In this document: positions 1 to 32,073 of the stretch, one piece after another
Position numbering within the stretch: position 1 is the stretch's first letter
Layout of the letters: each line of letters starts with the position of its first letter
DNA from: Dehalococcoidia bacterium
GTDB taxonomy: Bacteria > Chloroflexota > Dehalococcoidia > E44-bin15
Reading direction: 5' to 3'
NCBI GenBank assembly: GCA_030610655.1
Contig: JAUWRG010000012.1
Span: 1 to 32,073, forward strand
Length of the DNA stretch: 32,073 nucleotides
The notes under the pieces: model-generated
Database searches by the model: none
What the model was told of the DNA's origin: nothing
The model's input: only the letters and a program-made list of their open reading frames with translations
Made by a program: the position numbers and the translations under genes

Positions 1-392
1 GGGGCTTGTAACAGTCCATGTTCTTGGCCCGACAGATCCTTCTGCTGAAGGACGGAGACGTTGATGCCATTCTTTCCCAGGCGGTCCCGCAGGGCAGAGT
101 AGTTGTAGCTGGAGATGGGCAGCCGCCGGTCCTCGACTAACCCTTTCTCTCGTAGCAATTCTTTCTCGATCTCTGCTTCCACAGCGGCAGACAGCTTGGC
201 CGGTGTCGCTCGCTTGTAGGAAGGGGAAAATGCCTTCGGATTTTGGCGATATTCTTTGCGCAAGGCGAAGAAGCGGGTCTTACCGATACCCAATGTTTCC
301 TCAACGCTCGCTCTCTCAATCGTCCCTTGACAATATCCCTAGAGCAAGACTTTGATCTGCTCGGTAGTGAACCGTTTGTGCATCTGGTCCAT
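1..392 (-). pseudogene. Broken IS transposase, 5' part, running off the left edge
   Basis: Read on the minus strand from the ATG at 392-390, which has an AGGAGG ribosome site at 398-403, the frame begins MDQMHKRFTTEQIKVLL and then hits an in-frame TAG. It continues with GTIERASVEETLGIGKTRFF, a helix-turn-helix-like N-terminus typical of transposases with an rve integrase core. Near the window edge the sensible reading shifts frame (RAKNMDCYKP lies in another frame than the preceding SALRDRLGKNGINVSV). One nonsense codon plus one frameshift make it a pseudogene unless these are assembly errors. The catalytic core lies outside the window. The exact IS family is uncertain (IS481/IS21-like is a guess). 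Confidence 0.7.
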
Positions 393-432
393 TTATTCCT
401 CCTTTTCATCCTGGAGGAATCTATCATGACCA

Positions 433-488
433 GTTCACTTTTCAACTGGAAATGGTTCACTTTTCAGGTTTAAACAGTTCCCTTTTGA
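433..488. repeat. Three iterons, 22-bp period, at the IS end
   Basis: GTTCACTTTTCA occurs at 433-444 and 455-466, and a variant GTTCCCTTTTGA at 477-488, each exactly 22 bp apart. Units two and three also share a following GTTTAAA-type tail. They lie just upstream of the broken transposase start, so they are best read as transposase-binding repeats at the element's end. Multiple terminal repeats are known in the IS21 and IS481 groups. Confidence 0.7.
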
Positions 489-522
489 AGTTTAAATAAC
501 ACGGAAGAGACTAAGCGAAGCC

Positions 523-551
523 TTGACAAGCACTAGAAAAAGTGCTATGCT
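523..551 (+). promoter_or_regulatory. Promoter of the winged-helix regulator gene, with an operator-like inverted repeat
   Basis: TTGACA (523-528), a 17-bp spacer and TATGCT (546-551), with TGC in front of the -10 (extended -10). The spacer holds an inverted repeat, AGCACT (529-534), six bases, AGTGCT (541-546), placed where a repressor would block polymerase. Confidence 0.75.
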
Positions 552-560
552 TTTAATAGG

Positions 561-580
561 TTCTTCCGTTTCCTTCGGAA
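561..580. promoter_or_regulatory. Putative operator, copy 1 (TTCTTCCGTTTCCTTCG)
   Basis: A 17-bp motif at 561-577 recurs with one mismatch at 1342-1358. Copy 1 is also a palindrome: TTCCG (564-568), seven bases, CGGAA (576-580). It lies just downstream of the -10, in the early transcribed region of the regulator gene, so autoregulation is the simplest reading. Confidence 0.5.
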
Positions 581-614
581 TACCCGAGCTAGAGATGGTC
601 TAGGAGAAAAGTCT

Positions 615-1328
615 ATGGAGCTTACTTATCGGCAGAAGTCATTTCTGAGGATGCTTCTTGAACTCTATCGAGAAGCACGCCAGCCCTTGCACTATACCCA
701 GGTGGCTCAGAGGCTAGGGCTAGGGAAGTCAAGTGCCTACGACATGCTTCGGCTCCTGGAACGAAAGGGGTTGGTGATGTCCGATTATGTCCTGCCCAAG
801 GAGAGCCCCAGCCCAGGCCGGTCTCAGGTGCGCTTCTGGCCGACTGCAAGAGCAAAGAATATCACTTCTATGTTAACCTCCGATGTTGAAGAGGACGGGG
901 AGGAATGGCAGCGGGTGAAAGCTTGGGTCTTGAACCGACTGCGATTTGGAAAAGCCTATAGCCGTGAGCGGGTGCTGCGTGAGGTCATGAAAATGATCCC
1001 AAAAGCTCAGTCGCCGCTGGCCGTGTGTGTGGAGGTTGTTACGATGCTCCTGCTCAGTGTGAAGAAAGTTCAATACAACCTGGGGCCCCAGAGTATCTTG
1101 TCCAAGGTGCTGGCAGCACCTCCGAGCAAGCTGGGTATGGGCCTCAGCGCGGGTCTGGCTGCGGGGATGGTGCATATGGATGCTGCATCTCGACAGATCA
1201 TAGATCATCTTGACGAATACGTGAAGCGGTATGAGACTTCGCTACAGGAATTGAGTGCTAAGAACGTGGAGGACCTGCATGAGTATACGCAGGACGTAAT
1301 TAGTGTCCTCCACCGTCATAACAAGTAA
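615..1328 (+). CDS. Winged-helix DNA-binding regulator, 237 residues
   Basis: Residues about 1-75 form a winged helix: YRQKSFLRMLLELYREA, then HYTQVAQRLGLGKSSAYDML as helix-turn-helix, then LLERKGLVMSDY and a Pro/Gly-rich wing (SPSPGRSQVRFWPT). The rest (about 90-237) is helical, with a Gly/Ala/Met-rich hydrophobic stretch around residues 170-195 (LGMGLSAGLAAGMVHMD) and a C-terminal amphipathic helix, perhaps an effector or dimer domain. I do not recognise the family of the C-terminal part. AGGAG at 602-606 precedes the ATG by 8 bases. The same putative operator lies before and after the gene, which suggests it controls itself and whatever followed it. It could belong to the MarR/LexA-like winged-helix group. 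Regulator role is fairly sure; the effector is unknown. Confidence 0.75.
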   Translation: MELTYRQKSFLRMLLELYREARQPLHYTQVAQRLGLGKSSAYDMLRLLERKGLVMSDYVLPKESPSPGRSQVRFWPTARAKNITSMLTSDVEEDGEEWQRVKAWVLNRLRFGKAYSRERVLREVMKMIPKAQSPLAVCVEVVTMLLLSVKKVQYNLGPQSILSKVLAAPPSKLGMGLSAGLAAGMVHMDAASRQIIDHLDEYVKRYETSLQELSAKNVEDLHEYTQDVISVLHRHNK

Positions 1329-1341
1329 AATTTTTAAGAAA

Positions 1342-1358
1342 TTCTTCCGTTTCTTTCG
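1342..1358. promoter_or_regulatory. Putative operator, copy 2 (TTCTTCCGTTTCTTTCG)
   Basis: Matches copy 1 at 16 of 17 positions and begins 14 bp after the regulator's stop codon, before the decayed small ORF at 1376. The right half of the palindrome is degraded (CGATA for CGGAA). Position suggests control of the downstream unit by the same regulator, or a leftover of a duplicated upstream region. Confidence 0.45.
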
Positions 1359-1375
1359 ATATTGTGGAGATACTA

Positions 1376-1608
1376 ATGGCGGAGAATAGGATTCAGAGGA
1401 TTGGGTACAAAAGGCGTGTGCGGATGACTTCGATATCATACGAATCAACATGCAAGTGCCAAGGCCTGAAGTTTCCAAGCCTAAGAGGGCCAGGGACATC
1501 CGCAGCCATGTCGCTCCTGCGAGGGAGTAGGTACTATTAGACATATTGGCGGTGTGAGACGATCTCATCGAGTACGCCGAGCGACTTGTGACCGATGAGA
1601 CGAAATAG
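1376..1608 (+). pseudogene. Decayed small ORF of about 75 codons
   Basis: An ATG at 1376 with GGAGAT at 1366-1371 opens MAEN, but the protein-like reading then continues in another frame: DSEDWVQKACADDFDIIRIN, further residues to HVAPARE, a TAG, VLLDILAV, a TGA, DDLIEYAERLVTDETK and TAG at 1606-1608. All these segments lie in one frame broken by single stop codons, which looks like a recently lost gene of about 75 residues (one frameshift near codon 4, then nonsense changes). The intact ORF of 54 codons from 1376 in the original frame has an odd Arg/Ser/Cys-rich composition and is probably not the real product. No family recognised. Chance cannot be excluded. Confidence 0.35.
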
Positions 1609-1638
1609 GAATAGGCATAAAGGAAGGAGGTGAGTTAA

Positions 1639-1695
1639 GTGGAGAGGTGGACTTCGAGATTGAAGGGTCTGGCGAGAAAAATTCTTCGCCGCTAG
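1639..1695 (+). CDS. Possible 18-residue cationic peptide
   Basis: GTG at 1639 is preceded by AAGGAGGTGA (1624-1633), the most complete Shine-Dalgarno sequence seen in the window, at ideal spacing. The frame reads MERWTSRLKGLARKILRR and then TAG. It carries seven Arg/Lys against one Glu and could form an amphipathic helix. A 16-bp perfect hairpin follows 6 bases later, and a radical SAM gene begins 226 bp downstream. It could be a real small peptide, a leader peptide working with the hairpin, or a remnant of a longer gene. There is no Cys and only one Thr and one Ser, so a thioether or lanthipeptide-type substrate is unlikely. Confidence 0.3.
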   Translation: MERWTSRLKGLARKILRR

Positions 1696-1701
1696 TGAGA
1701 G

Positions 1702-1739
1702 GGGATGAGCGTCATGGGGCTGTCCATGACGCTCATCCC
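1702..1739. other. Perfect 16-bp inverted repeat (hairpin)
   Basis: GGGATGAGCGTCATGG (1702-1717) pairs fully with 1724-1739 around a 6-base loop. No T-run follows (CTCCCCCAAA on the plus strand), and no T-run flanks the minus-strand reading, so it is not a classical terminator. It lies between the possible peptide and the radical SAM gene and may be an RNA processing or attenuation hairpin, or a small mobile palindrome. The rest of 1740-1921 shows nothing clear except TTGACA at 1773-1778 without a good -10. Confidence 0.7.
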
Positions 1740-1921
1740 TCCCCCAAATTCCGGGTTTGCCAAGAGCGCAGATTGACAGCGAACCATAAAGAGTTCGAGA
1801 GACATTCGCCTTACTAAAAATGTTCGCGGCCGTAACCGCCATCTAGAGCGTTGAATTTGAGCTGTTGCCGGCGATTCTCGAAGAAAATACATTCAGAAAT
1901 CTACTACAAGCGAGGTGAGAG

Positions 1922-3334
1922 ATGCTAAGTAGGTATGCTGCCAAGCCATTGAGATTGCTTGTTTCCAGTTCCATCGTTAGAAGAAACATCATTTGGTTGG
2001 CTGATAAAAGACTCCGCTCAGGAATCTTAAAAAATCCGTGCTATCCGCACAAAGTCCAAGAAGATAAATATCATATGGCTAGAAATTTGATTCTGGCTAT
2101 TGGCAAGGCTTTTGAAAGAGCCGGCAAAGCCCCTCAAGTTCGCAAGGCGTTGCTCAATCAATTAGTCCTAGAGATTTCCCTGAAAAGAACACGGCGAGTC
2201 AAAAAATTCCAAGAAGAATTTGGCTCTCTTCCTCCTCTGTTTTTTGCTATTGCCCCAACGAAGTTGTGTAATCTAAAATGCACTGGCTGTTATGCTAACA
2301 GCTCATCAGCTTGCTCAGAAAAACTAGACTGGGATATTCTGGAAAAGGTCATTACAGAAAAAGCCACTCTTTGGGGTTCGCATTTTACCGTCGTAACTGG
2401 TGGCGAACCTTTGCTTTACAAAAGCCATGGCAAGACACTCATAGACTTGGCCAAAAGCCACCAAGATTGCTATTTTCTAATGTATACCAACGGCACACTA
2501 ATTGATAAAGAAATGGCCAGAGAATTGGCCGAGGTTGGTAACATCACACCGGCGATTTCTGTTGAAGGTTTTGAAAACGAGACAGACGCACGCCGAGGCA
2601 ACGGGGTACATAAAAGAATTCTTCGAGCTTTTGAAAATCTAAATGAAGTTGGAGTGCCTTTTGGAATTTCCATTACCGCAACTACGGAAAATGCCGATCT
2701 CCTTGATGAAAAGTTAGTCAAATATTACTGGGATAAAGGTGCATGTTATGCTTGGATTTTTCAACTGATGCCGATTGGTCGAGGCTCCTTCGATCTGGTA
2801 GTAACACCGGAGCAAAGACTAAAAATGTTTCTCCAGACCCAGGAATTAATTGGGAAAGGCTATTTTGTCGCCGATTTCTGGAACTGTGGAACTGTTGCAA
2901 GCGGGTGCATTTCCGCTGGCCGCCATGGTGGATATCTCTATATTGATTGGAATGGCAATATTACCCCATGTGCTTTTATTCCTTATGCAGTCGGAAATAT
3001 CAATGAGATTTACCAGAACGGCGGCAGCCTAAACGATGTTTTGCTTAGCCCATTTTTCAAGAGAATTAGAAAGTGGCAGAATGATTACGCGTTTGATAAG
3101 AGGCCAGAGGACATGGGCAACTGGATTTTGCCCTGTCCAATTCGTGACCACTATAAGGATATGCGAAAATTCCTAGAAGAATTTGATCCTAAACCAATAG
3201 ACAATGAGGCCGCTACCGCTGTAAAAGACACCAAATACAAAGAGGACCTAATCGATTATGATAGAAAGTTAGCAGAAGTTTTTGATCCTATTTGGGAGAA
3301 AGAATACTGCCAAAAATGTGAGTACAAAAAGTAG
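1922..3334 (+). CDS. Radical SAM enzyme with SPASM-like C-terminal cysteines
   Basis: The motif CNLKCTGC (Cys116, Cys120, Cys123) is the CxxxCxxC site binding the [4Fe-4S] cluster that cleaves S-adenosylmethionine. GGEP at 160-163 is the usual SAM-binding motif, followed by a radical SAM barrel to about residue 285. The C-terminal part has spaced cysteines (322, 329, 350, 405, 463, 466), including DWNGNITPCAF near Cys350, which fits a SPASM/twitch-type domain with one or two auxiliary clusters. Such enzymes modify peptides or make cofactors; the substrate here is unknown. The first 100 residues are basic and helical and not diagnostic. GAGGTGA at 1912-1918 sets the start. Base use is visibly AT-richer than the operon after it, suggesting transfer. 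The enzyme class is sure, the role is not. Confidence 0.9.
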   Translation: MLSRYAAKPLRLLVSSSIVRRNIIWLADKRLRSGILKNPCYPHKVQEDKYHMARNLILAIGKAFERAGKAPQVRKALLNQLVLEISLKRTRRVKKFQEEFGSLPPLFFAIAPTKLCNLKCTGCYANSSSACSEKLDWDILEKVITEKATLWGSHFTVVTGGEPLLYKSHGKTLIDLAKSHQDCYFLMYTNGTLIDKEMARELAEVGNITPAISVEGFENETDARRGNGVHKRILRAFENLNEVGVPFGISITATTENADLLDEKLVKYYWDKGACYAWIFQLMPIGRGSFDLVVTPEQRLKMFLQTQELIGKGYFVADFWNCGTVASGCISAGRHGGYLYIDWNGNITPCAFIPYAVGNINEIYQNGGSLNDVLLSPFFKRIRKWQNDYAFDKRPEDMGNWILPCPIRDHYKDMRKFLEEFDPKPIDNEAATAVKDTKYKEDLIDYDRKLAEVFDPIWEKEYCQKCEYKK

Positions 3335-3596
3335 CCAAATAACGCAATTTCCGAATACCAAAAACTCCAGACGAGGTTTGCTAAATAAAATTTGAAGGTC
3401 AAGGATTAGCCCACCTCAAGCGGTTCATAGTAATAACGAAAGTATAAATGGAAACTATGCCACAATTCTCGAAAACTGTCAGTTGGTCAGGTCTCACTAC
3501 GCCCCCGGTGTGCGGTGCATTATAACACCGGTTCTGCACAAGCAGGCGGACTGTCGTCCGCAAGGTAGAATGCCCTCTCGGAAACCACGACATAGT
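3335..3596. other. Intergenic stretch with two inverted repeats
   Basis: No convincing gene. It holds CCGGTGT...ACACCGG (about 3504-3530) and a hairpin GCGGAC-TGTC-GTCCGC (3546-3561), neither followed by a T-run. I looked for DnaA-box clusters because rpmH often lies near oriC and saw none. Confidence 0.5.
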
Positions 3597-3625
3597 TTGA
3601 CACCTCAACTAGGGTATCGTATAAT
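3597..3625 (+). promoter_or_regulatory. Consensus promoter of the rpmH operon
   Basis: TTGACA (3597-3602), exactly 17 bp, TATAAT (3620-3625): a full consensus housekeeping promoter, fitting a ribosomal protein operon. The expected start of transcription (about 3632) leaves only about 6 bases before the rpmH ATG. Confidence 0.9.
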
Positions 3626-3637
3626 CAGAATCTGACA

Positions 3638-3775
3638 ATGCCGAAGCGAACATATCAACCAAAGAAGATACCCAGGAAGCGGGAGCATGGCTTTTTAAAG
3701 CGCATGAGCACTCGCGGCGGCCGAGCTGTGCTCAAGAGGAGGAGGCTAAAGGGTCGCACGCGGCTCACGGTGTAA
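3638..3775 (+). CDS. rpmH: Ribosomal protein bL34
   Basis: A 45-residue, very basic protein starting [20 protein letters not shown] and containing [15 protein letters not shown], the standard bL34 pattern of the large ribosomal subunit. It is too short for a 60-codon ORF filter. No Shine-Dalgarno sequence lies before the ATG, and the predicted transcript starts about 6 bases upstream, so the mRNA is probably close to leaderless. It is followed after 2 bases by rnpA, the nearly universal bacterial order. Confidence 0.97.
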
Positions 3776-3777
3776 CG

Positions 3778-4125
3778 GTGAGAAAAGAAGAGCGGCTCAC
3801 CAAGAGAAAGGATTTTGAGATAGTCTATAGAAAAGGGAGGGCGTGGGCCAATAATCTGCTGGTGCTGAGGGCATTGCCTAACGAGTTGGGGTCAAGTCGA
3901 TACGGTTTCGCTGCAGGGAAGCGATTGGGAGGAGCAGTGGTGAGAAACCGCGTGAAGCGGCGGCTTCGAGAGGGGGCAAGGCTCGCACCGATTAAGGATG
4001 GTTGGGATATAGTGCTCATTGCTCGTCAGCATGCGGTTGATACCGATTATCATACTTTAAAGAGGGCACTGGAGGAACTGTTAGCTCGAGCGCAGCTACT
4101 GGGCAACGGGAGGGAAGAGGCTTGA
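3778..4125 (+). CDS. rnpA: Ribonuclease P protein component
   Basis: Basic protein of 115 residues that assists the RNase P RNA in trimming the 5' ends of tRNA precursors. The signature RNR motif is clear ([10 protein letters not shown] at about 56-65), after an N-terminal [17 protein letters not shown] and the [15 protein letters not shown] segment. The start is GTG, 2 bases after the rpmH stop, without its own ribosome site, so translation is likely coupled. The C-terminus overlaps the yidD start by 4 bases (TTGA). Confidence 0.96.
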
Positions 4126-4376
4126 CGACGACTCTCCCCCAAAAAACTATCCATTTTGCGATGGTACCAACGATGGTTGCCCAAGGGCTAATTCGTTTTT
4201 ATCAGATGACCATTTCGCAAGTTACTCCCTCCTCCTGTCGCTTTGTTCCCACCTGCTCTGAATATGCCTTTGATGCGATTGGAAAGTACGGCCTTTTAAG
4301 GGGCGTTTGGTTAGGAACGAGACGACTTGCCCGTTGCCACCCTTTCAATGCTGGTGGATATGACCCGGTGCCTTGA
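4122..4376 (+). CDS. yidD: Membrane protein insertion efficiency factor YidD
   Basis: Small protein (84 residues from TTG at 4122) with the YidD hallmarks: [18 protein letters not shown], a basic amphipathic middle, and [14 protein letters not shown] at the C-terminus. It helps YidC insert inner-membrane proteins. The TTG overlaps the rnpA stop (TTGA), suggesting coupling. ATG codons at 4161 or 4173 would give 71 or 67 residues, which fits the conserved start ([14 protein letters not shown]) at least as well. Confidence 0.93.
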
Positions 4377-4409
4377 TGCCCCTTTCTCTGCCGCTTATGT
4401 AGTGCCTTC

Positions 4410-5558
4410 ATGAAAAAAAGATTTTCGTTGTTATTTACCCTGTTACTAATAGGTTGCCTCTTCCTTACAGGTTGCCTTCCTGGCGCCGGCGGAGGTTTCC
4501 TATGCGGCGGCGGCACCCCCCCGAGCGGATGGTCAGGGCCGGTGGTCGGTAATGATACCCTGTATGTGGGCTCTATGACGGGCAGGCTCATCGCTTTGGA
4601 TGACCTCTCCATGCCACGAGCGAGAATGAAATGGCAGTACCCTCCGAGGGATGAATCTGACCTCGGCTACATCTATGGCACACCTTGTGTGGCGGATGGG
4701 GTGGTCTATGTTGGTGTCTATGGGGGCGCGACGCGCGACCCCAAGGTTTACGCCATCGATGGCGAAAACGGGTGGAGAATTTGGGCCTACCCCGAGGAGG
4801 GTTCCATCGGTCCCATCATAGGCAGCCCAGTGATTGCCGATGGTGTCCTGTATATCGGTTCTTCCGATGGCAAGCTATATGCCATCGACATCGAGACGGG
4901 CAGAGATAAATGGTGGCCTTTTGAGACGGGTGATGATATCTGGGCTGCCCCTGCGGTGCATGACGGCGTGGTGTACATTGGCTCCTTTGACCAGAAGCTT
5001 TATGCGTTAAATGCCGAAAGTGGCGTTGAGGTCTGGCACTTTGATGCCGGGGCTGCCATTGCTTCCACACCGTTGATATACAACGATACCATCTATGTTG
5101 GCTCTTTCGACCGAAAATTCTACGCCCTAAATCTCGATGGCACAGAGAAGTGGCAGTTCGACAAAGCGGGGAATTGGTTTTGGGGAACGGCTATAGCTTA
5201 CCATAATACAATCATCGCAGGCTGTCTGGATGGTCGAGTTTACGCCCTCGATGTTGAAACTGGGGATTGTGAATGGTATTACCCACCTGAGGAGCGGGTT
5301 GGGCCGGTTCGTGGCGACCCCGCACTGGTTGGAGACGTAGTTGTTTTTGGCTCTGAAAATGGCAAGGTCTATGCCTTAGATGCCTCTACGGGGCAGGAAC
5401 TTTGGCAATACCCTCCTGAAGAGGATTACCTTGGCCCTATTCGTGCCCCTATTTATGCTGGAAATGGCGTAGTTTATGTTCATGCTAGTAATCAAAAGAT
5501 ATATGCCTTGGAAATGGAGTACGGCCGTATAAATTGGAGCTTTTCCACCAGCGATTGA
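4410..5558 (+). CDS. PQQ-type beta-propeller lipoprotein, BamB-like fold
   Basis: An N-terminal signal peptide ends in the lipobox LTGC (Cys22), so the protein is probably lipid-anchored outside the membrane. It is followed by a Gly-rich linker and about seven blade repeats of the type VYIGSFDQKLYALNAESG (VYVGS..GKVYALD..TG), the PQQ_2 / BamB-like propeller. Length is 382 residues. The repeat does not imply a bound PQQ cofactor. Its place between yidD and yidC, on the same strand with gaps of 33 and 21 bp, is unusual and suggests a role in folding or quality control of inserted or exported proteins, by analogy with BamB; that is inference. No clear ribosome site precedes the ATG. Confidence 0.88.
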   Translation: MKKRFSLLFTLLLIGCLFLTGCLPGAGGGFLCGGGTPPSGWSGPVVGNDTLYVGSMTGRLIALDDLSMPRARMKWQYPPRDESDLGYIYGTPCVADGVVYVGVYGGATRDPKVYAIDGENGWRIWAYPEEGSIGPIIGSPVIADGVLYIGSSDGKLYAIDIETGRDKWWPFETGDDIWAAPAVHDGVVYIGSFDQKLYALNAESGVEVWHFDAGAAIASTPLIYNDTIYVGSFDRKFYALNLDGTEKWQFDKAGNWFWGTAIAYHNTIIAGCLDGRVYALDVETGDCEWYYPPEERVGPVRGDPALVGDVVVFGSENGKVYALDASTGQELWQYPPEEDYLGPIRAPIYAGNGVVYVHASNQKIYALEMEYGRINWSFSTSD

Positions 5559-5579
5559 GGTAACAATGGAGTCATAACG

Positions 5580-6602
5580 ATGTTTCGGATGACTAGAAAA
5601 ACCCTAATTATACTCGCTATCGCTATTGCTGTTGTTATCGTTTTAGCGATGCTTGGGCCGATAGAGGTTTGGAATCTCGTCCTACTTCAGCCAATACTGA
5701 ATCTCCTCGTCCTGCTATCCAGTGTCTTCTTCGGCAGCTTTGGAATAGCCATCATCGTCGTCACCATCATTGTGCGCCTGCTCACATTCCCCCTCACCCT
5801 AAGGCAACTGCATGCCACAAAGGCAATGAGCGCCCTTGCGCCAAAAATGCAGGAAATCCAGAAGAAGTATGCCAAGGACCAAGAGAAGCTCCGCAAAGAG
5901 GTAGCCAACCTCTACAAGGAGAGTGGGGTAAATCCGGCGGGTTGCATGCTCCCCCTGCTCATTCAGTTTCCCATCTGGATAGCCCTTTACCAGTCGATCA
6001 CCAGGGCTCTGGCATCATCCCCTGAGGAACTCCTAAACCTTTCCCAGAACCTTTACGCCCTGCCGATTATACAGCAGACGGTGCCTCTTGAGGCGAAATT
6101 CCTCTGGCTTAACCTCGGTGTTCCCGACACATACTTTATCCTTGCCATCCTGTGTGGCGCATCAATGTGGGTTTTGCAGAAGATGTCCACCCTACCTTCA
6201 GCAGACCCAAGGCAGCAGTCGATGAGCAGAACCATGATTTGGATGATGCCGTTTATGTTTGCTATGTTTACCCTGATGGTTCCCAGCGGGCTGGGACTCT
6301 TCTGGGTGGTATCAAACATTATCGGTATTGTAATGCAGTACTATGTTACCGGTTGGGGAACTCTTGCAGGTTTCTCTCTTGCAGGTTTATTTACTAGAGC
6401 ACCCGCCACGGCACCGCAGCCAGCTACAACAGAGCTAGCACAACAACTGGAAACACCCGTGGGGGCCGAGCAAGAGGAGGCATTGGCTGCTGAAAGGATG
6501 AAACAAGAAAAGAGGTTGGAGCATGGAAAGTCTACAGATAAGCGCAAGGACCGAAGAGGAAGCCATCGAGATCGCTCTAGAAAAGCTCGGCGCCGCTCGT
6601 GA
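5580..6602 (+). CDS. yidC: Membrane protein insertase YidC/Oxa1
   Basis: 340 residues without the large periplasmic domain of diderm YidC, matching the short form of monoderms. An N-terminal membrane segment (residues 8-27) is followed by the conserved core: GIAIIVVTIIVRLLTFPL with the groove arginine at 66, the cytoplasmic hairpin (ALAPKMQEIQKKYAKDQEKL), PAGCMLPLLIQFPIWIALYQ, and further membrane segments at about 185-200, 222-240 and 245-265. The C-terminal tail is Lys/Arg-rich (ending DRSRKARRRS), as in YidC forms that contact the ribosome. The last 80 bases overlap jag in another frame. Confidence 0.96.
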   Translation: MFRMTRKTLIILAIAIAVVIVLAMLGPIEVWNLVLLQPILNLLVLLSSVFFGSFGIAIIVVTIIVRLLTFPLTLRQLHATKAMSALAPKMQEIQKKYAKDQEKLRKEVANLYKESGVNPAGCMLPLLIQFPIWIALYQSITRALASSPEELLNLSQNLYALPIIQQTVPLEAKFLWLNLGVPDTYFILAILCGASMWVLQKMSTLPSADPRQQSMSRTMIWMMPFMFAMFTLMVPSGLGLFWVVSNIIGIVMQYYVTGWGTLAGFSLAGLFTRAPATAPQPATTELAQQLETPVGAEQEEALAAERMKQEKRLEHGKSTDKRKDRRGSHRDRSRKARRRS

Positions 6603-7170
6603 AGAGGTGGAGGTGGTCGTTGTAAAAAAGGGCAAGGCACGATTTCTCGGTCTTGGTGGTGAGGAAACCACCGTAAGGGTGACAAGACGTCAATCTGAGG
6701 CGACGGTGCAAGAGGCGGTTACTCTAGCCAAGGAGATTCTAGAGAAGCTTCTATCTTTAATGAAGGTCTCCGCAGCCGTTCACGAAAAGGAAACATCCTC
6801 ACCGGAAGGGGAAACACGCATTGCTCTTGACATCACCGGCGATGACCTGGGCATCCTTATCGGGAGGAGGGGTCAGACGCTATTCTCATTGCAACACTTA
6901 GTCTACCTAATAGTGAGCCACCAACTGCAGGCTCGTGTGCCTATAATAATCGATGTTGAGGGATATCGAGAGCGGCGTCAGGAGGCACTTACCATGCTGG
7001 CGGTTCGTATAGCGGAATCGGTTGCGGCCAGTGGGCAGTCGGTAGACCTCGAGCCAATGCCGCCAAACGAGCGAAGGGTAATCCACCTCGCTCTTCAGGA
7101 CCATTCTACAGTGACCACCGAGAGCGTCGGCGAGGGCGAGGCCAGAAAAGTTACCATTAAAAAGCAATAA
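6523..7170 (+). CDS. jag: Jag/KhpB RNA-binding protein (Jag-N, KH, R3H)
   Basis: The N-terminal Jag domain (1-52, with KKGKARFLGLGGEE) is followed by a KH domain with the GxxG loop in LIGRRGQTLFSLQHL (112-126) and an R3H domain around NERRVIHLAL (182-191). KhpB binds many small RNAs and mRNAs and affects cell division and envelope growth in Gram-positive bacteria. It starts inside yidC, overlapping by 80 bases, so the two are translated from one message. A ribosome site would be AAAGAGGTTGGAGC before the ATG at 6523. It ends the rpmH operon; a new promoter follows. Confidence 0.95.
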   Translation: MESLQISARTEEEAIEIALEKLGAAREEVEVVVVKKGKARFLGLGGEETTVRVTRRQSEATVQEAVTLAKEILEKLLSLMKVSAAVHEKETSSPEGETRIALDITGDDLGILIGRRGQTLFSLQHLVYLIVSHQLQARVPIIIDVEGYRERRQEALTMLAVRIAESVAASGQSVDLEPMPPNERRVIHLALQDHSTVTTESVGEGEARKVTIKKQ

Positions 7171-7173
7171 ACC

Positions 7174-7202
7174 TTGACTTTCCCCTCGTCGTTTGCTAGT
7201 GT
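7174..7202 (+). promoter_or_regulatory. Promoter of the ileS T-box leader
   Basis: TTGACT (7174-7179), 17 bp, TAGTGT (7197-7202), with TGC just before the -10 (extended -10). It lies directly after the jag stop codon. Confidence 0.75.
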
Positions 7203-7208
7203 CTATAG

Positions 7209-7472
7209 GAAAAGGCAATGACGGAGAAGAGTAGGGGGGAGAAGGCGCCAAGCGAGTCTGGTAGGGTGAGAGCAGATGCGACCCTTCCTCTGAAAATCCC
7301 TCCCGAGCTGCCAACCGAACGCCCCGATTAATCGGGTCCAGTAGATTTGGCCGGCTTCGTCAGCCGTTATCCAGACGGAGGCATGAAGCGTGCCTCTGAT
7401 GAGTGCCCCGATGGCGGGGAATTAGGGTGGTACCGCGGGCTTAAAGCTCGTCCCTAGTGGACGAGTTTTTTT
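7209..7472 (+). promoter_or_regulatory. T-box riboswitch, isoleucine specific
   Basis: The T-box AGGGTGGTACCGCGGGC (7424-7440) is followed by a terminator: CTCGTCC (7447-7453), loop, GGACGAG (7459-7465) and seven T (7466-7472). Upstream lies a long stem I region. The specifier is best placed at 7296-7298, ATC (Ile), in GAAAATCCC: it is followed by 13 bases ending GAGCTGC, and in the Trp T-box of this window the TGG codon stands at the same place before 13 bases ending GAGCTGC. A small hairpin CCCGATTAATCGGG (about 7323-7337) falls in the stem II/III region. Uncharged tRNA-Ile should pair here and prevent termination, raising ileS expression. Confidence 0.93.
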
Positions 7473-7522
7473 ATTCCTGTATACGACAATAATGGGAATT
7501 GAAAGTGGAATAGTAGAGATGG

Positions 7523-10581
<3,059 letters not shown>

Positions 10582-10585
<4 letters not shown>

Positions 10586-11652
10586 TCTTTTGGCCTCTCA
10601 ATCAGGATAGCCGAGGTGGTGCGTTGGCTGCTGCCGCGAAGGTAGGTGATATCCACCCTATCGCCAATTTCATGGGCGCGTATCGCCAGCACCGCATCAT
10701 CAGCGGTCGTTATCGGCTCGCCATTAAAGCGAATGATGACATCACCCGGCCTAAGCCCGGCGTGATCAGCCGGGCTGCCACTTTCCACATAAGAGACCAT
10801 AGCTCCCTCATCGGTGGCCAGATCGTAGCTCCGAGCAATGGCCGGGGTGACCGTGACAACCGAAATGCCAAGGTAGGGACGGGTAACATGTCCCTTTTCA
10901 ATGAGTTCCTCACTCACCGCCTTGGCGGTGTTGGAGCTCACGGCAAAGCCAACGCCCGAAACCTCGACAGAGGTTACCTTGGCGGTGTTGATGCCGATGA
11001 CCTCACCGCGGAGATTCACTAACGGTCCCCCGCTGTTGCCCGGGTTTATGGCGGCATCAGTCTGGATAACATCATACAGGGTCACCCCGCTCTGTTCCTG
11101 GATAGTGCGTCCCGTGGCACTTATCACCCCCACCGTGACCGTGGGGCCACCGGGCAGACCCAGGGCATTGCCGATAGCCACCACCCACTCGCCAACGGCT
11201 AGATTGTCCGAGTCACCAAAGGTGACAGCCAGCAGGTCATCGCCTTCGATTTTTATTACCGCCAGGTCGGTCAGTGGGTCTGTGCCAACGATAGCAGCAT
11301 CATAAGCTCTACCATCGGGGATGGTTACCGCTATGCTTTCTGCACCTTCGACCACATGGTTATTGGTAACGATATAGCCCCTATCATCGATTATGACCCC
11401 AGAGCCTGCCTTCTCTTCGGGAACCGGTTGAAGAAAGATATTGTATCCTACCGCCCCCACAACAATGGAGGTTACCGCCGGTTTCACCACCTCCACAACC
11501 TCGGTGATAGAGGGCAGAGATATCACAGATGCTGCGGAGGCGGTGGGCGATGGAGTGGGTGTAGGTGTGCTGATTGCCGGCACGGAGCACCCAGCAACAG
11601 CTACCCCCAAAACCAGTATCATAACCGTAAGAAAGGCTCTGGCTCTGGTCAT
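10582..11652 (-). CDS. HtrA/DegP-type serine protease, lipoprotein with one PDZ domain
   Basis: A signal peptide ends in VAGC (Cys22), then a Thr/Pro/Ser-rich linker (TPTPTPSPTAS) tethers the enzyme outside the membrane. The trypsin-like domain shows the full triad: His99 (YIVTNNHVVEG), Asp129 (DPLTDLAVIKI) and Ser207 (NPGNSGGPL). A single PDZ domain follows (about 258-345, GLRPGDVIIRFNGEPI). Such proteases degrade or refold damaged exported proteins. 356 residues. GAGGGGG precedes the ATG. It lies 34 bp after trpB2 on the same strand, so it may be read through from the Trp T-box promoter, though no functional link is evident. Confidence 0.94.
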
Positions 11653-11686
11653 CGGGTTTCCCCCTCTCTATTGTAGGTGCCCTCGC

Positions 11687-13054
11687 TTAAGCCGATGGCA
11701 CCTTTGGCAACTGCTTCAACGCTTCCTTTACCTCCTCCTCGGGATACGCATAGTCCACAAGCTGACCTGACAGATAAGCATCATAGGCTGCAAGGTCTAA
11801 ATACCCATGCCCACTGTGAGCTATCAGGATGGTTTTTGCTTCACCTGCTTCTCTACATCGAATGGCTTCATCGATAGCTGCCTTGATGTTATGGCATGGC
11901 TCCGGGGCGCTGATGATGCCCTCGGTTCGGGCAAACTGTACCCCAGCCTCAAAGGTGGCTACCTGATGCTCCGCACGCGCCTCGACTAAGCCCAGCTTAT
12001 GAAGGTGGCAGACGATCGGTGCCATTCCGTGGTAGCGCAATCCTCCAGCGTGAATCGGGGACGGAATAAAGGTATGCCCCAAGGTGTACATCTTCAAGAG
12101 TGGGGTCATACCAGCTACGTCGCCGTGGTCATATGCATAAGGGCCCTTGGTCAGGCTAGGGGCGGCGGTAGGCTCAACACAGATGATGCGTAGGTCTGGT
12201 TTTGCTCCACTAATTTTGTCTCTGACCCAGGGCAAGAATTGCCCGGCGAAGTTTGACCCACCGCCGATGTTGCCTACGATGATGTCGGGGTAGACATCCG
12301 CCATCTCCATTTGCTTCCTGGTCTCCTCACCTATGATGGTCTGGTGAAGCAGGACATGGTTGAGGACGCTTCCCAGCGAGTACTTGGTGTCATCGCGGCT
12401 GGCGGCATCCTCCACTGCCTCACTGATAGCCATGCCCAGGCTTCCAGTGCACTCGGGGTCCTCCCTGAGGATACGGCGCCCAATTTCGGTATCCTCGCTG
12501 GGGCTAGCTACACACTTGGCTCCCCAGGCCTCCATCAAGATGCGGCGATACGGCTTCTGGTTGAAGCTGATCTTAACCATGTAAACCTTGATCTCAACAT
12601 TGAACATGGCGCCAGCCATGCTCAGAGCGCTTCCCCACTGCCCGGCACCGGTCTCGGTGGCGATCCGCTTGACGCCCTCCATCTTGTTGTAGTAGCACTG
12701 AGCGACGGCAGTGTTGGGCTTATGACTCCCCGCCTGGCTCGTCCCTTCATACTTGTAGAAGATTTTGGCTGGTGTGTCTAGAGCCTTCTCAAGACGATAC
12801 GCCCGATGCAATACTGTGGGCCTCCAGGTGCGGTAGATAGCCTGCACCTCCTCAGGGATTTCAATCCAGCGCTCCTGACTCACTTCCTGCTTGATAAGCT
12901 CCATAGGAAAGAGTGGCGCCAGGTCAGCGGGTCCCACAGGCTTACCTGTACCAGGATGGAGCACCGGCGGCAGTGGCTCGGGCAAATCAGCCTGGATATT
13001 GTACCAACGGGTCGGCATGTCCTTTTGATCAAGAAAGTACATTGTTCTCTCCAT
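11687..13054 (-). CDS. trpB: TrpB2-type tryptophan synthase beta chain
   Basis: PLP enzyme of 455 residues. The long form with the [21 protein letters not shown]-terminus marks the TrpB2 group, which joins indole and serine to tryptophan and often occurs without TrpA. The PLP lysine is Lys112 in AGSHKPNTA, and the phosphate-binding loop is [11 protein letters not shown]. The start is the ATG at 13054, because GGAGGT lies 4 bases upstream (13059-13064); the longer ORF from 13096 has no such site. A Trp T-box lies upstream, so the gene senses tRNA-Trp charging. No other trp gene is in the window. Confidence 0.95.
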
Positions 13055-13203
13055 TTTTACCTCCTTTTTTGTTTTTTGAACTATCCGCTGTGCCACCCTG
13101 AAAGACTATTAGTTGTCTCACCCCCCTTCTTTTTTCGAAGCTGCCTAATTTCAATTTATCGTTCACTTTTTGGGCATTTGGGGCATTCTTCACCCCCATT
13201 TTT

Positions 13204-13253
13204 GTAGTTGCCTGATTTATCAGGTACGGTGGCCCAATAAATTGGGCAACTAC
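13204..13253. repeat. Nested palindromic repeat (three-way junction)
   Basis: An outer stem GTAGTTGCC (13204-13212) / GGCAACTAC (13245-13253) encloses two palindromes, CCTGATTTATCAGG (13211-13224) and GCCCAATAAATTGGGC (13232-13247). It lies in the untranslated region between the Trp T-box terminator and trpB2 and would fold in RNA or as a DNA cruciform. It is probably an intergenic REP-like element. The rest of 13055-13340 shows nothing else beyond the trpB2 ribosome site. Confidence 0.7.
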
Positions 13254-13340
13254 ATTTTAAATAGCCTCCTTTTTCACTTTAGATAAGCCCCTTATTTGCG
13301 AGGCTAAAGCCTCGCCCCATATCCCCGTAGCAATTAGAAA

Positions 13341-13716
13341 AGAAAGCCCCGCCCCCATGAAGGGGCGGGGTTTATTCCGCGGTGCCACCCTTCTTGGTCC
13401 TCTCCCATTAAAGGAGGTGGAAAAAGACCATCTCATTTACCGGCTACAAAGATGATGGCCCCCGCTCACCCTAATATAGCCTGGACTCTGATAACGGTGC
13501 CCCTCCGTCAAAGCCTACTCCCCCAACCTAATGGGGTTTCGGTTTGCAGCTCCCAAGCCCATTCACCCTCTGCGCTGGCATCGGCTCACACCTTTCCCGA
13601 CTCTCTGAGCCTCGCTTTAGGGCTACTACTCTTGTTCCCAGCCTTTTCTCGTCCAAGATCCGACGCGTCGGACTTCGTTGCGTAAAACCTTACGTTGTAC
13701 TCTTAAGATACGTCCT
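13341..13716 (-). promoter_or_regulatory. T-box riboswitch, tryptophan specific
   Basis: On the minus strand, AAGGGTGGCACCGCGG (13392-13377) is the T-box, followed by a GC-rich terminator (CCCCGCCCC at 13370-13362, loop, GGGGGCGGGG at 13356-13347) and CTTTCTTTTC. The specifier is TGG (13561-13559) in GTGAATGGGC; it stands 13 bases before the end of GAGCTGC, exactly as ATC does in the ileS T-box, and both go on to a shared AACCGAA. Stem I begins near 13716. Uncharged tRNA-Trp should induce trpB2. Confidence 0.93.
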
Positions 13717-13722
13717 CGTTCG

Positions 13723-13752
13723 ATTCTACCATAAATGGTATAGCTAAGCCAA
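13723..13752 (-). promoter_or_regulatory. Promoter of the Trp T-box leader
   Basis: On the minus strand, TTGGCT (13752-13747), an 18-bp spacer, then TAGAAT (13728-13723), with TGG before the -10. Confidence 0.6.
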
Positions 13753-13843
13753 CTGCCTCCGCACTGCCACAACAACACGATATTTCTGCGACTCGTCGTA
13801 CTTAGTCTAACGAAAACCTAGTATTGTACTTTTAAAGTGTTCC

Positions 13844-14564
13844 CTAATAGGCCTCAAGCTCCCAGGTCTCTTCACTTGCGAAGGTTGCGGCGTCCACTAC
13901 TTTTACCACGTTCTTCACTTCCTCGGAAAACCACTCCGTCTTGACGACCTCGCCGCCCTCGCTGGTAACTATTTTGAAGCAGCTAAGTGTCCCTGCCGGC
14001 ACTGTGACATCCTCCTCGCCCTCTACGACAATTGGTCCATTCATAATTCTCTGGCTGTATCGGGTTATCAAACTCGACTGAGCAACTCCATTCGTTACCC
14101 ACAGTCAGTGGCCACCTGGCCCCAGGATACTCAAATTCGTAGGTGTAAGTCGCTGTTGTGGAGATTGGGGCTGTGACTTGAATTACCTGCTCCATCGGAT
14201 CTAAATTGTCCTTGCTTACAGTAATTTCCATGCTACCGATGGCTACATCCAGCCCAAAGGCCGAGCGCTGCAAGTTTGCGTCATAGGTTACATCAACAGT
14301 GTAGCTATCCGCACCAACCTCGCTTACTGTTGCGGTCATTGTGTTCGTGTCACCCTCATACGCCACACTCCAGGTCCATGTGTCCCCCACAGCAAGGGTA
14401 GGCGCCTCTCCCGCCGTGGGTGTTGCCGTCTCGTTTGCTGCAGGCGTAGGTGTGGGCGTAGGGGTAGGTTCTCCTGCTGACGGACAACAAGCAGCAACCC
14501 CACCTAACACCAAGCTTGCCACCAATAAGACAACAACTCCTAATAAGATCTTTTTACGACTCAT
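13844..14564 (-). pseudogene. Frameshifted secreted lipoprotein, about 240 residues
   Basis: The 5' part (14564 downward, 193-codon ORF) has a signal peptide with a lipobox near GVAACC (Cys26), a TPTPTPTP linker and a beta-rich domain (LAVGDTWTWSVAYEGDTNTM). Around 14035-14045 the meaningful reading moves to another frame and continues PIVVEGEEDVTVPAGTLSCF to FASEETWELEAY, stop at 13844. The joined product would be a lipoprotein with a DUF3108-like beta domain (family guess). The first ORF runs on only into Arg/Gly-rich nonsense (CRRGRGGCHSAGRDT). A real one-base shift or an assembly error fit equally. GGGGGGAG precedes the start. Function unknown. Confidence 0.75.
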
Positions 14565-14707
14565 TCTCCCCCCTTTCTTATGTTTTGAGCTATCTTAACC
14601 ACACTTATCCCCTTTTGTCAATAGATTTCAACAATTCAGGTTCGTTTAGTAGACTGAAGCTTCAGCCTCGCCAACTCCTCATGGTCATTCATAGCCGAAG
14701 CGCTCTT

Positions 14708-14794
14708 GTCATTGCGACCCCGATTTATCGGGGGAAGCAATCTCTGCGGGATAGTGAGAAGAAGTGAGATTGCTTCGCTTCGCTCGCAATTACA
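14708..14794. repeat. Dispersed inverted repeat, TCATTGCGACC...GCAATTAC type
   Basis: GTCATTGCGACCCC, then a hairpin CCCCGATTTATCGGGG, then GAAGCAATCTC, answered downstream by GAGATTGCTTCG...CGCTCGCAATTAC. A relative lies at 28354-28475, and a TCATTCTGA version at 19736-19865. A non-coding palindromic element family. Confidence 0.75.
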
Positions 14795-14871
14795 TGGCAG
14801 TGTCTCCCTTTTATCAGGGCCTAGGCTGACAACCATTAGTGACCCTAAAGCTCACGCTAAAGGAACAAAAA

Positions 14872-14964
14872 TCACCTGAGTTTCTTCAGCACATCTTCAA
14901 GCGTCTCTTTCCACCGTGAGCCCAAATATTTCAGATCTAATCACGCCTGAGTCGTCCCAGCCTC
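14872..14964 (-). pseudogene. Remnant of a second mfd 3' end
   Basis: The minus-strand reading EAGTTQA-stop-LDLKYLGSRWKETLEDVLKKLR, then TGA, aligns without gaps to the last residues of the intact Mfd (KAGTSQVRLNINTLGSKWQKALEGALQRI): 12 identities over about 30 positions plus many conservative changes. The internal TGA sits at an Arg of Mfd, consistent with CGA to TGA. DNA similarity is also visible (CGTCCCAGCCT and TTCAAGCG on the plus strand). A repeat element replaces the sequence upstream of it. Confidence 0.7.
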
Positions 14965-14998
14965 GTGATATAAAGAGGGAGTCCCCTCTGGTAGAGGT

Positions 14999-15040
14999 TT
15001 GGGAGTGCTCCCCTGGAAATATATCTCAGGGCGGATGGGA
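14999..15040. repeat. Dispersed repeat, TGGGG...CCCCAG...CAGGGCGG type, copy 1
   Basis: A short palindrome (GGGAGTGCTCCCC) followed by ATATCTCAGGGCGGATGGG. Related copies are at 19311-19349 and 19905-19946. Found only between genes. Confidence 0.6.
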
Positions 15041-15110
15041 AACTTTTACCGGAGCGCTATCGGAAAATTAGAAAAGAGATAATGTGGCGCCCTTCACATG
15101 GGCGAGTACA

Positions 15111-15141
15111 TTGTCAATAGAGACAGCACATATGCTACAAT
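15111..15141 (+). promoter_or_regulatory. Possible promoter before the broken small ORF and thioesterase
   Basis: TTGTCA (15111-15116), a 19-bp spacer, TACAAT (15136-15141), with TGC before the -10. The long spacer weakens the call; the extended -10 supports it. Confidence 0.45.
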
Positions 15142-15167
15142 GGAATGAAGCTAGATCTGATGAAAAC

Positions 15168-15277
15168 ATGGATTACCTGTCGATTGCAGCTACCGTCATT
15201 GTGGTCGGGGCTTAATTGCCGCTTATTTCAAATTTATTCGTGATGTCGAAAAAGATATTGTCTACGAGCGTTTTTGA
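15168..15277 (+). pseudogene. Broken small membrane protein ORF
   Basis: ATG at 15168 reads MDYLSIAATVIVVGA, a membrane-segment-like stretch, then TAA. One base out of frame the reading continues LIAAYFKFIRDVEKDIVYER to a TGA at 15275-15277. Restoring one base near 15212 would give a single-pass protein of about 36 residues whose stop overlaps an ATG of the next gene (TGATG). This suggests a small gene once coupled to the thioesterase. Family unknown. Confidence 0.35.
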
Positions 15278-15288
15278 TGAGGTCTAAA

Positions 15289-15753
15289 ATGAGCATGGAA
15301 AAAGCCCTTCAAGACCAAATGCCAGCCGGATGGATTGGAGCGCAATGCTTTGGCTGCGGGCGAGAGAATGAGCACGGACTCCGCATCAAGAGTTATTGGG
15401 AGGGAGATGAGGTCGTCTGTAACTGGCAGCCGCAGCCTTATCATACTGCTGGTGCAAATATTTTATGCGGAGGGATAATCGCCACCATCATGGATTGTCA
15501 CTCCCTCTGGACAGCCCTAGCTGCAGCTTACCGCAATGAGGGGCGTGAGGTTGGCAGCGGCCAGCCCATATTTTACATTACCCGATCGATAAAGATCGAT
15601 CTCCTTCATCCTACACCCGTTGAATCTCCGGTGACGCTTAGAGCTCGGGTGCAGGAAATGGGCGAACGGAGCGCAACGGTAGCGTGTTCCCTCTATTCTC
15701 AAGGGACTGAGTGCGCTCGGTTAGAGGGCAAATTTGTCCGGTTGGGGATCTGA
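15289..15753 (+). CDS. Hotdog-fold thioesterase, PaaI/4HBT type
   Basis: About 154 residues with the hotdog pattern: QCFGCGRENEHGLRIKSYWE, a first strand block, GGIIATIMDCHSLWTALA as the central helix carrying the likely catalytic Asp, then the PIFYITRSIKIDLLHPTP strand and a C-terminal strand pair (SATVACSLYSQGTECARLEG). Family members cleave acyl-CoA thioesters; the substrate cannot be told. Start choices are TTG 15274, ATG 15277, ATG 15289 and ATG 15295. GAGGT at 15279-15283 favours 15289, while TGATG overlap with the upstream ORF favours 15277. It converges on mfd with a 35-bp gap. Confidence 0.85.
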   Translation: MSMEKALQDQMPAGWIGAQCFGCGRENEHGLRIKSYWEGDEVVCNWQPQPYHTAGANILCGGIIATIMDCHSLWTALAAAYRNEGREVGSGQPIFYITRSIKIDLLHPTPVESPVTLRARVQEMGERSATVACSLYSQGTECARLEGKFVRLGI

Positions 15754-15788
15754 AAGCATTTAAGCAGGGAAAGATGGGGGCTTCTGCT

Positions 15789-18700
15789 TCAGACGGGTGA
15801 AGCTATTCTTTGAAGCGCCCCCTCAAGCGCCTTCTGCCACTTTGAGCCAAGTGTATTTATATTCAGGCGCACCTGGCTCGTCCCAGCCTTTATCCCAACA
15901 TCATTAAGGAAGAGCGCTTTATCGACCTTCTTGCCCTCGACCATTCTCAGAACGATCTGCCCATCCTCGGTGGCGATGGACTCAACACCTGCTTCCATTG
16001 CCAGGATTTTGAGCCTGACGGCATAAAGGAGGTTCTTCACCTGAGGTGGCATTGGTCCAAATCTATCTGCAAGCTCCTCCGCCATCTCGTCTACCTGCCT
16101 TATGGAGGTGAGCTTTGCCAGCCTCTGGTAGATGGTGAGCCTGGTATCCAGGTCTGAGACATATCCTTGTGGAATGTGGGCGCGCATGGGCAGGTCTATG
16201 GTTGTCGACTGTGGAATGGGAGCCCTCTTGACCCCCCCGCTCCTCACCTCCTCCACCGCCTCTTGCAGCAGACGGCAGTAGAGGTCGAAGCCCACCGCGC
16301 CGATATGCCCGCTCTGCTCCGCCCCAAGAAGGTTGCCAGCACCCCGTATCTCCAGATCCCTCATGGCGATGTGAAAGCCAGCGCCCAGCTCCGTGGCCTC
16401 AAAGATGGTCTCGAGACGCCTTTTGGCTTGCGGGGTGAGACTTTTCCCCTTGCCATAAAGGAAATAGGCGTATGCCCGATTGGCACTTCTTCCCACCCTT
16501 CCCCTCAGTTGATAAAGCTGGCCAAGACCCAGCTTGTCGGCATCATTGACAATCAGGGTGTTCACATTAGGTATATCGAGCCCAGACTCGATGATGGTAG
16601 TCGAGACCAGTATGTCGATTTTCCCCTGGGTGAATTGGAGCATCACAGATTCAAGCTGCTCTTCGGCCATCTGTCCATGAGCGACAGCTATCTCCGCCTC
16701 CGGGATAAGCTCGGCAAGCTGAGAGGCAACCCGGTAAATGCTTTGCACACGATTATGGACGAAAAAAACCTGACCACCGCGGTCAAGCTCCCTGAGGATT
16801 GCCTCTCGGATTAATCGCTCATTGTATTCCGAGACATAGGTCTTTATAGGCAATCGCTCCTCCGGGGGGGTCTCCATGGTGCTCATATCCCTCACCCCTG
16901 AAAGTGCCATATGAAGGGTACGGGGGATGGGTGTTGCCGTGAGGGTCAGGACATCCACCTCTTTCCTCATCTCTTTTAGATGCTCTTTGTGGGCAACGCC
17001 AAACCTCTGCTCTTCGTCAACTATTACCAGCTCCAGGTTCTTGAAGCCAACGTCTTTCTGAAGCAGGCGGTGGGTGCCGATCACGATGTCGACGGTCCCT
17101 TTCTTAAGCCCGTTGATGACCTCCTCCTGCTCCCGCTCGGAGCGGAATCGACTCAACACCTCAACATTTACCGGAAATGCGCTCACGCGTTCGGTGAATG
17201 TTTGGAAGTGCTGCTGCGCAAGCACCGTTGTAGGCACGAGCATCGCCACCTGAGCGCCATCCATAACCGCCTTGAAGGCTGCTCTGATGGCTAGCTCAGT
17301 CTTGCCGTAGCCCACATCGCCGCAAACCAACCTATCCATTGGCTTCGCTTTTTCCATGTCCTCTTTAATCTGCAGAGTCGCCTTAATCTGGTCTGCCGTC
17401 TCAATATAGGGGAAGGAAGCCTCCATCTCCTCTTGCCAAGTGGTGTCGGGTAAGAAGGCAAAGCCGGGGATGACCTCCCTTAACGCATAAAGGGCAAGCA
17501 GCTCTTTGACAAGCTCTCCCGCCCTCTGCTTCACCCGCTGCTTTGCCCTTGTCCACTCCTGAGTGCCCAATCGGCTCAGAGTCGGCGTCTGGGCACTGGG
17601 CCCGATATAGCGACTCACCCTGTCCACTTGTTCTGTGGGGACATACAGCCTATCGCCAGCAGCATATTCCAGAATCAAGTATTCTCGCTCCGCTCCACCC
17701 GCAATCATCATCCTGGTCCCACCGAACCTGGCGATGCCATGCTCGATGTGAACCACGTAGTCGCCCACCGTGAGCTCGGAGAGAACTCCCGCTTTGTACA
17801 CCGGGTATCGTCTTATGAATCGCCTCTTTTTGGTGAAGCCGAAGATCTCGGCATCGGTAAAAAGGGTGAGCGTACCCGTTACCCATCCCTGAGCCAGCGA
17901 GCCCTCGACCAAGGTGACAGAGCCTTTTGGTGGCAGTTCCTCCAGTTGCGTTAGTGGCGGGGCAATTATATCCCCTTCCTCTAGCAGCTCGGAGAGCCTT
18001 CTCGCCTGATGGGATACGATGACAATGCGCTGCCTTTTCTTGACCATTTCTTTGGCATCTTCAACGAACACATCGAGCCTTCCACCATAAGCAGGCGCGG
18101 AGGAGAATGCGATTGCGGACTCAGACGGTTCCCCTTGCCACGACAAAAGTGATAGGCACCGTCCCATTCTCTGTATGCGGGGCGAAAGCTCACCCCAGGT
18201 AAGATAAGGGAGAGGGAAATTACTGGGAAGTTCCCCCCTTCCTATCTGCCCTCGTCTAATCTCACTTGCCTGAGCATCCAGTTCCCCCAGTGCTTGCTCG
18301 ATTTCGGCAGGATGGTCAAGGATGAGAAGAGCGTTTTGTGGCAGATAATCCAAGAGACTACCGCTGCTAAATAAAGGGGCATAGAACTCAGACTCCTCGA
18401 CATGCTCGCCACCCAGCAGTCTTTCCACATCCTGTTCAAACGTTTCACGCGCTTCAAAGTTGCAAGTCGAAAGGTCAAGTTGATTCAGCAGTCCTTCGGG
18501 CTTTGACTCCCTAATTGAAAAAGGGGCTTCCTTCGGGGGGACGACAGTGATTGAATCCACCAGCCTCACCGAACGCTGGCTTAAGGGGTCGAACAGGCGT
18601 ATACTCTCCACATCGTTGCCGAATAGCTCGATCCTCGCCGGCAGGTCGCTAGACGGCGAATATATATCAATGATGCCCCCACGACGGCTGAAGCTTCCCG

Positions 18701-19214
18701 GCACCTCCACCATGTTCTCCCATTCATAGCCCATATCACTCCACCCAGCGAGCAGCTTTTCCAGATCGACGTTCATTCCCTGTCTAATCACATGAGAGGC
18801 AGAGTGGAAATCGGCGGGGGAGAGGGTCTTTTGGGCTATTGCGCGGGCTGAAGCGACAATCAGTGGGACTTTACCATTGGAGTTCAAAATTGAGAGCGTC
18901 TTGATTCGCTGCTGAACTGTGGCTGGCTCAGAGGAGATACGCTCATAGGGGAGATAGTCAGGCTCAGGGAAGAGCTCAATTGAGGCGTCACCAGACCAGC
19001 ATTGAAGCTGATCCTGAAGATGCTTCGCCTCCTCGGGGTGCAGCGTAATCACTAGCATAGGCAAGCCCAGCTCCCGATGCAGCGAAGACAATAGAAAGGG
19101 CTTGGCCGCATTCAGCACCACCGCCTTCTGTTCTCCCCCTTGCCCAATCTCCTCAAGGAACTGGCGGTAGCCGGGCATATCATTGATTAAGGAGAATAAA
19201 CCGACTAAGTTCAT
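15789..19214 (-). CDS. mfd: Transcription-repair coupling factor
   Basis: 1141 residues. Mfd removes RNA polymerase stalled at DNA damage and recruits UvrA. Visible parts in order: UvrB-like N-terminal domains (to about 350); the RNA-polymerase-interacting domain (SELTVGDYVVHIEHGIARFGG, about 475-500); the translocase with Walker A GDVGYGKTELA near 630 and DEEQ near 731; helicase motif VI region (QLRGRVGRSANRAYAY); and the C-terminal TRCF domain that masks the UvrA site. Length is normal. Weak ribosome site (AGGTG) before the ATG. Behind it, part of the 3' end is duplicated as a fossil at 14872-14964. Confidence 0.97.
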   Translation of the reverse strand: MNLVGLFSLINDMPGYRQFLEEIGQGGEQKAVVLNAAKPFLLSSLHRELGLPMLVITLHPEEAKHLQDQLQCWSGDASIELFPEPDYLPYERISSEPATVQQRIKTLSILNSNGKVPLIVASARAIAQKTLSPADFHSASHVIRQGMNVDLEKLLAGWSDMGYEWENMVEVPGSFSRRGGIIDIYSPSSDLPARIELFGNDVESIRLFDPLSQRSVRLVDSITVVPPKEAPFSIRESKPEGLLNQLDLSTCNFEARETFEQDVERLLGGEHVEESEFYAPLFSSGSLLDYLPQNALLILDHPAEIEQALGELDAQASEIRRGQIGRGELPSNFPLPYLTWGELSPRIQRMGRCLSLLSWQGEPSESAIAFSSAPAYGGRLDVFVEDAKEMVKKRQRIVIVSHQARRLSELLEEGDIIAPPLTQLEELPPKGSVTLVEGSLAQGWVTGTLTLFTDAEIFGFTKKRRFIRRYPVYKAGVLSELTVGDYVVHIEHGIARFGGTRMMIAGGAEREYLILEYAAGDRLYVPTEQVDRVSRYIGPSAQTPTLSRLGTQEWTRAKQRVKQRAGELVKELLALYALREVIPGFAFLPDTTWQEEMEASFPYIETADQIKATLQIKEDMEKAKPMDRLVCGDVGYGKTELAIRAAFKAVMDGAQVAMLVPTTVLAQQHFQTFTERVSAFPVNVEVLSRFRSEREQEEVINGLKKGTVDIVIGTHRLLQKDVGFKNLELVIVDEEQRFGVAHKEHLKEMRKEVDVLTLTATPIPRTLHMALSGVRDMSTMETPPEERLPIKTYVSEYNERLIREAILRELDRGGQVFFVHNRVQSIYRVASQLAELIPEAEIAVAHGQMAEEQLESVMLQFTQGKIDILVSTTIIESGLDIPNVNTLIVNDADKLGLGQLYQLRGRVGRSANRAYAYFLYGKGKSLTPQAKRRLETIFEATELGAGFHIAMRDLEIRGAGNLLGAEQSGHIGAVGFDLYCRLLQEAVEEVRSGGVKRAPIPQSTTIDLPMRAHIPQGYVSDLDTRLTIYQRLAKLTSIRQVDEMAEELADRFGPMPPQVKNLLYAVRLKILAMEAGVESIATEDGQIVLRMVEGKKVDKALFLNDVGIKAGTSQVRLNINTLGSKWQKALEGALQRIASPV

Positions 19215-19226
19215 CCAAACACCTAA

Positions 19227-19287
19227 AGGGCTAGTCGCTTCTGACTAGCCCTGTCTCGATTCTAGCACAGCGCCCCAAAGAGGGCAA
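19227..19287 (-). promoter_or_regulatory. mfd promoter and leader palindrome
   Basis: On the minus strand, TTGCCC (19287-19282), 17 bp, TAGAAT (19264-19259) with TGC before the -10. The early leader then holds a perfect 10-bp hairpin, AGGGCTAGTC (19252-19243 as read on the minus strand) against GACTAGCCCT (19236-19227), 12 bases before the mfd ATG, so it could limit translation or bind a repressor. Confidence 0.65.
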
Positions 19288-19310
19288 GCTCTGGTGAAAC
19301 TAGGAGAGTC

Positions 19311-19349
19311 TGGGGTGTCCCCCAGGCACATGCTTCAGGGCGGCGGTGA
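19311..19349. repeat. Dispersed repeat, CAGGGCGG type, copy 2
   Basis: TGGGGTGTCCCCCAGGCACA then TGCTTCAGGGCGGCGG; a relative of 14999-15040 and 19905-19946. Begins the repeat-filled gap 19288-19961, which holds no convincing gene. Confidence 0.6.
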
Positions 19350-19400
19350 AGAGCCCTGGTCCTCCCTCCCCTCGCCAGAGGCGAGTCGCCTTTGGAGACT

Positions 19401-19474
19401 GGCGGGAGGGATCCTTCCTCGAAGAGTCTTCGACATGGAAGGAGAGGGAGGGGGAATTCACCCTCACCCTTCGA
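19401..19474 (+). repeat. 74-bp dispersed repeat, copy A
   Basis: Nearly the reverse complement of 28685-28756: from GGCGGGAGGGATCCTTCC through CGAAGAGTCTTCGA to ACCCTTCGA, with a few differences and a 2-bp indel. It contains a palindromic core TCGAAGAGTCTTCGA. Intergenic in both places. Confidence 0.8.
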
Positions 19475-19558
19475 GGCTGACAGGTTGGCCCGTCTTACGG
19501 ACTCCGATACTTCATTCGGAGCCGTCCTACAGACCAAGCTCAGGACAGGCTTGCCAGC

Positions 19559-19591
19559 CCGTTCGTGGTGAGCTTGTCGGACCATGAACGG
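19559..19591 (-). repeat. 33-bp dispersed palindromic repeat, copy A
   Basis: Reverse complement of 22741-22773 with one mismatch (TCGG for TCGA). Ends are CCGTTC...GAACGG and the middle is GTGGTGAGCTTGTCG. This sequence type is widespread in bacterial intergenic DNA (from memory). Confidence 0.8.
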
Positions 19592-19735
19592 ATTCAACGC
19601 GGTTGCTTAACAGAATAGGGTAGCCTAGAGCATCTGATCTAGGCCTCGTTGGAGCGGATGCTCTAACCCACCCCTACTTGCATTTCATGGGATTGTACAG
19701 CAGTCGCCTTCTGGCATTGGCCTGGGGTATCTATG

Positions 19736-19865
19736 ATGTCATTCTGAGGGACCCTGAGTGAAACGAAGGGGTTCGAAGAATCTCCCCACCACGAGATTCT
19801 ACGCTGGAGCCTGCCCTGAGCGCCATGAGATTCTTCCCCTTCACTCTGTGCAGGGTCAGAATGAC
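19736..19865. repeat. Long imperfect inverted repeat, TCATTCTGAGGG type
   Basis: GTCATTCTGAGGGACCCTG...GAAGGGG...GAAGAATCTC (19736-19782) faces GAGATTCTTCCCCTTCACTC...CAGGGTCAGAATGAC (19827-19865). Transcribed, it would form a long hairpin. A half-copy ends at 19890. Confidence 0.7.
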
Positions 19866-19904
19866 AGGAAGCTGAAGTGACTCAGAATGACAAAAAAGAG
19901 AAGT

Positions 19905-19946
19905 TGGGGACACCCCCAGATATGCGTCTCAGGGCGGGTGGGTGGG
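19905..19946. repeat. Dispersed repeat, CAGGGCGG type, copy 3
   Basis: TGGGGACACCCCCAGATATG, then CGTCTCAGGGCGGGTGGG. The longest upstream ORF extension of proB runs through this repeat, which argues against that longer start. Confidence 0.65.
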
Positions 19947-19961
19947 ACAAACTCTATTTGC

Positions 19962-19990
19962 TTGTTGCAGCCATACCTTACTGATATAAT
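19962..19990 (+). promoter_or_regulatory. proB promoter
   Basis: TTGTTG (19962-19967), 17 bp, TATAAT (19985-19990), with TGA before the -10. The predicted transcript start (about 19997) excludes starts at 19887 and 19989 and leaves the ATG at 20010. Confidence 0.8.
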
Positions 19991-20009
19991 GGCGGCGAAA
20001 AGGTGGAAA

Positions 20010-21119
20010 ATGACCTACCGCCGCATCATAGCTAAGTTTGGCACAAACCTGCTGACCGCAGGCACGGATCGCCTTGACCTTGAGGTGATGGCTACCCTTG
20101 TCGGGCAGGTGGCGAGGCTTCACCAGCAGGGGCTAGAGGTGATTATCGTCTCATCAGGAGCCATTGCTGCCGGAAGGCAAAAGCTAGGCCTGCCAAAGGA
20201 GGCAAAGGACGTAGCCTCCCGCCAGGTGATGGCGGCGGTGGGGCAGAACGCTTTAGTGCAGTCCTACGAGCAGCTCTTCGGCTGGCATGGCATCACCGTA
20301 GCGCAGACCCTGTTGACCAAACACGACCTGAGCGATCGCCTGGGCTACCTCAACGCCCGCAACACTCTTCTTGCGCTCCTTGAGCTTGGAGTGGTGCCCA
20401 TCGTCAATGAGAACGATGTGGTGGCGGTGGACGAGCTTGAGGGGGCAGCTTTTGGGGACAACGACAATCTCTCAGGGATGGTTGCCAATCTGGTGGATGC
20501 CGACCTGTTGGTACTGCTGGGAGATGTCGCTGGGCTGTATACCGCAGACCCGAACAAGGACGCAAACGCTAGGCTTATCCCTCGGGTGGACAGGATCGAC
20601 GAGAGGATCGAGGGCCTAGCTGGCGGCACCAAGGGCCGAGGGATTGGGGGAATGGTGACCAAGGTTCAGGCAGCAAAGCTCGCTGCCTCCTCTGGTGCCA
20701 CCGTCATCATCGCTGAAGGCAGGGAACACAATGTCCTCTTGAGGCTGGTGGACGGCGAAGCCATCGGCACCCTCTTTTCACCGGTGACGAGCAAGATGGA
20801 GAGCAAGAAGCGCTTTCTGCTGGCCGGGCTTGCGGCGAAGGGGAGACTGGTAGTCGATGATGGGGCGGCGACGGCGCTCACCGAGCAGAATAAGAGCCTG
20901 CTACCTGCAGGCATCAAGAAGGTCGAGGGCGACTTTGAGCGTGGCGACGCGGTGAACATCGTCGATGCCAGAGGTGAAAGAATCGCCTGCGGCATATCCA
21001 ACTATTCATCCGCAGAGGTTGTCAAGATCAAGGGGGCTCGCTCCGACAAGATCGAAAGCCTTCTCGGCTACGGATACGGGGACGAGGTGGTGCACCGCAA
21101 TAACCTGGTGGTTTTATAA
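20010..21119 (+). CDS. proB: Glutamate 5-kinase
   Basis: First step of proline synthesis: phosphorylates glutamate to glutamyl phosphate. 369 residues from the ATG at 20010, with AGGTGG at 20001-20006 and a promoter that excludes earlier starts. The amino acid kinase domain shows IIAKFGTNLL at the N-terminus, VIIVSSGAIAAG, VPIVNENDVVAVDEL, FGDNDNLSGMVA and GIGGMVTKVQAAKLA. A C-terminal PUA domain (about 280-369) holds GAATALTEQNKSLLPAGIKK. The partner proA lies 3.2 kb further on, separated by three unrelated genes. Confidence 0.96.
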   Translation: MTYRRIIAKFGTNLLTAGTDRLDLEVMATLVGQVARLHQQGLEVIIVSSGAIAAGRQKLGLPKEAKDVASRQVMAAVGQNALVQSYEQLFGWHGITVAQTLLTKHDLSDRLGYLNARNTLLALLELGVVPIVNENDVVAVDELEGAAFGDNDNLSGMVANLVDADLLVLLGDVAGLYTADPNKDANARLIPRVDRIDERIEGLAGGTKGRGIGGMVTKVQAAKLAASSGATVIIAEGREHNVLLRLVDGEAIGTLFSPVTSKMESKKRFLLAGLAAKGRLVVDDGAATALTEQNKSLLPAGIKKVEGDFERGDAVNIVDARGERIACGISNYSSAEVVKIKGARSDKIESLLGYGYGDEVVHRNNLVVL

Positions 21120-21132
21120 GGGAGACTATTGT

Positions 21133-21169
21133 AAATCCAGCTTAAAAATGCAAAAATATGCCTGGATTT
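21133..21169. terminator. Weak hairpin after proB
   Basis: AAATCCAG (21133-21140) and CTGGATTT (21162-21169) form an 8-bp stem with a 21-base AT-rich loop. There is no good T-run, so it is at most a weak terminator or an insertion boundary. It lies in the AT-rich gap before the inserted genes. Confidence 0.3.
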
Positions 21170-21249
21170 ATCAAATAGTTGGTGCTGGCTTATACGAGGA
21201 ACGCCAAATAGAGTGAATCGCTCCAAACCAAGATAGATAGGCTATTGAA

Positions 21250-21741
21250 ATGCCGGTTGCTCAATTGTCAGACAGGGAAATAGAGACCTTAGTTGCGGTG
21301 CCAAAATATCTTCCTGTGGATTATAGGAGTCGCTTGAGGACACGAACCCGACCCTATTCCGCTCAACATGAGGAGGCACAGCTTGAGGTGCTGGTTGAAA
21401 ATACAGGAACGTTTAGAGTTATTGTCAGAAAGAATCGCATAAACCCTTTAGACTTTAGCGTAATTCTCGGTTATATGCCTCCAGAGCGGCTCAAATTGTT
21501 CCGTCTCCGCCGTTACAATGGATTGCATGAACATACAAACAAGTTAGAGGGTAGTAACTTCCGCACTTTTCACATTCACCATGCCACCCAACGCTATCAG
21601 GAGGCTGGCTGGGATATCGACCGCTTTGCAGAGCCAACCGATCAGTATACAACTGTAGATGAAGCTATGGAGATTTTTCTGGATGATTGCAACTTCGTAA
21701 GACCAGAAAGCGAGAGAATTCAGCAAAAATTGTCTTTATGA
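21250..21741 (+). CDS. Unknown protein, first gene of the cargo between proB and proA
   Basis: 163 residues, not confidently recognised; from memory it may belong to the DUF6978 group often found beside DUF1828 proteins. What can be seen: an alpha/beta protein with an EAQLEVLVENTGTFRVIVRK strand pair, basic LKLFRLRRYNGLHEH, and a His-rich FRTFHIHHATQRYQEAGWDI stretch (about residues 108-127), followed by an acidic TVDEAMEIFLDDCNF. The His/Asp residues could form a metal site, but that is speculative. Base use is visibly AT-rich compared with proB. It overlaps the next gene by 4 bases (ATGA), so they act as a pair, with the arrangement of a toxin-antitoxin or defence pair. Confidence 0.7.
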   Translation: MPVAQLSDREIETLVAVPKYLPVDYRSRLRTRTRPYSAQHEEAQLEVLVENTGTFRVIVRKNRINPLDFSVILGYMPPERLKLFRLRRYNGLHEHTNKLEGSNFRTFHIHHATQRYQEAGWDIDRFAEPTDQYTTVDEAMEIFLDDCNFVRPESERIQQKLSL

Positions 21742-22547
21742 CAGTATGTTCGATATTTGATGGTAGTGATATGAATATAACGGACATAGAGCAGGACTTC
21801 CAAAAGAAAGTTTGTGATAAGATTCGCCTGTTACCAGAAGGCTTGTCACGTTACCTTGTCATACATCCATTCACCTTTGATGATGGTGACCATTATATTG
21901 TAGTTCTCAAGAATGTTGGTGGAGAATGGCAGCTAAGTGATGAGGGGCATACTATCATGCACCTCAGTTATGAGGATATTAACCTTAGCAGGGGTGGTTA
22001 CAGGGAGATTGTCGACAACACAGTAAGTGCATTCGGGTTAGTGAACTGCGAAGGCGAACTTACATTGCCCATCCCGGAAATGAGATTTGGTGATGCTCTA
22101 TTCTCATATATCCAAGCATTGGTGAAAATCTCGGATGTTAAGTATCTGGAGCGGGAACGTGTACGTTCCCTATTTATGGATGAGTTTAGGGGATTTCTCA
22201 TAGAACATATACCTGAGTCTCGCCGTAAATTTGATTATTATCATCCGCAGCATGACCCAAAAAGTGTTTATCCAATTGACTGTCGTGTTGAAACAAGGAA
22301 TAGCCCTCTATTTATCTTTGGCATCACTAGCGATAGTAAGTGTCAGACGGTTACTACCATAATCTATTGGTGGGAGAGACAGGGGGAAGCTTTCAAAGTA
22401 ATGGCTATTCATGAAAATCAGGAGGAAATCAGTAGGCCGATTTTGGCGCGCTTTACTGATGTCTGCGACAAACAGTTCTCTAGCCTCCCCACAAATAGAG
22501 CCCGTATCAAAACATTTGTTGAAGAGAGCTTCGTTCATGGCACATAG
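21738..22547 (+). CDS. DUF1828/DUF1829-type protein
   Basis: About 269 residues. The N-terminal 90 match the DUF1828 pattern: an initial helix (NITDIEQDFQKKVCDKIRLL), FTFDDGDHYIVVLKNVGG, then WQLSDEGHTIMHLSYEDI. The C-terminal half (about 170-269) fits DUF1829: SPLFIFGITSDSKCQTVTTI, then FKVMAIHENQEEISRPILAR and DVCDKQFSS. Function is unknown to me; such proteins occur in mobile and defence-like settings. The ATG at 21738 overlaps the preceding stop (ATGA); ATG at 21771 (MNITDIEQ) fits the domain start better. AT-rich like its partner. Family name from memory, moderately sure. Confidence 0.75.
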   Translation: MTVCSIFDGSDMNITDIEQDFQKKVCDKIRLLPEGLSRYLVIHPFTFDDGDHYIVVLKNVGGEWQLSDEGHTIMHLSYEDINLSRGGYREIVDNTVSAFGLVNCEGELTLPIPEMRFGDALFSYIQALVKISDVKYLERERVRSLFMDEFRGFLIEHIPESRRKFDYYHPQHDPKSVYPIDCRVETRNSPLFIFGITSDSKCQTVTTIIYWWERQGEAFKVMAIHENQEEISRPILARFTDVCDKQFSSLPTNRARIKTFVEESFVHGT

Positions 22548-22740
22548 GTGATGTTCGTGAGAATGTGGCCCAAATAAAAACCCCATCCCTAGCCTTACGG
22601 CACGCACACCATACGGTGACAATTCAGGATGAGGTCGATTCCACTGATAGTATACAATAAATATATAAACTACGTCAAAAATTCACTTATTCCGTTAGCC
22701 CTGAGCCTGTCGAAGAGCATATGGTGCGTTTTTACAAGAG

Positions 22741-22773
22741 CCGTTCATGGTTCGACAAGCTCACCACGAACGG
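22741..22773 (+). repeat. 33-bp dispersed palindromic repeat, copy B
   Basis: CCGTTCATGGTTCGACAAGC followed by TCACCACGAACGG; inverted copy of 19559-19591. It lies in the gap 22548-22850, which otherwise holds only a small palindrome (CACCATACGGTG) and the ribosome site of the methyltransferase. Such repeats at the join of the AT-rich pair and the methyltransferase suggest they arrived separately. Confidence 0.8.
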
Positions 22774-22850
22774 TATTGAGCAAGGCATGTTTGAACGATT
22801 TATTGGTGGGTGGATGCCCATGATGGTTTATCTACACTTCGGAGGACAAT

Positions 22851-24332
22851 ATGGATGAGCTAAAGACAAATGTTCTCTATTATGGTGACAATCTTGAAAT
22901 CTTGCGCAAATATATTCCCGATAACTCGATCGATTTGATCTATCTTGATCCGCCCTTCAGCAGCAAAAAGGACTACAATATCATATTCAAGGAGTCGACG
23001 GGCGAGCAATCTGCAGCGCAGATAAAGGCTTTCAGCGATACATGGCACTGGGACAAATCAGCGGAGGACACATATCAGGACATTATTCTCAACGCTCCAC
23101 CCAAGGTGGCTAAGCTGATAGATGCCATAGTTGGCGGGCTTGGGCGAAACGATGTTACCGCCTATCTAGTTATGATGACCATATGCTTGGTTGAGCTCCA
23201 CCGTGTCCTTAAGAATACGGGTTCGCTTTACCTTCACTGCGACCCCACCGCTAGCCACTATCTCAAAATGGTGCTGGATCAGGTGTTTGGAGCAAGGAAC
23301 TTTCGCAATGAGATTGTTTGGGCTTATACCAGGCCAGGCACTAAGCATCAAAAGCAGTTCCCAAGAACTCATGACACTATCCTCTGGTATTCTAAAAGCG
23401 GCGAATCTTGGATGTTTAACCCTGATGGCGTTCGCATTCCATATGCACAAAGTACCCTTGATAGGGGTAAATACTCTGTTGCAACAAGCAAAGTGACAAA
23501 AGGGATTAGTAAAAGGGTGTTGCCATCAGGGGGCAAATGTCCCGAGGATTGGTGGCAAATCCCAATGATACAAGGTAATGCCAAAGAACGCCTAGGTTAT
23601 GAAACCCAAAAGCCTGTCGCCCTTTTGGAGCGCATCATTGTGGCCAGCTCAAATGAGGGGGATGCTGTCCTTGACCCCTTCTGCGGCTGTGGAACAGCGC
23701 TGGTGGCGGCGCAAAAGCTGAACCGAAAATGGATTGGCATCGATGTTACCCATCTGGCCATCGCAGTAATGAAAAGCCGGCTTGAGGAGAGCTTCCACGG
23801 CATCCAAGTTGATGTCATTGGCGAGCCAGAGGATGTAATGGGAGCTAAAGCCCTAGCCAGACAAGACCGCTATCAATTCCAGTGGTGGGCGCTGAGCCGT
23901 ATTAAGGCCAAGCCGTTCCCCGAGGAGCGAAGGAAGGGCGCTGATAAGGGCATCGATGGTGTCATCGACTTCGTTGAAAGGGACGACGCCACAAGCAAAC
24001 AGGCGATGAAGCGTGCTGTGGTCTCAGTAAAGAGCGGGCATGTTCATGTCAAGGACATCAGAGAGCTAAAGGACATCGCCAGCCGACATGCAATGGGCGT
24101 ATTCATCACTTTACAGCCTCCGACCAAAGAGATGTGCACCGAAGCGGTGAGCGCCGGCAGCTATCATTCACCGCTTTGGGATAGAGATTACACGAAGATT
24201 CAAATCATGACAATCGAGGAACTTTTACAAGGGAAGGCTATCGATATGCCACCAGCGACCTCCCCATATGCTAAGGCGCCAAAGGTGTCAAAAAAAGAGG
24301 GAGAGCAAATAGCCTTGGAAGGGAGTAAATGA
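22851..24332 (+). CDS. DNA methyltransferase fused to an Mrr-like nuclease domain
   Basis: 493 residues. The methyltransferase part (1-about 325) has motif IV DPPF at 33-36 before motif I DPFCGCGTALVAA at 275-287, the beta-class order, for N4-cytosine or N6-adenine methylation. A target-recognition stretch lies at about 150-250. Residues about 350-465 look like an Mrr-type PD-(D/E)xK nuclease: RKGADKGIDGVIDF (Asp369) and, after a loop, VVSVKSG (Lys394), then VKDIRELKDIASRH. So one protein may modify and cut DNA, or the domain may only bind DNA. GGAGG at 22841-22845 sets the start. It ends 1 base before proA, so proA now depends on this transcript. Methyltransferase sure, nuclease probable. 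Confidence 0.9.
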   Translation: MDELKTNVLYYGDNLEILRKYIPDNSIDLIYLDPPFSSKKDYNIIFKESTGEQSAAQIKAFSDTWHWDKSAEDTYQDIILNAPPKVAKLIDAIVGGLGRNDVTAYLVMMTICLVELHRVLKNTGSLYLHCDPTASHYLKMVLDQVFGARNFRNEIVWAYTRPGTKHQKQFPRTHDTILWYSKSGESWMFNPDGVRIPYAQSTLDRGKYSVATSKVTKGISKRVLPSGGKCPEDWWQIPMIQGNAKERLGYETQKPVALLERIIVASSNEGDAVLDPFCGCGTALVAAQKLNRKWIGIDVTHLAIAVMKSRLEESFHGIQVDVIGEPEDVMGAKALARQDRYQFQWWALSRIKAKPFPEERRKGADKGIDGVIDFVERDDATSKQAMKRAVVSVKSGHVHVKDIRELKDIASRHAMGVFITLQPPTKEMCTEAVSAGSYHSPLWDRDYTKIQIMTIEELLQGKAIDMPPATSPYAKAPKVSKKEGEQIALEGSK

Positions 24333-24333
24333 G

Positions 24334-25599
24334 ATGCAATCAGACATCGAGGAGCTTGAAAACAAGGGGAAGGCGGTTAAGGCGGCTTCACGCAAGCTGG
24401 CTCACCTGCCCACGGAGGTGAAGAACAAGGCTCTGCTTAAAATCGCCGAGAGCCTCATCTCCAGGGAACAGGAGATCCTTGACGCTAACCGCCTCGACTA
24501 CGACGAGGCGAAGGCAGCGGGGATGGACGAAGCTATGCTTGACAGGCTGATGCTCGACTCAAGCCGCCTTCAAGGCATCGCTCAGGACGTGCGCACCGTT
24601 GCCTCCCTCCCCGATCCCATTGGTGAGGCCTTCGATGCCAGAACCCTGCCCAATAGGATGCGCATCGAGAGGAGGAGGGTCCCCATGGGGGTAATCGGTG
24701 TCATCTATGAAAGTCGCCCCAACGTAACCGTCGATATATCGTCGCTGTGCCTCAAATCGGGGAATGCCGTTATCCTCAGAGGAGGGAAGGAGTCGATACA
24801 CTCCAATAGTGCTCTGGCCCGGGTGATAAAGGATGCCATCCACGAAGCAGGGGTTCCTCAGGATGCGGTGCAGTTTATCGAGTCAACGGAGCGGGAGCTG
24901 GTGAGCCACATGCTCAGGATGAAAGATAGCATCGACGTCATCATCCCCCGTGGCGGCGAGGGTCTGGTGGGATTTGTTACCGAGAATGCTGTCATGCCAG
25001 TGCTTGCCAGCGGCGTTGGCATCTGCCATACCTATGTGGATAGTGCCGCTGACCTTGATGAGGCGGTTGCCATCGCCTATAACGCCAAGGTGCAGCGCCC
25101 TACGGTCTGCAATGCCCTGGACTGTCTGCTGGTCCATAACGTGGTCGCCGAGCGTTACCTGCCGATGATCGCCAAGGAATGGGCCAAGGCTGGCGTTGAG
25201 ATGCACTGCGATGAGCGGGCTTTGCGGATCCTATCCTCCTTTAACCCCGCTCCAGCATCCGATTCTGACTGGGGCAAAGAGTTCCTGGCTCTAATTGCTG
25301 CGGTAAAAGTGGTTGATTCTCTGGATGAGGCGCTGGAGCACATCGAGCGCTATAGCTCAAAGCATTCCGAGGCTATCATTACCGAGGACTATACGGCGGC
25401 GATGCGCTTTCTTGAAGAAGTTGATTCTTCCTGCGTCTATGTAAATGCCAGCACCCGCTTCACCGATGGCGGGCAATTTGGACTGGGGGCGGAGGTGGGA
25501 ATAAGCACCAACAAGTTTCACGCCCGCGGGCCCATGGGGCTAAAGGAGCTCACCACCTATAAGTGGGTCATCATGGGAAGCGGTCAGGTCCGACCCTAA
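24334..25599 (+). CDS. proA: Glutamate-5-semialdehyde dehydrogenase
   Basis: Second step of proline synthesis, NADPH reduction of glutamyl phosphate. 421 residues, normal length. The catalytic cysteine is Cys259 in RPTVCNALDCLLV; other family stretches are GVIGVIYESRPNVTVD, SGNAVILRGGKE, DVIIPRGGEGLVGFV and the C-terminal FTDGGQFGLGAEVGIST. GGGAG (24322-24326) in the end of the methyltransferase gene serves as ribosome site. The stop codon shares CTAA with the converging hicB stop. Confidence 0.97.
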   Translation: MQSDIEELENKGKAVKAASRKLAHLPTEVKNKALLKIAESLISREQEILDANRLDYDEAKAAGMDEAMLDRLMLDSSRLQGIAQDVRTVASLPDPIGEAFDARTLPNRMRIERRRVPMGVIGVIYESRPNVTVDISSLCLKSGNAVILRGGKESIHSNSALARVIKDAIHEAGVPQDAVQFIESTERELVSHMLRMKDSIDVIIPRGGEGLVGFVTENAVMPVLASGVGICHTYVDSAADLDEAVAIAYNAKVQRPTVCNALDCLLVHNVVAERYLPMIAKEWAKAGVEMHCDERALRILSSFNPAPASDSDWGKEFLALIAAVKVVDSLDEALEHIERYSSKHSEAIITEDYTAAMRFLEEVDSSCVYVNASTRFTDGGQFGLGAEVGISTNKFHARGPMGLKELTTYKWVIMGSGQVRP

Positions 25600-26042
25600 G
25601 GCTTCCTTGAAACCAGCGAGCGCACCTCATTCACACACAATCCCCTCAGCGCAGATGCCCGTGCTGCTAAGAGATCACCATGGACGCCGGCGGCAAGCAG
25701 GCTTGTAATGTATTGATTCAAGCTAACACCGTCCCGCCTTGCTGCGTGAGCTAGATCCCTGTGGAGGCTTCGTGGAATTCGCACTAGTATCTTTCCCTTA
25801 TACTCGTCAAGCTCCCTGGGCAAGCGAATATCTTGACCGGTCTCATAGGCGCCTTCGATCCAGGCACGCCGTGCATCCTGAATAGCTGCAAACAACTCGT
25901 CTAGGGTCTCAGCCTGAGTCATGCACCCAGGTAAATCCTCAATCTCCGCGACAAAGCCCCCCTCAGGGTCGACGTGAACAGTAACGGGGTAGTTCAAGCT
26001 TAAGTAGAAATCAAGTTCTTCCTTGACTTGTTCGCTGCTCAT
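25596..26042 (-). CDS. hicB: HicB-family antitoxin with RHH domain
   Basis: 148 residues. The N-terminal part (about 17-72) is the HicB partial RNase H fold: YPVTVHVDPEGGFVAEIEDL, then PGCMTQAETLDELFAAIQDA. The C-terminal part (83-122, GKILVRIPRSLHRDLAHAA then GVSLNQYITSLL) is a ribbon-helix-helix DNA-binding domain. It neutralises HicA and represses the operon. It starts inside hicA (32-base overlap) and is second in the operon, the usual hicAB order. A tail beyond residue 125 is extra. Confidence 0.93.
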   Translation of the reverse strand: MSSEQVKEELDFYLSLNYPVTVHVDPEGGFVAEIEDLPGCMTQAETLDELFAAIQDARRAWIEGAYETGQDIRLPRELDEYKGKILVRIPRSLHRDLAHAARRDGVSLNQYITSLLAAGVHGDLLAARASALRGLCVNEVRSLVSRKP

Positions 26043-26280
26043 ACCACTCCTCCAGTTCTAGTAGTTCGTTAATCCTTTGTACATAAACTCTTTTTACTCG
26101 GCGACCCTTTTCGGTCGGGACTGTGATAGGCCTTGCCCCAGGCTTGACAAAGGTAAAATGATTGCCCTTTGCGGAGTGCTGCCTATAGTTGAAAGCCTCC
26201 AACAGTGTAACTACTTCTTCAAACCTCACCTCCGGCGGCTCGCGAAGGCATTTGGCGACAAGCTTTTCCAGTTGTGGCAT
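26011..26280 (-). CDS. hicA: HicA-family toxin, mRNA interferase
   Basis: 89 residues. The double-stranded-RNA-binding-like fold with the active-site histidine shows as SAKGNHFTFV (His41), followed by RPITVPTEKGRRVKRVYVQR, equivalent to the usual IPxHxG and central basic strand. HicA cleaves mRNA to stop growth. The second histidine of the usual IPxH is Glu/Lys here, a deviation that could weaken it. No ribosome site before the ATG; the predicted leader is about 12 bases. Confidence 0.85.
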   Translation of the reverse strand: MPQLEKLVAKCLREPPEVRFEEVVTLLEAFNYRQHSAKGNHFTFVKPGARPITVPTEKGRRVKRVYVQRINELLELEEWYEQRTSQGRT

Positions 26281-26298
26281 TATTCACTGCATCACGTT

Positions 26299-26327
26299 AT
26301 GATATCATATATGATATCATTTGTCAA
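26299..26327 (-). promoter_or_regulatory. hicAB promoter with built-in perfect palindromic operator
   Basis: On the minus strand, TTGACA (26327-26322), 17 bp, TATCAT (26304-26299). The 22 bases 26299-26320 are a perfect palindrome made of two copies of ATGATATCAT (itself a palindrome) separated by AT, filling the spacer and the -10. This is an ideal site for two RHH dimers of HicB. Confidence 0.92.
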
Positions 26328-26359
26328 CTGCTCTAGGGCCTATATATGGTACCAAACCT

Positions 26360-27301
26360 CTAACCCTTCCTCCCCACCAGCGCCCGCACCTCTTTTTCAA
26401 TGCCTTCCGACGTTAGCCCGTGCCGTTCCAGAAGCTCGTTTGGCTTCCCTGAGGGCGAGTAGTAGTCCTTAATTGCTAGGAAGGACATCGGCACCGGCTG
26501 GTGCTTGGCGACCACCTGTGCCACCGTGCTTCCCAACCCACCATGCTGAAGGTGCTCCTCCACGCATAAGATAGCTCCGGTCTCATTTGCCGCCCCGATG
26601 ATAGCCTCCTCATCGATCGGCTTGAGGGTGGACATGTTCACCACGCGCAATTCGATGCCTTGCTTCGCCAGAGCGTCAGCAGCCAAAAGCGCCCGGTGCA
26701 CCATCAGACCACAAGCGATGACGGTAACATCCCATCCCCCTCTCATCGTCACCGCCTTGCCCAGCTCAAAGCGATAGTTATCGTCAAAGACGACGGATGT
26801 TTTTGGGCGAGATAATCTTATATAGAAGGGCCCATAGGTAGCCGCTGCTATCCTCACCGCGTGGGCGGTTTCGTTGGCGTCAGCGGGGACGATGACACTG
26901 AAGTTGGGGAAGGAGCAGTAGAGCGCCAGATCCTCAATGGAGTGGTGGGAACAGCCATCCTCACCCACACTAATGCCGCCATGGCTTGCTACGATCTTCA
27001 CGTTTTGACGCGGCTGGGCGATAGACATGCGAACCTGGTCATAGCACCGGCCGGAAGCAAAAACGGCGAATGAGCTGGCAAAAACGGTCTTGCCTGAGGC
27101 GGCAAGGCCGGCGGCAATCCCCATCATGTTCTGCTCGGCGATACCACAATCGAAGAATCTCTCGGGAAACTCCTTGGCGAACAGTTGGGTATTAGTGGAG
27201 CGAGAGAGGTCGGCATCAAGCACCACTATGTTTTCATTCTCTTTGCCCAGTTCAACAAGGGTTTTCCCGTATGCCTCCCTGGTAGACATTTCCACAGCCA
27301 T
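26360..27301 (-). CDS. Transketolase, C-terminal subunit
   Basis: About 313 residues with the pyrimidine-binding and C-terminal domains of split transketolases: RFFDCGIAEQNMMGIAAGLA (with the catalytic-type Glu), ASHGGISVGEDGCSHHSIED, then PNFSVIVPADANE and VTVIACGLMVHRALLAADAL. It pairs with the N-terminal subunit to move two-carbon units in the pentose phosphate pathway. The ATG at 27301 overlaps the preceding stop (TGATG); a GTG one codon earlier is less likely. Confidence 0.93.
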   Translation of the reverse strand: MAVEMSTREAYGKTLVELGKENENIVVLDADLSRSTNTQLFAKEFPERFFDCGIAEQNMMGIAAGLAASGKTVFASSFAVFASGRCYDQVRMSIAQPRQNVKIVASHGGISVGEDGCSHHSIEDLALYCSFPNFSVIVPADANETAHAVRIAAATYGPFYIRLSRPKTSVVFDDNYRFELGKAVTMRGGWDVTVIACGLMVHRALLAADALAKQGIELRVVNMSTLKPIDEEAIIGAANETGAILCVEEHLQHGGLGSTVAQVVAKHQPVPMSFLAIKDYYSPSGKPNELLERHGLTSEGIEKEVRALVGRKG

Positions 27302-28215
27302 CACTCAAGCTCCTTGAGCGCCTGCTCCGCCTCGTCAGCGGTGGGAGCCCGTCCGTGGAATTCCAGATTGTTCTCCATGAAGCTGACCCCTTTGCCTTTG
27401 GTGGTATGGGCAATAATAGCTGTTGGCTTTCCCTTTACCGTTTTCGCCTCTTCAAGGGCCGCTAGAATTTGGGCCGGGTCGTGCCCATTTACCTCGATAA
27501 CATGCCAGCCAAAAGAGCGCCACTTCTCATCCAGAGGTTCACTATTCATGATCTCGTAGGTCCAGCCATCGATCTGCTGCTGGTTGCGGTCGATGATGGC
27601 AACGATGTTGTCCACTTTGAAGTGGGCAGCAGCCATCGCTGCCTCCCACACCTGCCCTTCCTCACATTCGCCATCCCCAACAAGCACATATACACGGTAG
27701 TCTCGGCGATCGAGCCGAGCGGCAATTGCGATGCCGATGCCAAAAGATAAACCCTGTCCCAAAGATCCGGTGGACAACTCCACTCCAGGGGTAGCAGTCA
27801 TGTCGGCATGACCCTGCAACCTGCTGTCCAGTTGCCTCAACGTCAATAGCTCCTCAGTGGCGAAGTATCCCGCCTCGGCAAGTGCGGAATAGAGCAATGG
27901 CGCTGCGTGCCCCTTGCTTAGCACGAAGCGGTCGCGGTCAGTCCAGCGAGGGTTTCGAGGGTCGTAGCGCAAATGGTTGAAGAAGAGGGCAGTAAGGATC
28001 TCCACTGCTGACAGGGAACCACCGGGATGACCGCTGCCCGCTTTTGCCGTCATACGGATGATATGGCGGCGAAGCGTTTTCGCCATTTCTCTCATCTCCT
28101 CTATAGAGAGAACAGGCGCAACCCTCTTAGAAGAAGTAGCCTCGGCAGCCGAATTCGGTGCCGAGGCTGAAATCTCCGATGATTCTCTGTTACAGCTCTG
28201 CTCTGATGCAGGCAA
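27301..28215 (-). CDS. Transketolase, N-terminal subunit
   Basis: 304 residues with the thiamine diphosphate domain: AGSGHPGGSLSAVEILTALF, FVLSKGHAAPLLYSAL, GSLGQGLSFGIGIA and the ThDP motif GDGECEEGQVWEAA ending in DNIVAIIDRN. The first 35 residues are an unusual Ser/Ala-rich extension not seen in the core family. The start is TTG at 28215, supported by AAGGAG 7 bases upstream. A TATAAT -10 candidate lies on the minus strand at 28247-28242, but I see no convincing -35. Confidence 0.93.
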   Translation of the reverse strand: MPASEQSCNRESSEISASAPNSAAEATSSKRVAPVLSIEEMREMAKTLRRHIIRMTAKAGSGHPGGSLSAVEILTALFFNHLRYDPRNPRWTDRDRFVLSKGHAAPLLYSALAEAGYFATEELLTLRQLDSRLQGHADMTATPGVELSTGSLGQGLSFGIGIAIAARLDRRDYRVYVLVGDGECEEGQVWEAAMAAAHFKVDNIVAIIDRNQQQIDGWTYEIMNSEPLDEKWRSFGWHVIEVNGHDPAQILAALEEAKTVKGKPTAIIAHTTKGKGVSFMENNLEFHGRAPTADEAEQALKELE

Positions 28216-28353
28216 TCTACATCTCCTTACCCCGGAATGCTATTATAATATAGTAATCTAAACAATATGTCTACAATTTGCAATCGTCAATTCTCCAGAG
28301 AGCTAAGGTTCCCTGTCATTGGAGTGAGTCCGTGCCGCGAGCTAGAGCCCTAC

Positions 28354-28475
28354 TGTCATTGCGACCCTTCACTATGTGAAGGGGAAGAATCTCATGTCTT
28401 ACCAACACCCCCAGATTGCTTCGTCAAGTTCCCTCCCCCGATGAATCGGGGTCAGGACAAGCCTCGCAATGACAT
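28354..28475. repeat. Dispersed inverted repeat, TCATTGCGACC...GCAATGACA type, copy 2
   Basis: TCATTGCGACCCTTCACTAT and GAAGAATCTC on the left answer CAGATTGCTTC and CGCAATGACA on the right; relative of 14708-14794. It fills the middle of the gap 28262-28873, which has no convincing gene; the 112-codon ORF across it is repeat-derived. Confidence 0.7.
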
Positions 28476-28684
28476 ATTGGTCCCACCCGTACTGCAGCGA
28501 GCTACTGGGGAAACCCAAGACCTGCGCTTAGTCACCTTACCCCCTGACCCTCCGACAGATCGGAGTCCGATGAATCGGACCTCTCCTCAAGGAGAGGGGG
28601 GATAAATATAACTAGGGGACAACCCTAGAACCCCGGCAGGGGGAACCCTGCACCCCGCTTTTTGTTGCCGCTCGCCCGAGCTTG

Positions 28685-28756
28685 TCGAAGGGTGAAGGTG
28701 AACCCCCTCCCTCTCCTTCCAGGTCGAAGACTCTTCGAGGAAGGATCCCTCCCGCC
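28685..28756 (-). repeat. 74-bp dispersed repeat, copy B
   Basis: Reverse complement of 19401-19474 with small differences. It abuts CGAGCTTGTCGAAGGG, which is also part of the 33-bp repeat family, so repeats are joined here as composites. Confidence 0.8.
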
Positions 28757-28873
28757 AAGGGAGGGAGGACATAGGCTCTTCCCCGCCTGCTCTATGTTGT
28801 ACTTCTTACAGACACCCCCTTTGAGATCCTTCTTCTCTATTGACTCTCGCCAGATGAGGGCAGCCAGCTTTGC

Positions 28874-29749
28874 TTGACCAAAGGGGGGATTATCATTAAA
28901 ATCCACAGAGTGATTATCGATTTCCACACGCACATCGTCCCACCCTGGATAAAAGAGCGCCGTCAGGAGTATCTGGGGCGCGACCTGTTATTCGACCATC
29001 TATACTCTAACCCCAAGGCAAGGCTTGCCACTGCTGAGGATCTCATCGCCAGCATGGACGAGGAGGGCATTGACATTTCAATCGCCCTCAACATCGGCTG
29101 GGTAAGCCATGAGCTATGTAGGGAGACTAATGACTACATCATGGAAGCAGTGGCCCACTACCCCAATCGGCTGGTCGGGTTTTGCGCCATCCAACCAAAG
29201 GCTGGGGATGGGGCCATTGCCGAGCTAGAGCGCTGCGCCAACGGGGGGCTAAGAGGCATCGGAGAGTTGAGGCCCGACGTTCAAGGATTTGACCTGGGGG
29301 ACGAGGCGACAATGGCGCCAGTTGTCGAGGCGGCAAATCGCCACGGAATGATCCTGCTTACCCATTCCTCCGAGCCTGTGGGGCATCAGTATGCGGGAAA
29401 GGGAGAGGTCACCCCTGACATTCTCTATAGATTCATCAGTCGCTTTCCACAAATCCCCTTCGTTTGCGCCCACTGGGGCGGTGGGCTGCCCTTCTACGCC
29501 CTGATGCCAGAGGTGGCAAGTGCCCTGCAGAACGTTTTCTTCGATACTGCAGCCACGCCCTTTCTTTACCGCCCCGAGATCTTCAGGTATATCGCCGATA
29601 TCGCCGGGGTCGACAAAATCCTTTTTGGCACTGACTATCCGTTGATGCCTCAAAGCAGAGTTATCAAACAGCTTCGCTCCCTGGACATGGGGGTGGATGC
29701 TGAAGAATTGATACTGGGAGATAATGCGAAGAGGCTTCTTGGCCTATGA
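28874..29749 (+). CDS. Amidohydrolase-superfamily metal-dependent hydrolase (ACMSD-like)
   Basis: Up to 291 residues with the TIM-barrel pattern of COG2159 enzymes: IIDFHTHIVPPWI (metal His18 and His20), a middle GLRGIGELRPDVQGFDLGD, LLTHSSEP, the second histidine region FVCAHWGGGLPFYALMPEV, and the metal Asp in ILFGTDYPLM. Members decarboxylate or hydrolyse aromatic and related carboxylates; the substrate is not predictable. TTG at 28874 gives the longest form; GTG at 28910 (reading MIIDFHTH) matches homologues better but neither has a good ribosome site. It overlaps thpR by 4 bases. Confidence 0.88.
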   Translation: MTKGGIIIKIHRVIIDFHTHIVPPWIKERRQEYLGRDLLFDHLYSNPKARLATAEDLIASMDEEGIDISIALNIGWVSHELCRETNDYIMEAVAHYPNRLVGFCAIQPKAGDGAIAELERCANGGLRGIGELRPDVQGFDLGDEATMAPVVEAANRHGMILLTHSSEPVGHQYAGKGEVTPDILYRFISRFPQIPFVCAHWGGGLPFYALMPEVASALQNVFFDTAATPFLYRPEIFRYIADIAGVDKILFGTDYPLMPQSRVIKQLRSLDMGVDAEELILGDNAKRLLGL

Positions 29750-30333
29750 CGGAACAAATTCGAGCCTTCATTGCCATCGAGATGGCCAACGCGGTCAGAG
29801 CCAGCCTGTCCTCGCTGCAGGACAGGCTGAGGCCCGATGAGCATCCCTATGTGAAGTGGGTTGACCCCAAGGGTATTCATCTCACTCTAAAGTTTCTGGG
29901 CAACATCGTGCAACAGCAGGTGCCTCAGATAGAAGAGGCCATTTCACAGGCCTCTCAGGCTGTATCCCCTTTTCAACTTCAGCTCGGCGGATTGGGCGCC
30001 TTCCCAAGTCTTGGAAGGCCCCGGGTTATCTGGGTGGCGATGACGGGAGACGTACAGAGGCTTGTGACCTTGCAGAAGGGCATTGACCAGGCCCTTGTTC
30101 CGCTTGGTTTCGCCATAGAATCACGCCCATTTAAAGCACATCTGACTCTGGGACGGCTTAGGGAGCGGGCATCACCAGAGGAGCGCAAAAGGATTGGGGA
30201 GCTCGTAATGGCCACTCAGTCTGAAGCCGCTACAGCGATGAAAGTGAGCGAGCTTATCCTGATGAGGAGCAGGCTCACTCCACAAGGTGCCATCTACAGT
30301 CGCATCGCTAGAACAGAGCTGCGAGGCGCCTGA
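29746..30333 (+). CDS. thpR: RNA 2',3'-cyclic phosphodiesterase (2'-5' RNA ligase family)
   Basis: 195 residues with the two HxT(x) motifs of the 2H phosphoesterases: HLTLKF (His45, Thr47) and HLTLGR (His132, Thr134), plus the family start IRAFIAIEM and end LTPQGAIYSRI. It opens 2',3'-cyclic phosphates at RNA ends. ATGA overlap with the hydrolase gene indicates coupling, but no joint function is evident. Confidence 0.94.
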   Translation: MTEQIRAFIAIEMANAVRASLSSLQDRLRPDEHPYVKWVDPKGIHLTLKFLGNIVQQQVPQIEEAISQASQAVSPFQLQLGGLGAFPSLGRPRVIWVAMTGDVQRLVTLQKGIDQALVPLGFAIESRPFKAHLTLGRLRERASPEERKRIGELVMATQSEAATAMKVSELILMRSRLTPQGAIYSRIARTELRGA

Positions 30334-30531
30334 AGCCGCTCGGATACGCGTCCACGCATCGAGCCGGAAAATCCTCTCCCTAGTGTCGCGCGGCTTATTG
30401 CTTCGGTCTAGACCCGCAGAGAAAGTTGTGCGACTATGTAGCATGTCTCTACGAGAGCGACGATCGCATCAGGCAATTAACTTCGCCTGAATCAAATAAG
30501 GGAGTCTTGGTAGTTCGCTTGACTTGTGCGA
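30334..30531. other. Intergenic stretch after thpR
   Basis: No gene recognised. It contains a 13-bp direct repeat TTGTGCGACTATG at 30426-30438 and 30524-30536, the second copy touching the end of the next gene. No terminator was clear. Confidence 0.4.
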
Positions 30532-30771
30532 CTATGCAGACGCCTGTGCTTTGGGCTTTGACCTCAGGAAGATAACGTCTTCCCACGCAGGTATAGCCGA
30601 CGACCCAACCCTTCTTTGTTGGATTTCGGCGTCGAATATACGGAGCAGCAAGGAGGCTATGAGCGGAGCCTCCTCTTCATTCTCTACTAGAGCCGCAATG
30701 TCGCCAAGAGATATCTCACCCACATACAAGAGCAACATACTTGCTAATCTTGCACTTAGCTCGCTTGGCAT
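30532..30771 (-). CDS. Small unknown protein, partner of the protease gene
   Basis: 79 residues, not recognised. It is mostly helical: MPSELSARLASMLLLYVGEI, SLGDIAALVENEEEAPLIAS, a loop with IQQRRVGSSAIPAWEDVIFL and a short basic tail. AAGGAG lies about 9 bases before the ATG. It begins 14 bp after the stop of the protease gene on the same strand, so they form a two-gene unit. It may be an adaptor or regulator of the protease; this rests only on position. Confidence 0.65.
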   Translation of the reverse strand: MPSELSARLASMLLLYVGEISLGDIAALVENEEEAPLIASLLLRIFDAEIQQRRVGSSAIPAWEDVIFLRSKPKAQASA

Positions 30772-30785
30772 CGTATTTTACTCCT

Positions 30786-31784
30786 TTAATCGTTGTGGCC
30801 ACTCGGTGGTAGCATGATCGGACCCCCCAGAGCGTCCCTAACGGGCGGTGGCAGGCCATCCAGCAGCTCAGGCGGTAGGTTTTTCAGGAGTTCGTCAAGT
30901 TTCTTTCGCTTCTGCTTTCCTTTGATCTCCTCCCTCTCACGGCAAAGTTTATGAATGTCCCAGATGATATTGAGCTGCTCTCCTTCAATCTCCTCCGCAA
31001 CTAGGCCTATCGCTTTTACCTCGTCAAGAGTGATGCAGAACCCATGATCGGCATATCCCTCCGTGAGCGTGGATGCAATCTTCGCAGCTTCCTCGAAGGG
31101 CTTTGCGTGGAGCATGCGCGTTGAGAGCAGCTTCGAAAGGTACTCCTTCGCAATATCCAATGACTTCTTGAAACTGCCCAGTGTAAGTGGGAATTGTAAT
31201 CGCTCTATTAGGCCGTTCGCCAGCTTTTCGTTACCCTTTTCGAACTCGTCGCGAATGAGACTCAGTGTTGCCTCAATGTGCAGGGGCGAGAATGCTTCAA
31301 AACGATTCTGCATCGGATTCAGCTCAGTGATTTGTGGGTCAAGAGGGCCTAGCTCGGCTACGGGCGACATCATTATCCTGTCGCCGGCACACACGAGCAT
31401 GGTGGCTGCGCTTTTTGCCCATCTTGGGACGAAGAACGTCAGTTCGATTGCTCCGAACTTGCGCAAGAGCAACGCCAGATTGTACGTGGAGTTGATATCT
31501 CCACCTCCGGAGTCTACAATTACATCTAACTTGCCCCCACAGTCTATGAAATTGGACCTCAGGTCATCAAAAACGTCGTCGACGAGGTGCATCCTGATGC
31601 TCGTATTGTGCAACAACAGAGGATAGCAATGCCTGTTTTCCCTCGTTTGTCTGAAATCGGTCAGCTTCTGTTGAATCCTTGTTTCCACATCCTTGAGGGA
31701 TCCCTTGCGCACCACCTTGGCACACGACTGGGAGTGCATGCGCCTCTTCGACGGTCGCTTCGATTCCACCGTTTTCGGATTCAT
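30786..31784 (-). CDS. Serine dehydrogenase proteinase-family protein (ClpP/crotonase fold)
   Basis: 332 residues. The fold of the SDH_sah / SppA-like group shows as DVIVDSGGGDINSTYNLALL (about 87-106), FFVPRWAKSAATMLVCAGD with the likely nucleophile Ser125, then IMMSPVAELGPLDPQI (about 137-152). The rest is helical, with a Lys/Arg-rich end (KGKQKRKKLDELLKNLPPEL). The predicted promoter (31795-31823) excludes the longer TTG start at 31823 and leaves the ATG at 31784. There is no signal peptide or obvious membrane segment, so it is likely cytoplasmic. Such proteins recur in accessory regions; the target is unknown. It lies beside an IS fragment. Confidence 0.85.
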   Translation of the reverse strand: MNPKTVESKRPSKRRMHSQSCAKVVRKGSLKDVETRIQQKLTDFRQTRENRHCYPLLLHNTSIRMHLVDDVFDDLRSNFIDCGGKLDVIVDSGGGDINSTYNLALLLRKFGAIELTFFVPRWAKSAATMLVCAGDRIMMSPVAELGPLDPQITELNPMQNRFEAFSPLHIEATLSLIRDEFEKGNEKLANGLIERLQFPLTLGSFKKSLDIAKEYLSKLLSTRMLHAKPFEEAAKIASTLTEGYADHGFCITLDEVKAIGLVAEEIEGEQLNIIWDIHKLCREREEIKGKQKRKKLDELLKNLPPELLDGLPPPVRDALGGPIMLPPSGHND

Positions 31785-31794
31785 GGCGACGCTA

Positions 31795-31823
31795 ACTGTA
31801 GCACGCCAAAACGAATATTGCAA
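31795..31823 (-). promoter_or_regulatory. Promoter of the protease unit
   Basis: On the minus strand, TTGCAA (31823-31818), 17 bp, TACAGT (31800-31795) with TGC before the -10. The expected transcript starts only about 4 bases before the ATG at 31784, so the message would be nearly leaderless. Confidence 0.6.
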
Positions 31824-31897
31824 TACCCCTACAAAGACCCAGATACTCCGCTCTATTGCACCAAAAACGGCGTATGGGTCTCATCCTGGGGGCGCGG

Positions 31898-32073
31898 ATG
31901 CGGCTACAGCGGGAAGTGAGAGGGACGGTTCCGGGACGGGCGGGACGCTACCGTGAGGTGGCTGACAACCTCCTGGTAAAGGAGGTTTGGGTCGAGGGAC
32001 GACGCTACATCGTGTGCCATAATCCTCAGGAGGCAGCCAAAGATGCTGCTGATCGGCAAGCGATAGTGGAGAG
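31898..32073 (+). mobile_element. IS1634-like transposase fragment, running off the right edge
   Basis: The frame reads GRAGRYREVADNLLVKEVWV, then EGRRYIVCHNPQEAAKDAAD and RQAIVE to the window end without a stop. This matches the internal part of IS1634-type transposases. The ATG at 31898 is only the first in frame; the usual N-terminal half of the protein is absent upstream, where other sequence begins, so it looks 5'-truncated. Family assignment from memory. Confidence 0.65.

What the first reader, a model, noticed from the sequence alone, without database searches (positions are those of the whole stretch)
1376..3334. Possible peptide / hairpin / radical SAM unit next to a dedicated regulator
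An 18-residue cationic ORF with the best ribosome site in the window (AAGGAGGTGA), a perfect 16-bp hairpin 6 bases after it, and a radical SAM/SPASM-like enzyme follow a winged-helix regulator. SPASM-type enzymes often modify ribosomal peptides. The region is AT-rich and lies by an IS, as expected for a mobile cassette. The peptide lacks Cys, so if it is a substrate the chemistry would have to be on Lys, Arg, Trp or Thr. It may instead be an attenuator leader or remnant.
Basis: inference. Interest (0 to 1): 0.65.

Follow-up and report, generated by a model that had tools for sequence, protein, structure and literature searches.

The report
Regulator-linked tiny peptide gene with hairpin
A gene for an 18-residue, positively charged helical peptide, followed by a conserved RNA hairpin, is a real part that travels with a DNA-binding regulator in one family of uncultured Chloroflexota-type bacteria, while the radical SAM enzyme beside it looks like a separable later neighbour rather than its partner.

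Summary
In detail: 18-codon ORF (1639-1695) behind the window's only AAGGAGGTGA, perfect 16-bp hairpin (1702-1739), intact radical SAM/SPASM-like gene (1922-3334), winged-helix regulator (615-1328). The reading "peptide plus radical SAM maturase" is not supported. None of 28 radical SAM relatives scanned has the peptide or regulator beside it. Instead, peptide and ribosome site occur right behind regulator homologues: seven copies at five loci in three genomes of one family, and nowhere else in 393 class genomes at up to two mismatches. One locus has three tandem copies. The peptide is under purifying selection; the hairpin is kept at four of five loci with five covarying pairs. In two relatives radical SAM and peptide have been lost reciprocally, so neither needs the other. 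The segment is a non-ancestral insertion before rpmH. Best reading: a self-regulated mini-operon making a small cationic amphipathic peptide, probably membrane-acting; target and role are inferred. New small-peptide family, known only from genome sequence.

The parts
523..551 (+). sigma-70-like promoter of the regulator (TTGACA-17-TATGCT)
   Evidence: same place in same-family relatives
564..581 (+). operator-like motif copy 1 (TTCCGTTTCCTTCGGAAT), downstream of the -10 in the regulator's leader
615..1328 (+). winged-helix regulator, 237 aa (IclR-type HTH plus helical C-terminal part of unknown type)
1345..1362 (+). operator-like motif copy 2 (TTCCGTTTCTTTCGATAT), 17 nt after the regulator stop
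1376..1615 (+). broken copy (frameshift, internal TAG and TGA) of a 74-80 aa ORF intact in G007:C91 and G010:C76
   Evidence: tblastn E 1e-7
1624..1633 (+). Shine-Dalgarno AAGGAGGTGA, unique in the window
1639..1695 (+). peptide ORF, 18 codons, M/VERWTSRLKGLARKILRR
1702..1739 (+). perfect 16-bp stem-loop, conserved with covariation in 4 of 5 loci
1922..3334 (+). intact radical SAM/SPASM-like enzyme, 470 aa; separable neighbour, AT-rich, nearest known relatives in WOR-3/Hydrothermota and others
1..500 (.). insertion-sequence-like repeat at the contig edge (parts repeated at 97-99% in contigs C20, C48, C27)

Best explanation
The unit is a regulator-peptide cassette, not a peptide-radical SAM pair. 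A promoter with an operator-like site near the transcription start drives a winged-helix regulator, which probably represses itself; a second copy of the site lies between the regulator and what follows. The cassette's product in this bacterial family is a tiny cationic amphipathic helical peptide made from a very strong ribosome site; the hairpin right after it most likely marks or protects the 3' end of that message. The peptide most likely acts on membranes (own or a competitor's) and may also be what the regulator senses. The ~75-aa ORF is a dispensable passenger and is broken here. The radical SAM gene came separately (different composition, nearest known relatives in other phyla) and may simply use the regulated position. 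Shown: conservation, coding selection, hairpin covariation, motif pairs, linkage to the regulator, independence from radical SAM. Inferred: self-repression, membrane action, role of the hairpin.
For: Pattern for ribosome site plus peptide: 7 hits in 393 class genomes, no hits for the reversed control, all directly behind regulator homologues at 5 loci in 3 genomes, one locus with three tandem copies. Coding: dN below dS in every pair where both could be computed, most changes at third positions, frame 0 scores best. Helix: peptide cores have high hydrophobic moments, 4 of 7 with p<0.03 against shuffles. Hairpin: -34 to -39 kcal/mol in 4 of 5 loci, 14 pairs 100% paired, 5 changed on both sides, 0 of 500 shuffles reach the covariation score. 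Operator: 0-1 mismatch sites in G000, G007, G010, G048 and G131 lie only at the regulator loci; motif at one or both flanks in most regulator loci of the phylum. Independence: G007:C49 keeps regulator, peptide and hairpin but its radical SAM has a large internal deletion; G009 keeps that radical SAM intact behind a remnant of the regulator promoter, with regulator, peptide and hairpin gone. Insertion: relatives with readable upstream sequence have rplY and, in most, fmt and enoyl-CoA hydratase before rpmH, with no cassette.
Against: Only three genomes, all fragmented draft assemblies that look like metagenome bins, carry the peptide, and 7 short copies give limited power for selection tests. 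Three of 7 copies do not reach p<0.05 for amphipathicity. Membrane action, translation and self-repression are untested. Two of the five loci do have a radical SAM gene (intact or deleted) behind the hairpin.
Confidence: 0.55

Rival explanations
1. RiPP: the peptide is the precursor and the radical SAM/SPASM-like enzyme its maturase, modifying Trp, Lys, Arg or Thr.
For: Adjacent in the window; enzyme model resembles anSME, SkfB, SuiB and CteB; Trp4 conserved in 6 of 7 copies and Lys9 in 7 of 7; a second locus (G007:C49) has a deleted radical SAM gene in the same place.
Against: 18 loci and 10 class loci hold the enzyme's relatives without the peptide; three of five peptide loci show no such enzyme; G007 and G010 gave no hit for this family at E<=1e-30; the two neighbouring enzymes are of different subfamilies; N-terminal ~100 residues are all-helical with no RRE-like strands; no Cys, leader or peptidase; reciprocal loss in G007 and G009.
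Confidence: 0.08
2. Leader peptide/attenuator: ribosome stalling on the ORF controls the hairpin and the downstream gene.
For: Short ORF, strong ribosome site, hairpin and gene in that order.
Against: No U-tract in any of the 4 hairpins and no overlapping antiterminator seen; N-terminal 16 residues conserved while length varies from 18 to 28 residues; three tandem copies; in G010:C208 only a convergent gene follows.
Confidence: 0.1
3. Toxin-antitoxin-like module: regulator as autoregulating antitoxin, peptide as membrane toxin.
For: Autoregulation-like operator pairs, sporadic presence, insertion next to a repeat, tiny cationic peptide, two loci in each of two genomes.
Against: Most regulator homologues in the phylum have no peptide and sit before ordinary membrane or lipid genes; gene order and regulator size are unlike known small-toxin modules (own knowledge).
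Confidence: 0.12
4. The peptide is mainly an intracellular effector of the regulator (inducer or co-repressor), not a membrane agent.
For: Linkage to the regulator at all five loci; regulator and peptide are both missing at the one scarred locus, G009.
Against: The regulator exists elsewhere without it; tandem amplification and strong ribosome sites suggest bulk product.
Confidence: 0.12

Closest known systems
Staphylococcal phenol-soluble modulins with the PmtR/Pmt circuit (PMC5080381)
   Same: Tiny leaderless amphipathic helical peptides, sometimes several in tandem (own knowledge for the modulins); an autoregulated HTH repressor with an operator overlapping the transcription start; exporter genes behind the regulator in several relatives here (ABC-2, MMPL).
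   Different: Regulator is not GntR/YtrA type; the peptide lies behind the regulator in the same cassette; no dedicated exporter in the window; no sequence relation tested or claimed; secretion unknown.
Radical SAM/SPASM RiPP maturases (SkfB, SuiB, CteB; PMC6231123)
   Same: Fold of the neighbouring enzyme, CX3CX2C motif and three further invariant Cys.
   Different: No RRE-like domain, no conserved precursor beside homologues.
IclR-family regulators
   Same: HTH_IclR domain above the Pfam cut-off.
   Different: No IclR effector domain matched; C-terminal part matches no Pfam family.

Membership tests
Radical SAM RiPP system | precursor peptide conserved next to the maturase | tested here: not met
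   28 homologous loci without it; some of those loci have short flanks
Radical SAM RiPP system | peptide-recognition (RRE) domain in or beside the maturase | tested here: not met
   model pLDDT 87, first 100 residues helical only; a stand-alone RRE elsewhere in the genome was not searched for
Radical SAM RiPP system | conserved modifiable residues | tested here: inconclusive
   no Cys; Trp4 in 6 of 7, Lys9 in 7 of 7 copies
PSM-like leaderless amphipathic peptides | short, no signal peptide, amphipathic helix | tested here: met
   18-28 aa by reading; 4 of 7 with p<0.03, 3 of 7 not significant; triple copy in G010:C76
PSM-like leaderless amphipathic peptides | dedicated exporter | tested here: inconclusive
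   MMPL transporter in the same stretch in G007:C91 only
PSM-like leaderless amphipathic peptides | secretion and membrane lysis | not testable with these tools
   needs bench work
Attenuator leader peptide | intrinsic terminator behind the leader | tested here: not met
   no U-tract after any of the four hairpins; not among terminator-like sites
IclR family | IclR effector domain after the HTH | tested here: not met
   only HTH-type families matched in the regulator with a strong score
Known structured RNA | match to an Rfam family | tested here: not met
   no match in 1-4500 up to E 1

The most novel reading that the evidence does not exclude
A PSM/Pmt-like circuit in uncultured Chloroflexota-type bacteria: a tiny membrane-active peptide made from the regulator's own cassette releases that regulator from paired operators and so switches on membrane-defence or export genes placed behind it; the regulator family itself is a phylum-wide membrane-stress switch.
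Probability: 0.15. Interest if true: 0.72.

Novelty: new variant of a known kind. Interest (0 to 1): 0.47.

Why it matters
It defines a tiny peptide family, far below usual gene-calling limits, by conservation, selection and a covarying hairpin, and ties it to a widespread, unstudied regulator with an explicit operator. That makes a direct test possible (peptide-regulator-operator binding) and warns against reading every small ORF beside a SPASM-type enzyme as its substrate.

Tried and rejected
Regulator in viral contigs and peptide pattern in viral contigs: nothing. Regulator in plasmids: nothing; radical SAM in plasmids: distant hits only (about 27-35% among those listed) with uninformative neighbours. 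Rfam: no match. Defence library: only viperin-type hits to the radical SAM core, with no support beyond the shared core. First hairpin alignment had a wrong coordinate for G010 and was redone. PDB sequence search for the regulator: nothing significant. Literature searches found no description of this peptide or regulator. Searches returned errors and gave no data. Considered and rejected: the radical SAM remnant in G007 as proof of a peptide-enzyme unit, because of the reciprocal loss in G009. Not done: peptide pattern search outside the class; regulator loci outside the class were read by eye only.

Full report
What is there. The window is contig C21 of a 1.68-Mb, 91-contig assembly. Reading along the + strand: an insertion-sequence-like repeat at the contig edge, a consensus-like promoter at 523-551, the regulator 615-1328, a ~310-nt gap, the 18-codon ORF 1639-1695 behind the window's only AAGGAGGTGA, a perfect 16-bp hairpin 1702-1739, the radical SAM gene 1922-3334, then the rpmH promoter with TTGACA-17-TATAAT at 3597-3625 and the rpmH-rnpA-yidD block.

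Radical SAM relatives do not carry the peptide. Eighteen loci at 38-49% identity, from WOR-3, Hydrothermota, TA06, Bacteroidales, Omnitrophota, a few Chloroflexota and others, and ten class loci at 33-41% contain neither the small ORF nor the regulator (some loci have short flanks). The enzyme is intact: CX3CX2C at 116-123 and invariant Cys 329, 350 and 405. Its model (pLDDT 87) resembles anSME, SkfB, SuiB and CteB, but its first ~100 residues are helices only, unlike the RRE domains of SkfB, SuiB and CteB (PMC6231123). In Bacteroidales and Omnitrophota its relatives sit among lipid-type genes such as an MMPL-like exporter, FabH-like synthases, acyltransferases and a patatin-like protein (names from reading the translations).

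Regulator relatives do carry it, within one family. Of 393 class genomes, 15 have the regulator. In the two other same-family genomes that have it, at four loci, the peptide follows with the same ribosome site: G007:C91 MERWTSKVKGLLKKVLGLPGEIRK, G007:C49 MARWTSEFKGLAGKVWGLPGRMVRLLTG, G010:C208 MTRWIDKVKGLVKRALGK, and G010:C76 three tandem copies. A degenerate pattern of ribosome site plus peptide, two mismatches allowed, hits only these places and the window in 393 genomes, and its reversed control hits nothing. Over codons 2-17, dN is below dS in each pair where both could be computed, third-position changes are most frequent, and the true frame scores best. The cores look like amphipathic cationic helices; four of seven exceed shuffles at p<0.03, three do not reach 0.05.

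The hairpin. Four of five loci have a -34 to -39 kcal/mol hairpin directly after the peptide; G010:C208 has lost it. All aligned cells pair, five of 14 pairs changed on both sides, and slid controls fall to 30-55% paired. No U-run follows, so a classical terminator is unlikely; 3'-end protection or termination of another type is inferred.

The missed ORF and the operators. In G007:C91 and G010:C76 a 74-80 aa ORF lies between regulator and peptide. The window keeps a relic of it (1376-1615, frameshift plus two in-frame stops, E 1e-7), and two other peptide loci lack it. The peptide thus outlives this ORF. In G010:C76 the ORF reads on in frame into the first peptide copy. A motif TTCCGTTTCTTTCGGAA (TTTGGTTTCTTTGGAA in others) lies in the regulator's leader just after the -10 and again usually about 17-30 nt behind its stop codon. 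With at most one mismatch it occurs in the window's genome, G007, G010, G048 and G131 only at the regulator loci; the Dehalogenimonas-like G191 has sites elsewhere as well. Most regulator loci across the phylum show it on one or both sides. Genes behind the regulator elsewhere include DegV-like, PAP2-like, ArsA, metallo-beta-lactamase-fold, MMPL and ABC-2 proteins (some names from reading translations), which suggests a membrane or lipid theme (inference).

Reciprocal loss. In G007:C49 the gene after the hairpin is a radical SAM gene of another subfamily with a large internal deletion. G009 keeps that gene intact; in front of it stand pieces of the regulator promoter and of the stretch just before the peptide's ribosome site, with regulator, peptide and hairpin gone. 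Peptide without enzyme, and enzyme without peptide, both persist, so they are not obligate partners. This rests on draft assemblies and could be affected by assembly errors.

Insertion. In the other family members with readable upstream sequence the genes before rpmH include rplY, in most also fmt and an enoyl-CoA hydratase, and never the cassette. The regulator-to-radical-SAM segment is therefore a non-ancestral insertion here, next to a repeat. The contig of the one same-genus relative ends too close to rpmH to tell.

Mechanism. The most economical account is a self-regulated mini-operon whose useful product in this family is a small amphipathic cationic peptide. Membrane action is the commonest property of such peptides (general knowledge). 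The best-described working analogue is PmtR/Pmt, where an autoregulating repressor binds over the transcription start and is released by the peptides (PMC5080381). Resemblance in design is not membership: no dedicated exporter, secretion or activity has been shown here.

Verdict. Observation confirmed, interpretation partly supported: the peptide and its regulator are a real pair, the radical SAM link is not.

Noticed in passing
window 37-52: Near-palindrome TCCTTCTGCTGAAGGA occurs exactly 27 times in this genome and 4 times in the one other genome of the genus, and not in four related genomes or the reversed control; of the dozen copies examined most are intergenic. A genus-specific dispersed repeat.
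   Followed up: partly
L117:11975-12112 and L122:7913-8044: A conserved 43-45 aa basic small ORF (LRW..K.....LWDWK.R.W.RMGWSRPLK.K) with a strong ribosome site lies downstream of the regulator, among PAP2-like, MMPL or DegV-like genes, in two Dehalogenimonas-like genomes; no Pfam match.
   Followed up: partly
L080:2400-2828: Two small ORFs resembling the ~75-aa ORF stand upstream of the regulator in G131, behind the first motif copy, with ArsA downstream.
   Followed up: partly
window 1-254: Matches the end of contig C20 at 99% in opposite orientation, so the two contigs may be joined through this repeat.
   Followed up: no
L079 near 6395; L075 near 202-545: Radical SAM gene with regulator-promoter remnant in G009, and the same gene with an internal deletion in G007.
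   Followed up: yes

Follow-up and report, generated by a model that had tools for sequence, protein, structure and literature searches.

A probable recurrent cargo site within the proBA operon of Dehalococcoidia and the apparent replacement of a DUF3800 gene by a PDC-M24-related gene pair

Introduction

Defence hotspots are sites at which variable, defence-like cargo lies between fixed core genes. The catalogued phage-defence candidate PDC-M24 presumably stems from the 2024 preprint of Payne et al. on embedded candidates; a literature search for it by name found no relevant paper. Embedded candidates are covered by the term 'guilt-by-embedding' in another report (PMC12988326). HipAD (DS-6 of DefensePredictor) is a two-gene system with reported phage protection, whose B protein carries DUF1829 (PMC13092281). 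Single-chain type II restriction-modification enzymes combine methyltransferase and nuclease motifs in one polypeptide, and DUF3800-IX RNA (RF02968) is described together with a DUF3800 gene.

Elements akin to all of these meet in a 32,073-nucleotide stretch from an uncultured Dehalococcoidia bacterium (contig JAUWRG010000012.1, assembly GCA_030610655.1), hereafter the window. As in a defence hotspot, variable defence-like cargo stands between fixed core genes; the site differs in that its flanks, proB and proA, belong to a single operon, for proline biosynthesis, whose strand is kept by the protein genes between them in the window. Elsewhere proB and proA are often neighbours. The components are already known. 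The replacement event proposed here is without precedent in the literature searched, and a defence site at proBA was named in none of the titles and abstract beginnings listed.

Results and Discussion

Gene order in the window runs, entirely on the plus strand, from proB through an overlapping gene pair (A and B) and a methyltransferase with an Mrr-like nuclease domain to proA. The features are:

15789..19214, minus strand: mfd, assigned from its sequence; lies next to proB in the window as at other loci of the class
19887..21119, plus strand: proB (glutamate 5-kinase), left edge of the island; intact (TIGR01027, E 1e-129)
21250..21741, plus strand: pair gene A, 163 aa, DUF6978-like, putative PDC-M24A relative
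21738..22547, plus strand: pair gene B, 269 aa, DUF1828 protein matching PDC-M24B; its start ATG lies within the ATGA overlap
22548..22577, plus strand: relic of a lost DUF3800 gene, its last nine codons and stop (VMFVRMWPK, stop), directly after the gene B stop
22575..22636, minus strand: DUF3800-IX RNA (RF02968), antisense to the operon
22649..22678, minus strand: promoter-like site TTGACG-18-TATACT, just upstream of the RNA
22741..22773, no strand assigned: REP-like palindrome, with a second copy at 19559-19591
22851..24332, plus strand: DNA N6/N4 methyltransferase with C-terminal Mrr-like nuclease domain, 493 aa, recurrent at proBA
24334..25599, plus strand: proA (glutamate-5-semialdehyde dehydrogenase), right edge of the island; intact (PRK00197, TIGR00407)

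The real start of proB is probably near 20010, because the family match begins only at residue 45. An earlier sequence-only reading had described an operon split by three genes on its own strand, and this layout was borne out: the methyltransferase stop is followed by a single base and the proA ATG, and the ATGA-coupled pair is AT-rich (GC 0.42-0.45 against 0.56-0.61 in proB and proA). The nuclease domain that it assigned to the methyltransferase was likewise found. The antisense RNA, the DUF3800 relic and the palindrome had escaped it. No recombinase match was obtained for the three genes between proB and proA, no integrase or transposase was recognised in the interval, and the window contains no tRNA gene.

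The methyltransferase is the most frequent proBA resident seen, and its occurrence is recurrent and patchy. A close homologue (E<=1e-100) is present in 22 of 393 class genomes; in 14 of these, spanning eight families, it stands just upstream of proA, and in the other eight it is not beside proA. The methyltransferase motifs, DPPF and an FxGxG-type motif, are present, with D33, F36, G279 and G281 in 84 of 84 sequences and P34 and P35 in 83 of 84. The nuclease motif GxDxGxDG...(Q/S)VK is intact; at position 392 the window has S, found in 28/84 sequences, against Q in 56/84. An inactive nuclease domain, as implied by the Pfam name NA-iREase1, was rejected on the basis of D365, D369 and K394, which are invariant (84/84). 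The protein is thus likely a restriction-modification enzyme that, like the single-chain type II enzymes, carries both sets of conserved motifs in one chain. It differs from them in its C-terminal, Mrr-like nuclease domain.

The proBA site was compared among genomes that are largely metagenome assemblies. Relatives with an uninterrupted proBA, suggested earlier as the means of defining an empty site, do exist: proB and proA stand together in four of nine assessable same-family genomes (G003, G006, G008 and G012). Filled sites occur in G000 and G004; G005 and G010 show filling at the proA side, G009 at the proB side. G010 also holds a TIR-like gene, with a weak match below the cut-off (E 0.021). 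The notion that residence in an essential operon makes the cargo hard to lose did not survive this comparison, given the four empty sites, a site in G005 that keeps a fragment only, and an in-frame stop in 5 of the 22 methyltransferase homologues.

The split is not a chance event, because in other genomes, too, proB and proA are separated by this methyltransferase. Gap length was discarded as proof of a hotspot. The proB-proA gap exceeds 250 bp in 9/25 cases class-wide, a fraction similar to that of trpB-trpA (9/34) and lower than that of carA-carB (29/42, compared by gap length alone). Within the family, trpB-trpA lies within 250 bp in all nine assessable genomes, which counts in favour of a cargo site at proBA, but five of six carA-carB gaps exceed 250 bp (671 to 3463 bp), a measure of length that leaves cargo and inherited genes undistinguished. 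Interruption alone is therefore not special to proBA, since the carA-carB control is often interrupted too.

The split order might instead be a vertical trait, ancestral to the class, with empty sites as losses and nothing moving in. Distances for the methyltransferase are correlated with those for proBA (r 0.55, Mantel p about 5e-4), so part of the pattern is vertical, and of the 13 rows that form the well-supported clade holding the window, nine are proBA-located. Against this, the location label requires at least seven changes on starred branches, with locus L038 in a separate clade, and the cargo varies among relatives. We regard a wholly vertical origin as improbable.

The clearest variation concerns the interval upstream of the methyltransferase. 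The window's DUF3800-IX RNA scores 65.1 bits against an Rfam gathering threshold of 36.8, and TTGAC occurs at the matching position upstream of the RNA in seven of nine aligned relatives. In the same-family genome G009 the order is mfd, proB, a complete DUF3800 gene, antisense DUF3800-IX RNA and methyltransferase; the start of the latter is 93% identical to the window's over the 88 aa available before the contig stops inside the gene. The window retains the RNA, about 50 bases past it, and the DUF3800 tail, the adjacent gene being reduced to its nine-codon relic. Against a profile of relatives only, this tail scores 6 of 10, a value reached at 4 of 64,086 positions. High RNA score, promoter-like site and flanking homology agree with the described arrangement of DUF3800-IX RNA, whereas the truncated gene departs from it. 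Because the RNA and the last nine DUF3800 codons remain right after the pair, where G009 has the full gene, the pair appears to have arrived later and to have replaced the DUF3800 gene.

The three intervening genes had been read as one cargo. Co-insertion is rejected by G009 and by G004, whose order is proB-methyltransferase-proA: the methyltransferase is a recurrent resident, and it is the pair that took the place of the DUF3800 gene. The visible replacement also speaks against purely vertical descent. A chimeric assembly could be suspected from the 91 contigs of the genome and the fall of GC in the insert, but the order is partly common to other genomes (proB-methyltransferase-proA in G004, RNA-methyltransferase in G009) and a meaningful DUF3800 tail is kept at the junction, making an artefact highly improbable. 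DUF3800-IX RNA lies at proBA in 4 of 22 matches examined; in a fifth (G327) no proB was found, and proA is 2.3 kb away. A scan of 27 loci, almost all of them proBA regions, showed the rarer DUF3800-VII RNA (1/119 genomes) in three.

Pair genes A and B are co-directional, A directly upstream of B with a 4-bp ATGA overlap, in the two-small-gene layout of type II toxin-antitoxin systems. Gene B matches DUF1828 (8e-20) and the PADLOC PDC-M24B model (PDLC04539, E 1.4e-16). It had been typed as DUF1828/DUF1829; the first half of that assignment holds, while DUF1829 was undetected in the window's gene B and is present in a paralogue of the same genome. Gene A matches DUF6978 weakly (E 9e-4; 20 bits, under the 29.6 cut-off) and no PADLOC model at E<=1. 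Its conserved residues are K19, R88, H95, N97, H108 and H110. Gene B is predicted to comprise a chaperone-like N domain and a PD-(D/E)XK-like C domain, the latter, of nuclease fold, without a clear catalytic motif. Profile searches against solved structures gave no match for gene B and three for gene A (E 0.22 to 0.72). Foldseek with models of both proteins returned nothing at E<=0.001 and modest fold matches, and the best structure comparison of gene A (VIA, Z 4.6) lay among unrelated folds of similar Z.

By these sequence criteria the pair is a divergent relative of PDC-M24. Gene order and overlap are the same and B matches its model; A without a match to the A model and B without detectable DUF1829 mark the divergence. 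The paralogous pair in the same genome matches both PDC-M24 models (A 7e-56, B 3e-100) and is embedded in a type III restriction operon, with res on one side and mod on the other. DUF1829, the C-terminal domain in gene B relatives, is shared with the HipAD B protein (PMC13092281). The HipAD A protein is a HipA-like kinase, whereas no kinase model of Pfam, PADLOC or NCBIfam matches gene A, and membership in HipAD was rejected on this ground.

The nearest relatives of the pair found, in G392, are 70% (A) and 76% (B) identical and lie on the other side of mfd. The flanking genes are less alike between the two families (mfd 58%, proB 62%, proA 69%), so the pair looks mobile, a further argument against vertical descent. 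In Pseudomonas phages, relatives of the pair stand behind cI with the same 4-bp overlap; in the viral loci L155-L157 and L163, neighbours of the pair were labelled repressors by reading of the sequences. A plasmid search gave two records, with matches spanning 38% and 42% of gene B. At locus L239, a gene was labelled HEPN-like by reading of its sequence and has no Pfam match.

Among 25 other pairs of the class, at least six directly adjoin a restriction-type gene. Settings include a place between hsdR and hsdS, one beside an Eco57I-type enzyme and one between an SNF2-like helicase and a DUF1156 protein. For the other 19 no abutting restriction gene was recognised, their neighbours mostly being judged by reading and not scanned. 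Several of these sit in housekeeping clusters (pdh, pur or other), names such as enolase, GAPDH, pur, pdh and glutamate dehydrogenase again coming from reading of the sequences. The earlier description of the cargo as defence-like is upheld. Occurrence mainly in non-defence settings had been named as evidence to the contrary, and is in part what these counts show. A defence role of the pair is no more than likely, because most class pairs visibly abut no restriction-type gene.

Two other roles bear on these settings. The pair could be a simple toxin-antitoxin or addiction module that plays no part against viruses and persists neutrally or through post-segregational killing. Such a module would suit two small overlapping genes that appear mobile, occur in phages and chromosomes and often sit in housekeeping clusters; that they recur inside restriction operons and behind phage repressors speaks rather for defence or superinfection exclusion, and we consider the addiction reading unlikely. 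Alternatively, the pair may be an accessory or control module that binds or regulates a neighbouring methyltransferase or restriction enzyme and forms no separate defence system. Its embedding within restriction loci and its position upstream of the methyltransferase here are consistent with this. The partner enzymes are of different types, however, 19 class pairs have no recognised partner, and in two Pseudomonas phage records the pair follows a repressor with no annotated methyltransferase nearby. This role, too, seems unlikely.

We therefore favour, with moderate confidence, a recurrent cargo site at which a mobile, PDC-M24-related pair replaced a DUF3800 gene and probably serves as a second defence layer. 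The proB-proA interval would be a recurrent cargo site in Dehalococcoidia whose most frequently seen resident is the methyltransferase-nuclease, sometimes accompanied by a DUF3800 gene and a convergent DUF3800-type RNA. In this lineage, as sequence comparison shows, the two-gene module took over from the DUF3800 gene, of which nine terminal codons remain, while the RNA and the methyltransferase stayed where they were. Because the interval has no recognised integrase, transposase or tRNA, the exchange most likely occurred by homologous recombination between conserved flanks. Cargo that reads with the operon could draw on the proB transcript without preventing proA from being made, and the RNA would run antisense from its own promoter-like site. 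The enzyme, both of whose active sites are conserved, would methylate host sites and cut unmodified invading DNA. The pair would most likely act as a second layer, toxin-antitoxin-like or by abortive infection; gene A carries the candidate catalytic residues, and gene B would restrain A or act as a DNA sensor. A bolder scheme would unite the methyltransferase-nuclease, the RNA of DUF3800 type and an exchangeable protein module (DUF3800 or pair) in one RNA-dependent defence system docked at proBA, the RNA being a working part kept when the effector is swapped; this is speculative and in our view doubtful.

Conclusion

If the favoured explanation is true, defence-type genes can turn over within a biosynthetic operon with no recombinase in evidence, and a replacement junction is available for which both states are known. 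The persistence of a DUF3800-type RNA without its gene would be a natural case that makes a role of the RNA testable. A catalogued candidate pair would also be tied to phage lysogeny regions and restriction operons, with residues to mutate named.

Organization of the proB–proA interval

The window comprises an entire contig (C21) of its 1.68 Mb, 91-contig genome (G000; G numbers denote class genomes, L numbers fetched loci). The sequence-only reading had described a proBA operon split by three defence-like genes on the operon strand. Their order, the ATGA overlap of the first two (genes A and B, the pair) and the one-base gap to proA were confirmed. The pair is AT-rich.

Features of the proB–proA interval
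19887–21119, + strand: proB (family match)
21250–21741, + strand: pair gene A
21738–22547, + strand: pair gene B (ATGA overlap with gene A)
22575–22636, − strand: DUF3800-IX RNA (Rfam, 65.1 bits; gathering threshold 36.8)
22851–24332, + strand: methyltransferase-nuclease, ending one base before proA
24334–25599, + strand: proA (family match)

A hicB-like gene (25596–26042) and a hicA-like gene (26011–26280), both on the minus strand and above the Pfam cut-off, overlap the proA 3′ end, placing toxin-antitoxin-like cargo on both sides of proA. A 33-nt REP-like palindrome occurs in two inverted copies (19559–19591 and 22741–22773) on either side of proB plus the pair; its exact core was present in 4 of 328 loci, and three of these are parts of the window. 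Two T-box leaders (7209–7458, + strand; 13358–13648, − strand) adjoin what we take to be ileS-like and trpB-like genes.

Relatives with an intact proBA were sought within the window's family, where nine of 14 genomes (own included) were assessable; the other five gave no proA match. The genes adjoin in four (G003, G006, G008 and G012). The site is filled in the remaining five: in the window, by the methyltransferase in G004, on the proB side in G009, and by a methyltransferase fragment (G005) or a weakly TIR-like gene (G010) abutting proA on contigs that end before proB. The observation of a split proBA is confirmed and extended. The control pair trpB–trpA lay ≤250 bp apart in all nine assessable family genomes. 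Class-wide, same-contig gaps above 250 bp were seen for proB–proA (9/25), trpB–trpA (9/34) and carA–carB (29/42), the last being so separated in 5/6 family cases (671 to 3463 bp; lengths alone compared). Operons are commonly interrupted in this class, and we make no claim that the split renders proBA unusual. Since other operons are often split too, gap length says little about proBA; the reading as a cargo site rests instead on a recurring resident and varied cargo. A small protein (~90 residues, in many cases bearing a WWGE motif) follows shortly after proB in nine class proBA loci (L239, L264, L265, L266, L270, L282, L044, L081 and L274); the one member scanned gave no Pfam match.

A recurrent methyltransferase resident

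Homologues of the methyltransferase (E ≤ 1e-100) were detected in at least 22 of 393 class genomes, a lower bound because at most three candidates were scored per genome. By coordinates, fourteen, from eight families, share contig and strand with proA and lie no more than about 1.7 kb upstream of it (G000, G004, G005, G019, G131, G161, G190, G291, G301, G306, G345, G371, G376 and G382). The other eight lie away from proA (G392, G058, G364, G071, G254, G280, G051 and G356). In most of these genomes a different contig carries proA; none was found in G051 or on the short G356 contig. Three further proBA-located copies fell below the threshold (G025, G040 and G041). Among the best 80 of 568 named methyltransferase loci, the fetched stretch held proA or proB in nine, all with record titles naming Chloroflexi, Chloroflexota, Dehalococcoidales or Dehalococcoidia. 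Immediately upstream of the proBA methyltransferase of G019 (L037), an abutting 355-residue gene matched DUF3644 and the defence candidate PDC-S19 (2.9e-120).

In a tree of 84 methyltransferases the proBA label clusters, yet at least seven changes are needed on well-supported branches, and methyltransferase and proBA distances are correlated (r 0.55). The enzyme is thus in part vertically inherited, and gain or loss has recurred. The Mrr-like motif (D365, D369, K394) is intact in 84/84 sequences; at position 392, 56 sequences have Q and 28, the window's among them, have S. The main methyltransferase motifs are intact in all but one. Five of the 22 homologues each carry one in-frame stop (G376, G356, G392, G280 and G306; TAG in four). 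Together with the G005 fragment, these stops suggest decay of some copies, although assembly error or recoding may instead account for those in the five homologues.

Replacement of a DUF3800 gene by the pair

The same-family genome G009 has the order mfd–proB–DUF3800–antisense RNA–methyltransferase, its methyltransferase start being 93% identical to that of the window over 88 residues before the contig ends. The two sequences match up to the proB stop, lose homology across the pair and match again directly after the gene B stop, through the RNA plus about 50 bases. At the place expected for a DUF3800 tail the window encodes VMFVRMWPK*, where G009 has REVYVQLWPK* and other loci have similar ends. 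This tail scored 6/10 on a relatives-only profile, a score reached at 4 of 64,086 window positions. From these alignments, the pair appears to have replaced a DUF3800 gene between proB and the methyltransferase.

Across the 393 class genomes, the DUF3800-IX RNA gave 24 matches in 21 genomes, and 22 neighbourhoods were examined (two below cut-off omitted). In 12 of 15 other loci (tblastn), the RNA has a DUF3800 gene no more than 150 bases away, and the two are convergent in 11. Four of the 22 matches are at proBA: the window, G009, G251 (proB, open frame, DUF3800, RNA, proA) and G288 (DUF3800, RNA, a methyltransferase aligning as two pieces, then proA; contig ending before proB). In G327 the RNA lies 2.3 kb from proA, in a stretch that yielded no proB. 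The region's top-scoring promoter-like site is just upstream of the window's RNA on the same strand, with TTGAC at the equivalent position in 7 of 9 aligned relatives; promoter-like sites in the region were near chance overall (7 versus 5.3 expected). The related DUF3800-VII RNA was rare in genomes (1/119) compared with 3 of 27 scanned loci, nearly all proBA regions. In G291 it adjoins a DUF3800 gene, and in G345 a DUF3800-like C-terminus with which the contig begins; G371 has a weakly HicA-like gene nearby and no DUF3800 gene was seen. Parts of the locus are already known or catalogued; neither a Dehalococcoidia proBA cargo site nor a DUF3800-to-pair replacement was found among the literature matches listed.

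Distribution and predicted function of the pair

The family matches of gene B comprise DUF1828, PHROG 5059 and PADLOC PDC-M24B. Those of gene A comprise PHROG 27326 and, weakly, DUF6978, with no match to PADLOC models. DUF1828 is present in 37/393 class genomes, and A lies directly upstream of B at 26 of 42 class gene B matches examined. A second, canonical copy in the same genome, with a 4-bp overlap, sits between res and mod of a type III restriction operon (L071 4912–10778, contig C27).

How often the pair lies near defence genes was assessed in the class: restriction-type genes abut at least six of 25 pairs, the window's excluded. Besides the second copy with its type III genes, G097 carries type I R and S genes beside the pair, G207 a type III-like res gene together with a methyltransferase, G279 an Eco57I-type enzyme, G088 an SNF2-like helicase with a DUF1156 protein, and G231 an HSDR_N fragment; a pair with an upstream HNH endonuclease gene (L218) was left out. 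No restriction gene was recognised beside the remainder, where neighbours, mostly read by eye, include several housekeeping genes. A is directly upstream of B at 12 of 15 viral loci. Both genes occur in three Pseudomonas phage records; in the two examined, a single small gene separates them from a preceding annotated cI repressor, and they show the same overlap. The closest relative detected is that of G392, situated next to mfd–proB–proA but on the other side of mfd. Its identity to the window's pair (A 70%, B 76%) exceeds that of mfd (58%), proB (62%) and proA (69%), which argues for transfer of the pair.

The gene A model (pLDDT 83.7, pTM 0.80) had no convincing match. Conservation across 33 non-redundant sequences (K19 33, H95 33, H108 31, H110 30, N97 29, R88 28) suggests a candidate catalytic site. 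Over residues 9–135, the gene B model (pLDDT 75.7, pTM 0.53) aligned to Spa15, a type III secretion chaperone (Z 10.2, rmsd 2.8, 114 aligned). Its C-terminal part resembled, modestly, the PD-(D/E)XK nucleases PspGI (Z 7.9, rmsd 3.5, 129 aligned) and Can2 (Z 7.0, rmsd 3.7, 113 aligned); no clear (D/E)XK motif was seen there by eye. DUF1829 is a domain of HipAD, a defence system that has been tested (PMC13092281); for the pair this is a lead, short of a test. The interpretation given by the sequence-only reading is partly supported. We favour a reading in which the pair would form a toxin-antitoxin-like or abortive-infection layer, with A as the effector and B as its partner or sensor.
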